NCBI RefSeq assembly: GCF_000963865.1
Contig: NZ_CP011071.1
Location: 744,001 to 808,000, forward strand
Direction: 5' to 3'
DNA: 64,000 bases
Origin: Flagellimonas lutaonensis
Lineage (GTDB): Bacteria; Bacteroidota; Bacteroidia; Flavobacteriales; Flavobacteriaceae
The position numbers and the translations under genes were made by a program. Positions within the stretch are counted from its first letter, which is position 1. Every line of letters starts with the position of its first letter. Of the stretch, positions 1 through 64,000 are shown one piece after another. The notes beneath the pieces are model-generated. The model was not told where the DNA came from, searched no databases, and saw only the letters and a list, made by a program, of their open reading frames with translations.

Positions 1-1565
1 GCCGTTCCCATATCTCCTAAAGTTGCCACCACTAAATGGTTCATTGTGAAATTGAAAGTAAACCCAGCAAAATCAGTGGTAGTGTCGACCTCACCCTCTT
101 TATAAAGGGCCACGGTCCAATCTCCTTCTTTAAATATATTTCTTATCTCAACCACATCGCCGTCGTTGGCATTATCATCACAGACACGTTGTAGTACCAA
201 CTCATAACCGATTTCATCCACTTCAAACTTCAAACGATCGTTAGCCAAATCTCTCAATGGCCATTCGAAGTTAACGGCAGGCTCATCACCAAAGGTTATC
301 AACAGTGATATTACTTCTTCTGAGTTATAACCAATTTCCCAAGAACCTTCTGAGGTGTTCTCTCCATTGCTCAAGGTTACCACACCCTCGGCCATAAACT
401 TGAATTCGTAACCGAGCAACCTGTCTATTTCCTCACCTTGGTTCTTGACCTTTTTGATGACCCACTCACACTCCTTCAAGATTTCCCTAAGTGAGTTGGG
501 GTCGGTTTCATCATCATCGCAAAGCTGCTTCATGATTATTTTGTTGCCACCTTCAGCATGTAGCTTGATGGTATGCTCGCCCACTTCATAGACCAACCAC
601 TCTAGGTTGAAGTCAACAAGTATGTCAAACTCAAGGGTCAAAAGGGGTCCTCGGTCGGTAAAGCGTACGCTCCATACACCATTCAAGACATTACCGGCCC
701 TATCGATCACGGTAACCTTTCCGTCTTCGGTAAAGTTCATAAGATACTCAAGGTACTGGTCTGTCAAGGCTACCTCATCACGTACCACTTCGCGTACTTG
801 CCATGGGCACTGGGTCAAACAGAAATCAAAACGCTCTTCGTCGAAATCATCATCATTGTAATCATCATCATCATCTTCATCACATTCGTCTTTGGCAGCT
901 TCTAAGGCCATTGCCAACTCGGCATTGCTGTCGACCACGATCTCGGTGCCGTCATATTTCTTTAAGGTCACAGGAAAATCAATACCGATAAGGTCGTTCT
1001 CACCAAGCCCTTCAAAGAACCTTCTCATGTCTTTGTCACTTTCAATGACCACCGTGCCGGTCTGCTGTTCGTTTATATCAAAAGTGAACAGGGTAATCGG
1101 GTAGACAAAGTCGATACACTCAATATCATCATCTTCGCCACCTTCTCGGCATTCTTCGGCCAATTCACGAAGCTGTGCCTTGTTCTCGATGACTACTTCG
1201 GTAAAATCACCATGGGTTATGGTGATGGGGAAAAGAAATTCCAAAATATCTTCATCATCATCGAACTCATCAAAAATCTCTTCGATCAAATGTAGGTCTT
1301 CCCTAGAATCGATGGTAATCTGAATACCACCTACTTCAACGGTATAGGGGAATTTCACCGCAATACAACTGGCACCATCGACAATATTGTCAAAAGAACC
1401 GTCGTTCGTGGAAGTCTTTACAATCAAATCAGCGGTGTTCGAGCCCGCCATCAGCGTCTCTTGTTGGTCACCACCAACTTCTTCAAATTCTTCTTGGCAC
1501 GAGGTAAAGCTCAGTGCCACCATAAATAGGCTTGCATACAGTAAGCTATTGATCAACTTTTTCAT
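1..1565 (-). CDS. Repeat-built acidic surface lipoprotein (partial, C-terminus off the left edge)
   Basis: The gene starts at ATG 1565 and reads 521 codons to the window edge with no stop. Residues 1-23 form a lipoprotein signal with lipobox FTSC (Cys23). Four related units follow at about residues 70-100, 110-137, 152-185 and 196-223. Each has an F/Y-P-x-T strand, a charged turn, a V-V-I/V-x-S strand and a leucine-rich helix. An Asp/Glu-rich linker (about 226-245) then leads to at least three lipocalin-like units opening with a Trp at 255, 368 and 483. The gene is divergent from the ECF sigma operon, 121 bases away. Membrane anchoring is inferred from the lipobox, and surface exposure is a guess. 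I do not recognise a function; binding is plausible from the beta-rich repeats. Confidence 0.85.
   Translation of the reverse strand, partial: MKKLINSLLYASLFMVALSFTSCQEEFEEVGGDQQETLMAGSNTADLIVKTSTNDGSFDNIVDGASCIAVKFPYTVEVGGIQITIDSREDLHLIEEIFDEFDDDEDILEFLFPITITHGDFTEVVIENKAQLRELAEECREGGEDDDIECIDFVYPITLFTFDINEQQTGTVVIESDKDMRRFFEGLGENDLIGIDFPVTLKKYDGTEIVVDSNAELAMALEAAKDECDEDDDDDYNDDDFDEERFDFCLTQCPWQVREVVRDEVALTDQYLEYLMNFTEDGKVTVIDRAGNVLNGVWSVRFTDRGPLLTLEFDILVDFNLEWLVYEVGEHTIKLHAEGGNKIIMKQLCDDDETDPNSLREILKECEWVIKKVKNQGEEIDRLLGYEFKFMAEGVVTLSNGENTSEGSWEIGYNSEEVISLLITFGDEPAVNFEWPLRDLANDRLKFEVDEIGYELVLQRVCDDNANDGDVVEIRNIFKEGDWTVALYKEGEVDTTTDFAGFTFNFTMNHLVVATLGDMGT
846..888. repeat. ATC/GAT triplet tract inside the lipoprotein gene
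   Basis: An imperfect run of atc/tca triplets on the + strand encodes the Asp-rich linker of the minus-strand lipoprotein. The unit length is three, so slippage would lengthen or shorten the acidic linker without breaking the frame. Confidence 0.7.
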
Positions 1566-1652
1566 AACGATTTGGACTTTTTCATTGTTAGTACAACCCT
1601 AAAACAACCATCTTGTGAAATACCCTACCCCAATTTTTAATTTTTTTTAAAA

Positions 1653-1660
1653 TATCTTTG
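1653..1660 (+). promoter_or_regulatory. Probable -7 element for the ECF sigma operon
   Basis: TATCTTTG matches the Bacteroidota -7 consensus TAnnTTTG and lies 27 bases before the sigma-factor ATG. I find no TTG at the expected -33 spacing, so this is a half-match only. Confidence 0.4.
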
Positions 1661-1686
1661 GGAAACTGTTAACCTAACCACCGTAG

Positions 1687-2187
1687 ATGGACAATGTTTG
1701 TGAAGAGCAGGTATTCAGCTCTGTGTTCAAGGCCAATTCAAAAACGGTATTCAACTACATATATTATAAATTCGGTAATGAGGAGAAGGCCCACGATGCG
1801 GTACAAGAGGCTTTCGTAAAATTGTGGGAAAACTGTGCCAAGGTATCCCCAGATAAGGCAAAATCGTACTTATATACGGTAGCCAATAATCTGTATCTGA
1901 ATGTTATCAAGGCTGAAAAGGTGCGGTTGAAGTATGCTGACCAGCATTCGAAGTCAATTTCGCACGAGTCTCCAGAATATGTACTGGAGGAAAAGCAGTT
2001 CCAGAAAAAATTGGACGATGCCCTGAACAGCCTTCCCGAGAACCAGCGCACCACTTTTTTGTTGAACAGGATAGATGGAAAGAAATATGCCGAGATAGCC
2101 GAAATGGAAGGTGTCAGTGTCAAGGCCATTGAAAAAAGGATGCATTTGGCGTTGAAAGCGCTGCGGGAAAAGATTGATGGAATCTAG
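1687..2187 (+). CDS. ECF-type RNA polymerase sigma factor (FecI-like)
   Basis: At 166 residues this is the usual length for an extracytoplasmic-function sigma-70 factor. Region 2 spans about residues 12-75 (with DAVQEAFVKLW, the core-binding and -10 recognition helix). Region 4 spans about 115-163 and ends in the helix-turn-helix around YAEIAEMEGVSVKAIEKRMH. It is followed by a FecR anti-sigma factor and a TonB-dependent receptor with an STN domain, the classic cell-surface signalling trio. It should redirect RNA polymerase when the receptor binds its ligand. The regulon cannot be told from the sequence; the receptor operon itself and the divergent lipoprotein are the obvious candidates. Confidence 0.93.
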   Translation: MDNVCEEQVFSSVFKANSKTVFNYIYYKFGNEEKAHDAVQEAFVKLWENCAKVSPDKAKSYLYTVANNLYLNVIKAEKVRLKYADQHSKSISHESPEYVLEEKQFQKKLDDALNSLPENQRTTFLLNRIDGKKYAEIAEMEGVSVKAIEKRMHLALKALREKIDGI

Positions 2188-2209
2188 AAAACACCAAATA
2201 TCAAGCACC

Positions 2210-2271
2210 AAATTCCAATAGTGGGTTTGGGATTTGGGATTTGTTCCCGATAGCTATCGGGATTGGAATTT
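2210..2271. repeat. Nested inverted repeat between sigma factor and fecR
   Basis: A perfect 10-base arm (AAATTCCAAT, 2210-2219) is matched by ATTGGAATTT at 2262-2271. Between the arms lies a perfect 18-base palindrome, TCCCGATAGCTATCGGGA (2245-2262), whose last base is shared with the right arm. The left half also holds short TTTGGGA direct repeats. The element is entirely within the 144-base gap between the sigma-factor stop and the fecR start, so it would form an RNA structure in the operon mRNA. Confidence 0.8.
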
Positions 2272-2331
2272 TCGAAAAAAAGTAGGGTTTTTTAAAAGTA
2301 AGTTGTTTCAACTGTGTAAAGCATAGAAATC

Positions 2332-3243
2332 ATGCAAGAGAATTATTTGGCAAAATGGCTCAACAACGAACTCTCTGAAGAAGAGTTGGCAGCTTTTAAA
2401 AAGTCGCCAGAGTACGCTTCGTACCAGAGAATTGTGGAGGCTTCAAACAAATTGGAGGCCCCTGAATTCGATGTTGAGCAAGCTTGGAACACCTTAAGGG
2501 AAAAGACTTCGCAAGAAGCCCCCAAGGTAATTACCATGCGTCCGTTCAAACAATTCTTGCGCGTAGCGGCCGTTATCGCCGTGCTGTTGGCAGGTTCGTA
2601 TTTCTATCTGGATTCTTTGGATGAAACCTTTAGAACCGACCTGGCAGAACGTACTGAAGTAGTGCTTCCCGATAACTCAGAAATCATATTGAATGCCGAT
2701 TCAAGGGTTTCGTTCAGTGAAAAGAAGTGGAACGAGAAGCGAAATGTAACACTTGAGGGGGAAGCCTTTTTTAAAGTCGCCAAAGGAAAAAAATTCACCG
2801 TTTCAACAGACAATGGAGAGGTAACCGTACTGGGTACCCAATTCAACGTAGAAAACCGAAATGGTTTCTTTGAAGTAACATGTTACGAAGGCCTGGTCAG
2901 TGTCACCTATCAAGAAACAGAGCAAAAATTGCCTGCGGGCACCTCGTTCGTGGCCATCAATGGAAAAATACAGAATGCCACTGGCATCACTATGGCGCAA
3001 CCTTCTTGGGTGAACAATGAAAGTAGCTTCAGAAGTATTCCCTTAAAGTATGTACTGGCCGAGTTTGAAAGGCAGTTCGATATGGAGGTCGAAACTGAAA
3101 ACATCAATACCGAACAGCTATTTACGGGCACCTTTAGCAACACAGACATCAAATTGGCGTTAGAAAGTATAAGTGTTCCTTCCCAAATTCGTTATAAATT
3201 AGGGAAAGATAACGTGCTCTTCTATGCTGAGAACACTCCGTAA
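2332..3243 (+). CDS. FecR-family anti-sigma factor
   Basis: The protein has 303 residues: a cytoplasmic N-terminal sigma-binding part (about 1-70), one membrane helix (about 76-95, VAAVIAVLLAGSYFYL), a periplasmic FecR domain (about 100-205, with the VVLPDNSEIILNADS strand) and a C-terminal DUF4974-type domain (about 225-300) that resembles the STN fold. It transmits receptor occupancy to the preceding sigma factor. The last 20 bases overlap the receptor gene, so the two are probably translationally coupled. A 144-base gap with a strong inverted repeat separates it from the sigma gene, which could lower its expression relative to sigma. Confidence 0.93.
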   Translation: MQENYLAKWLNNELSEEELAAFKKSPEYASYQRIVEASNKLEAPEFDVEQAWNTLREKTSQEAPKVITMRPFKQFLRVAAVIAVLLAGSYFYLDSLDETFRTDLAERTEVVLPDNSEIILNADSRVSFSEKKWNEKRNVTLEGEAFFKVAKGKKFTVSTDNGEVTVLGTQFNVENRNGFFEVTCYEGLVSVTYQETEQKLPAGTSFVAINGKIQNATGITMAQPSWVNNESSFRSIPLKYVLAEFERQFDMEVETENINTEQLFTGTFSNTDIKLALESISVPSQIRYKLGKDNVLFYAENTP

Positions 3244-5782
3244 TCACTTTTTTGCAGCTTGGGCGGGACTGCTTCTGGTCTCTTTTCCAATGGCCTTGCA
3301 TGCCCAAGAAGCCTCTAGAACATCACTGAAAACATTCCTTATCGAGCTTGAAGGTCGATATGACATCAAGTTTTCGTACGTGGATGAAGATTTAGTAGGG
3401 GTCGAAATAACCCCTCCCGCATCCACCGACCTGAATGCGGTTCTGCAATATCTAGAAAGCCAGACCCAGATCAAGGTCAAGAAATTGAACGAAAGGTACT
3501 ATACCTTGGTCAAAAACACCTTGGTAAAGGTATGTGGCAGGGTTCTCGATAATTTTGCCGAGAATACCGTGCCCGGCGCCACAGTGGAAGTATTGGACAG
3601 CGACATTGCCCTTATCACAGATGAATCTGGCAACTTTCAAATAAATCAGGTTCCAAGAAATGGTACACTGAAAGTCCGTTTTTTAGGATATATCACAAAG
3701 TATATTCCCGTTGAGGATTTGGTGGGAAAAGGAGGTTGCCCTGAGATCATACTCGCACAGAACTTTGAAAAACTTGACGAAGTCATTGTCTATGAATTTC
3801 TTACCTCAGGAATCGTCAAGGAAAACGATGCCAGTATTACCCTGAACACGGGCGAATTGGGTATTCTTCCAGGGTTGATAGAACCCGATGTTTTGCAGAC
3901 CGTACAGGCATTGCCCGGGATCAAAAGCATTGATGAAACGGTTTCAGACATCAACGTTCGTGGCGGCACCAACGACCAGAACCTTATTCTCTGGAACGGG
4001 ATCAAAATGTACCAATCAGGGCACTTTTTCGGATTGATCTCCGCTTTCAATCCCTATTTGACCGATCAAGTCACCATTTATAAAAACGGTACCCCCGCCC
4101 GCTATGGCGATGGGGTCAGCAGTGTCATCAGCATGTGGACGAAAAATGATATCGATGGGGAGTTCTTCGGTGGAGCGGGGTTCAACCTCATCAGCGGCGA
4201 TGTGTATGGGCAGTTTCCCATCAACGACCGAATGGCCTTTCAACTCTCGGCACGCCGTTCGACCACTGATTTTTTAGACACCCCCATTTACAACAGTTTT
4301 GAGAGTCGCGCCTTTCAAAACAGTGAGGTCAAAAACCAACAAAACCAGTCGGTCGACAGGGAATTTGACAGAGATATCACCTTTTTCTTCTGGGATGTCT
4401 CAGGAAAATTCCTCTATGACATCAACGATGACCACAAGCTACGCTTGAGCTTTATAGGTATCGACAACTACTTGCTCTTTACGGAAACCAATCGTGAGAC
4501 CGATCAAACCTCGCAGAGTTTTTTAGACCAGATCAACATTTCTGGAGGCCTTCAAATGCAAAACCAGTGGACAGACAAACTGTCTACCAATCTCAATGTA
4601 TATTATACACAATACCAACTAGAGGCACTGGGGGTCTCGCCCGATCCACGACAACAATTGACGCAACGAAACCGGATCATTGAAAGCTCGATCAAAATAA
4701 GCAGCCTCTATGAACTTTCAGAAGCCCTGACCTGGGGCAATGGCTATCAGTTTCTAGAGACCGGCATTAGAAATTTTACCAGGGTCACATCACCTCAGTT
4801 CGAAAGCAACATCAAGGGTGTCATAAGGGTACATGCGCCCTATTCTGAAATTACCTATCGTTCATTTGAAGATACTTTTGTGGCAAGCACGGGGGTTCGG
4901 GCAAACCACATTGCCAACTTGGGCACTTTCTCTAAATTGATTTTCGAGCCGAGGCTGAATTTGAATTTTAGGGTAGCAAATTATGTAAGGGCAGAGGTTT
5001 TGGGCGAATTTAAAAGCCAGTACACCAATCAGGTAATCGACCTTGAGCAAAATTTTCTCGGGGTTGAAAAAAGGCGTTGGGTGCTATCAGATGAAAGTAC
5101 TTTGCCAGTTACCCAAAGCAAACAGGGTTCCATAGGATTGAATTATGCCAAGAATTCGCTGTATATAGGTCTGGAAGCCTTTTACAAGCAAGTTGATGGC
5201 ATCAGTACCATAACCCAAGGTTTTCAAAACGAGAACCAATTTGATGGTGAAATCGGCAGTTATGAAGTCAAAGGGCTCGAATTCCTTATCAACAAAAAAG
5301 GCGACCATTACAGTACTTGGTTGAGCTATACCTACAACAAGAACGACTATACTTTTGAGGATATCGACCCGAATACCTTTCCGAACAACCTTGATGTGCG
5401 CCACGCGGTGACTGTTGCAGGCACCTACGACATCAACAACCTAAAACTGGGCGTGGGGCTCAACTACCGCACCGGCAAGCCCTATACCGAGCCTGACGAG
5501 CAAAATCCTTTGATTCCATTGGCATTTCCTGCAGAAATCAATTACCAGTCGCCGAACAGTAGCCGTTTGCCCGAATATTTTCGGTTGGATGCCTCGGCCA
5601 CCTACAGTTTTGACCTCAGCAGAAGAATCAAGGCCAATGCAGGAGTATCGTTGTTGAACCTAACCGATAGGGAAAATGTCTTGAACCGCTATTATCAGGT
5701 CTCTGATGACAACGAGGTAGAACAGGTGGACAACATATCGTTGGGATTGACCCCAAATTTCAGTTTCAGGGTGCGTTTTTGA
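3224..5782 (+). CDS. TonB-dependent receptor with STN signalling domain
   Basis: The protein has 852 residues. A signal peptide (1-28, ending ALHAQ) is followed by an STN (secretin/TonB short N-terminal) domain at about 33-97, a carboxypeptidase-D regulatory beta-sandwich at about 102-190, a plug domain at about 205-300 (DINVRGGTNDQNLILWNGI) and a 22-strand barrel to the C-terminal Phe. The STN domain is the part that contacts FecR in FecA-type transducers and fits its place after sigma and FecR. No SusD gene is next to it, so the ligand may be a siderophore or small molecule rather than a glycan; this is inference. ATG 3224 lies inside fecR and gives a good signal peptide. Confidence 0.93.
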   Translation: MLRTLRNHFFAAWAGLLLVSFPMALHAQEASRTSLKTFLIELEGRYDIKFSYVDEDLVGVEITPPASTDLNAVLQYLESQTQIKVKKLNERYYTLVKNTLVKVCGRVLDNFAENTVPGATVEVLDSDIALITDESGNFQINQVPRNGTLKVRFLGYITKYIPVEDLVGKGGCPEIILAQNFEKLDEVIVYEFLTSGIVKENDASITLNTGELGILPGLIEPDVLQTVQALPGIKSIDETVSDINVRGGTNDQNLILWNGIKMYQSGHFFGLISAFNPYLTDQVTIYKNGTPARYGDGVSSVISMWTKNDIDGEFFGGAGFNLISGDVYGQFPINDRMAFQLSARRSTTDFLDTPIYNSFESRAFQNSEVKNQQNQSVDREFDRDITFFFWDVSGKFLYDINDDHKLRLSFIGIDNYLLFTETNRETDQTSQSFLDQINISGGLQMQNQWTDKLSTNLNVYYTQYQLEALGVSPDPRQQLTQRNRIIESSIKISSLYELSEALTWGNGYQFLETGIRNFTRVTSPQFESNIKGVIRVHAPYSEITYRSFEDTFVASTGVRANHIANLGTFSKLIFEPRLNLNFRVANYVRAEVLGEFKSQYTNQVIDLEQNFLGVEKRRWVLSDESTLPVTQSKQGSIGLNYAKNSLYIGLEAFYKQVDGISTITQGFQNENQFDGEIGSYEVKGLEFLINKKGDHYSTWLSYTYNKNDYTFEDIDPNTFPNNLDVRHAVTVAGTYDINNLKLGVGLNYRTGKPYTEPDEQNPLIPLAFPAEINYQSPNSSRLPEYFRLDASATYSFDLSRRIKANAGVSLLNLTDRENVLNRYYQVSDDNEVEQVDNISLGLTPNFSFRVRF

Positions 5783-5832
5783 TCTTTTACCCCCAAGTTT
5801 GTGAAAAGATGGAAAGCCCAGCAGACAATAGA

Positions 5833-8025
5833 TTAGGCCAATATGCTCTCATGGCCCGAATCTTTTACAAAAAGACATGAGCTTGCTGTTTTTTCGGTCA
5901 TTTCTTCAACAAATGCAATCTTGAAGTGCTCGTCCATACCAAAGATGTTCAAATCGGCCTTGGGGGCGTTCCCCACAATTTCTTTAAAATTGCCCACGTG
6001 CACCTCTATCAGGGTATCAGGCAATCGTGCAAGGTTTATCAACGATTTGAGAAAGTTCTTGGCGTTTTCTTCCTCATCTGCATCTGAAATTACGGTTATG
6101 ATACGAATGCGCGCATCCCAATTCTTTTTTAGTTTATAGGCAATCAAGATAGAAAGATCCAAACTGCCGATATCCCAACCAAGTTCCCAATTGCCCCTTC
6201 TGTCACTTACCCATACGTTGATAACATTTCGTTGCCCCAAAAGGGCGGTCGGGTGTGCCGAGAACAACAAGATTCCCAGTTCTAAACGGATGCACTCTTT
6301 GATCACAGGGCGAATCTCCATTTCGTAATCATCGTGTTGTTGCAGGTTCAAAAACACGATGTTGGGCCTAAAAAAGGCACCTCGCAGCGCTTGGTTGCCA
6401 TAATTGACACCCTTGGCAAAATCATCGCTGTAGATGACCGTCCACGACGAAAAAACACCTTTTTGACGAAATGCCTCAGAAACCGAGGACAATTCATTTA
6501 TAAAAGCGTCATTTTCGGTATAGGGCTCAATGCCCAACAACTTTATGGATCCCTTTGGCGCGGCTATGTTCCTCAGAAACTGAAAATTGCCTTTTGCACC
6601 GTTGATATCGCGCACCGGCACCATTAGGTTTGGTTTCCAGGCCCGTTGTTGCATATTTTTCATGCCCCATGTATGTTTTGCGGCCCATTCGGCAAAAGAG
6701 ACGAACAAACCTGACCGCACATCTTCAAATGGGGTCTCTAGGTTTTGCCGAGACAAAAACCAGTACACCACAAATACAATTACAATGGAAACCAGACTAA
6801 TGGTCGGATTGATAATGAACATCGCCATGACCGAAGATAGCAGCCCCACCCAGGGTATCCATTTGTTCACCTTGAAAATGGGGCGGTAACTGATCAACCC
6901 CAACCGTTGCTCAATGATCACCACAATATTGATCATGGCATAGGTTATCAAAAAGAACAAGGTCACCAATGGGGCCACGGCATTGAGTTCGCGCAACAGC
7001 ATAGTGGCAAATATCATGATGCCCGTAACGATCATGGCATTGCGCGGCTGCTCATTGGCACTTTGCCCCGCTAGAAACTTCGAATAGGGCAATACCTTAT
7101 GCTCACCCATGGCAAAAAGAATACGGGAAGACCCCACAATAGAGGCCAAGGCCGATGAAAATGTAGCGCCCAATATACCGGCAATCACCAACGGCTCAAA
7201 ATAAGACTTCTCAATAATGATATTATAGTTGGATATCAATTCTTCTTCGGACGCAGAGCGTGCCAACCAATAGGCCAATAGCATATAGATCACAAAGCTC
7301 ACGCCAATGGCCCATAAGGTGCCCTGCGGAATACTCTTTTTGGGGTTCTTCAACTCGCCCGACATATTGGCCCCGGCCATGATACCCGTGGCAGCCGGAA
7401 AAAAGACGGCAAACACCACCCAAAAATCGGTGCCCGCAAAATTGTTCTCGGGCAATCCTTTAAAAGTGCCCCATCTGATGGCCTCTTCGGTCGGTATGTT
7501 CATAGACCCGTGATAAGCGGCCATGACAATCGAAATCAACGACAAGACGATAATTGCCATGATGATGAACTGGGTCTTTATCGCCAAATCTGCGCTGATA
7601 TAGGCGATGCCGAACAAGAGGGCAAAGGCGATTAAATCGACCAAAAAGGGGTCGTGCCCGGGAAAGATGCCCAACCAGCCCTCTCTAAAACCAAAAATAT
7701 ACATGGTAACCGCCAACCCTTGCGAGATGTATCGTGGAATGCCAAGACTACCTCCGACCTCCAATCCAAGTGCCTGTGAAATGATGGCATACGCACCCCC
7801 TGCCCCAATTCGAATGTTGGTGGTAATCGCAGACATTGAAAGTGCCGTACACAAGGTGATCAAAAAAGAAATGACGATAATGAACCAAGCTCCCAAAAGC
7901 CCGGCGTTGCCAACGACCCAGCCCATTCGCAAATACATAATGACCCCTAAGATGGTCAAGAGGGTTGGCGTAAATACACCGCCGAAGGTTCCGAATTTTT
8001 TCAGATTTGATTTTTGCGTTTGCAT
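5833..8025 (-). CDS. APC-superfamily permease related to cation-chloride cotransporters (SLC12)
   Basis: About 730 residues from ATG 8025 (ATG 8037 is a possible earlier start). The N-terminal part (about 10-420) has 11-12 membrane helices and opens with GTFGGVFTPTLLTILGVI, the TM1 signature of the Na-K-Cl/K-Cl cotransporter family, followed by IRIGAGGAYAIISQALG in TM3. The remaining 300 residues form a soluble cytoplasmic domain with alpha/beta character, as in SLC12 proteins. Such bacterial homologues are usually annotated amino acid permease; the true substrate (amino acid, K+, Cl-) is not decidable from sequence alone. It is convergent with the TonB receptor and lies 72 bases after argS on the same strand. 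Confidence 0.85.
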   Translation of the reverse strand: MQTQKSNLKKFGTFGGVFTPTLLTILGVIMYLRMGWVVGNAGLLGAWFIIVISFLITLCTALSMSAITTNIRIGAGGAYAIISQALGLEVGGSLGIPRYISQGLAVTMYIFGFREGWLGIFPGHDPFLVDLIAFALLFGIAYISADLAIKTQFIIMAIIVLSLISIVMAAYHGSMNIPTEEAIRWGTFKGLPENNFAGTDFWVVFAVFFPAATGIMAGANMSGELKNPKKSIPQGTLWAIGVSFVIYMLLAYWLARSASEEELISNYNIIIEKSYFEPLVIAGILGATFSSALASIVGSSRILFAMGEHKVLPYSKFLAGQSANEQPRNAMIVTGIMIFATMLLRELNAVAPLVTLFFLITYAMINIVVIIEQRLGLISYRPIFKVNKWIPWVGLLSSVMAMFIINPTISLVSIVIVFVVYWFLSRQNLETPFEDVRSGLFVSFAEWAAKHTWGMKNMQQRAWKPNLMVPVRDINGAKGNFQFLRNIAAPKGSIKLLGIEPYTENDAFINELSSVSEAFRQKGVFSSWTVIYSDDFAKGVNYGNQALRGAFFRPNIVFLNLQQHDDYEMEIRPVIKECIRLELGILLFSAHPTALLGQRNVINVWVSDRRGNWELGWDIGSLDLSILIAYKLKKNWDARIRIITVISDADEEENAKNFLKSLINLARLPDTLIEVHVGNFKEIVGNAPKADLNIFGMDEHFKIAFVEEMTEKTASSCLFVKDSGHESILA

Positions 8026-8097
8026 GGCTATGACCAAATGGCCCTTACAAGATAGCCGATCTGGACCATTGTACTATAAAAAAGATAGATTGCCAGT

Positions 8098-9876
8098 CTA
8101 CATCCGCTCAGGAACCTCAATTCCCAAAAGTTTAAAAGCCGATTGGATGACCTCGCCCACTTTCTTTGACAACAGGATCCTAAAAATTCTTTTGCTGTCA
8201 TCGGTTTCGCCCAATATGGAAACCTGTTGGTAAAACGAATTGAACTCCTTCACCAAATCATAGGTATAGTTGGCTATCAGGGCAGGACTGTAGTTCTCTG
8301 CCGCCAATTGCACGGTTTCAGGAAACTGCTGTAGCTGTTTCAAGAGTTCTTTCTCTTTTTCGTGCAACTCTAAAGAGGTCTCGACAGCCCTTGGTCCAAT
8401 ATGCTCGGCTTTTCGGAGAATGGACTGTATTCGGGCATAGGTATACTGGATAAAAGGCCCGGTATTTCCCTGAAAATCGACCGACTCCTCAGGATTGAAC
8501 AAAATGCGCTTCTTGGGATCTACCTTTAGGATAAAATACTTCAGGGCCCCCAGTCCGATGGTATGGTATAGCCGTTTCTTTTCTTCCTCGGAATAGCCTT
8601 CCAATTTGCCCAGTTCGCTTGAAATCTCCTCGGCGGTCTGCTCCATATCAGAGATTAGGTCATCTGCATCGACCACCGTGCCCTCTCGGCTCTTCATCTT
8701 TCCCGAGGGCAGATCGACCATTCCATAGCTCAGGTGGTAGAGTTTTTCTGCCCACGAATAGCCCAGTTTCTTCAAAATGATGAACAGCACCCTAAAATGG
8801 TAGTCTTGCTCGTTGCCCACGGTATAGACCATACCGTTGATGTCAGGAAAGTCTTTTACCCGTTGGATGGCGGTACCGATATCTTGTGTCATATAGACCG
8901 CAGTGCCATCGGCACGAAGTACAATCTTTTCGTCAAGGCCCTCATCGGTAAGATCGATCCAAACACTGCCATCATCCTTTCTATAAAAGACCCCTTTTTT
9001 AAGGCCTTCTTCAATAACGTCTTTTCCCAACAAATAGGTATCGCTCTCATAGTACAGCTTGTCAAAATCGACCCCCAGGTTTTGGTAGGTTTCGTTAAAG
9101 CCTTCGTACACCCAGTCGTTCATTTTCTTCCAGAGGGCCACAGTGTCTTGATCGCCCGCTTCCCACTTGCGCAGCATTTCTTGGGCTTCCAATAAAATGG
9201 GGGCTTCCTTTTCGGCGACTGCCTTTTCTTTTCCTTCGGAAACCAATTCCAAGACCTGTTCCTTATAGGCCCTGTCAAAGGCAACATAGTACTTACCGAC
9301 CAAATGATCGCCCTTTGTCCCGGAAGATTCAGGTGTTTCACCCTTGCCGAACTTTTGCCAGGCAACCATACTTTTACAGATATGGATGCCGCGATCGTTG
9401 ATGATCTGTGTTTTGTAGACCTTGTGGCCGGCAGCCTTCAATATCTCCGCGACCGAATACCCCAACAGGTTGTTGCGAATGTGCCCCAAGTGAAGGGGTT
9501 TGTTTGTATTGGGAGACGAGTACTCGACCATTATGGCATCTTTGGAAGCTGGTGCCGTAAACCCAAAATCGGCAATCTTCTGAATTTGGTTGAAAAAGTC
9601 AAGGTAATGGGCATCACTGATTACAAGGTTCAAAAATCCCTTGACAACATTGAACTTCGACACCTCGGCAACGTTTTTCTGAAGATACTCACCGATACGG
9701 GTTCCAATCTCAACCGGGTTGCCTTTTACAACCCGTAACATCGGAAAGACCACTACGGTCAGATCACCCTCAAAATCTTTACGGGTGGGTTGAAATTCCA
9801 CTGATGGCAATTGGGTCCCGTACAGTTCTTTTACTGCATATCTTACCTTTTCTTCAATAACCTTTTGAATATCCAT
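8098..9876 (-). CDS. argS: Arginyl-tRNA synthetase
   Basis: Class I aminoacyl-tRNA synthetase that charges tRNA-Arg with arginine in the cytosol. From ATG 9876 the protein has 592 residues. It has the Add1 N-terminal domain (about 1-95), the HIGH-type motif HLGHIRNN with the preceding SSPNTNKPLHLGH, the KMSKS counterpart KMKSREG, and the C-terminal anticodon-binding helical domain (DALR type) ending in GIEVPERM. An upstream in-frame ATG at 9900 exists, but family members begin at the MDIQKVIEEKV equivalent, so 9876 is preferred. It is divergent from the gene at 9970. Confidence 0.97.
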   Translation of the reverse strand: MDIQKVIEEKVRYAVKELYGTQLPSVEFQPTRKDFEGDLTVVVFPMLRVVKGNPVEIGTRIGEYLQKNVAEVSKFNVVKGFLNLVISDAHYLDFFNQIQKIADFGFTAPASKDAIMVEYSSPNTNKPLHLGHIRNNLLGYSVAEILKAAGHKVYKTQIINDRGIHICKSMVAWQKFGKGETPESSGTKGDHLVGKYYVAFDRAYKEQVLELVSEGKEKAVAEKEAPILLEAQEMLRKWEAGDQDTVALWKKMNDWVYEGFNETYQNLGVDFDKLYYESDTYLLGKDVIEEGLKKGVFYRKDDGSVWIDLTDEGLDEKIVLRADGTAVYMTQDIGTAIQRVKDFPDINGMVYTVGNEQDYHFRVLFIILKKLGYSWAEKLYHLSYGMVDLPSGKMKSREGTVVDADDLISDMEQTAEEISSELGKLEGYSEEEKKRLYHTIGLGALKYFILKVDPKKRILFNPEESVDFQGNTGPFIQYTYARIQSILRKAEHIGPRAVETSLELHEKEKELLKQLQQFPETVQLAAENYSPALIANYTYDLVKEFNSFYQQVSILGETDDSKRIFRILLSKKVGEVIQSAFKLLGIEVPERM

Positions 9877-9897
9877 CAAAATGCCTTTATAAGCCTG

Positions 9898-9905
9898 CAA
9901 AACTA
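9898..9905 (-). promoter_or_regulatory. Possible -7 element for argS
   Basis: Read on the minus strand this is TAGTTTTG, a full match to TAnnTTTG, 22 bases before the argS ATG. No good -33 TTG stands at the right distance. Confidence 0.35.
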
Positions 9906-9969
9906 CATTTTTTATCCCTTTTATAATAAGATTAAGAAACTGATATGGCGATTTTAGTACCTTTATTTT

Positions 9970-10395
9970 ATGCTTTTGAACGTATCGTATACCGATAAAA
10001 AGATTGCCAAAAAAATCGATGCAGCGGTTGGCAAACCCTTTACCCTAAAACAGCGCTTAAAAATGGGCGGTATCGGTTCGCCAAAGCTTGAGATTGTCAA
10101 AGCGAGTATCGAAATCAGAAATCTTTTGATATTGGACAACAATCGAGACTGCTGCAACATCGAGATGCGCCCAAAAGGCATTATTGTCGGTTTTCGTTCA
10201 TTGCTCGAATCATATGCCCTGGTGATACCCTATTACAAACTGTCTATCTACAAAGGTGACTTTGCCGTTTATTCCATCTTTAAAGACCATTATTTCATAA
10301 AAGTGCGTTCAGACACCAAGGCCATTCAAAAATTCTTCAAAAAAATATTGGACTACAAGGCAGACAACGCACCAACTTCGATTGATGACCTTTAA
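9970..10395 (+). CDS. Conserved hypothetical protein (possible PH-like fold)
   Basis: 141 residues, no signal peptide and no membrane helix. The order of short strands (IRNLLILDN, IEMRPKGIIVGFRS, LVIPYYKLSIYKGDFAVYSI, HYFIKVRS) ending in one helix (KAIQKFFKKILDYK) is what a PH-like barrel looks like, but no motif proves it. It is followed after one base by the DUF1648 gene, and that gene overlaps the next, so the three genes at 9970-12330 form an operon. Function unknown. Confidence 0.75.
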   Translation: MLLNVSYTDKKIAKKIDAAVGKPFTLKQRLKMGGIGSPKLEIVKASIEIRNLLILDNNRDCCNIEMRPKGIIVGFRSLLESYALVIPYYKLSIYKGDFAVYSIFKDHYFIKVRSDTKAIQKFFKKILDYKADNAPTSIDDL

Positions 10396-10396
10396 C

Positions 10397-10909
10397 ATGT
10401 TCAGAAAACAACCGCAAATAGAGGTAAAGCCAACTGAAACGGATAAAAAGATAATAATTGCCGGGTGGCTATTGACAGCTGTCCACCTGATCACAGTATT
10501 GTCGTTTTATGCAACCTTGCCAAAAACCATCCCAATTCATTTTAACCTTATGGGAGAGCCAGATGCCTATGGTCACAAGAGTACCTTATGGATAATTCCG
10601 GTGCTAAACCTCATTCTATATTACGGTATGACACAACTTGTGACCAAGCTCAAACCCTGGAAATTCAATTATCCCGTAAGAGTAACCGAGAAAAATGCCC
10701 CAAGGTTATACGGAATGAACATTCGAATGATGGTCTTGGTAAACTTGGGCATTTCGGCACTGTTCTTTGTTGTTACGTTGCACACCATTGCCGTGGCCAA
10801 ATCGTTTGACCTTCTGAACCTGGGTTGGCTAATATTGGTTTTATTGGCCACTTTGACCCTGATGCCTTTTTGGTACATACTTAAAATGTTCAAACTCCCA
10901 AAAGAGTGA
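10397..10909 (+). CDS. DUF1648-domain membrane protein
   Basis: 170 residues from ATG 10397 (a frame-consistent ATG at 10382 would overlap the preceding gene). It has four membrane helices at about 20-42, 62-80, 107-130 and 138-160. The DUF1648 signature lies between the first two: LPKTIPIHFNLMGEPDAYG, with the Pro-x-His-Phe and Gly-x-Pro-Asp-x-x-Gly pattern. Members of this family sit near regulators and SdpI-like immunity proteins in Firmicutes; no such partner is present here. The stop codon overlaps the GTG start of the next gene (GTGA). Confidence 0.85.
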   Translation: MFRKQPQIEVKPTETDKKIIIAGWLLTAVHLITVLSFYATLPKTIPIHFNLMGEPDAYGHKSTLWIIPVLNLILYYGMTQLVTKLKPWKFNYPVRVTEKNAPRLYGMNIRMMVLVNLGISALFFVVTLHTIAVAKSFDLLNLGWLILVLLATLTLMPFWYILKMFKLPKE

Positions 10910-12330
10910 AGATACTTCTAACCGGTGCAAACGGCTATATCGGCATGCGCCTGTTGCCACAATTGTTGCAACAGGGGCACGAGGTGGTATGCGCTGTGCG
11001 CGACCGAAATCGTCTTTCAATCGACAAAGAGACCAAAGAGAAAGTAAGCGTCATCGAAATTGATTTTTTAGCGGATGTGCAAGAGAATCCGATTCCAAAA
11101 AACATTGACGCCGCCTACTATCTGATCCACTCCATGACCTCATCAGTTTCCGATTTCGATGAAAAAGAAGCCCGGGCAGCCAAAAAGTTCAATGATTTTT
11201 TGGGTCAAACCAATGTAAAACAAGTCATTTACCTAAGTGGCATTGTAAACGAGGAGAAGCTGTCGAAACATCTTTCCTCACGAAAAAATGTGGAAGAGAT
11301 ACTGTACAAAGGCCCTTTTGACCTGACCGTACTTCGGGCCGGTATTATCGTCGGTTCTGGCAGTTCATCATTTGAGATCATTCGCGACCTGTGCGAAAAG
11401 CTTCCGGTTATGATTACCCCTAAATGGGTGTTGACCAAAACCCAGCCCATTGCCATAAGGGATGTCATTAATTTTTTGACCGGCGTGCTCGGCAATAAAA
11501 AAACCTACAACCAATCTTTTGACATCGGTGGGCCCGATGTACTCACCTACAAAGAGATGCTCGAGCAATATGCAAAGGTTCGTGGGTTCAAGAACTCTAT
11601 TATCACCGTGCCCGTAATGACTCCCAAACTATCATCTTACTGGCTATATTTTGTCACCTCTACCTCCTATAAATTGGCCGTAAACCTTGTTGACAGTATG
11701 AAGATGGAAGTAGTGGCCAAAGATAATCGGCTACAGGAACTTTTGAACCTTAAGACCCATACGTACCAAGAGGCCATTGAAATGGCCTTCAAAAAGATAG
11801 AGCAAAATTTGGTGGTCAGTAGCTGGAAAGACAGTATTGCCAGCGGCCAGGTCAAAAATGAACTTGAAAGATATATTCAAGTGCCAAAATATGGAGTGCT
11901 GAAAGATGAGCAAAAGATAAAGGTCGATAGCGCTGAGCGGGTAATGGACAATATTTGGAGAATTGGTGGGGAAAACGGCTGGTATTATGGTAACTGGCTT
12001 TGGAAAATTAGGGGGCTGCTCGACAAACTGAACGGAGGTGTTGGGCTGCGCCGGGGCCGCACGCATCCTGAAAAGCTATTTCCGGGCGATGCACTCGATT
12101 TTTGGCGCGTGCTCTTGGCCGATAAAAAGAAAAAACGACTGTTGCTATATGCAGAGATGCGGTTGCCAGGCGAAGCTTGGCTCGAATTTCGAATCGATGA
12201 AGCGAATGTATTGCACCAGGTAGCCACCTTTCGCCCAAAAGGTTTGAAAGGCCGCTTGTATTGGTACAGCATCCTCCCCTTCCACTATTTCATTTTTGGG
12301 GGAATGATCAGAAATATTGCAAAAAAGTGA
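10906..12330 (+). CDS. NAD(P)-binding SDR-type protein fused to DUF2867
   Basis: 474 residues, GTG start overlapping the preceding stop by four bases. The N-terminal Rossmann domain carries the dinucleotide-binding motif TGANGYIGMRLL (about 6-17) and resembles atypical short-chain dehydrogenases/NmrA-like proteins. The region ending in the last 150 residues (WYYGNWLWKIRGLLDKL, then GLRRGR) matches DUF2867. This two-domain arrangement is common in Bacteroidota and is annotated as a nucleotide-sugar epimerase-like or SDR protein; the substrate is unknown. Third gene of the 9970-12330 operon. Confidence 0.88.
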   Translation: MKILLTGANGYIGMRLLPQLLQQGHEVVCAVRDRNRLSIDKETKEKVSVIEIDFLADVQENPIPKNIDAAYYLIHSMTSSVSDFDEKEARAAKKFNDFLGQTNVKQVIYLSGIVNEEKLSKHLSSRKNVEEILYKGPFDLTVLRAGIIVGSGSSSFEIIRDLCEKLPVMITPKWVLTKTQPIAIRDVINFLTGVLGNKKTYNQSFDIGGPDVLTYKEMLEQYAKVRGFKNSIITVPVMTPKLSSYWLYFVTSTSYKLAVNLVDSMKMEVVAKDNRLQELLNLKTHTYQEAIEMAFKKIEQNLVVSSWKDSIASGQVKNELERYIQVPKYGVLKDEQKIKVDSAERVMDNIWRIGGENGWYYGNWLWKIRGLLDKLNGGVGLRRGRTHPEKLFPGDALDFWRVLLADKKKKRLLLYAEMRLPGEAWLEFRIDEANVLHQVATFRPKGLKGRLYWYSILPFHYFIFGGMIRNIAKK

Positions 12331-12436
12331 GTACCGGCCCAAAGATTGAAACAAATCATATGGTTTTTCGTCATATACTTTCAGGGCAGGCAACCTTTTT
12401 CAGCCAGAAATCGTCTAAGACATATAAGATCCCAGC

Positions 12437-13939
12437 ATGACAAATCCATTAAAAACCATTGGTTTTTCTTTTCTGTTAATGACCTGTGCCACGGTATCGG
12501 CCCAAACCATAACCTCTAAGGTAGTCGACAAAAAAACGGGCAAGCCCGTACCCTACGCCACGGTCGAGTATGGCGAAAACCAGGGGGTCATCACCAACGA
12601 AGAAGGACTTTTTAGTTTTGTTCTTGATGGTTCCTTTCAATTCGCCGATTCGGTCTACGTTTCGTCCATGGGTTATGCAAAGACGGGATTTAGCCTTGAA
12701 CAACTACAAGACAGTATAGTCTTTGTCAAGCCCAAGGCAATTGAACTAAGTGGCGTCTATGTATTCGACAAACAGCTCGAAGCCGAGGAAATCGTGGAAA
12801 AAATGATTGAACGGCTTCCAAAAAATGTGAACAACGAACCTGTAAGGCAGCGCTATTTTCTACGCCAATCGGTTCTGGGAAACATACAAAAGGTTGATTT
12901 TGGTTTTGAGAAATCGACCATCGCAGAACTCAATAAAGAGCTGATCGATAGTATTGCCAGAGCCATACCGAGACACTCGCACCATTACACCGAAACCTTG
13001 GGCGATTTTCTTAAAACCTCTGACAGCTATAAAATCAACGTGCTAAAGGCTGCCGAACTGTACGACAAGAAGGATGTAAACTCCTTTGAAGACCTTGGAA
13101 AACGTATGGAGGCCATGTTCAAAAAAAATGTGAAGCCAGATTCTTATCTAAAAATCAAATCTGGCATCTTTAGCCAAAAAGTACAGGTCGAGGAAATTCT
13201 TGAGGAGGCCGATGCCGAAGAAGCCGAAATAGTTGAAAAAGAGATACAGCGTGATACCACCTCAGGACTTGTCGATAGCCAAAAGTGGATTTTTGATGAA
13301 CTGCTCGGTGAGGTCTACCATGAAGAGGACACCAAACTCGACCTGATCGACAAAACCCGTAAATACGAGTTTGAACTAGTGGGCTATGCCGATATAGACG
13401 ACATGGGGGTGTACGTTGTCGACTTCCGACCAAAAGGAAATGCCGACTTCAAGGGCCGCCTATACATCAATATAGATGACTTTGCCGTAATGCGCATCGA
13501 CTTTGAAAACTTGAAGAACCTGCGAAACTTTAGGCTGTTGGGCATCTTTTATCGCGAAACCCTGTATAAGGGCACCATGCGTTTTGCCAAATTGCCGAAT
13601 GGACGGTATGAGCTCAAGTTTGCCGATTTTAGCTTTGGGCGGTGGTTTCGTTTGGACCGGCCTTTGGATGTCATCGAAAAGAACAAAAATGTGAAAGGCC
13701 GCAGAAAACAGAACGAGCTTCGGCTAAATGTCGATTTTCGAATGCAGAACATAAACAAATGGGAGCTGGTGGTTTTTGAAAACCGGTTGATCGATAAATC
13801 TGAATTTGAATCTTTCACTGAAGACAAAAGTGTAAAGGCAACCTACCTGCCAAGCTACAATCCGGAATTCTGGAAGGGATACAATATTATGGAGCCCAAT
13901 CAGGCCATTCGTGAGTTCAAGGCCGCTGAGGCCGAGTAG
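12437..13939 (+). CDS. Secreted protein with carboxypeptidase-like regulatory domain
   Basis: 500 residues. The signal peptide (1-22, ending VSAQ) is followed by a CarboxypepD_reg/CNA-B-like beta-sandwich at about 24-100 (VVDKKTGKPVPYATVEY). A long region with an acidic helical insert around residues 250-275 (EEILEEADAEEAEIVEKEI) follows, then a beta-rich C-terminal half. Proteins of this type are numerous in Flavobacteriaceae as periplasmic or outer-membrane-associated factors without a defined role. It ends six bases from the convergent stop of the glycoside-hydrolase-like lipoprotein. Confidence 0.8.
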   Translation: MTNPLKTIGFSFLLMTCATVSAQTITSKVVDKKTGKPVPYATVEYGENQGVITNEEGLFSFVLDGSFQFADSVYVSSMGYAKTGFSLEQLQDSIVFVKPKAIELSGVYVFDKQLEAEEIVEKMIERLPKNVNNEPVRQRYFLRQSVLGNIQKVDFGFEKSTIAELNKELIDSIARAIPRHSHHYTETLGDFLKTSDSYKINVLKAAELYDKKDVNSFEDLGKRMEAMFKKNVKPDSYLKIKSGIFSQKVQVEEILEEADAEEAEIVEKEIQRDTTSGLVDSQKWIFDELLGEVYHEEDTKLDLIDKTRKYEFELVGYADIDDMGVYVVDFRPKGNADFKGRLYINIDDFAVMRIDFENLKNLRNFRLLGIFYRETLYKGTMRFAKLPNGRYELKFADFSFGRWFRLDRPLDVIEKNKNVKGRRKQNELRLNVDFRMQNINKWELVVFENRLIDKSEFESFTEDKSVKATYLPSYNPEFWKGYNIMEPNQAIREFKAAEAE

Positions 13940-13946
13940 AACTGCC

Positions 13947-15068
13947 TTACTCCTTTGCGAGTTTCTTCCATTCCATCCATTTGGTGTGGGCAAGTCGTTT
14001 GTTCCCTTGGCCGTCCAACAGGCCATTGTCACGCCAAACCTTAAAAATGTCCGGTGGGTTCGGTGTACTGTTATACAGCAGGTCGTAGTCGCGATAAACG
14101 AACCATAGCACAAACTCGGCCCCAAGATCATTGGCCTGCCCAAAGAGTTTGCCCACATATTGTGCTTGCCAGTCTTCGGTGCCCCTTATATTGATTCCCA
14201 AATTTTCGATGACCAGGTCTTCTGCGCAAAAGCCAGTTTCTGAAATGGCAAAGGGCTTGGCAGTGTCAAGGTTCCTGAAATCTCGCAACCAATCGTCGGC
14301 AAATAGTTCAGGGTTCGCATCCCTGGCAACATCCCCATAGAATAAAAAAGGATAGGTGCTGACTGCAATAAAATCAGAATATTCAAGCAACATGGCGGTA
14401 AGCTCTAAAAGCTTGGCCTTTGAATTGTTGAACGACTGGTCTTGCACCGTCAAAAATATGGGAAGCCCGGGGTAATCTGCCTTTAGTGTGGTATAAACGG
14501 TGTCTGCCAAGGTCAAAAACCGCCCAAAAGCGGTATCATTTTTTCTAAAGGCCGCATTGGCTTCAATGGCATACGCAAAATAGTCGGGCCGTACCTCATC
14601 AATGATTCTACGGCAATAGTTGATATAAGCCGACACCACATCGGGGTCATCGAACATTTTATCTTGCCAAAAAGCCGGAAGGGGTTGATGCGAACCGTTG
14701 TCATTCCAGTACCGGGCAAGGTTTTCTCGGGTCTGGTCCGTTGGTGTGGCCGTCAGCAAAATTTTAGTGTTGGGCCCCAAACCTGTTCTGGTAGCGCTCA
14801 ACGTATTCTGTACCTCTGGCGGAAAAGGCAAATCGTTCAAGGCCTCGTGCCAGGGTACACCGTGGTCGAGATGGTTCAAAAAAATGTCGCCATCAGCAAT
14901 GACGTTATGATAGGTCTCTTGGTGAGCCGCCAAGCTGTCGTCGTAAGGAAAGGCCGTAAAGCCCATGTAAAAAGTGCGGGGCTTGGCATCAATGTTGGGA
15001 GAAGCACCATCATCTTTGGAACATGACAACAATACCAGCAGCAATAATAGTAAACAATTGGTTCTCAT
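13947..15068 (-). CDS. Glycoside-hydrolase-like TIM-barrel lipoprotein
   Basis: 373 residues with lipobox LLSC (Cys16) and a (beta/alpha)8 pattern. Two glutamates stand where clan GH-A enzymes (for example GH53 galactanases) have the acid/base and nucleophile: Glu169 in YAIEANAAF and Glu277 in AISETGF. This suggests a retaining glycosidase or a descendant of one, anchored to a membrane. No other carbohydrate-active enzyme or transporter is adjacent, so the glycan cannot be named. It lies 48 bases downstream of ctlX on the same strand and may be cotranscribed. Confidence 0.75.
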   Translation of the reverse strand: MRTNCLLLLLLVLLSCSKDDGASPNIDAKPRTFYMGFTAFPYDDSLAAHQETYHNVIADGDIFLNHLDHGVPWHEALNDLPFPPEVQNTLSATRTGLGPNTKILLTATPTDQTRENLARYWNDNGSHQPLPAFWQDKMFDDPDVVSAYINYCRRIIDEVRPDYFAYAIEANAAFRKNDTAFGRFLTLADTVYTTLKADYPGLPIFLTVQDQSFNNSKAKLLELTAMLLEYSDFIAVSTYPFLFYGDVARDANPELFADDWLRDFRNLDTAKPFAISETGFCAEDLVIENLGINIRGTEDWQAQYVGKLFGQANDLGAEFVLWFVYRDYDLLYNSTPNPPDIFKVWRDNGLLDGQGNKRLAHTKWMEWKKLAKE

Positions 15069-15116
15069 AGCCTTCCACTTCCAAAATCATAACGCAGCGA
15101 AGGCATTTGATATTGC

Positions 15117-16046
15117 CTACGCCCTTGGCAGGAAAACCTCTGCCATCATACACCTAGCAGAACCGCCCCCGCAGGTCTCAATGGTATCCAACGGGCTGTG
15201 TATAATGCCGCAATGCTTTTCAATGGCCTTTACCTGGTCGTCACGCAAGCTCTTATAGGCCTGGGTACTCATGACCATAAACCTTTGGTCATTGGCACCG
15301 ATGACCTGCAACATGTTGCCTGCAAAATGGTGCATCTGCTCTTCAGTTATCTCAATTATTTCCCTACCGTCTTTTTTGATATGGTCAACTACGTTTTTCC
15401 GCTCTTTTTTGTCGTCGATACTATCTAGGCAGATGACGACAAAAGTTTCGGCCATGGCCATCATTACATTGGTATGGTAAATGGGTAGCCGTTGGCCGTC
15501 AACCGTTTGCTTGGCGGTAAAAATAACCGGGAAGCAATCGAAATCTTCGCAAAACTCTATAAATAGGTCTTCATGCGCCCTTTCCGATAAGGCACAATAG
15601 GCTTTTTGGTTGACACGGTCCATCAAAATACTTCCGGTACCTTCCAAAAACAGTCCGTCTTTTTCGGCCGAGGTGTAATCAATGACATTGTCTATGCGAA
15701 AGCCTTTTTCCTCCAGAATGTCAAAAAGGTCCTCACGCCGTTCGCGCCTTCTGTTTACGGCAAACATGGGGTAGATAACAACCGTACCGTTATCATGGAA
15801 AGACACCCAGTTGTTCGGAAAAATCGAATCGGGCGTATCGGTTTCCACCTTGTCATCTACCACTATTACGTTAACCCCCTTCCGGCGTAGGGTTTCGGCA
15901 AAGTTGTCGAACTCTTCTTGTGCCCGCTCGTTGATTTTTTGGTTTTGGATATCCAAATCCTCCATGAAATAATTGTTGACCGCCGTCTGCTCGTTCATAC
16001 GAAAATTGACGGGTCTGATCATCAAAATGGTATCGGTTATCTGCAT
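15117..16046 (-). CDS. ctlX: CtlX-type citrulline hydrolase (pentein/amidinotransferase fold)
   Basis: 309 residues of the guanidino-modifying enzyme superfamily. Visible motifs are the substrate-carboxylate region PDSIFPNNW, the acidic EGTGSILMDR segment, the His-bearing IYHTNVMMA, and the C-terminal nucleophile region GGGSARCMMAEV (Cys299; Cys292 is a second cysteine just before it). The family is named for citrulline utilisation, releasing ammonia from the ureido group to give ornithine; the activity here is inferred by family. The next gene upstream on the same strand, 55 bases away, is another pentein-fold enzyme, so both probably work on arginine-derived compounds. Confidence 0.85.
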   Translation of the reverse strand: MQITDTILMIRPVNFRMNEQTAVNNYFMEDLDIQNQKINERAQEEFDNFAETLRRKGVNVIVVDDKVETDTPDSIFPNNWVSFHDNGTVVIYPMFAVNRRRERREDLFDILEEKGFRIDNVIDYTSAEKDGLFLEGTGSILMDRVNQKAYCALSERAHEDLFIEFCEDFDCFPVIFTAKQTVDGQRLPIYHTNVMMAMAETFVVICLDSIDDKKERKNVVDHIKKDGREIIEITEEQMHHFAGNMLQVIGANDQRFMVMSTQAYKSLRDDQVKAIEKHCGIIHSPLDTIETCGGGSARCMMAEVFLPRA

Positions 16047-16101
16047 CTTTTCAATTGAATTCCCTTTTGGGCAGGTTCGTGGCCCTAACCCATAAGGTAT
16101 G

Positions 16102-17028
16102 TTATTCGTTACGCTTTTCTCTAATCAATGGTAATGTACTGCACCTCAGTAAGCCTTCCTGCTTGGCAATTTCGGCATAGGGAACCTCTTCGACCGTAAA
16201 ACCTTGGTCTCGGAGCCAATTGTTCAACCTTGTAAAACCCTTTTCAGAAACGACGACCTCTGGTGAAATAGAGAAGACATTGCTGAACATTTGGTACATT
16301 TCGTCTTTGGTTATCTCGAAAATATTGTCCCGACCAAAGAAATCGACCAACCAATTATATTCTTCTTCCACCAAGAAACCGTTTTTATGTAGAATGGCCT
16401 TGTTCTTTCCAACGGGTTGAAAACAGCAATCCAAATGTAGGGCATTCTCTCTTGGATCGGTATTGGATTTACGGAGTTCGAACGATTTTACCGTTTTCTC
16501 TGGAAATTGGTCTTTCAAGTATTCTACCGCCGCCGCATTGGTTCGGGCCGTTATAAAATCGGGGTAGTCAGGGGCGGTGTACGTACCCACAAAAATATAG
16601 TCGTGCCAGGGCATGACATCGCCGCCTTCAATATGTACCTCTTCAGGCGGCCGTATCACCTTATCGGGATCAATTAGGTCAAGCATATGCCGAATAGCCC
16701 CAAATTCCTTTTCACGATCGGGCAAAATGTTGGCATGAAACAATTTGTCTTCAATGACAAACGCGATGTCCCTTGAAAAAATTTGGTTGCAATCTTTCAA
16801 TACGGTTGGTCTAAATACCTGAACCCCATGCTTCTTTAAAACTGCAGCAAAGGCCTCCATTTCTTTGACCATATCGGCCTCTTTCGGGTAAGTGCCCGCC
16901 AAAATATGTTCCAACGATTTGGGATCGTAGGCGTCTTCTGGCCTCGGCACGGGACCACAGCTCTCGGCAGTGCCCAATACCACTGCTTTCAACGGTGCTG
17001 TTTCGTCTGTTATATGCAACTTTAGCAT
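16102..17028 (-). CDS. Dimethylarginine dimethylaminohydrolase/amidinotransferase-like enzyme
   Basis: 308 residues from ATG 17028 (reading further upstream would run into the gltA terminator). It is a pentein-fold protein. Landmarks are DCNQIFSRDIAFV, EVHIEGGDVMPW (Glu and Asp of the guanidino pocket), ALHLDCCFQ (catalytic His) and the C-terminal GLLRCSTLPL with Cys296 as predicted thiol nucleophile. It could be a DDAH, an arginine deiminase-like hydrolase or an amidinotransferase; sequence alone does not settle it. A promoter with a perfect TATATTTG box lies just upstream, so this pair with ctlX forms its own unit after the gltA terminator. Confidence 0.85.
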   Translation of the reverse strand: MLKLHITDETAPLKAVVLGTAESCGPVPRPEDAYDPKSLEHILAGTYPKEADMVKEMEAFAAVLKKHGVQVFRPTVLKDCNQIFSRDIAFVIEDKLFHANILPDREKEFGAIRHMLDLIDPDKVIRPPEEVHIEGGDVMPWHDYIFVGTYTAPDYPDFITARTNAAAVEYLKDQFPEKTVKSFELRKSNTDPRENALHLDCCFQPVGKNKAILHKNGFLVEEEYNWLVDFFGRDNIFEITKDEMYQMFSNVFSISPEVVVSEKGFTRLNNWLRDQGFTVEEVPYAEIAKQEGLLRCSTLPLIREKRNE

Positions 17029-17046
17029 AAGCTGTCGAACTTTGCG

Positions 17047-17079
17047 CAAATATAGAAATTGTAGGTGGTCAAAAAACAA
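17047..17079 (-). promoter_or_regulatory. Promoter of the DDAH-like/ctlX unit
   Basis: Minus-strand TATATTTG (17054-17047) is a full -7 match, with a TTG at 17079-17077 (spacing 22; a second TTG gives 15). The -33 part lies inside the U-tract of the gltA terminator, so the promoter and the upstream terminator interlock. Confidence 0.6.
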
Positions 17080-17110
17080 AAAGCCCGTTGCTTTGTTCAA
17101 GAACGGGCTT
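17071..17110 (-). terminator. Intrinsic terminator of gltA
   Basis: The stem AAGCCCGTT/AACGGGCTT (17110-17102 with 17089-17081) with a 12-base loop is followed on the minus strand by a T-rich run, 18 bases after the gltA stop. Confidence 0.85.
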
Positions 17111-17128
17111 CATCCACAATGTGGTTTT

Positions 17129-18412
17129 TTACCTTTTGCTCAAAGGAACAAACGGTCTAAGGTTTTCACCGATATAGACCTGTCTTGGCCTACCGATGGG
17201 CTCTTTTCGAAGGCGCATTTCACGCCATTGTGCGATCCAGCCCGGCAAGCGCCCCAGTGCGAACATCACGGTGAACATATCGACCGGAATGCCCATTGCC
17301 CGATAGATGATTCCCGAATAGAAATCAACATTCGGATATAGCTTCCGCTTTACGAAATAGTCATCTTCCAAGGCCTCTTTCTCAAGACCTTTGGCGATTT
17401 CAAGAATGGGGTCTTCAATACCCAGATCACCAAGCACCTCGTCTGCGGCCTTTTTGATGATACGGGCCCGTGGATCGAAATTTTTATAAACCCTATGGCC
17501 GAAGCCCATGAGTCTAAAGGGATCGTTCTTGTCTTTGGCCTTTGCCATATATTTTTTGGTGTCGCCCCCATCTTCTTGAATGGCCTGCAACATCTCTAAA
17601 ACGGCTTGGTTGGCACCCCCGTGCAAGGGGCCCCAAAGTGCCGAGATACCGGCAGAAAGGGAAGCAAACAATCCGGCATGTGAAGAACCCACGATACGCA
17701 CCGTGGAAGTAGAGCAGTTCTGCTCATGGTCGGCATGCAAGATCAATAGTTTGTCAAGGGCATCGATCACCACTTTGTTCTTGGTATACTCTTTGTTCGG
17801 CCTTTTGAACATCATCTTGTGGATGTTCTCGACATACCCAAGGGAATCATCGCCATAATCGAGTGGCAAGCCCATTTTCTTGCGCATGGTCCATGCCACC
17901 AATACGGGAAATTTGGCCAAGATGCGCACTATTGATCGGTACATGGCCTCTTCTGAAGACACATCGACCGAAGTGGGGTTAAAGGCCACCAGGGCACTGG
18001 TCAAAGAAGATAGTACCCCCATGGGGTGGGCCGACTTCGGAAAGCCATCCAATATCTTTTTCATTTCCTCATCGACATGCGATTCGGCCTTGATGTCTTG
18101 ATCAAACTTTTCAAGCTGTTCTTTGTTTGGAAGCTCACCAAAGATCAAAAGATAGGCAACCTCTAAAAAATCGGCTTTCTCGGCCAGTTCTTCGATAGGA
18201 TACCCGCGATACCTCAAAATTCCCTTCTCCCCATCCAAAAAGGTAATGGCGCTTTCGCACGAGCCGGTGTTCTTGTAGCCTGGGTCGAGGGTAATCATGC
18301 TACTTGATGAACGTAGTGTCTTGATATCAATTGCCAATTCATTCTCTGTACCTTTTACAACAGGAAACTCGTAGCGGTTTCCATCATATTCGAGTATCGC
18401 TTTATCTGACAT
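17129..18412 (-). CDS. gltA: Citrate synthase
   Basis: 427 residues, the hexameric bacterial type. It condenses acetyl-CoA with oxaloacetate to give citrate, the entry step of the TCA cycle. The signature regions are HADHEQNCSTSTVRIVGSSH (catalytic His), ALWGPLHGGANQAVLEM and GFGHRVYKNFDPRARI, and the expected Asp lies in the NVDFYSGII segment. An N-terminal beta-rich extension is normal for this type. It has its own promoter and terminator, so it is monocistronic. Confidence 0.98.
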   Translation of the reverse strand: MSDKAILEYDGNRYEFPVVKGTENELAIDIKTLRSSSSMITLDPGYKNTGSCESAITFLDGEKGILRYRGYPIEELAEKADFLEVAYLLIFGELPNKEQLEKFDQDIKAESHVDEEMKKILDGFPKSAHPMGVLSSLTSALVAFNPTSVDVSSEEAMYRSIVRILAKFPVLVAWTMRKKMGLPLDYGDDSLGYVENIHKMMFKRPNKEYTKNKVVIDALDKLLILHADHEQNCSTSTVRIVGSSHAGLFASLSAGISALWGPLHGGANQAVLEMLQAIQEDGGDTKKYMAKAKDKNDPFRLMGFGHRVYKNFDPRARIIKKAADEVLGDLGIEDPILEIAKGLEKEALEDDYFVKRKLYPNVDFYSGIIYRAMGIPVDMFTVMFALGRLPGWIAQWREMRLRKEPIGRPRQVYIGENLRPFVPLSKR

Positions 18413-18445
18413 TTTTTAGGTTGAATAGTTAATTATTTCGAACCC

Positions 18446-18476
18446 GAAAATTACGAAAAAGCAAGGGCTTTAACAA
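18446..18476 (-). promoter_or_regulatory. Probable gltA promoter
   Basis: Minus strand: TTG (18476-18474), 20 bases, then TAATTTTC (18453-18446), one mismatch from TAnnTTTG, 34 bases before the gltA ATG. Confidence 0.5.
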
Positions 18477-18513
18477 TTTTACAAAGCCATTTAAGTATAA
18501 TTTAAGACCGCTG

Positions 18514-18541
18514 ATAATAAAAAGAAAACTTCTTAAAGTTT
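18514..18541 (-). terminator. Weak terminator-like hairpin at the glycogen synthase stop
   Basis: AAACTT/AAGTTT (18541-18536 with 18531-18526) has a four-base loop and a following TCTTTTTATTAT run. The stem is AT-rich and overlaps the stop codon, so it is weak. Confidence 0.4.
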
Positions 18542-20068
18542 ATAGAGCAGTTGGTAATATTTATCGACGGATTTCTTCCAAGTGAACCGCTTTCTTTTGG
18601 CATTCGTTTTTATCTTTTTCCAAGTTGTCGGGTCATTTTTCCAGATATCGAGCGCTTGGTCCAATGCTACCAACATATTCGCCAATTTTTCATCAAAGGT
18701 GGTGCCATCAAAACTGAAACCTGTCTTCATGTGTTCAACAGTATCTTTCAGCCCTCCGGTATGATGCACCAAACATGGTGTGCCGTTTCTCATAGCCAAC
18801 ATTTGACTGATTCCGCATGGCTCAAAAAGACTGGGCATTACATAGAGGTCAGATTCGAGGTACATCGAATCGATGAGGCTCTCAGATTGCCCGTTGGTAA
18901 AGATGAAGTTTTGGTGCTTGTAGCTCATCTCTCGAAAAAGTTCTTCATATTCAGGGGCTCCGGTACCGAGTAATATAAAGATGCCATCAACCGTTTTCAA
19001 GTGCTCCAATATTTCTTCAAAGGTCTCTGGCGATCTTTTGAAAAAGTAAAACTTCTGTTCGGTCAGCCGGGCAACGCTTGAGGCTATGAACTTTGGACGA
19101 TTACCCACATATTGCATGATTTTCTCTCCCGTATGGGCCAAAAAATCGGCTTTGTATTTTTTTGACTCTTCTTGTAACCACTTGAAAATGGCCTTCACCG
19201 TGTTTCGGTAAATATGGCCTTTTGCCTCAGTGTTGACGTTCTTGTAGTTGCATCCATTAAGAATACCGTACAACCGACCTTCTTTATCGACTTGTTGCAA
19301 ATCTTTTTCCAACCCTTCTCCCCCAATGAATTCAGGGGGCGAGCTGGGCAATAAAATATCTTCTTTATAAGAAGGCGAAACCGTATGCACGGCATCGGCC
19401 AACCGAATGCCCACAGCCATTAGATTGATACAGTCTTGGTAACGTGGATCTTTCAAACCCGCATAATCAATCGGTATGTCTGGAAACCAATTTTGGAGGG
19501 AGGAGTAATTGTCGGCAAACGGTCGTATGCCCTGAATGGCCAAGTTGTGGATGCTATAGACAAACCTTATCTTCTTCAGGTCTTCATAGTCTTTATGGTA
19601 TTTTCTAAGAAACAGTACCAAACTCGAGTGCCAATCATGCAAGTGAACCACGTTCAGTTCTCCAAAGGCTTTCACCTTAATGGCCTCTGCTACCGCCGAA
19701 CAAAACACCACATATTTTACAAAATCTGTAAAAAAGGGCTCGGTCGGGTCATCATGATAAATATGGGCAATGCCGCCTGCTTCAATCTCTGGATGGTGAA
19801 TTACATAATGATGGATATTCGGAAACTCCCTTTTGGGCGGCACCTCGTATAATTCGGCCTTGTACTTTTGTCCTCGCAGGCCAAAATATAGGGTTGTCAT
19901 TAACGTACCGTTTTGGTGAAGCCTACCATAAGAAGGCACCACCACATGAACGCGGTCTCCACGCTCAGCTATCTGCCTGGGCACATCACGAACCACATCA
20001 CCCATGCCCCCTGCCTTGCAGTTGGGTATGGCATCATTTTCAGCGGCAACAAATAAGAAGTTGTTCAT
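18533..20068 (-). CDS. Glycogen/starch synthase (GT5)
   Basis: 511 residues from ATG 20068, with a GT-B fold. The nucleotide-sugar loop near the N-terminus reads KAGGMGDVVRDVP, a variant of the GlgA KxGGLADV motif. The C-terminal donor site has MPSLFEPCGISQ and HHTGGLKDTV. It transfers glucose from ADP- or UDP-glucose to an alpha-1,4-glucan. Neither a glgC pyrophosphorylase nor a branching enzyme is nearby, so the donor is open. It is separated from eno by a terminator, so it is a separate unit although co-directional. Confidence 0.88.
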   Translation of the reverse strand: MNNFLFVAAENDAIPNCKAGGMGDVVRDVPRQIAERGDRVHVVVPSYGRLHQNGTLMTTLYFGLRGQKYKAELYEVPPKREFPNIHHYVIHHPEIEAGGIAHIYHDDPTEPFFTDFVKYVVFCSAVAEAIKVKAFGELNVVHLHDWHSSLVLFLRKYHKDYEDLKKIRFVYSIHNLAIQGIRPFADNYSSLQNWFPDIPIDYAGLKDPRYQDCINLMAVGIRLADAVHTVSPSYKEDILLPSSPPEFIGGEGLEKDLQQVDKEGRLYGILNGCNYKNVNTEAKGHIYRNTVKAIFKWLQEESKKYKADFLAHTGEKIMQYVGNRPKFIASSVARLTEQKFYFFKRSPETFEEILEHLKTVDGIFILLGTGAPEYEELFREMSYKHQNFIFTNGQSESLIDSMYLESDLYVMPSLFEPCGISQMLAMRNGTPCLVHHTGGLKDTVEHMKTGFSFDGTTFDEKLANMLVALDQALDIWKNDPTTWKKIKTNAKRKRFTWKKSVDKYYQLLYKL

Positions 20069-20116
20069 TCTCGGTGTCTGAATCTTTGGTTTTCTTAAAG
20101 TACTCAAACTATTGAA

Positions 20117-20150
20117 CAAAAAAAAGCCTTTCTGGTGTTAGAAAGGCTTT
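20117..20150 (-). terminator. Intrinsic terminator of eno
   Basis: An 11-bp perfect stem AAAGCCTTTCT/AGAAAGGCTTT (20150-20140 with 20133-20123) with a six-base loop runs into a T run on the minus strand, 18 bases after the eno stop. Confidence 0.9.
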
Positions 20151-20168
20151 GTTCATGTAATGAAAGGG

Positions 20169-21518
<1,350 letters not shown>

Positions 21519-21577
21519 TCACTCTATGATAATGCTCATAAAACGCTGAAAATACCCAAAAAATGAACTATAACGTT

Positions 21578-22690
21578 TTAGTTTTGGCTGGCCTTGATCG
21601 CTTCAAAAAATTGGTCGAACAGATAATCCGCGTCATGCGGCCCAGGGCTCGCTTCGGGGTGGTACTGTACCGAAAACACATTTTTGTATTTCATTTTAAT
21701 GCCCGCTACGGTCTGGTCGTTTAAGTGGGTGTGCGTGATCTCAAGATCGGGGTGTGCCTCAGCTTCTTCCCTATTGATGGCAAAACCATGGTTTTGTGAA
21801 GTAATTTCACCCTTACCGGTCATCAAATTCAAGATAGGGTGATTGATGCCCCTGTGCCCGTGGTGCATTTTATAGGTCGATACCCCATTGGCCAAGGCCA
21901 GAACCTGATGGCCCAAACAGATACCGAACAAGGGTTTGTTGGTCTTCAGGATTTCTTTGGTGGTGTTGATGGCATCTTTTAGTGGTGAAGGGTCGCCCGG
22001 ACCGTTGGAAATGAAGTACCCATCGGGGTCAAATGCCTGCATTTCTTCAATGGATGCATTGTATGGAAATACCTTGATGTAGGCATCCCTTTTGGCAAGA
22101 TTTCTAAGAATATTTTTTTTGATGCCTATATCGAGTGCAGAGATTCGGTACTTGGCCTTTTCGTCACCATAAAAATAGGGCTCTTTGGTAGACACCTTTG
22201 ACGCGAGTTCAAGGCCTTTCATACTAGGCACCTTTTTCAATTCTTCCTTTAATTTTGAGATATCGTCCACTTCGGTAGAAATCAGGGCGTTCATGGCACC
22301 GTTGTCTCGAATATAGCTGACCAGGGCACGGGTATCGACATCTGAAATGGCCAGTAGTCCGTTGTCGTTCAAAAAATCTTCCAAACTCTTATCAGCAGCA
22401 GGACGGGAATAATTGTAGCTGAAATTTTTACAGATCAATCCCGCAATCTTTATGGAGTCTGACTCGACCTCATCGACATGGGTACCGTAGTTGCCGATAT
22501 GGGCATTGGTGGTTACCATCAACTGGCCAAAATACGAAGGGTCGGTAAAAATTTCTTGATAACCGGTCATGCCCGTATTGAAACAGACCTCGCCAAAGGC
22601 GGTTCCTTCTTTGTTGCCTACGGCCTTGCCATAAAAAATGGTGCCATCTTCTAACAGTACGAGCGCTTTTTTTCTTTCTTGGTATTTCAT
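21578..22690 (-). CDS. carA: Carbamoyl-phosphate synthase small subunit
   Basis: 370 residues. It is the glutaminase subunit that supplies ammonia to CarB for carbamoyl phosphate (pyrimidine and arginine synthesis). The N-terminal CPSase small-chain domain has FGEVCFNTGMTGYQEIFTDP. The class I amidotransferase domain has ISNGPGDPSP, the nucleophile elbow FGICLGHQVLA and the His/Glu of VQYHPEASPGPHD. carB is not adjacent. It follows the rplQ terminator, so it has its own start of transcription. Confidence 0.98.
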   Translation of the reverse strand: MKYQERKKALVLLEDGTIFYGKAVGNKEGTAFGEVCFNTGMTGYQEIFTDPSYFGQLMVTTNAHIGNYGTHVDEVESDSIKIAGLICKNFSYNYSRPAADKSLEDFLNDNGLLAISDVDTRALVSYIRDNGAMNALISTEVDDISKLKEELKKVPSMKGLELASKVSTKEPYFYGDEKAKYRISALDIGIKKNILRNLAKRDAYIKVFPYNASIEEMQAFDPDGYFISNGPGDPSPLKDAINTTKEILKTNKPLFGICLGHQVLALANGVSTYKMHHGHRGINHPILNLMTGKGEITSQNHGFAINREEAEAHPDLEITHTHLNDQTVAGIKMKYKNVFSVQYHPEASPGPHDADYLFDQFFEAIKASQN

Positions 22691-22719
22691 TTCTGCATCA
22701 AAATTTTACAAAAAAACAT

Positions 22720-22750
22720 AAAAAAAGGATACGTTTTTGGCGTATCCTTT
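22720..22750 (-). terminator. Terminator after rplQ, end of the ribosomal cluster
   Basis: The stem AAAGGATACG/CGTATCCTTT (22750-22741 with 22733-22724) with a seven-base loop runs into a T run on the minus strand, 29 bases after the rplQ stop. Confidence 0.9.
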
Positions 22751-22778
22751 TTTCGTTATCAAAATATTCTTCAACATC

Positions 22779-23282
22779 TTATTCCTCTGAATCGTCCGTT
22801 TTGGTAGTTTCAGTTGCCGGGGCCACTGTTTCAGCCTTCTTTCCGCCACCTCTTCTACTTCTTCTGGTAGATTTCTTCTTGGGCTTACCAGCATTGTAAA
22901 GCTCATTGAAATCGACCAACTCGATCATGGCCATATCGGCGTTATCGCCCAATCGGTTGCCAAGCTTTATGATCCTGGTATAACCGCCCGGCCTATCACC
23001 CACTTTTTCAGCTACCGTACTGAACAGTTCGGTTACCGCATGTTTGTTTCTCAGGTTACTGAAAACAACACGACGATTGTGGGTGCCTTTCTCTGCAGTC
23101 TGGTTGTTCGAAACTTTTGATTTGGTGATCAAAGGTTCAACAAACTGCTTCAATGCCTTGGCCTTGGCTACAGTGGTATTGATTCGCTTGTGCTCAATTA
23201 GAGAACAGGCCATGTTGGCCAACATTGCTTTTCTATGGGCGGCCGTTCTTCCTAAGTGATTGAACTTTTTTCCGTGTCTCAT
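22779..23282 (-). CDS. rplQ: 50S ribosomal protein L17
   Basis: 167 residues. The L17 core ([20 protein letters not shown] onward) fills the first 120 residues. The rest is a basic then Thr/Glu-rich tail ([15 protein letters not shown], then [11 protein letters not shown]) that makes the protein about 40 residues longer than the E. coli form. Such tails are usual in Bacteroidota L17. Last gene of the ribosomal cluster. It is separated from rpoA by a 147-base spacer that holds a palindrome. Confidence 0.98.
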
Positions 23283-23310
23283 TTTTCTAAGTTATCATCT
23301 TGCTACCAAA

Positions 23311-23343
23311 TCCTGACAGATCCCGATAGCTATCGGAACAGGA
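23311..23343. repeat. CCGATAGCTATCGG palindrome between rplQ and rpoA
   Basis: A perfect 14-base palindrome (23323-23336) is enclosed by outer arms TCCTG (23311-23315) and CAGGA (23339-23343). The core is the same as the palindrome at 2245-2262. It lies in an AT-rich 147-base spacer that otherwise shows no gene. Confidence 0.75.
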
Positions 23344-23429
23344 GAGCAAAATATGATTATTAATTAAATTTATGATGTTAGATTTACGAGTTACGATTTG
23401 CTATTATTGCCTCAGAAATCTAAAATCCC

Positions 23430-24422
23430 TTAATCTTTATCTAATTTATACTTGCTAAGGTCCATGCCAAATTGCAACCCCTTGTTGATGACCAATTCTT
23501 CCAACTCGGTCAACGATTTTTTACCAAAGTTTCTGAACTTCATCAAATCGTTTTTGTTGAAAGATACCAAATCGCCCAAAGTATCGACCTCTGCTGCCTT
23601 CAAGCAATTAAGGGCACGAACCGAAAGGTCCATGTCGACCAATTTGGTCTTCAGCAACTGGCGCATGTGCAATGACTCCTCATCATAAGTCTCTGTCTGT
23701 GCAATTTCATCAGCTTCAAGGGTGATGCGCTCATCAGAGAACAGCATAAAGTGGTGTATCAAAACTTTTGCAGCCTCTGTCAAGGCGTCTTTTGGGTGGA
23801 TCGAGCCATCGGTTGCTATCTCGAAAACCAATTTTTCGTAATCGGTCTTCTGCTCTACCCTAAAGTTCTCGATGCTGTACTTGACATTCTTCACTGGGGT
23901 AAATACCGAGTCGACCGCTATAGTGCCCAATGGGGCGTTTGACTTTTTGTTCTCTTCTGCAGGTACGTAGCCACGACCTTTTTCTATGACCACCTCAAGG
24001 TTTATAGCAACCTTAGGATCCATATTGCAGATGACCAAATCAGGATTCAACACTTGGTAACCTGAAATGAACTTTTGAAAATCACCAGCTGTCAATTGCT
24101 CTTTACCGCTTACGGAAACAGCTACGGTTTCACTTTCTACATCATCAATCTGTCGTTTGAACCGCACTTGTTTAAGGTTCAGGATAATTTCGGTTACGTC
24201 TTCAACAACACCGGGAATTACTGAAAACTCGTGCTCAACACCGTCGATTCGCACCGAGGTAATCGCAAAGCCTTCCAATGAGGAAAGCAACACCCGTCGA
24301 AGTGCATTGCCGACGGTAAGACCATAACCAGGCTCCAAGGGGCGAAATTCAAATTTCCCCTCGAAATCTGTTGAGTCTATCATTATAACTTTATCGGGCT
24401 TCTGAAAATTAAGTAATGCCAT
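23430..24422 (-). CDS. rpoA: RNA polymerase alpha subunit
   Basis: 330 residues. The N-terminal dimerisation/assembly domain (about 1-230; [20 protein letters not shown]) is followed by a linker and the C-terminal domain (about 250-320) with [20 protein letters not shown] and [16 protein letters not shown], the helix-hairpin-helix that touches UP elements and regulators. It sits 18 bases after rpsD, as in the classic alpha operon. Confidence 0.99.
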
Positions 24423-24440
24423 AATAGGATCCGTGTTGTA

Positions 24441-25046
24441 TTATTTAGAGTATAACTCGACGATTAATTGTTCTTTGATGTTCTCAGGAATCTGGATTCT
24501 TTCAGGAACAGATACGAACGTTCCTTCCATTTTCTCAGAGTTCCAGGTAATCCATTCATAGACAGAACTATTGGCTTCCAAAGAGCTCTGGATTGACTGA
24601 ACAGATTTAGACTTTTCGCGAACACCTACAACGTCACCGGGCTTAACTGAATAGGATGGAATGTTGACCACCTCTCCGTTAACGGTGATATGCCTGTGCG
24701 ACACAAGCTGTCTTGCACCCCTTCTCGAGGGCGACAATCCCATTCTGTAAACTATGTTGTCCAATCGAGATTCGCACAGTTGCAACAGTACCTCACCGGT
24801 AACACCTTCACGTCGCTTTGCCTCTGCAAAAAGATTTCTAAACTGTCTTTCGAGTATGCCATAGGTGTACTTGGCCTTTTGCTTTTCCATCAACTGGATT
24901 GCATACTCTGATTTTTTACCTCGGCGACGGTTGTTACCGTGCTGGCCGGGAGGGTAGTTCTTTTTTTCGAATGACTTGTCGTCTCCGAAAATCGCTTCAC
25001 CGAACTTACGTGCGATCTTTGTTTTTGGTCCTGTGTATCTTGCCAT
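24441..25046 (-). CDS. rpsD: 30S ribosomal protein S4
   Basis: 201 residues. The central S4 RNA-binding domain is seen at [30 protein letters not shown]. The N-terminal region has no CxxC zinc ligands (zinc-free form). S4 is an early assembly protein and often an autogenous repressor of its operon. The 109-base spacer before it carries a GC-rich palindrome (25122-25136). Confidence 0.99.
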
Positions 25047-25121
25047 CTTCTTAGTTTTTGAAAGTGCGATTATGAATTAAGGCTTATCCTTCGATAATCT
25101 TCACTGCACCTTCCTTAGATA

Positions 25122-25136
25122 TCCGCCTGCGGCGGA
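25122..25136. repeat. TCCGCC-TGC-GGCGGA palindrome between rpsD and rpsK
   Basis: Six-base GC-rich arms with a three-base loop sit in an otherwise AT-rich spacer. The element lies 19 bases past the rpsK stop, before rpsD. It resembles the other GC-rich palindromes of the window in size and placement but has a different core. Confidence 0.65.
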
Positions 25137-25155
25137 CAGGTTATCAATAAATAAA

Positions 25156-25548
25156 TTAAACTCTTCTTCTTTTTGGAGGTCTGCACCCGTTGTGTGGTAG
25201 TGGGGTAACATCGATGATCTCAGTCACCTCAATACCTGAGTTGTGAATGGTACGAATGGCAGATTCCCTACCATTGCCTGGACCTTTCACATACACCTTT
25301 ACCTTTCTTAGACCTGCTTCATGTGCGGTTTTTGCACATTCTTCAGCGGCAATCTGGGCAGCATAGGGAGTATTCTTTTTAGAACCCCTGAAACCCATTT
25401 TACCGGCCGATGACCAAGCGATCACATCGCCCTTTTTGTTGGTCAAAGAAATGATGATATTGTTGAATGAAGCCGTGATATGTGCCTCACCGGTAGCGTC
25501 AACGACTACCTTTCTTTTCTTTGCTGTCTTGGTGTTTGCTTTTGCCAT
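25156..25548 (-). CDS. rpsK: 30S ribosomal protein S11
   Basis: 130 residues, standard length. Conserved [20 protein letters not shown] and the C-terminal [15 protein letters not shown] that contacts 16S rRNA near the platform. It is 13 bases downstream of rpsM on the minus strand. Confidence 0.99.
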
Positions 25549-25561
25549 AATGCCCTAGCTA

Positions 25562-25936
25562 TTATTTAGTCGCCTTTTTCTTGTTGGCAACCGTTTTACG
25601 CTTTCCTTTTCTTGTTCTGGAGTTGTTCTTGGTACGTTGACCTCTTAATGGCAGACCAGATCTGTGGCGGATGCCCCTGTAACATCCAATATCCATCAAA
25701 CGTTTGATGTTCAATTGGGTCTCAGAGCGCAGCTCTCCTTCGATAGTATATGCTGAAACGGCCTCACGTATTCGACCGATCTCATCATCGTTCCAATCAG
25801 CTACTTTGGTGTCTTCGCTTACTTGGGCCTTTTCCAAAATCTCTTTTGCCCTGCTTTTACCAATACCGTAAATGTAAGTGAGCGAAATTACGCCACGCTT
25901 TTGTTTGGGTATGTCAACCCCTGCGATTCTTGCCAT
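25562..25936 (-). CDS. rpsM: 30S ribosomal protein S13
   Basis: 124 residues. The start [25 protein letters not shown] and the basic C-terminal [17 protein letters not shown] that reaches the P-site tRNA are standard. It follows rpmJ by two bases. Confidence 0.99.
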
Positions 25937-25938
25937 AA

Positions 25939-26055
25939 TTACCCTTGTCTTTGTTTAAATCTAGGATTCTTTTTGTTGATCACGTACAATCTGCCCTTTC
26001 TTCGAACAATCTTGCACTCTGCACTTCTTTTCTTTACTGATGCTCTAACTTTCAT
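25939..26055 (-). CDS. rpmJ: 50S ribosomal protein L36
   Basis: 38 residues, beginning [19 protein letters not shown] and ending NPRFKQRQG. Only one cysteine (Cys14) is present, so the four-ligand zinc site of many L36 proteins is missing (zinc-independent form). It sits between infA and rpsM as in other bacteria, with three bases to infA. Confidence 0.97.
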
Positions 26056-26058
26056 AGC

Positions 26059-26274
26059 TTAGTATCTATACGTAATTCTTGCTTTGGTCAAATCATATGG
26101 GCTCATCTCTAACTTTACCTTGTCACCCGGAAGCAACTTGATGTAGTGCATCCGCATTTTGCCCGAAATATGAGCCGTTACAATATGACCGTTCTCCAAT
26201 TCTACACGAAACATTGCATTTGACAATGCTTCGATGATTGTTCCGTCTTGTTCTATTGGCGGCTGTTTTGCCAT
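26059..26274 (-). CDS. infA: Translation initiation factor IF-1
   Basis: 71 residues, a single OB-fold: [20 protein letters not shown] followed by [32 protein letters not shown]. It blocks the A site during initiation. It lies 100 bases downstream of secY; the spacer holds repeated TTAGAAGT words (26342-26374). Confidence 0.99.
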
Positions 26275-26341
26275 TGTTCAGTTTTTAGTTTCAAGTTATA
26301 AGTTAGTTGTTATTCAATTTTTGATTTCAAAAACTACCATT

Positions 26342-26374
26342 TCTAACTTCTGACCTCTAACTTCTAACTTCTTC
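26342..26374. repeat. Short degenerate repeats in the secY-infA spacer
   Basis: Three near copies of TCTAACTTC, at about 26342, 26356 and 26363, are joined by a TGACC variant. The rest of the 100-base spacer (26275-26341) is AT-rich, with no gene or clear promoter. Confidence 0.6.
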
Positions 26375-27718
26375 TTATGCTACTTTTCTGTTTTTACCGG
26401 TTTTCATCAAACCATCGTAATGCCTGTTCAACAGGTACGAATTTACTTGCTGTACAGTATCAATGGCCACACCCACCATAATCAACAAAGAGGTGCCGCC
26501 ATAGAACAGGGCCCAGCCCGGTTGCACGTCCATCAATTTCACCACCACAGCGGGCAACACCGCCAAGGCCGCCAAAAATATGGATCCCGGAAACGTGATC
26601 AACGACATTATCTTGTCAAGATAGTCTCCAGTTTCCTTTCCGGGACGAATACCTGGAATAAACCCACCGCTCCTTTTTAAATCATCGGCCATTTTGTTCG
26701 TTGGAACGGTTATGGCCGTGTAGAAATAGGTAAATATGATGATCAATACCGCGAACAAGATGTTATAGGCCAACCCGAAGATATCGGCAAATTGGACCTC
26801 CATCCATTGTCCTACGGCAGTATTGTTAAATGTTTTGCCCAGCAAACTAGGAGCAAACATGATCGCTTGCGCAAAAATGATGGGCATTACCCCAGAAGCA
26901 TTCAGCTTCAAGGGAATATATTGACGGGAGCCCATAATGTTTTTTTCGTATCCACCAGAAGCGGTTCTTCTCGCGTACTGCACCGGAATTCGGCGCACCG
27001 CCATCACCAACAACACACTGGCCAAAATCACCAAGAACCATATGATCAACTCGATTAGAATGAACATAAGCCCACCGGTATTGTTTGTGGTTCTAGAAAT
27101 AAATTCTTGTACAAACGATTGCGGCATGGTGGCAATGATACCGATCATGATCAAGAGCGAAATACCGTTGCCGATACCTCTGTCGGTGATTTTCTCGCCC
27201 AGCCACATGGCGAACACACAACCGGTTACCAGAATTATGACCGCCGGAATGATAAAATCCAACCCTTTGCCCAGCACAAACGCACTATTGGGTACACCCA
27301 AGGCTTCCAGACCATATAGGTAGGCAGGTGCCTGAACGATACAGATACCGATGGTAAGCCATCGGGTAATCTGGTTTTTGGTCTTTCGGCCACTCTCGCC
27401 TTCCTTATCCAGCTTTTGTAGATAGGGAATGGCAATACTCATCAACTGTACCACAATCGATGCGGAAATATAGGGCATGATACCCAAGGCAAAAACCGAA
27501 GCGTTGGCAAAGGCCCCTCCGGTAAATGCGTTCAAAATGCCCAAAATACCCTGTTCGGTATTCGAGGTCAGTTCTGCCAATTGAGATGTGTCAATACCTG
27601 GAAGCACTACTTGTGCACCGAAACGGTACACCAACAATAGGCCCAAAGTAACGAGAATTCGTTGCCTTAGTTCATCAATTTTCCAGATATTCGATATGGT
27701 CTCAATAAATTTCTTCAT
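26375..27718 (-). CDS. secY: Protein translocase subunit SecY
   Basis: 447 residues with ten membrane helices. The plug and pore regions are recognisable (ILGILNAFTGGAFANASVFALGIMPYISASIV), as are the cytoplasmic loop 5 and the conserved C-terminal GVAIDTVQQVNSYLLNRHYDG. It forms the SecYEG channel in the inner membrane. Located between rplO and infA, the usual spc-operon place. Confidence 0.99.
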   Translation of the reverse strand: MKKFIETISNIWKIDELRQRILVTLGLLLVYRFGAQVVLPGIDTSQLAELTSNTEQGILGILNAFTGGAFANASVFALGIMPYISASIVVQLMSIAIPYLQKLDKEGESGRKTKNQITRWLTIGICIVQAPAYLYGLEALGVPNSAFVLGKGLDFIIPAVIILVTGCVFAMWLGEKITDRGIGNGISLLIMIGIIATMPQSFVQEFISRTTNNTGGLMFILIELIIWFLVILASVLLVMAVRRIPVQYARRTASGGYEKNIMGSRQYIPLKLNASGVMPIIFAQAIMFAPSLLGKTFNNTAVGQWMEVQFADIFGLAYNILFAVLIIIFTYFYTAITVPTNKMADDLKRSGGFIPGIRPGKETGDYLDKIMSLITFPGSIFLAALAVLPAVVVKLMDVQPGWALFYGGTSLLIMVGVAIDTVQQVNSYLLNRHYDGLMKTGKNRKVA

Positions 27719-27728
27719 GTACTCTTTC

Positions 27729-28181
27729 TTAAAGCGTGATGGCTTCTCCTCCTGCTTTTTCTATGGCCCCTTTTGCCGAAGCGCTGAACTTATGGGCCGA
27801 AACCTTAAGTTTGGCCTTTAGTTCGCCACCTCCCAAAATCTTTACCAAATCCTTCTTCTTGGCCAATCCGTTTTCGATCAAGGTATCAAAGGTCACTTCG
27901 TCCTTGATTCCTCTTTCATCAACCAAGTACTGTAGCCTATCAAGGTTGATGCCTTGATATTCTTTTCGGTTGATGTTGTTGAAACCGAATTTGGGTACCC
28001 GGCGCTGTAGGGGCATCTGGCCACCTTCAAAGCCAATCTTCTTAGAATAACCTGATCTTGATTTTGCACCTTTGTGGCCACGTGTGGCGGTACCGCCTTT
28101 ACCAGAACCTTCGCCCCGGCCTATGCGCTTGCCTTTTCTATTTCGTGAACCTTCAGCTGGTTTAAGATTGCTCAAATCCAT
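27729..28181 (-). CDS. rplO: 50S ribosomal protein L15
   Basis: 150 residues. Gly/Lys/Arg-rich N-terminal extension (GSRNRKGKRIGRGEGSGKGG) that threads into 23S rRNA, then the globular KVSAHKFSASAKGAIEKAGG end. It lies ten bases before secY. Confidence 0.99.
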   Translation of the reverse strand: MDLSNLKPAEGSRNRKGKRIGRGEGSGKGGTATRGHKGAKSRSGYSKKIGFEGGQMPLQRRVPKFGFNNINRKEYQGINLDRLQYLVDERGIKDEVTFDTLIENGLAKKKDLVKILGGGELKAKLKVSAHKFSASAKGAIEKAGGEAITL

Positions 28182-28194
28182 TTTTACCGATCGT

Positions 28195-28374
28195 TTAGGC
28201 TTCCTCAGTGGAAACCAAGTGTTTTACTTTATTTACCATTCCAAGGATATTGGGCGTGTCTTCATGCTCGACCACCTGGCCAATCCTTCTCAGCCCCAAC
28301 GCCTCCAACGTTCTTTTTTGGTCTTTTGGCCTTTTAATGGCACTCTTTACCTGTTTTACCTTGATCTTAGCCAT
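28195..28374 (-). CDS. rpmD: 50S ribosomal protein L30
   Basis: 59 residues, from ATG 28374 to TAA 28195. Sequence begins MAKIKVKQVKSAIKRPKDQK and has the typical LEALGLRRIGQVVEHEDTP segment with helix-strand packing. It fits exactly between rpsE and rplO (13 bases to rplO), as in the canonical spc operon. Confidence 0.97.
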   Translation of the reverse strand: MAKIKVKQVKSAIKRPKDQKRTLEALGLRRIGQVVEHEDTPNILGMVNKVKHLVSTEEA

Positions 28375-28385
28375 TTCCTTCTATA

Positions 28386-28910
28386 TTATCCTTTGAATAC
28401 TTTCTCTAAACTGATTCCCCTTTGCTTGGCCACCGTACCGGCATCTCTCAATTGCAATAGAGCATCAAATGTGGCTTTCACAACGTTGTGGGGGTTTGAT
28501 GAGCCTTGGGACTTTGACAACACGTCATGTACCCCTACCGCTTCCAAAACGGCACGTACGGCGCCACCGGCTATAACCCCGGTACCTTCTGATGCTGGTT
28601 TGATATATACCCTTGCACCCCCATACTTACCTTTTTGCTCATGGGGTATGGTGCCTTTGTTTATCGGAATTCTGACCAAGTTCTTTTTGGCATCTTCGAC
28701 AGCTTTGGCAATGGCCGTGGCAACTTCTTTCGATTTGCCAAGCCCGTGGCCCACAACACCATTTTCATCTCCCACTACAACAATGGCTGAAAAACCGAAT
28801 GCACGGCCACCTTTGGTCACTTTCGTGACACGTTGCACACCAACAAGGCGGTCTTTCAATTCTAAACCTCCTGGTTTTACTATTTCTACGTTCTTGTATT
28901 TCTGGTACAT
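28386..28910 (-). CDS. rpsE: 30S ribosomal protein S5
   Basis: 174 residues. N-terminal double-stranded-RNA-like domain with [20 protein letters not shown] and [18 protein letters not shown], then the C-terminal domain [23 protein letters not shown]. The spectinomycin-contact loop around VTKGGRAF looks wild-type. Eleven bases before rpmD. Confidence 0.99.
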
Positions 28911-28916
28911 ATTGAT

Positions 28917-29270
28917 TTAGAATTTAAGTCCTGCTTCCCTGGCACCTTCGGCCAATGATTTTACCCTACCGTGATAAAGGTTTCCGCCGCGGTCAAAGGC
29001 TGCGGTCTCAATACCAGCCTTTTTGGCTTTCTCGGCAATTGCTTTTCCAACTGCATGGGCGATTTCCGTCTTGGTTCCCTTTGCCTTTATGTCTTTGTCC
29101 CTTGATGAGGCAGCTACCAATGTAACCCCTTTATTATCATCTATCAACTGGGCGTAGATTTCTTTGTTGCTTCGGAAAACAGACAGGCGTGGCCTGGTCT
29201 CGGTACCAAAGGAGACCTTTCTGATCCTTCTGCGGATACGCAACTTTCTTTCGCTCTTAGATAATGCCAT
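28917..29270 (-). CDS. rplR: 50S ribosomal protein L18
   Basis: 117 residues, binds 5S r[23 protein letters not shown] at the start and the C-terminal [20 protein letters not shown] are the family marks. Six bases before rpsE. Confidence 0.99.
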
Positions 29271-29282
29271 AATCTTATATTA

Positions 29283-29825
29283 TTAAGCTGATTTACCTGC
29301 TTTTCTTCTGATTTGCTCGCCGACAAACTTGATTCCTTTTCCTTTGTAGGGCTCGGGCTTACGGAAAGAGCGGATTTTCGCCGCCACCTGTCCGACCAAC
29401 TGTTTGTCGTGCGATGTCAATTTTACGATAGGGTTCTTACCTTTTTCTGAAGTGGTCTCTATTTTCACCTCAGGGGCAATATCCATTACGATATTGTGCG
29501 AGAAGCCCAAGGCAAGGTCCAGTTTTTGGCCTTGGTGGCTGGCTCGGTAACCAACACCCACAAGCTCCAATTCTTTGGTCCATCCCTTTGAGACTCCTTC
29601 GACCATGTTTACGATCAATGATCTGTACAGGCCGTGTTTCGCTTTGTGCTCTTTTGAGTCAGAAGGCCTTGTAACCACAATGGTGCCCTCTTCGCTCTTT
29701 ACCTCGACACCCGAAAACTCTTGTTTCAGCTCACCCAATTTACCTTTTACAGTGATTACGTTGTCGTTGATCTCAACGGTAACACCTTCTGGAATCGCAA
29801 TCGGATTATTACCTATTCTAGACAT
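29283..29825 (-). CDS. rplF: 50S ribosomal protein L6
   Basis: 180 residues, two repeated L6 domains. MSRIGNNPIAIPEGVTVEI at the start and the C-terminal signature EPYKGKGIKFVGEQIRRKAG. Twelve bases before rplR. Confidence 0.99.
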   Translation of the reverse strand: MSRIGNNPIAIPEGVTVEINDNVITVKGKLGELKQEFSGVEVKSEEGTIVVTRPSDSKEHKAKHGLYRSLIVNMVEGVSKGWTKELELVGVGYRASHQGQKLDLALGFSHNIVMDIAPEVKIETTSEKGKNPIVKLTSHDKQLVGQVAAKIRSFRKPEPYKGKGIKFVGEQIRRKAGKSA

Positions 29826-29847
29826 TTTTCTTTTGCTTAACTCTTAA

Positions 29848-30246
29848 TTAATATACGTAACACAGTACCTCACCGCCCACATTCGCTTTTTGGGCCTGCT
29901 TGCCGGTCATTACCCCATGCGAGGTAGATACAATGGCTATGCCCAAACCGTTCAATACCCGTGGCAGCTTGTCTGAGGCTGAATATTTTCTTAGACCGGG
30001 CTTACTTACCCTCTCTAAATTCTTAATTACGGGCTCTTTGGTGACCTTATCGTACTTCAAGGCAATTTTAATGTTGCCTTGGGGACCTTCATCTTCAAAC
30101 TTATAGCTCAAGATATAGCCTTGGTCGAACAATATCTTGGTCATTTCCTTTTTCAAGTTGGATGCCGGAATATTGACCACCCTATGACCAGCCATGCTGG
30201 CATTTCTTATTCGGGTCAAATAATCTGAAATTGGATCTGTTACCAT
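29848..30246 (-). CDS. rpsH: 30S ribosomal protein S8
   Basis: 132 residues. DPISDYLTRIRNASMAGH at the start and the C-terminal ISTSHGVMTGKQAQKANVGGE equivalent (here IVSTSHGVMTGKQA). In E. coli S8 represses the spc operon by binding mRNA; whether this holds here is unknown. Confidence 0.99.
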   Translation of the reverse strand: MVTDPISDYLTRIRNASMAGHRVVNIPASNLKKEMTKILFDQGYILSYKFEDEGPQGNIKIALKYDKVTKEPVIKNLERVSKPGLRKYSASDKLPRVLNGLGIAIVSTSHGVMTGKQAQKANVGGEVLCYVY

Positions 30247-30265
30247 CTTTTACTCTTAATTTTTA

Positions 30266-30535
30266 TTACCAACTTGCTTTTTTAACACCAGGAATCAATC
30301 CTTTATTCGCCATTTCGCGAAACATGACCCTTGAAATACCGAAAGTTCTCATGTAGCCCCTTGGCCTACCGGTAAGCTTACAACGGTTTCTCATGCGTAC
30401 CGGAGAAGCGTTCTTTGGCAATTTCTGCAATGCCTCATAATCGCCGGCCTCTTTCAAAGCTTTACGCTTTTCTGCATATTTGGCTACCATTTTTGCCCTT
30501 TTTCTTTCGCGGGCTTTCATTGATTCTTTGGCCAT
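30266..30535 (-). CDS. rpsN: 30S ribosomal protein S14 (zinc-free form)
   Basis: 89 residues, the long type without CxxC zinc ligands. The conserved C-terminal block [20 protein letters not shown] and the end [10 protein letters not shown] are intact. It lies one base after rplE on the minus strand. Confidence 0.99.
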
Positions 30536-30536
30536 A

Positions 30537-31088
30537 TTAATTCTTTTTAAAGGGTAACCCCAGTTCGGTTAACAATGATTTTGCTTCTTTGTCTGTCTCG
30601 GCACTTGTCACAAAGGTGATGTCCATACCGTTAATCCTGTTTATCCTGTCAATGTTTATTTCAGGAAAGATTATCTGTTCGGTAATTCCAAGGTTGTAAT
30701 TGCCCCTACCATCAAAACCTGTGGCCCTTACACCCTGAAAATCGCGTACCCGCGGAAGCGCCGTTGTGATCAATCGGTCTAAAAACTCGTACATCCGCTC
30801 ACCACGCAAGGTTACTTTGGCACCGATCGGCATACCTTTTCTGAGTTTGAAAGACGCAACGTCTTTCTTTGACATAGTGGCAATGGCCTTTTGACCGGTG
30901 ATCATGGTCAGCTCATCCACAGCGTGGTCAATGAGCTTTTTATCAGCAACGGCGGCACCGACACCACGGCTTATAACAATCTTCTTAAGCCTTGGAACCT
31001 GCATTACGTTCTTGTAACCAAACTCCTCTGAAAGCGCTTTGACCACACGCTCATTGTACTCTTTCTTTAATCTTGGAATGTAGCCCAT
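30537..31088 (-). CDS. rplE: 50S ribosomal protein L5
   Basis: 183 residues, 5S rRNA binding and contact with P-site t[44 protein letters not shown] and [16 protein letters not shown] are standard family blocks. Two bases after rplX. Confidence 0.99.
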
Positions 31089-31090
31089 AA

Positions 31091-31402
31091 CTATATTAAT
31101 TCTCCAGATTTTTTTGAAACCCTAACTTTTTTGCCATCCCTTTCCTCAAAGCCAACCCTAGTGGCCTCACCCGATTTTGGGTCGATAAGGGCAAGGTTGG
31201 AAATATGTATGGGTGCCTCTTTTTTTGTAATGCCACCTTGCGGATTTTGGGCACTGGGCTTCTCATGTTTTGAGACCATGTTGACCCCCTCAATGATGGC
31301 TTTGTTCTTTTCACGGTCAACCCTCATCACTTTTCCTTCGGTGCCCTTGTGGTCACCAGCAATGACTTTTACCGTATCTCCTGTTTTTATCTTCAGTTTC
31401 AT
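31091..31402 (-). CDS. rplX: 50S ribosomal protein L24
   Basis: 103 residues with a KOW motif at the start ([20 protein letters not shown]). Early assembly protein of the large subunit. Eleven bases after rplN. Confidence 0.99.
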
Positions 31403-31413
31403 GATCTTACAAA

Positions 31414-31782
31414 TTATAGCACCTCAGGGGCCAGTGAAACTATTTTCATAAACTGTTTGTCTCGCAACTCTCTAGCCACAGGACCAAATACCCTGGTACC
31501 CCTCATCTCACCCGTTGGGTTCAGCAGTACACAGGCATTGTCGTCAAACCGTATGTAAGAACCGTCGGGCCTTCTGACCTCTTTCTTGGTTCTAACCACG
31601 ACTGCTGTAGACACAGCACCTTTTTTGATCGTACCGTTCGGAGCGGCCTCTTTTACGGTAACAACAATCTTGTCGCCCAAAGAAGCGTATCTTCTTTTTG
31701 TTCCTCCAAGCACGCGGATGGTCAGTACTTCTTTAGCACCGGTATTGTCCGCAACCTTTAATCTAGACTCTTGCTGTAACAT
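31414..31782 (-). CDS. rplN: 50S ribosomal protein L14
   Basis: 122 residues, usual length. [20 protein letters not shown] and the C-terminal [20 protein letters not shown]. Two bases after rpsQ. Confidence 0.99.
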
Positions 31783-31784
31783 AA

Positions 31785-32051
31785 TTATTTAGCTCTTTCA
31801 AGAATTTCTACCAACCTCCAGCATTTGGTCTTGCTCAAGGGGCGGGTCTCCATGATTCTAACGGTATCGCCTTCGTTGCAATCGTTCTTCTCATCGTGGG
31901 CAACGTACTTCTTCGTCTTGAGGACGAACTTTCCGTACATAGGGTGCTTTACCCTTTTCACCTCTGATACAACAATGGACTTTTCCATTTTGTTGCTGGT
32001 GACCACGCCTATTCTTTCTTTTCTTAAATTTCTATTCTTATTCTCTTCCAT
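31785..32051 (-). CDS. rpsQ: 30S ribosomal protein S17
   Basis: 88 residues with an OB-fold: [20 protein letters not shown] and the [20 protein letters not shown] signature. Thirteen bases after rpmC. Confidence 0.99.
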
Positions 32052-32064
32052 AAGGCAGAAACCG

Positions 32065-32256
32065 TTATTGTAATTCCCTTTTTGTTAATTCAGTCGCCAA
32101 CCTCGCCACCGTTCTTCTTGTTTTTCTGATCTGCAACGGATTTTCCAATGGTGTCACAGTGTGTGCCATTTTCAAATCGGCATATTCTTTTTTCAACTCA
32201 GCCAATTTCTGCTGAAGTTCTTCCACCGATAATTCTTTTATTTCAGCTTGTTTCAT
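32065..32256 (-). CDS. rpmC: 50S ribosomal protein L29
   Basis: 63 residues, a two-helix hairpin protein at the tunnel exit. [20 protein letters not shown], then [19 protein letters not shown]. Eighteen bases after rplP. Confidence 0.99.
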
Positions 32257-32274
32257 AATTGTTATCAGTTTAGA

Positions 32275-32694
32275 CTACCCAGCGTAATCTCTGGCTACTA
32301 TAAATTTTGTTTTCACAGGAAGCTTTTGGGCGGCCAAACGAAGTGCTTCTTTGGCAACATCCATTGGTACACCAGCCACTTCGAACATGATTCTTCCAGG
32401 CTTTACAACGGCCACCCAGTATTCCGGGGCACCCTTACCCTTACCCATACGAACCTCCAAGGGCTTCTTGGTTATGGGTTTGTCTGGAAAAATCTTGATC
32501 CACAATTGCCCTTGCCTCTTCATATAACGGGTAGCAGCGATACGAGCCGCCTCGATCTGACGAGACGTAATGAAATGGGAATCAAGCGATTTGATACCGA
32601 ACATTCCGTTCGAGAGTTGGTGACCTCGTTGCGAAATGCCTTTCATTCTACCCTTCTGGGCCTTACGAAATTTTGTTCTTTTCGGCTGTAACAT
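32275..32694 (-). CDS. rplP: 50S ribosomal protein L16
   Basis: 139 residues. [20 protein letters not shown] at the start, [20 protein letters not shown] and [19 protein letters not shown]. It helps to position A-site tRNA. Nineteen bases after rpsC. Confidence 0.99.
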
Positions 32695-32713
32695 CTTACC
32701 TAATCTTTATCTA

Positions 32714-33430
32714 TTACTTTCTACGACGTTGCCTTTTGGCTCCATCTTGCTTACCTCCCTTACCTTGTCCTTTTGATAGCCCTACCAAAGGTGACAGTTC
32801 TCTTTTGCCATAGACTTCACCTTTCATTATCCATACCTTGATGCCCAACCTACCGTAGGTGGTGTGGGCCTCGGCCAAAGCATAGTCAATATCGGCCCTA
32901 AAAGTCGACAAGGGTATTCTACCATCTTTGTACGACTCTGAACGTGCCATCTCAGCACCGTTCAAACGACCCGAAATCTGGATTTTGATACCTTCGGCAT
33001 TCATTCTCATGGCTGCCGCGATGGCCATTTTAATGGCCCTTCTGTACGAGATTCGGCTCTCAATCTGACGGGCGATACTGGCTGCCACCAAATTGGCATC
33101 CAACTCAGGCCGCTTTATTTCGTGGATGTTGATCTGCACCTCTTTATTGGTGATCTTCTTCAACTCCTCCTTCAACTTGTCCACTTCTTGACCGCCCTTA
33201 CCGATAATGATACCGGGCCTTGCCGTGGTAATGGTAATGGTGATCAGTTTAAGGGTTCTCTCAATAATTACACGAGAAACACTAGCCTTGGCCAATCGAG
33301 CGTTGATGTACTTTCTTATTTTGTCATCCTCGGCCAATTTGTCTCCATAATCGTTGCCTCCATACCAGTTGGATTCCCATCCCCTGATAATTCCTAAACG
33401 ATTTCCTATCGGATTGGTTTTTTGTCCCAT
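32714..33430 (-). CDS. rpsC: 30S ribosomal protein S3
   Basis: 238 residues. The KH domain is centred on [20 protein letters not shown], and the C-terminal S3 domain includes [20 protein letters not shown]. The basic tail [15 protein letters not shown] is typical for the phylum. Eight bases after rplV. Confidence 0.99.
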
Positions 33431-33438
33431 ATTATAAT

Positions 33439-33846
33439 CTAGCTTTCTACATTATTGTTAGAACCCAAGACCAACGTCACGTGGTTTGAGCGTTTTCTTA
33501 TTCTGTGGGCCCGGCCTTGTGGCGCAGGTCTCAATCTTTTCAGCATTGTACCACCGTCGACCCGAATCTCTTTGATGAATAGGTCGGCGTCTTCGATGTT
33601 GGCATCTTCGTTCTTGGCTTCCCAATTGGCGATAGCAGACATCAAAAGCTTTTCAAGCCTTCTTGATGCCTCTTTCTGGTTGAATCGAAGAATGGCCAAT
33701 GCCATCTCAATTTTTTTGCCCCTGATCAAATCAGCCACCAAACGCATTTTTCGGGGAGACGTTGGACAGTTGTTCAACTTGGCAAAAGCCAAATTTTTCT
33801 TTTCTGCCTTCAATCTTTCAGCCATTTCTCTTTTTCGAACTCCCAT
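33439..33846 (-). CDS. rplV: 50S ribosomal protein L22
   Basis: 135 residues. The N-terminal basic extension [18 protein letters not shown] precedes the L22 core [20 protein letters not shown]; the tunnel-lining beta-hairpin is at [20 protein letters not shown]. An internal ATG after eight codons could also serve as start. Seven bases after rpsS. Confidence 0.98.
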
Positions 33847-33853
33847 AGCTTAC

Positions 33854-34132
33854 TTACTTTTTTCCTTTGTTTTTAGCACCAGCATGCCCCCTAAAAGAGC
33901 GTGTTGGCGAAAATTCGCCCAATTTATGGCCCACCATGTTCTCGGTCACATAGACAGGAACAAACTGACGGCCATTGTGCACCGCAATTGTCTGGCCCAC
34001 GAAATCGGGGGTTATCATTGAAGCCCTTGACCAGGTTTTGATGACGGTCTTTTTGCCCGACTCAATGTTCTGTTGGACTTTCTTCTCTAAACTGTGGTGA
34101 ACGTATGGTCCCTTTTTTAATGAACGTGCCAT
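33854..34132 (-). CDS. rpsS: 30S ribosomal protein S19
   Basis: 92 residues. [20 protein letters not shown] and the signature [20 protein letters not shown], then [13 protein letters not shown]. Ten bases after rplB. Confidence 0.99.
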
Positions 34133-34142
34133 TTACTATGTT

Positions 34143-34967
34143 TTATTTCTTTCTACGTTCTACGATATATCTATTGCTGTCTTTGGTCTTCGAACGGGTT
34201 CTGAAGCCTTTGGCCGGAATTCCGTTTCTTGATCTTGGGTGACCACCAGAGGCGCGTCCTTCACCACCACCCATTGGGTGATCGACGGGGTTCATGGCCA
34301 CTGGCCTTGTTCTTGGGCGCCTGCCCAACCATCTGCTGCGACCTGCCTTACCAGAAACCAACAATTGGTGGTCTGAGTTTGATACGGCACCAACGGTAGC
34401 CATACAAGTGGCCAGTATCATTCGGGTCTCGCCCGACGGTAGTTTAACGGTCACAAACTTGCCGTCTTTCGCCATAAGTTGTGCAAAGGTACCAGCACTT
34501 CTGGCCATGACCGCACCTTGACCCGGGCGTAGCTCTATACAAGATATGATGGTGCCCAGTGGAACCTGGCTCAACGGCATGGCATTGCCAATTTCTGGCG
34601 TGGCCTTTTCGCCGGCCATTACCTTTTGGCCTACTTGAAGACCGTTTTGGGCAACGATGTACCGCTTTTCGCCGTCTTTATACTCGACCAATGCAATGAA
34701 CGCAGTTCTATTGGGATCGTACTGTATCGATTTTACCTCGGCCTCAATGCCTTGCTTGTCACGCTTGAAATCGATGATACGATACCTTCTTTTGTGACCG
34801 CCACCTCTATGGCGCATGGTCATCTTACCTTGACTGTTTCGACCCCCTGTCTTTTTTAACGGAGCGAGCAAGCTCTTCTCCGGCTTATCAGCAGTAATCG
34901 CGTCAAATCCGTTTACTACTCTAAAACGCTGACCAGGGGTTATGGGTTTTAATTTTCTAACTGACAT
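34143..34967 (-). CDS. rplB: 50S ribosomal protein L2
   Basis: 274 residues. The RNA-binding OB and SH3-like domains ([20 protein letters not shown]) and the C-terminal [18 protein letters not shown] with the His that reaches the peptidyl-transferase centre are intact. Nine bases after rplW. Confidence 0.99.
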
Positions 34968-34976
34968 TACCCTTAC

Positions 34977-35267
34977 TTATATGTTACTATAAAAATCTAT
35001 GATATCACCTTCTGCCACATCAACAATGGCTTTTTTCATGGCATTTGTCTTGCCATGTTGGATACCCGTTTTTGTGTACCGTGTTCTTCTTTTGGGCCCG
35101 TAATTCATGGTTCGCACCTTTTCAACAGAAACACCATAGGTAGCCTCGACCGCTTCTTTTATCTGCAACTTGTTGGCCTGCGGGTCAACATAGAAACCAT
35201 AGCGATTAAAAAGTTCGCTGTCAGCAGTCATTTTTTCGGTTATGATGGGTCTTATTAACACACTCAT
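34977..35267 (-). CDS. rplW: 50S ribosomal protein L23
   Basis: 96 residues. LIRPIITEKMTADSELFNRY and the GPKRRTRYTKTGIQHGKTNA arm. Docking site for trigger factor and SRP at the tunnel exit. Seven bases after rplD. Confidence 0.99.
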   Translation of the reverse strand: MSVLIRPIITEKMTADSELFNRYGFYVDPQANKLQIKEAVEATYGVSVEKVRTMNYGPKRRTRYTKTGIQHGKTNAMKKAIVDVAEGDIIDFYSNI

Positions 35268-35274
35268 CTTGTCT

Positions 35275-35904
35275 CTATTTACTTAGGTTCGACTGAATTC
35301 CTTCTACCGCGCTTTCAACCAATACAAGACTGTTTGCATTCAAAATCTTGTAAGTATTTAATTCTGAGCTTGTTACAACCTCAGAACGCTCGAAATTACG
35401 CGACGACAAATATACGTTATTATTCGTACCGCCCAATACGATCAAAGACTTTTTGTTTTCTAGCCCCAAGGACTTTAAAATCTGAACAAAATCTTTGGTT
35501 TTTGGGGTTTCAAGATTAAAGTCTTCGACCACCAAAAGCTCTTTTTGCCTAGACTTGAGGCTCAAGGCAGATTTTCTTGCCAATCGCTTCACATTCTTAT
35601 TCAGCTTTTGACCGTAACTGCGCGGCCTTGGACCGAAGATACGCCCACCGCCCTTAAAAATGGGAGACTTTATGCTACCGGCCCTAGCGGTACCGGTACC
35701 TTTTTGTTTCTTGATCTTTCTAGTACTTCCGGCAATTTCGGCACGCTCTTTCGATTTGTGCGTACCCTGCCTTTGGTGGGCCAAATATTGCTTCACATCC
35801 AAATAAATGGCATGCTCGTTGGGCTCTATGGCGAAAACGTCGTCAGAAAGGTCTACCTTTCTACCGGTTTCTTTTCCCTTGATGTCTAATACTGCTACCT
35901 TCAT
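35275..35904 (-). CDS. rplD: 50S ribosomal protein L4
   Basis: 209 residues from ATG 35904, which overlaps the rplC stop by one base (TAATG). A GTG three codons upstream would overlap rplC more and lengthen the conserved [14 protein letters not shown] start. The extended loop [20 protein letters not shown] lines the exit tunnel. In E. coli L4 is the autogenous regulator of the S10 operon, which makes the structured leader at 36528-36685 upstream of rplC of interest. Confidence 0.98.
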
Positions 35905-36527
35905 TATTGCCACCTTTGAATAGTTACATATGAATTTTTATGGCCCGGCACACAACCTTTTACAACCAAAAGATTTTTTTCAGGAACCACTTTAAGTACC
36001 CTAAGGTTCTGTACGGTAACTCTTTCGTTGCCCATTCGGCCTGCCATTCTCATCCCTTTGAAAACTCTTGATGGATCAGAACCTGCACCGATGGAACCGG
36101 GCGCACGCAAACGGTTGTGCTGACCGTGGGTAGCCTGCCCGACACCGGCAAAACCGTGCCTTTTGACAACCCCTTGAAAGCCCTTTCCTTTTGAAGTGCC
36201 GACCACGTCGACAAATTCGTCTTCATCAAAAATGTCGACACTCACAGTATCGCCCAACTTATATTCACCTTCAAAACCTCGGAATTCAACGACTTTCTTT
36301 TTGGGCGAAGCACCTGCCTTTTTAAAATGGCCCATCTCGGCCTTGTTAGCACGTTTTTCTGCCTTGTCATCGAAACCGAGCTGAAGGGCACTGTACCCGT
36401 CTACCTCTTCGGTTCTGACTTGGGTAACCACGCATGGGCCAGCTTCTATGACGGTACACGGAATGTTCTTTCCGTTCTCGTCAAAAATGCTGGTCATGCC
36501 GATTTTTCTTCCTATTAACCCAGACAT
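35904..36527 (-). CDS. rplC: 50S ribosomal protein L3
   Basis: 207 residues from ATG 36527 ([15 protein letters not shown], the conserved family start); reading further upstream would include leader sequence. The central [20 protein letters not shown]-type region (here [12 protein letters not shown]) and the C-terminal [17 protein letters not shown] are present. First gene after the long rpsJ-rplC leader. Confidence 0.98.
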
Positions 36528-36685
36528 ATTTATTAGTATTAATTGTTCTTTTCTTGTTGACCAGTAACCTGGCAAAAAAATAGGGTCAAGAAAAGCCTCT
36601 GACCCCAGATTTTTTTCTTTCTCCCGTTTTTCCTTCGCTCGCAGCTCCGGACATGTCTTGCCTTTTTTCTAAAAGGCGTGCAAAT
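36528..36685 (-). promoter_or_regulatory. Structured leader between rpsJ and rplC (candidate attenuator)
   Basis: This 158-base spacer is far longer than its neighbours (mostly 1-20 bases). Read on the minus strand it holds GCCTTTT/AAAAGGC near its 5' end. A terminator-like hairpin GGGTCA...TGACCC (36605-36600 with 36588-36583) follows, and then a TATTTTTTT run (36581-36574). TTGACC (36589-36584), most of the right arm of that hairpin, can instead pair with GGTCAA (36562-36557) further on. The two folds exclude each other, as in attenuators. Regulation by L3, L4 or another ribosomal protein is inference. Confidence 0.6.
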
Positions 36686-36688
36686 TTA
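36681..36688 (-). promoter_or_regulatory. Possible internal -7 element before the rplC leader
   Basis: Minus-strand TAAATTTG matches TAnnTTTG exactly and overlaps the rpsJ stop codon. The -33 triplet at the ideal distance reads TGT, not TTG, so this is a half-match. If used, it would start transcription at the very beginning of the leader. Confidence 0.4.
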
Positions 36689-36991
36689 CACTTTTATCTC
36701 GACTTCTACACCACTTGGAAGCTCTAATTTCATCAAAGCATCGATGGTTTTTGAAGACGAGCTATATATATCCAACAATCGCTTGTAGGAACTTAGTTGA
36801 AATTGCTCTCTTGATTTTTTGTTCACGTGGGGTGAACGCAAAACTGTGAAAATTTTCTTGTGCGTCGGCAATGGAATCGGACCCGTTACCACAGCACCCG
36901 TTGTTTTTACCGTCTTCACGATTTTTTCAGCAGACTTGTCTACCAAGTTGTGGTCGTACGACTTCAGTTTTATTCTAATCTTTTGGCTCAT
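36686..36991 (-). CDS. rpsJ: 30S ribosomal protein S10
   Basis: 101 residues. [20 protein letters not shown] and the loop [16 protein letters not shown] equivalent (here [20 protein letters not shown]) are conserved. It directly follows fusA by ten bases; tuf, which stands between them in many other phyla, is absent. The gene is separated from the rest of the S10 operon by the 158-base leader. Confidence 0.99.
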
Positions 36992-37001
36992 CTTCTGAAA
37001 T

Positions 37002-39131
37002 TTAAACGGTTGTCACTCCTTTAGCGGCCTTAATCACTTCTTCTGCAATGTTCGGAGGCGTTTCGGCATAATGCGAAAACTCCATGGTAGAGGTCGCACG
37101 ACCCGAAGAAAGGGTCCTCAACGAGGTTACATAGCCAAACATTTCGGCCAAAGGAACTTCTGCCTTAATAACCTTAGAACCGGCACGATCGTCCATATTG
37201 TTGACCTGGCCCCTTCTACGGTTCAAATCGCCCACAATGTCACCCATGTTCTCTTCAGGGGTAAGCACTTCCAACTTCATAATGGGCTCCATAAGTACGG
37301 CCCGCGCTTTTTTGGCGGCCTCTTTGTAACCTAACTTTGCAGCCAACTCAAAAGATAGCGAGTCTGAATCCACGGGGTGGAAAGACCCATCTTTCAAGGT
37401 AACCTTCATGCTATCCATCTCAAAACCGGCCAATGGACCATTCTTCATGGCCTCCTTAAATCCTTTCTCAACAGATGGAATGTATTCTTTCGGAATGTTA
37501 CCACCCTTGATCTCGTTGACGAACTCAAGACCTTGCTTACCTTCTTCGGCAGGCTCCATGGTAAATACAATATCGGCAAATTTACCGCGACCACCCGTTT
37601 GCTTTTTGTAGACCTCTCTGTGGTCTGCCGCAGTGGTTATGGCCTCTTTGTACTCAACCTGTGGCTGACCTTGGTTGACCTCAACCTTAAACTCACGCTT
37701 CAAACGGTCAACGATAATATCGAGGTGAAGCTCGCCCATACCGGAAATAATGGTCTGGCCCGATGCTTCATCAGTCTTCACTTGGAAGGTTGGATCCTCT
37801 TCGGCCAATTTTGAAAGGGCCATACCCAATTTATCGACATCCGCCTTGGTCTTGGGCTCAACAGCGATACCGATTACCGGATCAGGGAAAATCATACTTT
37901 CCAAAACAATCGGATGCTTTTCATCAGAAAGGGTATCCCCTGTTTTGATGTCTTTAAAACCAACCGCAGCACCGATGTCTCCAGCAGAAATAGAGTCAAT
38001 GGCATTCTGCTTGTTCGAATGCATCTGATAAATTCTAGAGATACGCTCTTTGTTGCCTGTTCGGTTGTTCAATACATACGAACCGGCGTCAAGCTTACCT
38101 GAATATGCCCGGAAAAATGCCAATCTACCAACGAATGGGTCAGTGGCAATCTTAAAGGCCAAGGCTGCAAATGGTTCTTTTGGATCAGGTTTTCTTGCGA
38201 TTTCCTCTCCGGTAGAAGGGTGCGTTCCAACAATCGCATCTTTGTCCAATGGCGATGGCAAGTACCTGCACACGGCATCCAACAAAAACTGCACGCCCTT
38301 GTTCTTGAAGGCAGAACCACAGATCATGGGTATGATGCTCATATCCATTACAGCGGCACGAAGCGCAGCGTGGATTTCATCTTCTGTGATGGAGTCTTCA
38401 TCTTCGAAGAACTTCTCCATCAGGTTTTCATCATATTCGGCAACAGCCTCGATAAGGTTCGCACGATATTTCTTTACCTCATCTTGCATATCGGCAGGAA
38501 TATCGATTACGTCGAAGGTAGAACCATAGTTCTCTTCGTGCCATACGATGGCCCTGTTCTTCACCAAATCAACAATCCCTTTAAAATCAGCCTCATCACC
38601 AATTGGCAAGACGATTGGAACTGCATTTGACTTCAACATATCTTTTACCTGCTGGCAAACGGCCAAAAAGTTGGAACCTTGGCGATCCATTTTGTTTACA
38701 AAGCCCATTCTTGGCACCTTGTAGTTATCAGCCAAGCGCCAGTTGGTCTCTGATTGGGGCTCTACGCCATCAACGGCGCTGAAAAGAAACACCAATCCGT
38801 CCAACACCCTTAGTGAACGGTTTACCTCTACGGTAAAGTCAACGTGGCCGGGGGTGTCGATTATATTGAAGTGGTATGGTTTTGAATCGTTTGTGAGCTG
38901 CCCGTTCTGGGTAGGAAAGTTCCAGGTACAGGTGGTTGCCGCAGAGGTAATGGTAATACCGCGCTCTTGCTCTTGCTCCATCCAGTCCATTGTAGCAGCA
39001 CCATCGTGCACCTCACCAATTTTGTGGCTGACCCCTGTATAGAAAAGTATACGTTCTGTAGTGGTGGTCTTACCAGCATCAATGTGGGCCGCAATGCCTA
39101 TATTTCTTGTATAACTTAAATCTCTTGCCAT
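37002..39131 (-). CDS. fusA: Elongation factor G
   Basis: 709 residues from ATG 39131 ([18 protein letters not shown]). The translational GTPase has G1 AHIDAGKT, G3 DTPGHVDF and G4 NKMD, followed by domains II-V ending in the [13 protein letters not shown] region. It drives ribosomal translocation. A frame-open extension upstream of 39131 lies inside rpsG and has no conserved sequence, so it is not part of the protein. Seven bases after rpsG. Confidence 0.99.
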
Positions 39132-39138
39132 TTTTGTT

Positions 39139-39615
39139 CTAGAATCTAAAGTGAGAGAATGCTTTGTTGGCTTCTGCCATTTTATGGGTATCAACCCTTT
39201 TCTTAACGGCTGCGCCCTCTTCTTTTGCCGCAGCCAAAATCTCTGATGCCAACTTTTGGGCCATTGATTTCTCGTTTCGCTTGCGGGCAAAAGTTATCAA
39301 CCACTTCATTGCAGTCGAGATTTTACGATCTGGTCGAATTTGCATGGGAATCTGGAATGTGGCGCCCCCTACACGACGGCTTCTCACCTCAACATGGGGC
39401 ATTACATTTGAAAGGGCATCCTTCCAAATCTCCAATCCTGATTTTTCATCATCGGTCTTTTTTTCTTCCACGATATCGATGGCATCGTAAAAGATTTTGA
39501 AGGCCAATGATTTTTTACCGTCCCACATCATCATGTTGACGAATCGGGTCACTAGCTGGTCGTTGAACCTGGGATCTGGCAACAACGGCCTTTTCTTTGC
39601 CTGTCTTTTTCTCAT
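39139..39615 (-). CDS. rpsG: 30S ribosomal protein S7
   Basis: 158 residues. [20 protein letters not shown], the 16S-binding [17 protein letters not shown] and [20 protein letters not shown]. In E. coli S7 represses the str operon. Eighteen bases after rpsL. Confidence 0.99.
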
Positions 39616-39633
39616 TTCTTGCTAATAAATCAA

Positions 39634-40008
39634 TTACTTTTTGGGCTGTTTTGCTCCGTACTTCGACCTACGCTGTGTTCTACCCGCAACACCTGCTGTG
39701 TCAAGGGCGCCACGCACGATATGATACCGAACACCTGGCAAATCTTTCACCCTTCCGCCCCTTACCAATACTATCGAGTGCTCTTGCAGATTGTGCCCCT
39801 CACCGGGAATGTAGGCGTTCACCTCTTTGCCATTGGTCAACCTAACCCTAGCCACTTTTCGCATGGCCGAGTTTGGTTTTTTTGGCGTGGTGGTGTACAC
39901 ACGGGTGCACACACCTCTTCGCTGTGGGCAAGAATCCAAAGCAGCCGATTTACTCTTCTTGGTAATTGTGGCCCTTCCTTTTCTTACTAATTGTGAAATT
40001 GTTGGCAT
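39634..40008 (-). CDS. rpsL: 30S ribosomal protein S12
   Basis: 124 residues, first gene of the cluster. [20 protein letters not shown], then the decoding loops [13 protein letters not shown] (Lys43) and [13 protein letters not shown] (Lys88, Pro91). Both lysines that mutate in streptomycin-resistant strains are in the wild-type state. The gene has its own promoter and a short leader that begins with a hairpin. Confidence 0.99.
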
Positions 40009-40025
40009 TAAATTCTCTTGTTAAA

Positions 40026-40052
40026 AATCAAAAAACCCTCTTTTTGAGGGGT
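40026..40052 (-). promoter_or_regulatory. Hairpin plus T-run at the very start of the rpsL leader
   Basis: The stem CCCTC/GAGGG (40050-40046 with 40040-40036) has an AAAAA loop followed by TTTTTTGATTTTT on the minus strand. By the -7 box at 40061-40054, transcription should begin at about 40050-40048, so the 5' arm sits at the predicted RNA end. It could be a terminator for the upstream gene, a 5'-end stabiliser, or both. Confidence 0.6.
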
Positions 40053-40053
40053 G

Positions 40054-40083
40054 CAAATGTAGTGATATTTCACAATAATTCAA
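40054..40083 (-). promoter_or_regulatory. Promoter of the str-S10-spc-alpha cluster
   Basis: Minus strand: TTG (40083-40081), exactly 19 bases, then TACATTTG (40061-40054). This is a perfect match to the Bacteroidota sigma-ABfr consensus TTG-N19-TAnnTTTG. The expected transcript has a leader of about 40 bases before the rpsL ATG. Confidence 0.85.
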
Positions 40084-40262
40084 ATACTTGAAAAATTATT
40101 TTGGTAGAGGCAGGCAAGGCCTGGGCTGAAAAGCCATTTTTTATGCTTTCAATGAATCCGCCGAAACAACCAAGAAAACAATGGACATGCCAGATCGAAA
40201 AACACTGCTTGCAGCGATCAAATCTTGGCTTTTAGGCCACAATGTGTTTAAATGTGGCAACA

Positions 40263-41027
40263 TCAAAGTGCATTTGCATAAGCGACCAACTTTACCATGT
40301 CATCAATATTGGAGAGACTTAATCGGTTTTCTTTGATAAACCGTTTAACCGCCCGCTCATTATTTTTGCCAAAGATTTCAAGTAGCTGGTTTTTTTGGGG
40401 CTTGGTAAAAGTTGGCACGCCATCAGCCAATTTGATGTAGAACTGCTCGTCGTCAACAAATCGGTGCGGAAAAGAACCTTGTAGAAATGTTTTCGCCTGC
40501 TTCGCCTCTTTGAAGATTTTTGCATGCTTAACATAAAATGAATAGAACGGCCCCTCAAAATATCTGAACAAGTATCCTTCTGATAGGGATCCATCCTTAT
40601 TCTGATATTCAAGGTACACGACCCTCTGCCCTTTTATCTCACAAGAGATTGCTGGGCTTTTGTAAAATGCCTGCAGTTGGCGCGAGGCACTCCGTTTGAT
40701 CTCAATCTCATCATTATAGGCATCATATCGCATCGGAAAGTTTTGATACTCCTCGTTCAGGTAATACACCGTTCCATTGTTAAATTCAACATCCAAATAA
40801 ACCGAGCCTTCAATATCATCTAGGCTTATCGAGCGTTCTTGGCCAAGAGTCGAGGTTTTACGCCGCAACTCATTAAACCATTCTATGGCATGGGGATTGT
40901 TGCCCAAAGAACCTTCACCGGTTTTCAGCGCCGCCAACCTTGACCGGGTAAAAACACCCCCCTCACCTTGCGGATAGCAATAAATGACCAAAAGAAAAAC
41001 CAGAAAGAACAACTTGTTTTTAACCAA
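40263..41027 (-). CDS. Secreted protein of unknown function, distant paralogue of the 51918 gene
   Basis: 254 residues. The only usable start in frame is TTG 41027; no ATG or GTG precedes the signal-like stretch KNKLFFLVFLLVIYCYPQG. The middle shares a motif with the protein encoded at 51918-52667: YDAYNDEIEIKR here, YNAYNEEIEIKQ there. The order of features after it is also shared: a glycine-turn strand (KDGSLSEGYLF versus KKGNTLNGYLV), an F-x-E-x-x-Q-A helix, and a C-terminal helix pair with KENRLSLSNIDDM versus KQNNLNIKEEQDL. It is divergent from SusC. Function unknown; the location suggests a role tied to the SusCD locus. Confidence 0.8.
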   Translation of the reverse strand: MVKNKLFFLVFLLVIYCYPQGEGGVFTRSRLAALKTGEGSLGNNPHAIEWFNELRRKTSTLGQERSISLDDIEGSVYLDVEFNNGTVYYLNEEYQNFPMRYDAYNDEIEIKRSASRQLQAFYKSPAISCEIKGQRVVYLEYQNKDGSLSEGYLFRYFEGPFYSFYVKHAKIFKEAKQAKTFLQGSFPHRFVDDEQFYIKLADGVPTFTKPQKNQLLEIFGKNNERAVKRFIKENRLSLSNIDDMVKLVAYANAL

Positions 41028-41312
41028 GACCTTATACCTTATATTATGTACTACTTAAACAGGCATTGTAACAATAACCCAAAACAAGTAAATAACAATA
41101 TTTTGAACAAAACGTACTTCTGAATCGGGATTTTTTCTCTTTTTAAGAAAAAGCAAAAAAAAATGACCTTCTTTTTGGCAAAAACATTGCGCAATTCACA
41201 ATTTTTCCCTCTTTCGAGAACAACCGTCAAATGTGAAATTTTATTAAAATTAGTTTGGATTATTAACATGAAATTATGATTTTAGCGGCTAGCTAATTCA
41301 AATAATTTTAAA
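41028..41312. other. Intergenic region upstream of susC (285 bases)
   Basis: The stretch between the divergent secreted-protein gene and SusC is very AT-rich, with a weak CTTTTT/AAAAAG inverted repeat near 41140. A poor promoter-like arrangement (a TTG near 41255, then TATGATTT) lies before SusC. No gene, strong promoter or terminator is visible. Confidence 0.6.
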
Positions 41313-44300
41313 ATGAGAACAAAACTTAATGGATTGTTAACGCTGTTATTGGCGTTCTTTGTGCACCTTTCTTTTGCGCAAGACAAGACGATTACAGGTA
41401 CGGTGACAGACCAAAACGGCCTGCCGCTCCCTGGGGTGAACATCGTCGTTGAAGGAACGTCAACTGGTACGCAAACAGATTTTGATGGAAACTACTCGAT
41501 TTCCGCCAGTACTGGCCAAACACTATTGTTTACGTACATCGGCCAAAAAGATGAAAGACGCACCGTTGGCGCAGGAAATGTGATCAATGTGCAAATGTCG
41601 GAAGATGCCCAGGCATTGGAAGAAGTGGTCGTAACGGCCCAAGGTATCAAACGTGAAAAGAAGGCCTTAGGATATGCGGTTACCTCTGTGGGTTCCGAGC
41701 AACTGGAGCAACGGGCCGAAGGTGATGTTGCCAGGGTACTCGCTGGTAAGGCCGCCGGTGTACAGATTACCGCTGCCGGTGGTGCCTCGGGTTCTGGTAC
41801 AAACGTGACCATCAGGGGTCTAAGCTCCTTCAGTGGTAGCAACCAGGCGCTCTTTATTGTAGACGGGGTTCCTTTCAGTAATGACACCAACGCGCCCGGA
41901 AACTTTATTTCAGGCAATACAGGGTCGTCCCGTTTCTTGGACCTTGACCCGAACAACATTGCCAGTGTGGAGGTTTTGAAAGGTTTGGCAGCCGCCACCC
42001 TTTACGGTACACAGGGTAAGAACGGGGTCATCTTGATTACCACCAAGGCCGGTGCTGCTGGCAGCGGGGCAAAAAAGACCGAGATTACCGTGAGCCAGTC
42101 TGTCTTTACCAACGAAATGGCTTCTATACCTGATTATCAAGACAAATATGGTAACGGTTTTGACCAGTCTTTCGGATGGTTCTTCAGTAACTGGGGACCA
42201 AGTTTTGACCGTGATGGTGTATCAGGTTGGGGCAACCAATCAGCCATTGATGACAATGGTACGTTGGAGCACCCATATTCTACTACGTCAGTAGCCTCAA
42301 CAAGAGCTGCTTTCCCAGAACTTCAAGGGGCAAGATATCCATGGAGACCATATGATTCTGTAGAGGAATTTTTCCGCCCAGGTGTGGTTACCAATACCTC
42401 TGTGAATGTTGCTGGTTCAACTGCCGATGGGTCGACCAACTATAACTTCAACCTTGGTTACTTGGACGATGAAGGTTTTACACCGGGCAACTCTTTAAAC
42501 AGGTTGAATGTTTCTATGGGTGGCCGTTCACAACTTTCCAACAAGTTTACCATTAGTGGAACCATGAACTATGCAAGAACCGACTATCGTACACCTCCCA
42601 TCGCATCAAGTAGGGGTAACGGTACAGATGGTCTTTCCGTTTATGGCAACGTATTGTTTACACCACGAAGTGTTGACTTGATGGGGCTTCCGTTTGAGAA
42701 CCCAATCGACGGCTCAAGTGTTTACTACCGTAACGGTAATGACATCATCAACCCACGTTGGACCGCCAAAAACGTTACCTACCGACAGTTGACCAACCGT
42801 TTTTACTGGAACGCGCAGTTGAGCTATGAAATCAATGAGAACCTGAACCTCAACTGGAGGTCTGGTCTAGATTTCTACAACGAGCGCAACATTAACGGTT
42901 CAAACAAAGGGGGGGTAGAATTTACCAATGCCATTTTTGGTTTCTATCAAACATATGACAACAACAATACGATCTGGGAGCATTTCCTTTCTTTGAACGG
43001 TAATTACGATCTTTCAGAAAAACTGGGAATGACCTTCACGGTCGGTGCCACTTCAAGACAGGATTTCTTTGATAGACAAGGAGTCAACAGTACCGGCCAG
43101 ATAGTATTTGGCATCAAGCGCCACTTCAACTTTGAAAACCAGACACCCATTCAGTTCTCCCAGAAGCGTAACATTGTCGGTATCTTGGGTCAAGCTACCT
43201 TGGATTACGACAATATGCTATTCTTGAACGTATCTGCCAGAACAGACTGGGTTTCTAACTTGACTTCAGAGAACAATAGCAAAACCTATCCCGGTGTCAG
43301 CTTGTCTTTCTTGCCTACAGCGGCCTTTGACGGTCTTCAGAGCGAGAATGGGATCAATTTCTTGAAATTGAGGGCTAGCTACGGTACTTCGGCTACCTTT
43401 CCTACCGGATATCCTACTGTCAACGTAGTAGAGCAAACCACCCAAAGGTTCGTAGATGCCCAGGGCAACTTGATGACTGCCAACCAAATCGACAACTTTA
43501 GGGCCAATCCTGATTTGAAGCCTGAGCTGTTGGAGGAATATGAATTCGGTATCGAATCGCGTCTTTGGAAAAACAGAATTTCTTTGGATTTCACCTACTT
43601 TAACAGGGTGACCAACGATTTGATCGTTACCGAGCCATTGTCGCCATCAACCGGTTTCTCTTTCACCCAAAGCAACGTTGGTGAAATACAGAACAAAGGA
43701 TTTGAAGCGGATTTGGGAGTTGATATTTTTAAAGGAGAAAACTTCAGTTGGAACTCAAGGGTCAACTTCTTTACCAACAATGAGACCGTTACAGAACAAG
43801 AGCAAGATTTCATTGCCTACGCCGGTTCATTGGCGGTTGGCGGAGGCCTTTTCAGGGGTTCAAACGCCGCTATTGAAGGTGAATCTTTGGGTGCTATTGT
43901 AGGTACGGCGATTGGAAGGGATGAAAACGGTAATTTCTTGGTAAATGACGCAGGAAACTATGTAGTGGTTGAGCAAGACAATGACGGAAATGTACCCGTT
44001 ATTGGAGACGCTATTCCTGATTATACCATGAACTTCATCAATACCTTGCGCTACAAGAACTGGAACCTGAACTTTCAGGTAAACCATGTCAAGGGTGGTG
44101 ACATCCTTTCGAGTACGGTTGCCGTGCTGTTGGGTAGAGGTTTGATTGTTGAGACCCAAGACAGGGAAAACACCTATATTTTGCCAGGTGTTAACCAAAC
44201 AACTGGAGAAGTCAACAACAAGCAGATAAACAACTCGACTTATTTCTTCAGTAACCTGTTGTTCGGTCCAACAGAGACTAGAATCTATGACGCCTCTGTA

Positions 44301-44546
44301 ATCCGCTTACAAGAAGTTTCTTTGGGCTATACCTTCCCATCGAAGTTGCTCGAAAAGACCCCATTTGGTTCTTTGAGCATCACAGCCCAGGGCTTCAACC
44401 TATGGTATGATGCCTACAACACCCCAGATGGTGCAAACTTTGACCCGAATGTTCAGGGTGTGGGTATCGGTAACGGACGAGGATTCGACTTCATCAACGG
44501 GCCTAGTTCCAGAAGGTACGGTGTCAGTGTAAAGGCTTCATTCTAA
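41313..44546 (+). CDS. SusC/RagA-family TonB-linked outer-membrane protein
   Basis: 1077 residues. A signal peptide (1-22, ending LSFAQ) is followed by a CarboxypepD_reg domain at about 25-100 with the classic TGTVTDQNGLPLPGVNIVVE, the TonB-box-like EEVVVTAQG, a plug at about 110-245 (GSGTNVTIRGLSSFSGSNQA, FIVDGVP, then SVEVLKGLAAATLYG) and a 22-strand barrel to the final ASF. It forms the outer-membrane channel, with the SusD protein seven bases on as its lid. No glycosidase, lyase or sulfatase is in the locus, so the cargo may be peptide or another oligomer (inference). Confidence 0.96.
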   Translation: MRTKLNGLLTLLLAFFVHLSFAQDKTITGTVTDQNGLPLPGVNIVVEGTSTGTQTDFDGNYSISASTGQTLLFTYIGQKDERRTVGAGNVINVQMSEDAQALEEVVVTAQGIKREKKALGYAVTSVGSEQLEQRAEGDVARVLAGKAAGVQITAAGGASGSGTNVTIRGLSSFSGSNQALFIVDGVPFSNDTNAPGNFISGNTGSSRFLDLDPNNIASVEVLKGLAAATLYGTQGKNGVILITTKAGAAGSGAKKTEITVSQSVFTNEMASIPDYQDKYGNGFDQSFGWFFSNWGPSFDRDGVSGWGNQSAIDDNGTLEHPYSTTSVASTRAAFPELQGARYPWRPYDSVEEFFRPGVVTNTSVNVAGSTADGSTNYNFNLGYLDDEGFTPGNSLNRLNVSMGGRSQLSNKFTISGTMNYARTDYRTPPIASSRGNGTDGLSVYGNVLFTPRSVDLMGLPFENPIDGSSVYYRNGNDIINPRWTAKNVTYRQLTNRFYWNAQLSYEINENLNLNWRSGLDFYNERNINGSNKGGVEFTNAIFGFYQTYDNNNTIWEHFLSLNGNYDLSEKLGMTFTVGATSRQDFFDRQGVNSTGQIVFGIKRHFNFENQTPIQFSQKRNIVGILGQATLDYDNMLFLNVSARTDWVSNLTSENNSKTYPGVSLSFLPTAAFDGLQSENGINFLKLRASYGTSATFPTGYPTVNVVEQTTQRFVDAQGNLMTANQIDNFRANPDLKPELLEEYEFGIESRLWKNRISLDFTYFNRVTNDLIVTEPLSPSTGFSFTQSNVGEIQNKGFEADLGVDIFKGENFSWNSRVNFFTNNETVTEQEQDFIAYAGSLAVGGGLFRGSNAAIEGESLGAIVGTAIGRDENGNFLVNDAGNYVVVEQDNDGNVPVIGDAIPDYTMNFINTLRYKNWNLNFQVNHVKGGDILSSTVAVLLGRGLIVETQDRENTYILPGVNQTTGEVNNKQINNSTYFFSNLLFGPTETRIYDASVIRLQEVSLGYTFPSKLLEKTPFGSLSITAQGFNLWYDAYNTPDGANFDPNVQGVGIGNGRGFDFINGPSSRRYGVSVKASF

Positions 44547-44571
44547 TAAAAAATTGTTAATGGATAATATC

Positions 44572-46242
44572 ATGAAAAACATTTTTAAATACATAACAGT
44601 TGTTTTTATCGCAGGTGGGCTTTTTACCGCCTGTGAGACAACGGACTTGGACTTAAGGGTAAGTCCGAACGACCTAGCGGCAGACCAGGCAGACCCTAAC
44701 CTGCTGCTCAACTCGATCCAACTGGCATACGGCACTAATATGCAAACTATCAGTGACCGTGGTGCCGAATTGACACGGATCGATTACATGTTTGGTAGAA
44801 ACTACTTCAACAACTATCCCGGTAACACCTTTGACGGTATTTGGTCAAGAACCTACAGTAGTGGGGGTAATGGTGTAGGGGATGGTGTCAGTGTAGGTAT
44901 TTCTACCAACGTGGCTGCCCTTGAGGATATCAACGCAAACAGTGAAGTGGATTATTCATTTCATGTTGGCGTGGGCAAGACCCTTCAGGCACACATGCTG
45001 TTCCTTTTAGTGGATTATATCGGAACGGCCGCTTGGAGCCAGGCATTGAACCCTTCTGAATTTCCCGCTCCCACTTTGGACAGTGGAGAGGAAATCTACA
45101 ACGTGGCATTTGGCCTTTTGGATGAGGCCGAGAGCCTTTTGGCCTCGAATCCTCCAACACAAGGTGCCCAGGATATTTTCTATGAAGGGGATGCCTCTAA
45201 ATGGGTAAAATTGATCAACACTTTGAGGTTGCGCGCATACAAGAACACTGGAAACACTTCAGCGTTCAACAACATTATCGCAGGCGGCAACTTTATTTCT
45301 AGCAATGAGGATGATTTCCAATTGCAATATGGTACAAGTGAATTACAACCTGATTCACGTCACCCAGACTATGCTGCTGATTATACGCCTTCTGGAGCCA
45401 ACATTTACCAGTCAAACTGGTTGATGGAGACCATGCTAGACTACGGTGACCCAAGAATCCGTTACTACTTCTATCGTCAGGTGGATGCCACACCAGGTGC
45501 TGATGCTCCTGCAGATGAGGAAACCTTGGCCTGCTCATTGGTAGTACCTCCACAGCACTACCAAGATGGTGGTTTCACTTATTGTAGTGTGCCCAATGGT
45601 TATTGGGGTCGTTCTCACGGTAACGACGAAGGTACACCTCCTGACAACTTCCTGAGAGCTGCAGTTGGTGTTTACCCAGCAGGTGGGCGTTTCGATGACA
45701 ATAGTTTTGATGTAGTAGGTTTAGGTCTTGGTGGCGGTGGTGCCGGTATTGAGCCCATCATCTTGGCTTCTTATGTTGATTTCTGGAGAGGTGAGATGGC
45801 TGCCAACGACACCGAGCGTGCCAACTTCTTGAGGGCGGGTCTTGAAAAGCATATCGCAAAAGTCCAATCGTTCGGATCTTTGGATAGTTCTGCTGATCTA
45901 TCATTTGCACCTACAGCTGCAGAGGTTACGGCTTATATCGATGGTATTGTGAGCGACTTCAATGCTGCTACTGGTGATGACAAGGAGAACATCTTTGCGG
46001 AGCAATACTTCATCACCCTATACGGCGGTGCTACTGAAGCGTACAACTATTACAGAAAAACGGGATATCCTACTACCTTGCTTCCAAACTGGGAGCCAGA
46101 TCCAGGACCTTTCCCACGTACGTTCTTGTTGCCACAGAACGAGGTCATTACGAATCCAAACTTGACCCAGAGGTCAGATTTGACAACACAGGTTTTTTGG
46201 GACACCAACCCTCCAAGTCCCACCTTCCCTCCAGCAAACTAA
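44572..46242 (+). CDS. SusD/RagB-family nutrient-binding lipoprotein
   Basis: 556 residues from ATG 44572 (an ATG at 44560 is the alternative). Lipobox FTAC, the TPR-rich SusD fold with DASKWVKLINTLRLRAYKNT in its usual place, and a SusD-like C-terminal ending in FLLPQNEVITNPNL. It acts as the extracellular lid of the preceding SusC channel. A Gly-rich loop (GLGLGGGGAGIEP) near residue 390 is presumably in a surface loop. It is followed ten bases on by the first of two lipoproteins, so all four genes likely form one transcript up to 47318. Confidence 0.95.
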   Translation: MKNIFKYITVVFIAGGLFTACETTDLDLRVSPNDLAADQADPNLLLNSIQLAYGTNMQTISDRGAELTRIDYMFGRNYFNNYPGNTFDGIWSRTYSSGGNGVGDGVSVGISTNVAALEDINANSEVDYSFHVGVGKTLQAHMLFLLVDYIGTAAWSQALNPSEFPAPTLDSGEEIYNVAFGLLDEAESLLASNPPTQGAQDIFYEGDASKWVKLINTLRLRAYKNTGNTSAFNNIIAGGNFISSNEDDFQLQYGTSELQPDSRHPDYAADYTPSGANIYQSNWLMETMLDYGDPRIRYYFYRQVDATPGADAPADEETLACSLVVPPQHYQDGGFTYCSVPNGYWGRSHGNDEGTPPDNFLRAAVGVYPAGGRFDDNSFDVVGLGLGGGGAGIEPIILASYVDFWRGEMAANDTERANFLRAGLEKHIAKVQSFGSLDSSADLSFAPTAAEVTAYIDGIVSDFNAATGDDKENIFAEQYFITLYGGATEAYNYYRKTGYPTTLLPNWEPDPGPFPRTFLLPQNEVITNPNLTQRSDLTTQVFWDTNPPSPTFPPAN

Positions 46243-46255
46243 AAAATGATTAATG

Positions 46256-47221
46256 ATGAAAAAGTTTGCTAAATATTTATTAGGAACCACATTGCTTGGA
46301 GCACTTTTGGTGTTCTCAGGATGTGAAGATGGGGATAAGGTCTTCGATGAAATACAAGCCAATGTTCAGAGAGGAGCCGTTTTAAGAACTATAAACCTCA
46401 TTTCAAACGAACTGCCAATCGGGCAAGCCGATGCAGGATTTGAAGTGGAACTGGAAGTACAAGACCAAGAAAACGGAAACCTTGTACAGACAGTTGAGGT
46501 ATATGTTGGTTTCAGGGACAATACTGAGGAAGTAGGACCTGGAACGAATGTAGAGGAATCACTATTCGACACTGTTGATAGCTCAACCTTTACTATAGGG
46601 GAGTTTGGTCTTCCGAGATTTAGTTACGCCATTACCCTGGCAGAGATGCTTTCTTTTGTGGGACGGAGTGAGTCTGATATCACGGGTGGTGATCAATTTG
46701 AAATCCGTTTCGAATTGGTTTTGACAGATGGACGTCGCTTTTCGTTCGCGGACAATTCAGGTACGCTAACAGGTTCGTTCTTTAGTTCGCCATTTTTGTA
46801 TACCCCTACGGTGGTTTGTCCGATTGGAGAAGACCAATTTGTGGGAGACTATGTAGTCAACCAAGTGGTACCCGGAATATTCGCTTCCAACACTTGGGGG
46901 GATGGCACGACGGTAACGCTCATGATTGGGGAAACCTCCACACAAAGAGTTTTCGAAGCCGTATATCTTCCAGATTTCGGTATTGGAAATGGACCTAGAG
47001 CTTTTGCTTTTGATCTGGTATGTGGTTCTGTCAATCCTCTCCCTGGTCAGGCATCAGGTCTTCAATGTAGTGCAGGTATCACGTTAGGCCCTCCAGTTGA
47101 AGCTGCGCCAGGAACATATGACCCTGCAGATGACAGCGTCTTCAATATTGTGCTCAGAGACGATGAAAGCGATGATTGTGGCGGTGGTGTTGATGCAGAG
47201 GTTCGATTGACTAAACTTTAA
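46256..47221 (+). CDS. Surface lipoprotein A of the SusCD locus
   Basis: 321 residues (ATG 46256; the ATG one codon earlier is the alternative). Lipobox FSGC (Cys22). The N-terminal module, about residues 22-190 (GDKVFDEIQANVQRGAVLR to SGTLTGSFFSSPFLY), is nearly the same as in the next gene. The C-terminal 130 residues (VCPIGEDQFVGDYVVNQ onward) are unrelated to that of the neighbour and look like a single beta-barrel or jelly-roll domain. Position after SusD suggests a SusE/F-like accessory ligand-binding lipoprotein. A terminator follows at 47286. Confidence 0.85.
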   Translation: MKKFAKYLLGTTLLGALLVFSGCEDGDKVFDEIQANVQRGAVLRTINLISNELPIGQADAGFEVELEVQDQENGNLVQTVEVYVGFRDNTEEVGPGTNVEESLFDTVDSSTFTIGEFGLPRFSYAITLAEMLSFVGRSESDITGGDQFEIRFELVLTDGRRFSFADNSGTLTGSFFSSPFLYTPTVVCPIGEDQFVGDYVVNQVVPGIFASNTWGDGTTVTLMIGETSTQRVFEAVYLPDFGIGNGPRAFAFDLVCGSVNPLPGQASGLQCSAGITLGPPVEAAPGTYDPADDSVFNIVLRDDESDDCGGGVDAEVRLTKL

Positions 47222-47285
47222 TAAGCAGTGATGAAAGAACCTTTTGATATCATTCAAAGAGTTTCTAGTCATAGCTAAGTTAACG

Positions 47286-47318
47286 ATAAAACCACCTGCT
47301 ATGTCGGGTGGTTTTATT
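47286..47318 (+). terminator. Intrinsic terminator after lipoprotein A
   Basis: The stem AAAACCACC/GGTGGTTTT (47288-47296 with 47307-47315) with a ten-base loop is followed by ATT. The run of T is mostly within the stem, so partial read-through into the next gene is likely. Confidence 0.7.
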
Positions 47319-47372
47319 GCAACTGACCTAAGTGTCTCAAAATGGCTAATAACAAAAAAGAAAAATTATCTT

Positions 47373-48302
47373 ATGAAAATCTTTAGTAAAATACTCTCAT
47401 TTATGGTGTTGTTCTTCTTCATCTCTTCTTGTGAAGAAGGAGACAAGGTCTTTGATGAGATTCAAGCCAACGTACAGCGGGGTGCGGTCTTAAGAACCAT
47501 AAATGTTATATCCAACGAGATTCCTATCGGCAACAATGATTCAAATTTCAGTGTAGAAGTTGAAATTCAGGATCAAGAAAATGGTAAACTCGTGCAAGCA
47601 GTTGAAGTATATATCGGTTTTAGGGACAATACCGTTGCAGACGGTGAAACAGATTTGGATACCGAAGAGGTTCTAGTTGAAATCCTCGACCCTTCAACCT
47701 TTTCAATAGGTGAATTTGGTTTGCCCAGAACAACTTATACCATCACCCTACCAGAAATGGTTGCCGCACTTCCCATCTCTAACGACGACGTTGATGGATC
47801 TGACCAGTTTACCATTCGTTTTGAGCTGGTATTAGTGGATGGAAGAAGGTATTCTTTTGCCGACAACTCCGGCACATTGACAGGTTCGTTCTTTAGTTCA
47901 CCATTTCTCTACACAGCCACTGTAGTATGCCCACCCAAACCACCTACACCAGGGGTTTGGACTGTGGAAATGCAAGATGCATTTGGCGATGGATGGCAAC
48001 CAACCACTGCTGATGGTGGCGGCCCAGGCCTTGTTGTTACATTAAGTGATGGCACCGTTTATGAGATTGGCCTTTGCACGCCCTATGAAGATCCGGGGTA
48101 TGATTGTACAGATGGGGCCAGTTCTGGTACTACCACATTTACTGTTCCTGCCGGATTAACGGAAGCTGCTGATTTTAATTTCAGGGGTGATTTTTGGGGT
48201 GAGATATCCTTTCAAATCATCACACCAAATGGAAATACGGTTGCAGACATTCCTGCAGGTACCGAGGCTGGCAGCATTGCCATTGATTACTGTAAAGACT
48301 AA
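47373..48302 (+). CDS. Surface lipoprotein B, paralogue with a different C-terminal domain
   Basis: 309 residues from ATG 47373; an open frame upstream of this ATG crosses the terminator and is not used. Lipobox ISSC. Residues about 20-190 repeat the module of lipoprotein A (EGDKVFDEIQANVQRGAVLR; SGTLTGSFFSSPFLY). The tail is a distinct domain starting PGVWTVEMQDAFGDGWQ. Its W-x-V-x-M-x-D-x-x-G-D-G-W pattern is one I associate with secreted Bacteroidota proteins, and the acidic and Gly-rich loop could bind a metal. It has its own terminator. Tandem duplication followed by domain exchange is the simplest origin. Confidence 0.85.
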   Translation: MKIFSKILSFMVLFFFISSCEEGDKVFDEIQANVQRGAVLRTINVISNEIPIGNNDSNFSVEVEIQDQENGKLVQAVEVYIGFRDNTVADGETDLDTEEVLVEILDPSTFSIGEFGLPRTTYTITLPEMVAALPISNDDVDGSDQFTIRFELVLVDGRRYSFADNSGTLTGSFFSSPFLYTATVVCPPKPPTPGVWTVEMQDAFGDGWQPTTADGGGPGLVVTLSDGTVYEIGLCTPYEDPGYDCTDGASSGTTTFTVPAGLTEAADFNFRGDFWGEISFQIITPNGNTVADIPAGTEAGSIAIDYCKD

Positions 48303-48331
48303 TTGAAGATTGGATTATAATTTTAATAGAG

Positions 48332-48363
48332 AAAAAGCCACCTTTCATAGGTGGCTTTTTTTA
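48332..48363 (+). terminator. Intrinsic terminator after lipoprotein B
   Basis: The stem AAAAAGCCACC/GGTGGCTTTTT with a seven-base loop is followed by further T residues, 30 bases after the stop codon. Confidence 0.9.
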
Positions 48364-48484
48364 TTCACCCTGTTAAAAAACTTCATTATACATCAATAAA
48401 ATCAAGTATTCTTGTTAATCACAAAAGTTCGTAATAATTTGTGGGGCATTTTCGGCCACATACTAATTTTAATGCTTATAGAAC

Positions 48485-51400
48485 ATGTTTCGGAATAAAT
48501 ATCTTTTTTGCCTATTGTCGGTCTTTGCAGTCATTGCCTGTAAACAAAAGACAGCGGAGGTAGTGGACGAAGAAAAAAAAGACCGGATTGTTGAAAAGAA
48601 ACAAATCTTCAAAAAATTGGAAGCCAATAGTACTGGCGTTAATTTTGAAAACAACATCACCGAAAACCTTGAAACCCTTGAAAATCTTTTCAATTTTGAC
48701 TATTTCTACAACGGTGCAGGCGTTGGTGTTGAAGATATCAACAACGATGGTCTTTTGGATATCTTTTTTTGTGGCAACCAAGTACCGAACAGATTGTACT
48801 TGAACAAGGGTAATTTACAATTTGAAGACATAACAGAAACGGCCGGCATCAACCAAGGAAAGATTTGGTCCAATGGAGTGGCCTTTGTCGACATTAATAA
48901 CGATGGGTGGATGGATATCTATGTCTCACAAGGTGGTCCCAATAATAGGCCAAATCGAAAGAACCTGCTATTTATCAATCAAAAAAACAATACTTTTCTA
49001 GAAAACGCAGATGAGTATGGACTAGCTGATATGGGTATCAGTACGCAATCGGCATTTTTCGACTATGACCGGGATGGTGACCTCGATTGCATCGTAATGA
49101 ACGAAAATGAGTATTATGGGGTTGACCCTATTAATCTGTATCGGATGGTCGAGGGTAACCTAGAGGCACAATATTTCAATTCTTCCCATTTCTATAGAAA
49201 CGACAACGGTCGTTTTGTCCATGTGACCAAAGAGGTCGGCATACAACGGCCTATTTTTGGATTGGGCCTTGCCATAAGTGACATAAACAACGATGGTTGG
49301 CTAGACTTTTACATTGCCAGTGATTACTACATTCCTGATGCCTTGTTCATCAACGAAAAGGGTGTTTTTGTCGATAAGATCAAAGAGTACACCAACCAGA
49401 TTTCCTTTTACGGAATGGGTATTGACATTGCCGATGTCAACAACGATTCCAAGCAAGATATTTTCGTGCTCGATATGGCTTCAAGCGACCATAAGCGCTC
49501 AAAGACACTAATGGCATCTATGAGCACCGACCGTTTTGATTACCTGGTAAATAAGGCCAACTTCCATTACCAATATATGTACAATTCATTTCAGCTAAAT
49601 ATTGGTAACAATAAGTTCAATAATATCGCCCAAATGACCAAAACGGCCAATACCGATTGGAGTTGGTCAGTGCTAATGACAGATTTTGATCTTGACCAAG
49701 ACAAGGATATTTATGTTACCAACGGATATAGGCGCTATGCCCTCGACAATGATGTTCAGAACAAGGTTTTTGAGGCCCGCATGAAATATGGTAAGAATGT
49801 ACCTCTGGAAATAAAAAAACAACTTTATTATGACATGCCCTCTGAAAAATTGCAGAACATCCTGTATGAAAACCAAGGTAATCTAAAATTTGTAGACCGT
49901 GCTTCAGAATGGGGTCTGGAGGATTTTACTTTTAGCAACGGGGCTGCACAGGCAGACCTTGACAATGATGGTGATTACGATTTAGTGGTCAACAACATCG
50001 ATGATAAAGCTCTGGTATATCAAAATGTTTCGGTCGAAAGAAACGAGGGCAACTACTTAAAGATAAAACTGAAGGGAGTAAATTCTGAGCCCTTTGCAAA
50101 GGTTTCCATCAAATATGGTGGTAAAGAACAGTACATTGAAAGTCGTAGGATCAAAGGCTACCGGTCATCACACGACAACTCAATCATTTTCGGGCTTGGA
50201 AACACAGAAAAAGTTGATACGCTGAAGGTTGAATGGAACAATGGCAGCGCCGAAATACGGTATGATATCCCTAAAAATTCCGTCATTACCTTAGACATTG
50301 TAAATGCGAAACCATTGAAGCCTGAGGCAGACAAAGTTATACCGTTCTTTAAGGAAAGTGCGGTGCTTGGCCAACCCATAGTTCACAAAGAAAATCCTTA
50401 CGATGATTTTGAAGAAGAAATTCTTTTGCCCTACAAACAATCAACACTTGGTCCATTTATGAGTAAGGGCGATTTTAATGGCGATGGCCTAGAAGATGTT
50501 TTTATCGGCGGCGCGTCAGGCCAAGCGGGCCAATTACTTAAAAACATAGGCAGTGGTTTTGTGGCCGTGGCTTCAAAAGCATTGGATGATGACAAGGGCC
50601 ATGAGGATATGGAGTCGGTATTCTTTGACTTCGACAATGATGGAGACCTAGATCTCTTCGTGGTAAGTGGCGGCAACGAATTCGATGAAAATTCCTCTTT
50701 CTTTACCGACCGGCTTTACATAAATGATGGCAAAGGCAACTTTACAAAGGCAAAGCAACCTGAGCTTGAAAAATATCCGAAAAATGGCAAAACAGTAACC
50801 CCCATAGATTTCGATAATGACGGAGACCTTGATTTGCTTGTTGGAAATCGAGTCATCCCAAGAAATTACCCGAAATTCCAACCCTCTACAATTTTCGAGA
50901 ACAAAAAAGGCCGCTTGGTCGATGTAACCGAAAAAGTTGCTCCTGAATTAGCCAATTTTGGCATTATCAATGACTTTGTGGCCACCGATTTCGATAATGA
51001 CGGGCAACAAGATTTTATTGCCGTGGGTGAATGGACAGGAATAGGCCTTTTCAAAAACCAAAATGGAAGCTTTCAGAACGTGGCAAAGGAAAAAGGCCTT
51101 GGCGAAGAGCGTGGCTGGTGGTTCTCCATTGCACAGACCGATGTGAACAATGATGGTCTCAAAGATTACGTGGTCGGCAATGTAGGCCTAAACATCAAAT
51201 TCAAGGCCAACAAGAAAAAACCGTTCAAGGTGTTTGCAGACGATTTTGATGGAAATGGCACAAATGATATTGTTCTGAGTAAAGAATATAATGGCGCATA
51301 CGTGCCCGTAAGAGGCCGTGAGTGTTCTTCACAACAAATGCCCTTTATCAAAGAAAAATTCGAAACCTACAACGAGTTTGCCAATGCAACCTTGGTAGAC

Positions 51401-51817
51401 ATTTATGGTGAAGACCTGTCGAACGCGTTTCAAAGTGAAGCCACAGAGTTTAATTCAATTGTTTTGGTGAACAGGGGTAGTGGCGATTTTGAAAAAATAC
51501 TACTGCCGGTTGAAGCGCAAATGTTCCCTATTCTTTCAATTGATATTTATGATTTGAACGGTGACGGTTTTGAAGATTGCGTAATTGCCGGCAACCTATA
51601 TGAAACAGAAGTCGAGACACCCCGTCTGGATGCGTTTTCAGGCTTGGCCCTGCTATCAAACCAAGAAAATGGCTATCAGGCGCTCACATATGAAGAAACA
51701 GGGCTTTACCTAGATGGCAACACAAAAGATGCCCTTTTTGTAGATTTGAACGGCACAAAGCATCTGTTGGTATCTAAAAACAATGATAGAGCGCAATCTT
51801 TTGTCTACCAACCCTAG
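48485..51817 (+). CDS. ASPIC/UnbV double-propeller (VCBS/FG-GAP) lipoprotein
   Basis: 1110 residues, lipobox VIAC (Cys19). It carries about 14 Ca-binding-type loops of the form D-x-N/D-x-D-G-x-x-D, such as DINNDGLLDI, DYDRDGDLDC, DFNGDGLEDV, DFDNDGDLDL and DLNGDGFEDC. They are arranged in two blocks (about 75-505 and 655-1030) that should each form an integrin-alpha-like beta-propeller. Between them at about 520-608 lies an ASPIC/UnbV domain (ending NGSAEIRYDIPKNSVITLD). Such proteins often sit near SusCD pairs in Flavobacteriaceae and are thought to bind surface ligands. No enzyme motif is visible. It is transcribed separately, after the lipoprotein B terminator. Confidence 0.92.
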   Translation: MFRNKYLFCLLSVFAVIACKQKTAEVVDEEKKDRIVEKKQIFKKLEANSTGVNFENNITENLETLENLFNFDYFYNGAGVGVEDINNDGLLDIFFCGNQVPNRLYLNKGNLQFEDITETAGINQGKIWSNGVAFVDINNDGWMDIYVSQGGPNNRPNRKNLLFINQKNNTFLENADEYGLADMGISTQSAFFDYDRDGDLDCIVMNENEYYGVDPINLYRMVEGNLEAQYFNSSHFYRNDNGRFVHVTKEVGIQRPIFGLGLAISDINNDGWLDFYIASDYYIPDALFINEKGVFVDKIKEYTNQISFYGMGIDIADVNNDSKQDIFVLDMASSDHKRSKTLMASMSTDRFDYLVNKANFHYQYMYNSFQLNIGNNKFNNIAQMTKTANTDWSWSVLMTDFDLDQDKDIYVTNGYRRYALDNDVQNKVFEARMKYGKNVPLEIKKQLYYDMPSEKLQNILYENQGNLKFVDRASEWGLEDFTFSNGAAQADLDNDGDYDLVVNNIDDKALVYQNVSVERNEGNYLKIKLKGVNSEPFAKVSIKYGGKEQYIESRRIKGYRSSHDNSIIFGLGNTEKVDTLKVEWNNGSAEIRYDIPKNSVITLDIVNAKPLKPEADKVIPFFKESAVLGQPIVHKENPYDDFEEEILLPYKQSTLGPFMSKGDFNGDGLEDVFIGGASGQAGQLLKNIGSGFVAVASKALDDDKGHEDMESVFFDFDNDGDLDLFVVSGGNEFDENSSFFTDRLYINDGKGNFTKAKQPELEKYPKNGKTVTPIDFDNDGDLDLLVGNRVIPRNYPKFQPSTIFENKKGRLVDVTEKVAPELANFGIINDFVATDFDNDGQQDFIAVGEWTGIGLFKNQNGSFQNVAKEKGLGEERGWWFSIAQTDVNNDGLKDYVVGNVGLNIKFKANKKKPFKVFADDFDGNGTNDIVLSKEYNGAYVPVRGRECSSQQMPFIKEKFETYNEFANATLVDIYGEDLSNAFQSEATEFNSIVLVNRGSGDFEKILLPVEAQMFPILSIDIYDLNGDGFEDCVIAGNLYETEVETPRLDAFSGLALLSNQENGYQALTYEETGLYLDGNTKDALFVDLNGTKHLLVSKNNDRAQSFVYQP

Positions 51818-51917
51818 ATTGAAGGTCGTCGGCCATATGGGTTTTTAAGCTAATTATAACACATAATTTCACGATTTATTTAGGCAAATGGCTATTTTCG
51901 TGAAAATTTAAATTCTT

Positions 51918-52667
51918 ATGAAAAAAACACATTTCCTGTTAGCACTACTATCTGTTTCAGCCCTTGTCGTAAATGGACAAACATCGGGACAAGTTGCCTC
52001 TTACACGGCAACAGGGGCAGATGGAGGCTTTACCGATGCCGCCTTGCAATACGTTACCGGTTCAATTTCTGGCGCAAAAGAAAAACTCTCCTATGAAAAT
52101 AGAAGTGATATACAAGGTAGCCCATATACCTCCAATGCTTTTCAGTACACAACTTTATTCTATGACGGTGAGCCGGTGCAAAATATTTATTACCGATACA
52201 ACGCCTACAACGAGGAAATAGAGATAAAGCAAAAAAACCTTGAAAACGAGCCTATCAGGGCTTTGGGAAAAGACAAGAAGATTTCAATCTTGGTAAATGG
52301 CCAACCTTTGAGTTTCAAGACATTTATTGACAAAAAGGGCAATACCTTAAATGGTTACCTGGTGACCTTGGTAGAAGGCGAAGAATATACGTTGTACAAA
52401 CGTATAAACGTTAAGTTTACAGAAGGTCAAAAAGCCCAAAACTCTTTTGTCAAAGCAATTCCCGCTAAATTTTCAAAGTTTACGGAATATTACGTCGAGG
52501 CTAAAGGCATAAACCGAATAGACGAGATACAGCTCAAGAATAAAAAGCTATTGAAGCTTCTGCCCCCTGACAAAAAAGAAAATTTGGCTGGATATTTAAA
52601 GCAAAACAATCTTAATATTAAAGAAGAGCAAGATCTTAGACAGGTGTTTATGTACTTGAATAGCTAA
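51918..52667 (+). CDS. Secreted protein of unknown function, distant paralogue of the 40263 gene
   Basis: 249 residues with a Sec signal peptide (1-20, ending VVNGQ). It shares the central motif YNAYNEEIEIKQ, the strand KKGNTLNGYLVTLVEGEEY, the helix FTEGQKAQNSFVKAIPAKF and a C-terminal two-helix end with the protein at 40263-41027. It contains no lipobox and no membrane helix, so it is probably periplasmic or secreted. It closes the SusCD/ASPIC locus and has its own terminator. Function unknown. Confidence 0.85.
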   Translation: MKKTHFLLALLSVSALVVNGQTSGQVASYTATGADGGFTDAALQYVTGSISGAKEKLSYENRSDIQGSPYTSNAFQYTTLFYDGEPVQNIYYRYNAYNEEIEIKQKNLENEPIRALGKDKKISILVNGQPLSFKTFIDKKGNTLNGYLVTLVEGEEYTLYKRINVKFTEGQKAQNSFVKAIPAKFSKFTEYYVEAKGINRIDEIQLKNKKLLKLLPPDKKENLAGYLKQNNLNIKEEQDLRQVFMYLNS

Positions 52668-52687
52668 ATTTTGCTTAATAACATTCT

Positions 52688-52717
52688 AAAAACCCACTTC
52701 TTCAAGTGGGTTTTTTT
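52688..52717 (+). terminator. Intrinsic terminator after the 51918 gene
   Basis: The stem ACCCACTT/AAGTGGGT (52692-52699 with 52704-52711) with a four-base loop is followed by a T run. Confidence 0.9.
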
Positions 52718-52731
52718 GTAATTTGATTACA

Positions 52732-53469
52732 ATGGTAAATTCTGAACAGATATATGGTATACATGCCGTAATGGAAGCCATAAAGGCCGACGAACCCATC
52801 AACAAGGTCTACCTGCAGAAAGGCCTGAAAGGTGGCCTGTTCAAGAGCCTTGAAACCTTGGCTCGAAAAAAACGGTTGATGGTCTCGTATGTGCCCATCG
52901 AAAGGCTCAACAAACTCACTAAAAACAACCATCAGGGTGCCGTGGCCCTGATATCACCCGTTGCCTTCCAAAATTTTGAAGATACTGTTGAAAAAATCCT
53001 GCAAAAACAAGAACTGCCATTCTTTCTTCTCTTGGATGGTATTTCCGATGTTCGAAACTTCGGGGCCATCATCAGAACCGCCGAATGTTGTGGAGTAGAC
53101 GCCATTGTGGTGCCCAAAAACAACTCTGCCCCTATTAATGCCGATGCGGTAAAGACCTCAGCCGGCGCCGCCTTCAAAATTCCGATCACCAAGGTCGACC
53201 ATTTAAAAGATGCCATATTCTACCTGCAATCATCCGGAGTGGAAATCGTTGCTGCCACCGAAAAGGCTGATACCTTTGTCTACGATGTTCCACTGAATAG
53301 GGCCTGTGCGGTCATTATGGGTTCAGAGGGTAGCGGAATATCACCCTCGCTGTTGAAGTTGGCGGATCACACTGCCAAATTGCCCATGTTGGGCGAAATA
53401 GAGTCGCTGAATGTATCGGTGGCCTGTGGGGTGTTTCTTTATGAGGTTGTGCGGCAGCGAAAGGGCTAG
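52732..53469 (+). CDS. rlmB: 23S rRNA (guanosine-2251-2'-O)-methyltransferase
   Basis: 245 residues from ATG 52732; a TTG three codons earlier is less likely. SpoU/TrmH family: N-terminal L30e-like substrate-binding domain (about 1-75, YGIHAVMEAIKADEPINKVY), then the knotted SAM domain with motif 1 DGISDVRNFGAIIRTAECCG, motif 2 MGSEGSGIS and motif 3 LNVSVACGVFLYE. It methylates G2251 in the P loop of 23S rRNA by family inference. It overlaps the stop of the convergent rhomboid gene by four bases. Confidence 0.95.
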   Translation: MVNSEQIYGIHAVMEAIKADEPINKVYLQKGLKGGLFKSLETLARKKRLMVSYVPIERLNKLTKNNHQGAVALISPVAFQNFEDTVEKILQKQELPFFLLLDGISDVRNFGAIIRTAECCGVDAIVVPKNNSAPINADAVKTSAGAAFKIPITKVDHLKDAIFYLQSSGVEIVAATEKADTFVYDVPLNRACAVIMGSEGSGISPSLLKLADHTAKLPMLGEIESLNVSVACGVFLYEVVRQRKG

Positions 53470-54188
53470 TCGTCCCTCTTTTTATACTGATAGTTGATTT
53501 TTGCCCCATCCCCTTCTACATCGGGTTTTCTTTCTATGAAATTTCCGTGTTCATCAAAATGCTTCATAAACTCATCTTCCTCCTCGTTATAATCTTCACG
53601 CTCCCATACATACCTCTTTTCAACGGGAACCTTTGTTCTTACCACCAAGGCCAAGAACAGCCCTGTTAAAAATCCTGAAAGATGTCCTTCCCAAGAAATT
53701 CCATCCTTTATCGAAAAAATATACCAAAGCATTCCTCCATAAATAAAGACAACCGTCAAAGACAGGGCAATCAATCGGTAATACTTGGCAAAGATTCCTT
53801 TAAAAAAAATAAAGCTTGCCAGTACGTAGATGATTCCGCTTGCCCCAATATGGTATGATGGCCGTCCGATGAGCCAAGTGAGCAACCCTGAAAGCAGCCC
53901 CCCGACCAACAATACCCAAACTGCCTCTCTCCTATAAAAATAGAACAGAAACGCCGTCAGCAATATCAGGGGCAACGTATTGTTGTATAGATGTTCTACC
54001 GAGCCATGGATGAACGGACTTAAAAGAACGCCCCGCAACCCCTTTAAGGTTCTCGGATATACCCCGTAATCGTTAAAATTGACCCCAAACCGAACCTCGA
54101 ACCAGAACACCGACCAAATGGCCAGGGCCGCCAGAAGGGGTGCCAACAACACGGCATTTGAAAACTTAAATTGACTTGGTGTGGCCAT
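53466..54188 (-). CDS. Rhomboid-family intramembrane serine protease
   Basis: 240 residues from ATG 54188, with six membrane helices. The catalytic dyad is visible: Ser in HIGASGIIYVLASF (GxSG in TM4) and His in WEGHLSGFLTGLF (TM6). The HGSVEHLYNNTLPL segment carries the oxyanion-side His/Asn. The C-terminal 50 residues are a soluble, highly charged tail (VEKRYVWEREDYNEEEDEFM). It cleaves membrane-anchored substrates within the inner membrane; the substrates are not predictable. Divergent from rarA, 80 bases away. Confidence 0.93.
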   Translation of the reverse strand: MATPSQFKFSNAVLLAPLLAALAIWSVFWFEVRFGVNFNDYGVYPRTLKGLRGVLLSPFIHGSVEHLYNNTLPLILLTAFLFYFYRREAVWVLLVGGLLSGLLTWLIGRPSYHIGASGIIYVLASFIFFKGIFAKYYRLIALSLTVVFIYGGMLWYIFSIKDGISWEGHLSGFLTGLFLALVVRTKVPVEKRYVWEREDYNEEEDEFMKHFDEHGNFIERKPDVEGDGAKINYQYKKRDD

Positions 54189-54268
54189 ATGCTTGTTACC
54201 TTGCAATTTAGTATCCAAAATTTTAAAATGGCACAAATTGTCAGGCCCTTTTGTCCTATTTTTATGCA

Positions 54269-55546
54269 ATGAGTGAACCTTTGGCAGAAAGAATCAGACC
54301 GAAAACACTGGATGAATACATTAGCCAACAGCATTTGGTAGGCCCCACGGGGGCCCTATACAACCAAATAAAAAAAGGCATGGTGCCTTCTTTGATATTT
54401 TGGGGGCCGCCCGGTACGGGCAAGACTACTTTGGCCCAAATAATCGCAAATGAAAGTGGCCGTCCCTTCTATACCTTGAGTGCCATTAGCAGCGGAGTCA
54501 AAGAGGTGCGCGAGGTTATTGCCAAAGCGAAACAGAGCGACGGACTGTTCACTTCAAAAAACCCCATTTTATTCATCGATGAAATACACCGGTTCAGCAA
54601 ATCACAACAAGACTCGCTTTTGGGGGCTGTTGAAAAAGGATGGGTAACGCTTATTGGCGCAACGACCGAAAATCCGAGTTTTGAAGTGATTCCCGCCCTG
54701 TTGTCACGATGTCAGGTATACATACTCAATGCCTTCGGAAAAGAAGATCTAGAAGCCCTATTGCTGCGTGCCATAAGAGAAGATGCACTGTTAAAAGCAA
54801 AAAAAATAACCCTTAACGAAACCGAGGCCCTACTGCGCCTTTCTGGAGGAGATGGTAGAAAGCTGCTGAACATCTTCGAACTCATTGTAAACTCTGAGGA
54901 AAGTGATCAAGTGATCATCACCAATACACTTGTACAGCAGAAAGTCCAGAAAAATACGGTGCTGTATGACAAGGCCGGGGGACAACATTATGATATCATA
55001 TCGGCATTCATCAAGTCGATCAGGGGCAGCGACCCAAATGCCGCCGTATATTGGCTGGCCCGCATGATCGAGGGGGGCGAAGATGTAAAGTTCATTGCCC
55101 GTAGAATGGTCATTTTAGCCTCGGAAGATATCGGAAATGCGAACCCAACGGCCCTGGTACTGGCCAATGCCACTTTTCAAAGCGTCAATATTATCGGGTA
55201 TCCAGAGGCGCGGATCATTTTGAGCCAGTGTGCCACCTATCTGGCCAGTTCACCAAAAAGCAACGCCAGCTACCTGGCCATTGGCAATGCGCAGCAAAAA
55301 GTACGTGAAACAGGTGACCTGCCCGTGCCCTTGCACATAAGAAACGCCCCCACCAAATTAATGAAAGACTTGGGCTATGGCAAAGAATATGCCTATGCCC
55401 ATGACTATGAGGATAATTTTGTTCAATCAGAATTCTTACCCGAAGAACTATCAGGAACAACATTTTATAAACCCGGAAACAATCCTAGAGAAAACGCCTT
55501 TAGGGAATTTTTAAAAAAGCACTGGAAAGACAAGTACGATTTCTAA
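54269..55546 (+). CDS. rarA: Replication-associated recombination protein A (RarA/MgsA, AAA+ ATPase)
   Basis: 425 residues from ATG 54269 (the next ATG upstream is six codons earlier). Walker A GPPGTGKTTLAQI, Walker B ILFIDEIHRF, sensor 1 GATTENPSFE, and the C-terminal MgsA tetramerisation domain with YWLARMIEGGEDVKFIARRM and LASEDIGNANP. It acts at stalled forks. It converges with the following minus-strand gene, their stops overlapping by four bases. Confidence 0.97.
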   Translation: MSEPLAERIRPKTLDEYISQQHLVGPTGALYNQIKKGMVPSLIFWGPPGTGKTTLAQIIANESGRPFYTLSAISSGVKEVREVIAKAKQSDGLFTSKNPILFIDEIHRFSKSQQDSLLGAVEKGWVTLIGATTENPSFEVIPALLSRCQVYILNAFGKEDLEALLLRAIREDALLKAKKITLNETEALLRLSGGDGRKLLNIFELIVNSEESDQVIITNTLVQQKVQKNTVLYDKAGGQHYDIISAFIKSIRGSDPNAAVYWLARMIEGGEDVKFIARRMVILASEDIGNANPTALVLANATFQSVNIIGYPEARIILSQCATYLASSPKSNASYLAIGNAQQKVRETGDLPVPLHIRNAPTKLMKDLGYGKEYAYAHDYEDNFVQSEFLPEELSGTTFYKPGNNPRENAFREFLKKHWKDKYDF

Positions 55547-56409
55547 AATTTAATGTTCAACTCTTTCATCACATCTTGGTCATCGTCTTCATACTGCAAG
55601 AACCACTTGCCATCTTTTTTGAATACAATGCCGTTTTTGTCGTCATCGACCACCAAATAAACATCTGGCACCGATGTTTTTTGAAGTTTATAGCGAACCT
55701 TAGGGGTGGTATCAACCAATTGATATCCCTTTTCAATCGGCTGGGCATATAGAATATCTGCTTTTGAGGCGCTTTTGCCGGTATTTGATCCGGCCGTATC
55801 TTTTTTTACCATCGTTGAGGCCACTGGTTCTTTAGACTTGTATAGCTGCTCTTCTATGGTCGACTTTTGCTCGACAACCTGAGAAGATTTGTTCTCAAGG
55901 TCTTTGGCTGCTTCTTTCTCCAAACTTTTTACATCATTGTCAAAGTTAAGTGTTACCGCATCGGTACCTTCCTTTTTCTCTTTTGGTACATAATTGTGCG
56001 TCATTCCCTTTAAAGAAGCAAAAGCACCTCTGATGGCCTCCTCATAAGAAGCCCGGTATTCTTTTAGCTTGCTACGGCCCTGAGCCGTTTGAAATATGAG
56101 ATTGTTCTCACAGTCTTCAAAAGCAAGGGTGGTTCGTGTAACAAAAAGGTTTGAATCATCCCAAAGCCGTACCCAAAGGCCCAGACATCTGTCGCGGTTC
56201 AAGTCATCGGGGAAATCGCCCTCATACACCACATTGAACCCCTGTTGGTCAAAGAGATACTTGACCAAGGTGCTAGTGGCATGCTGGTTCTCGTTTTTAA
56301 AGGCCGCAAATTTTTTGGGTACGACTATGTATTTGTAGTCACTGAACTGGGCAAAAGCCATTGCGCCACCCATTAAAAAAACCATTAAAACCAATGCAAT
56401 GTTCCTCAT
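55543..56409 (-). CDS. Exported conserved hypothetical protein
   Basis: 288 residues from ATG 56409. The signal peptide (1-20, ending MAFAQ) precedes a conserved N-terminal domain (about 22-135: DYKYIVVPKKFAAFKNEN, LVKYLFDQQGFNVVYEGD). Then comes a charged, probably unstructured linker (about 140-215) and a small C-terminal beta domain (about 225-288). This is the last gene of the operon with the DUF5723 protein (13 bases away) and a small lipoprotein, so it may act with them at the outer membrane. Function unknown. Confidence 0.8.
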   Translation of the reverse strand: MRNIALVLMVFLMGGAMAFAQFSDYKYIVVPKKFAAFKNENQHATSTLVKYLFDQQGFNVVYEGDFPDDLNRDRCLGLWVRLWDDSNLFVTRTTLAFEDCENNLIFQTAQGRSKLKEYRASYEEAIRGAFASLKGMTHNYVPKEKKEGTDAVTLNFDNDVKSLEKEAAKDLENKSSQVVEQKSTIEEQLYKSKEPVASTMVKKDTAGSNTGKSASKADILYAQPIEKGYQLVDTTPKVRYKLQKTSVPDVYLVVDDDKNGIVFKKDGKWFLQYEDDDQDVMKELNIKF

Positions 56410-56422
56410 GTTGAAACGATAA

Positions 56423-57874
56423 TCAATTATCGTTCCAAGATATGATATTAAATCCGAATTGAAAAGATGCGTAGTGGCTGTCGGCCACATTTCGGTAGCC
56501 CAACAAATTATCGGCCAATATGTAAAAATTTACCGGCCCGGCCTGCAGATTAAGCCCCAAGCCAATATTGGAAAAAGAATACTTGTCAACCGTATAGGTC
56601 GTTTTCAGGGCCAGCACATTGCCCAGCCTTCTTTGATAGAAGGCCGTTAAGGCCGCCTGTGGACCCTTGGGGCGATTGATAACAAACAAATGGCCACCGA
56701 CACTGTTCACATAATCAAAAAAATCTCTTGCGTTTACGGCATCATACCCGCAATAACATGGCGCCCCGCCCGAATTGCCTTCTCCAAAATTATAGCGTAT
56801 CGAGGCATTCAGCTTTATTGGTCGTAAGGAAACAAAACTGTTTTGGTCCGTGCCAAAGGGTACCAGGCGCTCTAAGTCGTCGACCAGTTCTTGCCAAAGG
56901 TCATTGTTGCCCTGAAAAAGGTCTTCGGGCAAAATGATCTCAATACCCTCATTGGTTGCAGCCCCGTTAAGGGTATAGTTCTCAAGTCCGTTGCTATGGT
57001 ATATAAAGCCCACGTCCAATATGCTTCCGGTCAAGAAAGTATTTTCGTTCAGCTGATAGGTAAATCCAAAATCGGCACCCAAGCCAAGGTTGCCGCCAAA
57101 AAAAGAGCGCCCCAGCAACCATTTCTGTAAATCTTTTTGTGTAGTGTTGTTGTCTTCATCCAGTATATCTATCAGTTCTTTAAAGCCCGATGTCTGCAAT
57201 TCAAGTTCTGCCACCAAGGTGTTCTCCAAAATATTATCATCGCCGGGAGTGGTAACAAAGTAGCCAGAATTCCTTTTTGATTTAAACTCAAACACACTTG
57301 AATAAATCTTGGCACGCACCCCGAGGTTCAGTTTGTCGCTCATCTTGCGGTTTACCCCAAAGTGAAAAACGTTCACCGCCTCGCCCTGTAATGTCAGATG
57401 CCCTAGGTCAAACCGTCTGTTCAAATTATTGGCATTTCCCTCAAAGGCCAAAATCGCCAGATCTTTTGGCCAAAAAACGCTGGTAAAACCCTCGCCGTAC
57501 ATTCCAAAAGAGTAATAGTCGTCAGGTCTGTTCGCGCTTCTGAACCCCCCATAAAAAACCTCTATCTGTCCACTACCACTAAACTCGTCCCTTGGGCTCA
57601 TGCTATATAGCGCCCTGTCGCGCACTTTCGTGGTGAAATCAATTCCGTCGTTGGCAAAAAGGTCGTTCACTGTTATACCGCTGCTACCGGCCTGAAAACC
57701 GATACCTGACAACACCGGTATGCCCACATGCCACTTGTAAGGAGTCTTGACACCTGGGTTCAACATCAATGATTGGGGAATTTCATAAAAGTCGTAGAGC
57801 AGTTGTTTGTTCTGCGCCGAGAGAAAAGCAGTGCCAAGAAGGCAGACCAAGATCAACAGTTTCCATTTCTTCAT
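56423..57874 (-). CDS. DUF5723-family outer-membrane barrel protein
   Basis: 483 residues, signal peptide 1-20 (FLSAQ). The start of the mature protein, LYDFYEIPQSLMLNPGVKTP, and the repeated amphipathic strands to an aromatic C-terminus are as I recall them for DUF5723 family proteins, which are related in look to the PorP/SprF beta-barrels. A cysteine pair in PCYCGYDAVNARDF is notable. Overlaps the preceding lipoprotein gene by four bases (ATGA), so they are coupled. Confidence 0.85.
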   Translation of the reverse strand: MKKWKLLILVCLLGTAFLSAQNKQLLYDFYEIPQSLMLNPGVKTPYKWHVGIPVLSGIGFQAGSSGITVNDLFANDGIDFTTKVRDRALYSMSPRDEFSGSGQIEVFYGGFRSANRPDDYYSFGMYGEGFTSVFWPKDLAILAFEGNANNLNRRFDLGHLTLQGEAVNVFHFGVNRKMSDKLNLGVRAKIYSSVFEFKSKRNSGYFVTTPGDDNILENTLVAELELQTSGFKELIDILDEDNNTTQKDLQKWLLGRSFFGGNLGLGADFGFTYQLNENTFLTGSILDVGFIYHSNGLENYTLNGAATNEGIEIILPEDLFQGNNDLWQELVDDLERLVPFGTDQNSFVSLRPIKLNASIRYNFGEGNSGGAPCYCGYDAVNARDFFDYVNSVGGHLFVINRPKGPQAALTAFYQRRLGNVLALKTTYTVDKYSFSNIGLGLNLQAGPVNFYILADNLLGYRNVADSHYASFQFGFNIISWNDN

Positions 57875-58419
57875 TTGAGGCGAAACCTAAATTCGGCGCT
57901 TGACCGGAGTATGATTTTTGGGTCGGGTTGCGAAGAGGTACTGCTGTTGTCACTTTGATTGATCGCCCCTACCCTTATATTTGTAGTATTTCTGAGAATA
58001 TCGAGACTTCTCCCCCCATTGCCATAGGCAATTTGCCTTTCAAGCAAGGGAGCCGGATCGGCCTCTATGGTAAATGCCTCTGTATCGAGCACATTGCCCC
58101 CTTCATCCAAAAACTCAACGGTTATATCAATTTCTTTGCTTGTGGTATTCTCAACTTGGTAAGTAATGACGCCTTCAAGCACCCGTTCGGCCACAAACTC
58201 TTCGTTAAAGGCCTCGAAAGTAAATACCTCGGAGTAAAAACTGCCGCTGCTTGCCAAATTGATGGTGCTTTCATCAGACTCGAGATAAAAGATACTGGTG
58301 GCAAGTGTAGGGGTAACGCTCAGGTCGTCGAATTGGTCAAAGTTCTGCTCTTCAGAGCAGCCCACCACAAAAACCAGTGCCGAGATGGCAATTCCCAAAC
58401 CAAAGACCCATTTCTTCAT
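57871..58419 (-). CDS. Small lipoprotein coupled to the DUF5723 protein
   Basis: 182 residues from ATG 58419 (MKKWVFGLGIAISALVF), lipobox VVGC. The mature part is Ser/Thr- and acid-rich with a beta-sandwich pattern (VITYQVENTTSKEIDITVEF, then RVGAINQSDNSSTSS). No known family comes to mind. The four-base overlap with the barrel protein gene suggests that the two form a complex. Confidence 0.8.
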   Translation of the reverse strand: MKKWVFGLGIAISALVFVVGCSEEQNFDQFDDLSVTPTLATSIFYLESDESTINLASSGSFYSEVFTFEAFNEEFVAERVLEGVITYQVENTTSKEIDITVEFLDEGGNVLDTEAFTIEADPAPLLERQIAYGNGGRSLDILRNTTNIRVGAINQSDNSSTSSQPDPKIILRSSAEFRFRLK

Positions 58420-58475
58420 TTTGTATAGCAATTTTATTAGTAAACAACCAATGACCGTTGTACCCTACTATAACT

Positions 58476-59165
58476 CTACAAAATGCTTTTTATTTCACTC
58501 AAATGGGTGATGATCTTGCAAAAATCGTGGTTTGAATCTTGGGTGGGATTGAAGTGCAACGTATGGAAACCCACTGCTTGGGCCCCTAGAATGTCGGCCT
58601 CTAGATTGTCGCCGACCATCAGGCTGTTTTCTGGGGCCACCCTCGTTTTCGCCAAGGCCAGTTCAAAAATTCTCGGATGTGGCTTTTTGACCCCCGCCAT
58701 CTCTGAATTTATAATGGCCTCGAAATAATGCAATATCTTGGCGTTTTTTAGTTTTTTGTGCTGAATTTCCCCAAAACCATTGGTAATGATGTGGAGCCTG
58801 TAATTGGGCCTCAAATAGTCCAACACCTCTTTTGTATGCGGAATGATGTGGTTAAAACTTGACAGGTAGCGTATATAATCATCTGACAAACGGTCGATCA
58901 TTGAGCGGTCTATGGACATCCCAAGCGTATCAAATGTCTTTTTCAGCCGTTGGTAGCGTAGTTCCTCTTTGGTGACCTTTTCTTCACGGTACAGCTTCCA
59001 ATATTCAAAATTGATGGGTACATAAACTTGCAAGAACATAGGAAGCGAAACATGGATGCCATTTTGAAGAAATATCTTTTCAAAGGTCAGCGCAGAGTTT
59101 CTTTCAAAATCCCACAGGGTATGGTCAAGATCAAAAAAAATATCGGTCACCTGCCCATTAAACAT
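58476..59165 (-). CDS. yjjG: YjjG-family noncanonical pyrimidine nucleotidase (HAD superfamily)
   Basis: 229 residues. HAD motif I FFDLDHTLWDFE, a helical cap at about 20-90, motif II ITNGF, motif III Lys in GVKKPHPRIF and motif IV MVGDNLEADILGA are all intact. By family it dephosphorylates nucleoside monophosphates including noncanonical pyrimidines. The first eight bases overlap the end of the deacetylase-like gene, so the pair is translationally coupled. Confidence 0.92.
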   Translation of the reverse strand: MFNGQVTDIFFDLDHTLWDFERNSALTFEKIFLQNGIHVSLPMFLQVYVPINFEYWKLYREEKVTKEELRYQRLKKTFDTLGMSIDRSMIDRLSDDYIRYLSSFNHIIPHTKEVLDYLRPNYRLHIITNGFGEIQHKKLKNAKILHYFEAIINSEMAGVKKPHPRIFELALAKTRVAPENSLMVGDNLEADILGAQAVGFHTLHFNPTQDSNHDFCKIITHLSEIKSIL

Positions 59166-60453
59166 AATAGCGCTTTAAAAAGTTTTGGTACAGCTGGATC
59201 CAGTCAATCTGCTGTTTGCTTCCCAATAGTTCATTGGAAAATACCGTGATAAACTCCCCGTTCACAGTTTTGACCTGACGGTACATACCATCGACTTTCT
59301 CAAGGGCATCTGCGATGCTTTTATATCCCGTAAGGGCATAATCATGTACGGCAAACGGGTGTACCTTCAGCGGTTGCTGTTCTTCTAGGTTAATATCGTA
59401 AAAATAGAAAGGAGTGCAGGTGCCGGCGCGAAAGCCCAATTCGTGGGTGTAGCCCATGCTAAAATCATCGGTGAACTCTGCCTCTATCAAATTGCGATAG
59501 GTCGTAGGCACATTCACCTTGTTGTACCGTAGCCGAGAATAGTTTACGGGCCTGTTTATAAGCTTTGCCAACCGTTTCTTCTCTGTTTTTAACAACTCTA
59601 GATTACCGCCGGCATGAAAAGAGGTGCTCAATGCCACCACGCTGTAATCGGCAATGGCCTTTATCAGGTACCGAAATTTGTTATTGTTGGGCGAGATGTT
59701 CTTGTCATGGGTCGAATACTCGGCAAACTGAAAGAAAAACATGGTCTTTACCGGATATTTTTTGTGCAGTTCGATCAAGAGCGAAAAGTTGTCGTATGGG
59801 TCTTTTCTTAGACCCAACAGTACCATAAACCGCTGTGCCACCCTGCGCAGCCTAAACTTGCCCAGATCGAACAATAGGCCGCCCAAACTTCGGGCAAGGC
59901 CCCTTAGCGCAAAACTGTGCGAGGTGGTCACATTGATAATGGAGGTATAGCGATAGGCCCTGGTCTTTCGCTTGATATCGGGAAAACGCTGTTGGAGTAC
60001 CCCAAACAATTTGTTTGCCCAAAGATTTACCACCGGCAACTCTAAAAAACCGTTTTTGTAAGCGAGGCTTTCTTTAGCCGGAAACCGGCCCAGGTCATCC
60101 TTCACGTGGGGCAGGTATTCTTCATAACGGCTCAAGAGAAAGAAACTCGCCGAAAAAATATCGAAGGGTATCGCACTCATGTCACCTGCTTCAAAAAAAC
60201 AGGGCAGGCCATCCCAATCGCCCATGCGGATATCAAAATCGTTGATTCCCTGTTCGAAAAGCAAATCGTTGCTACGTACAAAAAATTCGTTCTGCAGGGG
60301 TTTTTTGGTATAGGTGATCTTAGGGCCCTTATGCTTTATAAAATCCTCTACCTTGGTGGTAAAGCCAATGTCCACGCCCAATATCTCCCTAAAAATATGC
60401 CGCATGGTATAGCGAAAGCGGGCCGTTATCTTATGGGTATAGATGAGCAACAT
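59158..60453 (-). CDS. Polysaccharide-deacetylase-like protein (DUF7033 type) with an apparently degenerate active site
   Basis: 431 residues, no signal peptide. The N-terminal domain (about 1-165) and the deacetylase-like barrel (about 168-410) have the family frame: KDPYDNFSLLIELHKKYPVK, DDFSMGYTHELGFRAGTCTP, PFAVHDYALTGY. As I recall the family consensus, the metal and catalytic sites read T-x-D-I-D-x-A-Y, G-x-H-P-S-Y, R-Q-H-F-L-K and W-H-N. Here they read INVTTSHSF (173-181), ALSTSFHAG (274-282), RLRYNKV (307-313) and FSN (405-407). Most ligand His/Asp residues are therefore missing, so a binding or regulatory role is more likely than catalysis. Confidence 0.8.
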   Translation of the reverse strand: MLLIYTHKITARFRYTMRHIFREILGVDIGFTTKVEDFIKHKGPKITYTKKPLQNEFFVRSNDLLFEQGINDFDIRMGDWDGLPCFFEAGDMSAIPFDIFSASFFLLSRYEEYLPHVKDDLGRFPAKESLAYKNGFLELPVVNLWANKLFGVLQQRFPDIKRKTRAYRYTSIINVTTSHSFALRGLARSLGGLLFDLGKFRLRRVAQRFMVLLGLRKDPYDNFSLLIELHKKYPVKTMFFFQFAEYSTHDKNISPNNNKFRYLIKAIADYSVVALSTSFHAGGNLELLKTEKKRLAKLINRPVNYSRLRYNKVNVPTTYRNLIEAEFTDDFSMGYTHELGFRAGTCTPFYFYDINLEEQQPLKVHPFAVHDYALTGYKSIADALEKVDGMYRQVKTVNGEFITVFSNELLGSKQQIDWIQLYQNFLKRYYV

Positions 60454-60460
60454 AGGCTGT

Positions 60461-60494
60461 AAATATCAAGTTTCAAAACCCAAATTCCAAATAA
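60461..60494. repeat. Intergenic words shared with the sigma-fecR spacer
   Basis: AAATATCAAG, followed after a short gap by CCAAATTCCAAATA, occurs here. AAATATCAAG directly followed by CACCAAATTCCAATA stands at 2196-2220. The stretch lies between the radC stop and the start of the deacetylase-like gene. Confidence 0.5.
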
Positions 60495-60518
60495 GGCCAT
60501 TCGTTTACCCCCGATTGG

Positions 60519-61217
60519 TCATAGAAGTTGTTCGTCGGCAAAGCTTAAATATGCTTTTTGGGCAATGATCAAATGGTCAAGCACTTTGATGTCCAATGCT
60601 TGGGCGGCACTCTTCAGCTTTTGGGTGATTGTTTTGTCGGCCTTGCTGGGAACAAGGGTACCCGAAGGGTGGTTGTGCGCCAAAATCAATGCCACGGCCC
60701 CCAGCTCAAGGGCCTGTTTCATCACAAGGCGAACATCGACCAAAGTACCTGTGATGCCCCCTTTGCTCAATTGGCCCTTATGTACCACCTTATTGGAGTT
60801 GTTGAGATACAGAATCCAGAACTCCTCGTGCTCCAACTCGCCTATCAAGGGCTGCAAAAGCTCAAAAGCATCCCCACTTGAGGCAATCTTGGTAATCTGT
60901 TGACCCGCCTCCCTTCGGCGACGTCGTCCGATCTCTAGGGCGGCGGCAATGGTCACGGCCTTTGCCTCTCCAATTCCCTTGAACTGCATCAGCTGTTTCA
61001 CCGATAGCCGGCCCAAATCGTTCAAGTTGTTGCCGACCGAAGCCAAAATGCGCTTTGAAAGCTCAACAGCACTTTCGTTTTTGGAGCCCGAACCGATCAA
61101 AATAGCGATAAGCTCGGCATCTGACAACACCGAACGCCCCTTTTGTACCAATTTTTCCCTGGGTTTATCGTCATCGGCCCAGTCTTTGATGGACAAAGAT
61201 GCCTTTTCTTCTTGCAT
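60519..61217 (-). CDS. radC: RadC-family JAB/MPN-domain protein
   Basis: 232 residues from ATG 61217. N-terminal helix-hairpin-helix (FKGIGEAKAVTIAAALEIGR) and the C-terminal JAB1/MPN+ metalloprotease-like domain with the zinc motif AHNHPSGTLVPSKAD (His-x-His-x(10)-Asp). Despite the name, a DNA-repair role is not proven. This copy sits among housekeeping genes without mobile-element context. It is divergent from the DUF1569 gene. Confidence 0.95.
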   Translation of the reverse strand: MQEEKASLSIKDWADDDKPREKLVQKGRSVLSDAELIAILIGSGSKNESAVELSKRILASVGNNLNDLGRLSVKQLMQFKGIGEAKAVTIAAALEIGRRRRREAGQQITKIASSGDAFELLQPLIGELEHEEFWILYLNNSNKVVHKGQLSKGGITGTLVDVRLVMKQALELGAVALILAHNHPSGTLVPSKADKTITQKLKSAAQALDIKVLDHLIIAQKAYLSFADEQLL

Positions 61218-61316
61218 GTTATAAATATAGCATTTTGGGCCCAACCATTTGTTGAGGATATGTGCCCATCGAATTCGCCTTTTTCGTATTTTGGGAATTC
61301 TGTTAAACCGAAGCCG

Positions 61317-61760
61317 ATGAAATCACTTTTCGACAAAGAAGCGTACGAAGAAATTGTAGCGCGCATTGATAGTCTGTCACCTGACTCGCAACGGCAATGG
61401 GGTAAAATGAGCGTGGGACAAATGGCTTGGCACTGCCAGTTTCCACTGAAGATAGCCATCAAGAACGAAGACAAGGGCGTGCGCGGCAACCCTCTGGTTC
61501 GCTGGTTCTTTAAAAAATCGCTCTACAACGACAGGCCTTGGCGAAAGAACCTGCCCACCGCCCCCGCTTTAAAGGCAAAACAGGAAAAGGACTTTGAGAC
61601 AGAAGTGAAAAAATTGAAAGAATTGGTAAAACAGTGCCATGATATCGGCAACCGTACCGAGTGGAACCCCCATCCCCTATTTGGGCGGTTTACCCCAGAG
61701 CAATGGGGACAGTTGCAGTACAAGCATCTTGACCACCACCTTCGGCAGTTTGGGGTATAG
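61317..61760 (+). CDS. DUF1569 (DinB-like) protein
   Basis: 147 residues from ATG 61317 (MKSLFDKEAYEEIVARI); the open frame upstream overlaps radC and is not conserved. A four-helix bundle is expected. The conserved His positions GQMAWHCQFPL and YKHLDHHLRQFGV are as in DinB/YfiT-like metal-binding proteins. Function unknown. Convergent with mpl, 97 bases apart; that gap holds nothing recognisable. Confidence 0.88.
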   Translation: MKSLFDKEAYEEIVARIDSLSPDSQRQWGKMSVGQMAWHCQFPLKIAIKNEDKGVRGNPLVRWFFKKSLYNDRPWRKNLPTAPALKAKQEKDFETEVKKLKELVKQCHDIGNRTEWNPHPLFGRFTPEQWGQLQYKHLDHHLRQFGV

Positions 61761-61856
61761 ATATGGCCAACAACTACTAAAAACAAGTGTTCGCGCCCAA
61801 GGCCCGTAAAGGCCCCGGTAAGTGCTTTGGGCATTGTTGACCTACATTGCCATGGT

Positions 61857-63212
61857 TTATACCATTACGCTTTTTACTTGCCCAAAATCCAATCCGCCAT
61901 AATTGCCAGAGCTCATCAACAAAAAATTGGCCGGTTCTTTGGCCTGTGAAAACAACCATTCCCTAAACGAACCTGCATCGGTAAAGACCTGCAGATCCTT
62001 CCTTTGAAAGGCATCGGATATCTGCTGTTCGGTCACCTGCTCCAACCCTTTGATCTCGACAGCCTCTGGTGAATAGTAGACTACCGCATAATCAGCGGTA
62101 TCCAAGGCGCCTCGGTATTCTTTTAAGAATTCGGCATTGAGACTGCTATAGGTATGCAGTTCTAAACAGGCCACCAACTTACGGTCGGGATATTGTTCTT
62201 TTACCGCCCTGGTGGTAGCGGCCACTTTGCTCGGCGAATGGGCAAAATCTTTGAACACCACCGCATAATCTGACTCAGCTATTTTTTCAAGGCGCTTTGA
62301 GGCTCCTTTGAACGAGGCAATGGCCTCGTAAAAATCGGCCTCATCGACCCCCATGTTCTGGCAGATCCACTTGGCCCCTGCCAAATTGTTCAAATTATGC
62401 GCACCAAAAACCGCAATGGGCAATGGGCCCTCGGGAGTTTCAAGATAGGTGGTGCCCCCATCGACAAAATAATCGGGCGTGCCATAGGGCAGTTTGCGTA
62501 TGCTGTTCTCCGATGCCTCGACCACTTTCTTGACCTCTTCGTCTTCTTCGTTATAGGCAATGCTTCCGCCCTCAACGATACTATCGACAAAAATCTTGAA
62601 CTGCTCCACGTAGCCCTCATAGGTAGGGAACACATTGATATGGTCCCAGGCAATACCGCTCAGCAAGGCGATGTTCGGGCGATACAGGTGAAACTTGGGC
62701 CGACGATCAATGGGCGACGAAAGGTATTCATCTCCCTCCAAGACAATAAAATCGTTCTCTTTGGTAAGGTGTACCATACGGTCAAAACCTTCCAATTGTG
62801 CCCCAACCATATAATCGACCGCTATGCCATGGTAGTCGAGCACGTGTAAGATCATTGAGGTAATGGTGGTCTTGCCGTGGCTGCCACCTATCACCACCCT
62901 GGTCTTTTCTTTTGATTGCTCGTACAAAAACTCAGGATATGAATAAATTTTCAGTCCCAATTCCTGCGCCCTTAAAAGTTCGGGGTTGTCAGGTTTGGCA
63001 TGCATGCCTAAGATAACGGCATCGAGATTTGCGGTGATTTTGTCTGGAAACCACCCAAATTCTTGGGGAAGCAGCCCCTTGTCGGCCAAGCGGCTTTTTG
63101 AAGGCTCATAAATGATATCGTCGCTTCCGGTTATCTCGTATCCTTTGTGTTGCAGGGCCAACGCCAAATTGTGCATGGCGCTGCCCCCAATGGCGATAAA
63201 ATGAACTTTCAT
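61857..63212 (-). CDS. mpl: UDP-MurNAc:L-alanyl-gamma-D-glutamyl-meso-diaminopimelate ligase (Mpl-like)
   Basis: 451 residues of the Mur ligase family. An N-terminal Rossmann domain (FIAIGGSAMHNLALALQHKG) precedes the ATP-binding P-loop GGSHGKTTITSMI and the central domain with LEGDEYLSSPIDRRPKF and SGIAWDHINVFPTYEGY. The C-terminal ligase domain has KDFAHSPSKVAATTRAVKE. It re-attaches the recycled murein tripeptide to UDP-MurNAc in the cytosol. Length and SPID motif fit Mpl rather than MurC. Confidence 0.93.
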   Translation of the reverse strand: MKVHFIAIGGSAMHNLALALQHKGYEITGSDDIIYEPSKSRLADKGLLPQEFGWFPDKITANLDAVILGMHAKPDNPELLRAQELGLKIYSYPEFLYEQSKEKTRVVIGGSHGKTTITSMILHVLDYHGIAVDYMVGAQLEGFDRMVHLTKENDFIVLEGDEYLSSPIDRRPKFHLYRPNIALLSGIAWDHINVFPTYEGYVEQFKIFVDSIVEGGSIAYNEEDEEVKKVVEASENSIRKLPYGTPDYFVDGGTTYLETPEGPLPIAVFGAHNLNNLAGAKWICQNMGVDEADFYEAIASFKGASKRLEKIAESDYAVVFKDFAHSPSKVAATTRAVKEQYPDRKLVACLELHTYSSLNAEFLKEYRGALDTADYAVVYYSPEAVEIKGLEQVTEQQISDAFQRKDLQVFTDAGSFREWLFSQAKEPANFLLMSSGNYGGLDFGQVKSVMV

Positions 63213-63228
63213 AATGGAATGTGTGGTT

Positions 63229-63258
63229 CAAAGATAGCCTTATTTTTTACTACCTTAA
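63229..63258 (-). promoter_or_regulatory. Promoter of mpl
   Basis: Minus strand: TTA (63258-63256), 19 bases, then TATCTTTG (63236-63229). The -7 match is full and the -33 has one mismatch. It lies 16 bases before the mpl ATG. Confidence 0.6.
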
Positions 63259-63262
63259 ACCC

Positions 63263-64000
63263 GTGAAACAGAACATTGAAATATTTGAAACAGCCTTTGT
63301 AACTGCCGACTTTAGGGCCACAGACGTTGCCCTGAGCAAAGATCGCTATGCACATTTATGGCCGAGCGAGGGCACCAAAATATACCGCAAGGCGTATGTT
63401 GATTCCGTTTCACGGCACGAGCAGTTTGCACACTGTTTGCGCAACCGGTATTTCCTCGAGGCCATTGAGAACCTGTTCAACGAGCAAAAAATCGAGCTGC
63501 TCATCAATTTTGGGTGCGGCTTTAGCATGTACCCCTTTCTGTTGCCCAAAACCATGGCCCATATCGAAATTGACATGCCTCATTCGATAAATTACAAAAA
63601 GGAGAAAATAGCGGATTGGTGTGCATCAAAAAAACTGCCTGACAGAAACATATCCTTTCTGGAAGCCGATTTCACATCAAATTACGAACCGCAGTTACTA
63701 GAAAAAATAGCATCCATAAAGGAAAACAAACGTTCGTTCATATTTCTGGAAGGCGTGTTGTTTTTTATCGGCAGACCAGAAACTGAACGCCTTTTCAAAC
63801 TCTTTTCAACGATTCAGGGCACTGACGAGTATGTCGGCAGTGTTTCGTTTCAAAAGGAAATCGAATCACGCACGGCCTTCAAAAAACTCATTCAATTCAC
63901 TGAAGAACGATTGGTGGCCAACGAAAAGTTCTGCTATCAGACCGTGGAAGACCGTTATTATTTGAACTTGGACGACTATGCGATGGTCGACCACCAAAAT
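63263..64000 (+). CDS. LCM-family (leucine carboxyl methyltransferase type) SAM-dependent methyltransferase, partial
   Basis: GTG start at 63263; no ATG occurs upstream before a stop. 246 codons to the right edge without stop. The SAM-binding motif FGCGFSMYPFLL is followed by the acidic strand HIEIDMPHSINYKKE, then FLEADF and the motif IFLEGVLFFIGRP, the order seen in class I LCM/O-methyltransferase Ms family members such as PPM1 and its bacterial relatives. Substrate unknown; many bacterial members act on small molecules. Divergent from mpl with only 50 bases between the starts. Confidence 0.82.
   Translation, partial: MKQNIEIFETAFVTADFRATDVALSKDRYAHLWPSEGTKIYRKAYVDSVSRHEQFAHCLRNRYFLEAIENLFNEQKIELLINFGCGFSMYPFLLPKTMAHIEIDMPHSINYKKEKIADWCASKKLPDRNISFLEADFTSNYEPQLLEKIASIKENKRSFIFLEGVLFFIGRPETERLFKLFSTIQGTDEYVGSVSFQKEIESRTAFKKLIQFTEERLVANEKFCYQTVEDRYYLNLDDYAMVDHQN

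Follow-up and report, generated by a model that had tools for sequence, protein, structure and literature searches.

The enzyme-free SusC/SusD island in the 64,000-nucleotide stretch of Flagellimonas lutaonensis DNA analyzed here (the window) is most likely the 'str-slot' SusCD of the Flavobacteriaceae, which adjoins the ribosomal str operon and would serve as a default TonB-dependent importer. It is somewhat better than an even bet that translation of this importer, whose probable cargo is oligopeptides, is shut off by RNA leaders belonging to alternative SusC operons. An apparent default importer of a whole bacterial family is identified in this way, and a structured RNA family unmatched in Rfam may set the choice between importers. 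If true, outer-membrane nutrient choice in Flavobacteriaceae would be partly governed by RNA pairing of competing susC mRNAs.

A SusCD locus between rpsL and rlmB

The island comprises seven genes, and every open reading frame that the initial annotation had listed for it was found in its place. The features of the region are as follows; the names rlmB, rhomboid protease and rarA are presumed from the protein sequences.

39634..40008, minus strand: rpsL, left anchor of the slot, with homologues in relatives
40036..40050, minus strand: terminator-like hairpin 3' of F1 (pattern scan)
40263..41027, minus strand: F1, in divergent position, a distant paralogue of F2 (30% identity, E 9e-19)
41253..41312, plus strand: promoter-like block, conserved across slot loci, with the short putative 5' UTR of the slot susC, TTTGG-ATTATTAAC...TATGATTTT..GC...TAGCTAATTCAAATAA
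41291..41338, plus strand: putative antisense target, running from the 5' UTR of the slot susC across its start codon and into the first ~8 codons (cmsearch 35.9 bits, minus strand)
41313..44546, plus strand: slot SusC (BT2264-like), first gene of the unit, between rpsL and rlmB (TIGR04056, 566 bits)
44569..46242 (ORF from 44554), plus strand: SusD-like lipoprotein (Pfam SusD-like_2, PF12771), with relatives at the same slot
46253..47221, plus strand: lipoprotein A (LpA), two predicted beta domains in the AlphaFold2 model
47373..48302 (ORF 47244-48302, likely start 47373), plus strand: lipoprotein B, lipobox seen in the translation
48485..51817, plus strand: FG-GAP / ASPIC-UnbV lipoprotein (Pfam: 11 FG-GAP_3 stretches and UnbV_ASPIC)
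51918..52667, plus strand: F2, secreted, YNAYNEEIEIK family, last slot gene, preceding rlmB
52688..52715, plus strand: likely terminator 3' of F2, 12-pair stem and T tail (pattern scan)
52723..53469, plus strand: rlmB, right anchor of the slot, followed by rhomboid protease and rarA, with homologues in relatives

None of the seven genes has an enzyme or regulator family above its cut-off in Pfam/NCBIfam, and no CAZyme, lyase or sulfatase stands among them beside the SusCD pair, so that the locus does not count as a PUL. LpA, lipoprotein B, F1 and F2 match no Pfam/NCBIfam family above cut-off; the two lipoproteins are paralogues (67% identity over A residues 2-191), B having a different C-terminal part. 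Terminator patterns in the region are not above the shuffled expectation (15 vs 14.1), the hairpin behind F2 having the longest stem. Codon adaptation of the slot susC (0.718) exceeds that of the other five SusCs compared (0.674-0.707) by a small margin, and 14 background window genes reach 0.648-0.716, so that codon bias is uninformative on high expression.

The position of the island, which the initial annotation had overlooked together with an antisense RNA family matching the susC 5' region, recurs throughout the family. SusC lies between rpsL and rlmB in 27 of the 28 doubly anchored family genomes, a count that leaves aside two genomes in which no rpsL was found (G001, G006), two with contig ends (G018, G019) and four stretches without rlmB (L055, L060, L066, L071); in two of these last, L066 and L071, SusC adjoins rpsL all the same. 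The window belongs to this slot, having SusC and SusD between rpsL and rlmB-rhomboid-rarA. The best 80 of 567 candidate loci comprise 46 doubly and 19 singly anchored ones, and an ASPIC gene lies inside 37 of these 65; such locus counts, like the sense and antisense counts given below, take in a few genomes twice (e.g., G029 = L174, G015 = L155, G011 = L161). At least one slot SusC scores higher with a slot-SusC profile than with a profile of other SusCs, built from four further SusCs of the own genome, in 25 of 27 genomes, a grouping that is partly circular because 15 of the 25 contributed to the slot profile. No SusC-SusD pair was found beside rpsL in the 11 genomes of other families that were fetched (11 of 23), homologues being sought by blastp with the window proteins only. 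Weak SusC-like matches occur in two of the other-family stretches, L075 and L098 (53 and 47 bits), that of L098 being 2.6 kb from rpsL. The system had been put forward as undescribed; it is rather the SusCD that the whole family keeps between rpsL and rlmB. The enzyme-free arrangement of SusC, SusD and lipoproteins, often with ASPIC, is held together in many genera, and within the stretches seen there is no sign of its being a fragment of a larger PUL in relatives. Such a default importer would consist of a SusC barrel, a SusD lid, one or two surface lipoproteins and often an ASPIC/FG-GAP lipoprotein and F2.

The initial annotation had read the island as a stand-alone uptake or adhesion system of unspecified cargo, with F1 and F2 as dedicated secreted helpers. 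The paralogy on which this was built is genuine, extending over residues 62-248, the locus is enzyme-free with the two homologues on its flanks, and in one clade, the Muricauda-Maribacter group, F2 regularly occupies the slot, standing directly before rlmB in 39 of the 46 doubly anchored loci (among the best 80 of 567 candidates). F1 does not share this regularity: a left-side copy of its type occurs in 2 of the 65 anchored loci of that same set, and within the genus of the window it is present in the window and in G003 but absent from G002. F1 and F2 are the sole copies detected in this genome at E ≤ 0.01. The 34 F-family matches in 60 genomes (the own one and 59 relatives) divide into 11 at the slot and 22 elsewhere, one being on a contig too short to place; the family thus sits mostly away from SusCD loci, which is what the initial annotation had named as counting against its proposal. 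In the ten non-slot F loci fetched, blastp found no SusC nearby, and the slot SusCD commonly occurs without an F protein. A pair of dedicated helpers is not supported, and as a reading of the whole island this proposal is quite improbable. No Pfam family is common to more than one of 33 F-family members at E ≤ 0.1. The AlphaFold2 model of F2 (pLDDT 88.9) has no Foldseek match in the PDB at E ≤ 0.001, and its best VIA-align Z of 4.0 does not demonstrate a new fold.

Importer type and probable cargo

The SusC of the window has BT2264 as its best PDB match (312 bits vs 163 for the next), and BT2264 again heads the solved structures when 16 distant slot SusCs are combined in a profile (854 vs 397 bits), whereas one control SusC of the same genome prefers other structures (526 vs 119 bits for BT2264). 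The SusD is not closest to BT2263, which ranks 14-15 of 27 (95 vs 146 bits), and for this reason the slot system is termed BT2264-like and not a member of the BT2261-2264 type. In the LpA model (pLDDT 86), residues 190-321 superpose on BT2262 (5fq3) with Z 8.3 and rmsd 3.6 over 115 aligned positions, a Z of ~8 being near the common-fold level, at which unrelated folds score equally; the C-terminal domain gives Z 8.0 against 5fq8_G. The B. thetaiotaomicron BT2261-2264 complex (5fq6/5fq8) resembles the slot system in its SusC type, perhaps in a BT2262-like domain of LpA, and in having two further lipoproteins alongside SusC and SusD, BT2261 and BT2262 by their PDB titles. It differs in its SusD, and ASPIC, the F proteins and the rpsL-rlmB position are extras of the slot system. 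By analogy with BT2261-2264, the cargo is probably oligopeptides or similar peptide-rich material; BT2263-64 and RagAB are cited as oligopeptide importers (PMC10132118), and BT2263-64 is elsewhere described as a SusC/D of unknown function with a peptide in the structure (PMC11992087).

The counterpart in F. johnsoniae may be recognized by gene order. A TamA-like gene adjoins rpsL in 19 of the 19 family genomes having it, and Fjoh_0402 is a TamA homologue (PMC12045153) followed by Fjoh_0403-0405, an abundant SusCDE complex described as of unknown function and as ranking in the top two of outer-membrane components by abundance (PMC12611786). The order TamA-like gene, SusC, SusD and extra lipoprotein, as found in many slot genomes, points to Fjoh_0403-0405 as the presumed counterpart of the slot SusCD; the window genome differs in having no TamA-like match. 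The abundant F. johnsoniae complex would in this way gain a testable cargo, peptides, and a position. A SusC-like subunit of the BAM complex was also considered and ruled out, as BamG is FadL-like (PMC12611786). In F. psychrophilum a single SusCD pair has been counted (PMC10132118), and SusCD there rises with collagenase, oligopeptide import being proposed (PMC9723704); the likeness of THC0290_2100/2101 to the slot system, compared by description only, lies in family-wide homologues and this proposed cargo (PMC9723704).

The slot SusCD might instead import glycans, as what is left of a PUL, with its enzymes encoded at other loci, and the solved relatives of its SusD do include chitin- and glucan-locus proteins, BT2263 not being the best. 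This is nevertheless unlikely, given a SusC nearest to BT2264, the lack of CAZyme or sulfatase among the seven genes and the persistence of a lone SusCD pair, the presumed slot counterpart, in the protease-rich F. psychrophilum (PMC10132118).

A structured RNA antisense to the slot susC start

The leader block of the slot susC was aligned in the window and 53 slot loci and in 17 further loci, and its CTAATTCAAATAA motif, one mismatch allowed, is present in 51 of the 54 and 15 of the 17 (66 of 71 aligned). The Bacteroidota promoter consensus TTTG-N17-23-TAnnTTTG occurs five times in the window, which is not above shuffles (3.1 +/- 1.9), and not before susC. Near-matches of the 17-mer at G000:C1:472592 and 1277206 adjoin hairpins of other genes.

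Other susC genes are preceded by a structured RNA of ~135 nt that is antisense to the leader and first codons of the slot susC. The complementary strand of 41291..41338 matches loop positions 48-99 of the RNA model R1, and the reverse complement of many loops is of the type CTAATTCAAATAA...ATGAAATCAAAGTTTAGTGG, that is, the slot leader and MKTKFSG/MRTKLNG-type codons. Among 199 genomes, each standing for one genus, 17 contain a total of 24 full-length elements, probably an undercount given strict search filters, and two of them belong to this genome. Twenty of the 24 sit 25-57 nt upstream of a susC start, and the other four do not precede one. The sense motif occurs in 89 of 124 SusC ORFs (some genomes counted twice) and the antisense in six, none having both. 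Covariation in the stem is strong: over 28 distinct sequences, in an alignment (A7) fitted to the structure of the model, two-sided changes affect 25 of 33 pairs, and the 84 cells with such changes compare with 25.8 in shuffles, none of 500 shuffles reaching that value; the G-U pairs lie on the susC-sense strand. No T-run between element and susC start was seen by eye in seven aligned cases.

With all families of Rfam 15 (cmscan), 20 of the 28 element loci gave tRNAs only at E up to 0.1, and no family reached its gathering threshold in the window between 40000 and 53500; by these searches the RNA structure is uncatalogued. The Flavo-1 motif, a computationally found structured RNA widespread in Flavobacteriaceae (PMC9723704), had no match on those 20 loci.

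An element that reaches into susC coding sequence, as a duplicate would, might simply have arisen by inverted duplication of the slot susC start and then decayed, without function. Against this, the stem shows compensatory changes across 17 genera, the element keeps its place before susC genes (20/24) and its loop type partly tracks slot type, which makes the reading very improbable.

The complementarity is specific in silico. Of 62 start regions, that of the slot susC pairs best with both elements of this genome (-62.8 vs -45.2 for the next; -60.8 vs -39.5), 57 of the regions being window starts taken as mechanical ATG ORFs. In 18 of 20 elements the mean duplex energy to 15 slot starts, one of them (that of L071) doubtful, beats that to the start of the susC preceded; the elements of L220 and L212 fit the latter as well as or better. 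Two of the ten elements with a AAACTTTG loop (L213, L221) fit window-type slots better. Own element-slot pairs were compared in six genomes only, three of them from one genus with near-identical slots: the element of ARW1Y1 is weak (-36.7 to its own slot), and for that of G027 the own slot (-54.8) has hardly any advantage over same-type slots from other genomes (mean -52.7). The slots of 13 further element genomes did not appear in 20 stretches fetched from some of them.

Proposed control of the default importer by leader RNAs

Alternative susC operons elsewhere in the genome would begin with the ~135-nt RNA, cotranscribed as their leader, whose long basal stem would present an A/U-rich loop that is antisense to the start codon of the slot susC, its 5' UTR and its first ~8 codons. 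When an alternative SusCD operon is transcribed, the leader, either within the mRNA or after being processed from it, would pair with the slot susC mRNA and block ribosome entry; the default importer would be lowered and outer-membrane capacity would shift toward the alternative one. This would make a new class of trans-acting mRNA leader, in which ~50 nt of antisense switch off a default susC by mRNA-to-mRNA or leader-derived sRNA pairing, an assignment that we hold to be modestly favored. Leader conservation, wider than the elements (66/71 loci), may reflect promoter or translation signals.

Complementarity is symmetrical, and the action might be reversed or two-way, an abundant slot susC mRNA pairing with the alternative leader and repressing or stabilizing the mRNA that carries it; the slot would then be the regulator and the alternative operon its target. 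The element stands 25-57 nt ahead of the alternative susC start, in what is presumably the 5' UTR of that gene, and the mRNA of the presumed F. johnsoniae counterpart, a very abundant protein (PMC12611786), could be a sponge. However, in the slot susC the complementarity spans the start-codon region, so that pairing would keep ribosomes off; in the leader it falls in a loop ~60-110 nt away from where the alternative gene begins, and we consider this direction rather unlikely. In DT_32 (G117), where no rpsL was found nearby, the antisense element belongs to the SusC on the rlmB side, and roles can therefore be exchanged.

For leader RNAs silencing the slot susC, the nearest described logic found is that of separate sRNAs of gut Bacteroides. 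FopS/GibS sRNAs pair with the start region of susC mRNA and repress translation (PMC11697453), and the element likewise shows complementarity, in silico only, to the place where translation of a susC mRNA begins. FopS sRNAs, however, measure ~65-70 nt and have a 5' seed in common, whereas here ~50 nt of antisense lie within a ~135-nt structure that presumably forms part of another susC's leader. Antisense RNA control of PUL genes is also described for cis-encoded sRNAs at PULs of Bacteroides (Cao et al., 2016, as cited in PMC9723704), but the complementarity here is to a distant susC. As to the separate-sRNA feature of FopS, 20 of the 24 elements run on to the susC start, and processing is possible.

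A conserved slot between rpsL and rlmB

All reading frames that the initial annotation assigned to the SusCD island are borne out. Pfam and NCBIfam models assign the window SusC to TIGR04056 and the SusD to PF12771, and Pfam finds a UnbV_ASPIC domain plus 11 FG-GAP_3 stretches in the large lipoprotein, while for lipoproteins A and B (LpA, LpB) and the flanking secreted proteins F1 and F2 no Pfam or NCBIfam model scores above cut-off. The genes from SusC through F2 share the plus strand, with a terminator-like hairpin of 12 pairs between F2 and rlmB, and F1 is transcribed in the opposite direction with its own terminator-like hairpin, although such patterns are here no more frequent than in shuffles.

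The island is a conserved slot of the Flavobacteriaceae. rpsL was located in 60 genomes (this one and 59 relatives) and the stretch upstream was compared for part of them. The 36 family relatives surveyed gave 32 usable stretches, 28 of them with both anchors, and SusC lies between rpsL and rlmB in 27 of these 28; the exception (G025) has at the slot a gene for a TamA-like protein, without SusC. In 25 of the 27, a slot-SusC profile outscores a profile of four other SusCs of the own genome for at least one slot SusC, a grouping that is partly circular because 15 of the 25 genomes served to build the profile. In other families, no SusC-SusD pair was found in the rpsL stretch of any of the 11 genomes compared, out of 23 included. 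Named genomes were also scanned with a SusD alignment; the best 80 of 567 candidates comprised 46 loci with both anchors, 19 with one and 15 with neither. Among the 65 anchored loci from these best 80, an LpA/LpB-type lipoprotein is present in all 65, F2 in 51, ASPIC in 37, the TamA-like gene in nine and a left-side F1 in two, and the gene adjoining rlmB is F2 in 39 of the 46 doubly anchored loci.

Several loci depart from this layout. Two or three SusCs, partly of another type, occur within the slot in L047, L049, L056 and L073. In Altibacter, Dokdonia and a related metagenome-assembled genome (MAG; L155, L157, L160, L163, L164) the ASPIC gene is a few kb away from the slot, beyond rarA and in reverse orientation. 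Six Saprospiraceae MAG loci (L130, L135, L137, L148, L149, L150) carry a SusC-SusD of the same type with 63-69% identity, five of them with an ASPIC protein in the stretch compared and none with rpsL or rlmB in view; the SusCD may have been transferred between orders. This SusCD appears to have ASPIC as a partner. The Flavobacteriaceae slot is also carried by public MAG contigs with the titles Nocardioides and Cytophagaceae (L140, L157), probably misassigned.

Neighbouring proteins and cargo

The proposed kinship of F1 and F2 holds (homologous, E 9e-19), and they are the only members of their family found in the own genome. The suggestion that this family is tied to SusCD was not sustained: of its 34 matches across the 60 genomes, 11 are in the slot, 22 are elsewhere and one lies on a contig too short to place it, and blastp found no SusC near any of the 10 non-slot loci compared. 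The predicted F2 model is confident (pLDDT 88.9) and no fold was recognised among solved structures. F and TamA-like genes occur together in one of the 65 anchored named loci (L115; from the best 80 of 567). F2 appears to have been recruited to the slot in one clade and does not prove a separate system. In Maribacter halichondriae (L124:2570-5919) four F1-like genes, one of them short, form an array between rpsL and SusC.

Many slots begin with the TamA-like protein, of about 565 residues, between rpsL and SusC. Its POTRA domain scored above the Pfam cut-off in two of three proteins examined and just below it in the third. The gene is present in 19 family genomes and adjoins rpsL in all 19; none of its relatives in six non-family genomes lies beside rpsL. 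The TamA homologue of F. johnsoniae is given as Fjoh_0402 (PMC12045153), and Fjoh_0403-0405 as a SusCDE of unknown function that ranks among the two most abundant components of the outer membrane (PMC12611786). Because the gene order is the same (TamA, then SusCDE), Fjoh_0403-0405 is likely the slot SusCD, a correspondence drawn from gene order.

Regarding cargo, the solved SusC nearest to the window SusC is BT2264 (312 vs 163 bits), a preference that is clearer with a profile built from 16 distant slot SusCs (854 vs 397), whereas the one control SusC taken from the same genome scores better with other structures. The C-terminal domain of the LpA model, predicted with good confidence (pLDDT 86), resembles BT2262 at Z 8.3, near the common-fold level. 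Passages of PMC10132118 cite BT2263-64 and RagAB as oligopeptide importers and give F. psychrophilum a single SusCD pair; in PMC11992087, BT2263-64 is called of unknown function, with a peptide in its structure. Comparison of the window SusD with solved SusDs did not point to BT2263, which counts against a peptide cargo. On balance, peptides are the most likely cargo, and we consider this reading probable.

An antisense element before other susC genes

Alignment across genera reveals before slot susC a conserved promoter-like block and a short 5' UTR, TTTGGATTATTAAC...TATGATTTT-GC...TAGCTAATTCAAATAA...ATG. Of 54 loci (the window and 53 named loci), 51 contain the CTAATTCAAATAA motif, as do 15 of 17 further loci. 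Its exact reverse complement is found before other susC genes. Among 124 SusC ORFs, the sense form is present in 89 and the antisense form in six, with none carrying both.

The antisense copies lie in an element of about 135 nt whose long basal stem reads GCAATTG-AAAGGT-AGGGCGG...CCGCCC-GCCTTT-CTCAATTGC. A covariance model built from six sequences and run with strict filters on 199 genomes, one for each genus, identified 24 full-length copies; they lie in 17 genomes, and 20 of them are 25-57 nt before a susC start. Allomuricauda spongiicola, a non-pathogenic marine bacterium, is among the carriers of an element. Four full-length elements (L209, L211, L216, L223) have no susC start directly downstream; L223 and the element of L204 are about 0.65 kb apart. 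In 28 distinct sequences (including L081, L084, L179 and L112), 91.7% of cells pair and 25 of 33 pairs show two-sided changes. The two-sided cells number 84, against 25.8 after shuffling, and none of 500 shuffles reached that count. Fitting of the alignment to the model biases it toward the structure, yet sliding the partner destroyed the pairing signal, leaving these controls far below. Since G-U pairs are frequent, we infer that the RNA is the susC-sense strand. Rfam 15 gave no family match at the 20 element loci scanned, out of 28. The own genome has two elements, both outside the window (744001-808000):

G000:C1:721358-721485, minus strand, own-genome element 1
G000:C1:852785-852922, minus strand, own-genome element 2

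A second SusCD of the same type in this genome (L080, ~847-853 kb) carries an antisense element and neighbours porV, an FGE-sulfatase-domain gene and Mur-ligase-like genes.

Predicted target of the loop and a possible importer switch

Reverse-complemented, many element loops equal the slot leader and first codons (MKTKFSG / MRTKLNG type) and do not match the start of the gene downstream, which often reads MKVK.... Mean duplex energy is stronger with 15 slot starts than with the own downstream susC start for 18 of 20 elements, L220 and L212 being the exceptions. Among 62 start regions (57 mechanically called window ORFs and five other SusCs), slot susC has the best computed duplex energy for both own-genome elements, at -62.8 and -60.8 kcal/mol, with runners-up at -45.2 and -39.5. 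Loop and slot types partly correspond: among the elements compared, both that have the window-type loop AAGTTTTGTT fit window-type slots better, and eight of ten with loop AAACTTTG fit AAGTTTAGTGG-type slots better (L213 and L221 do not). Own element-slot pairs are comparable in six genomes only; in other element genomes, G101, G108, G111, G133, G151, G156 and G164 among them, the slot was not located. The G027 element scores -54.8 with its own slot vs -39.7 to -41.8 with window-type slots, and that of G032 -46.6 vs -30.9 to -35.2; the G027 value is hardly told from foreign slots of the same type (mean -52.7), and the own pair of ARW1Y1 is weak (-36.7).

The simplest function of this arrangement would be an importer switch, because the leader of the default importer, slot susC, would be almost wholly an antisense target and the presumed leaders of alternative importers would carry the antisense. 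The closest described logic found is FopS of Bacteroides, in which sRNAs block susC starts, according to passages of PMC11697453. No such leader is described in the titles and abstract openings among the matches listed, a set to which subscription papers and preprints did not belong.

One-mismatch near-copies of the antisense 17-mer stand beside hairpins of other genes at G000:C1:472592 (L198) and G000:C1:1277206 (L199), possibly as 3'-UTR sRNA or by chance. In MAG DT_32 (G117:C12:191994-192124; L104/L217), where the next 40 kb yielded neither rpsL nor a SusC, the rlmB-side SusC has an antisense leader in place of the sense leader and is 86% identical to the window SusC.
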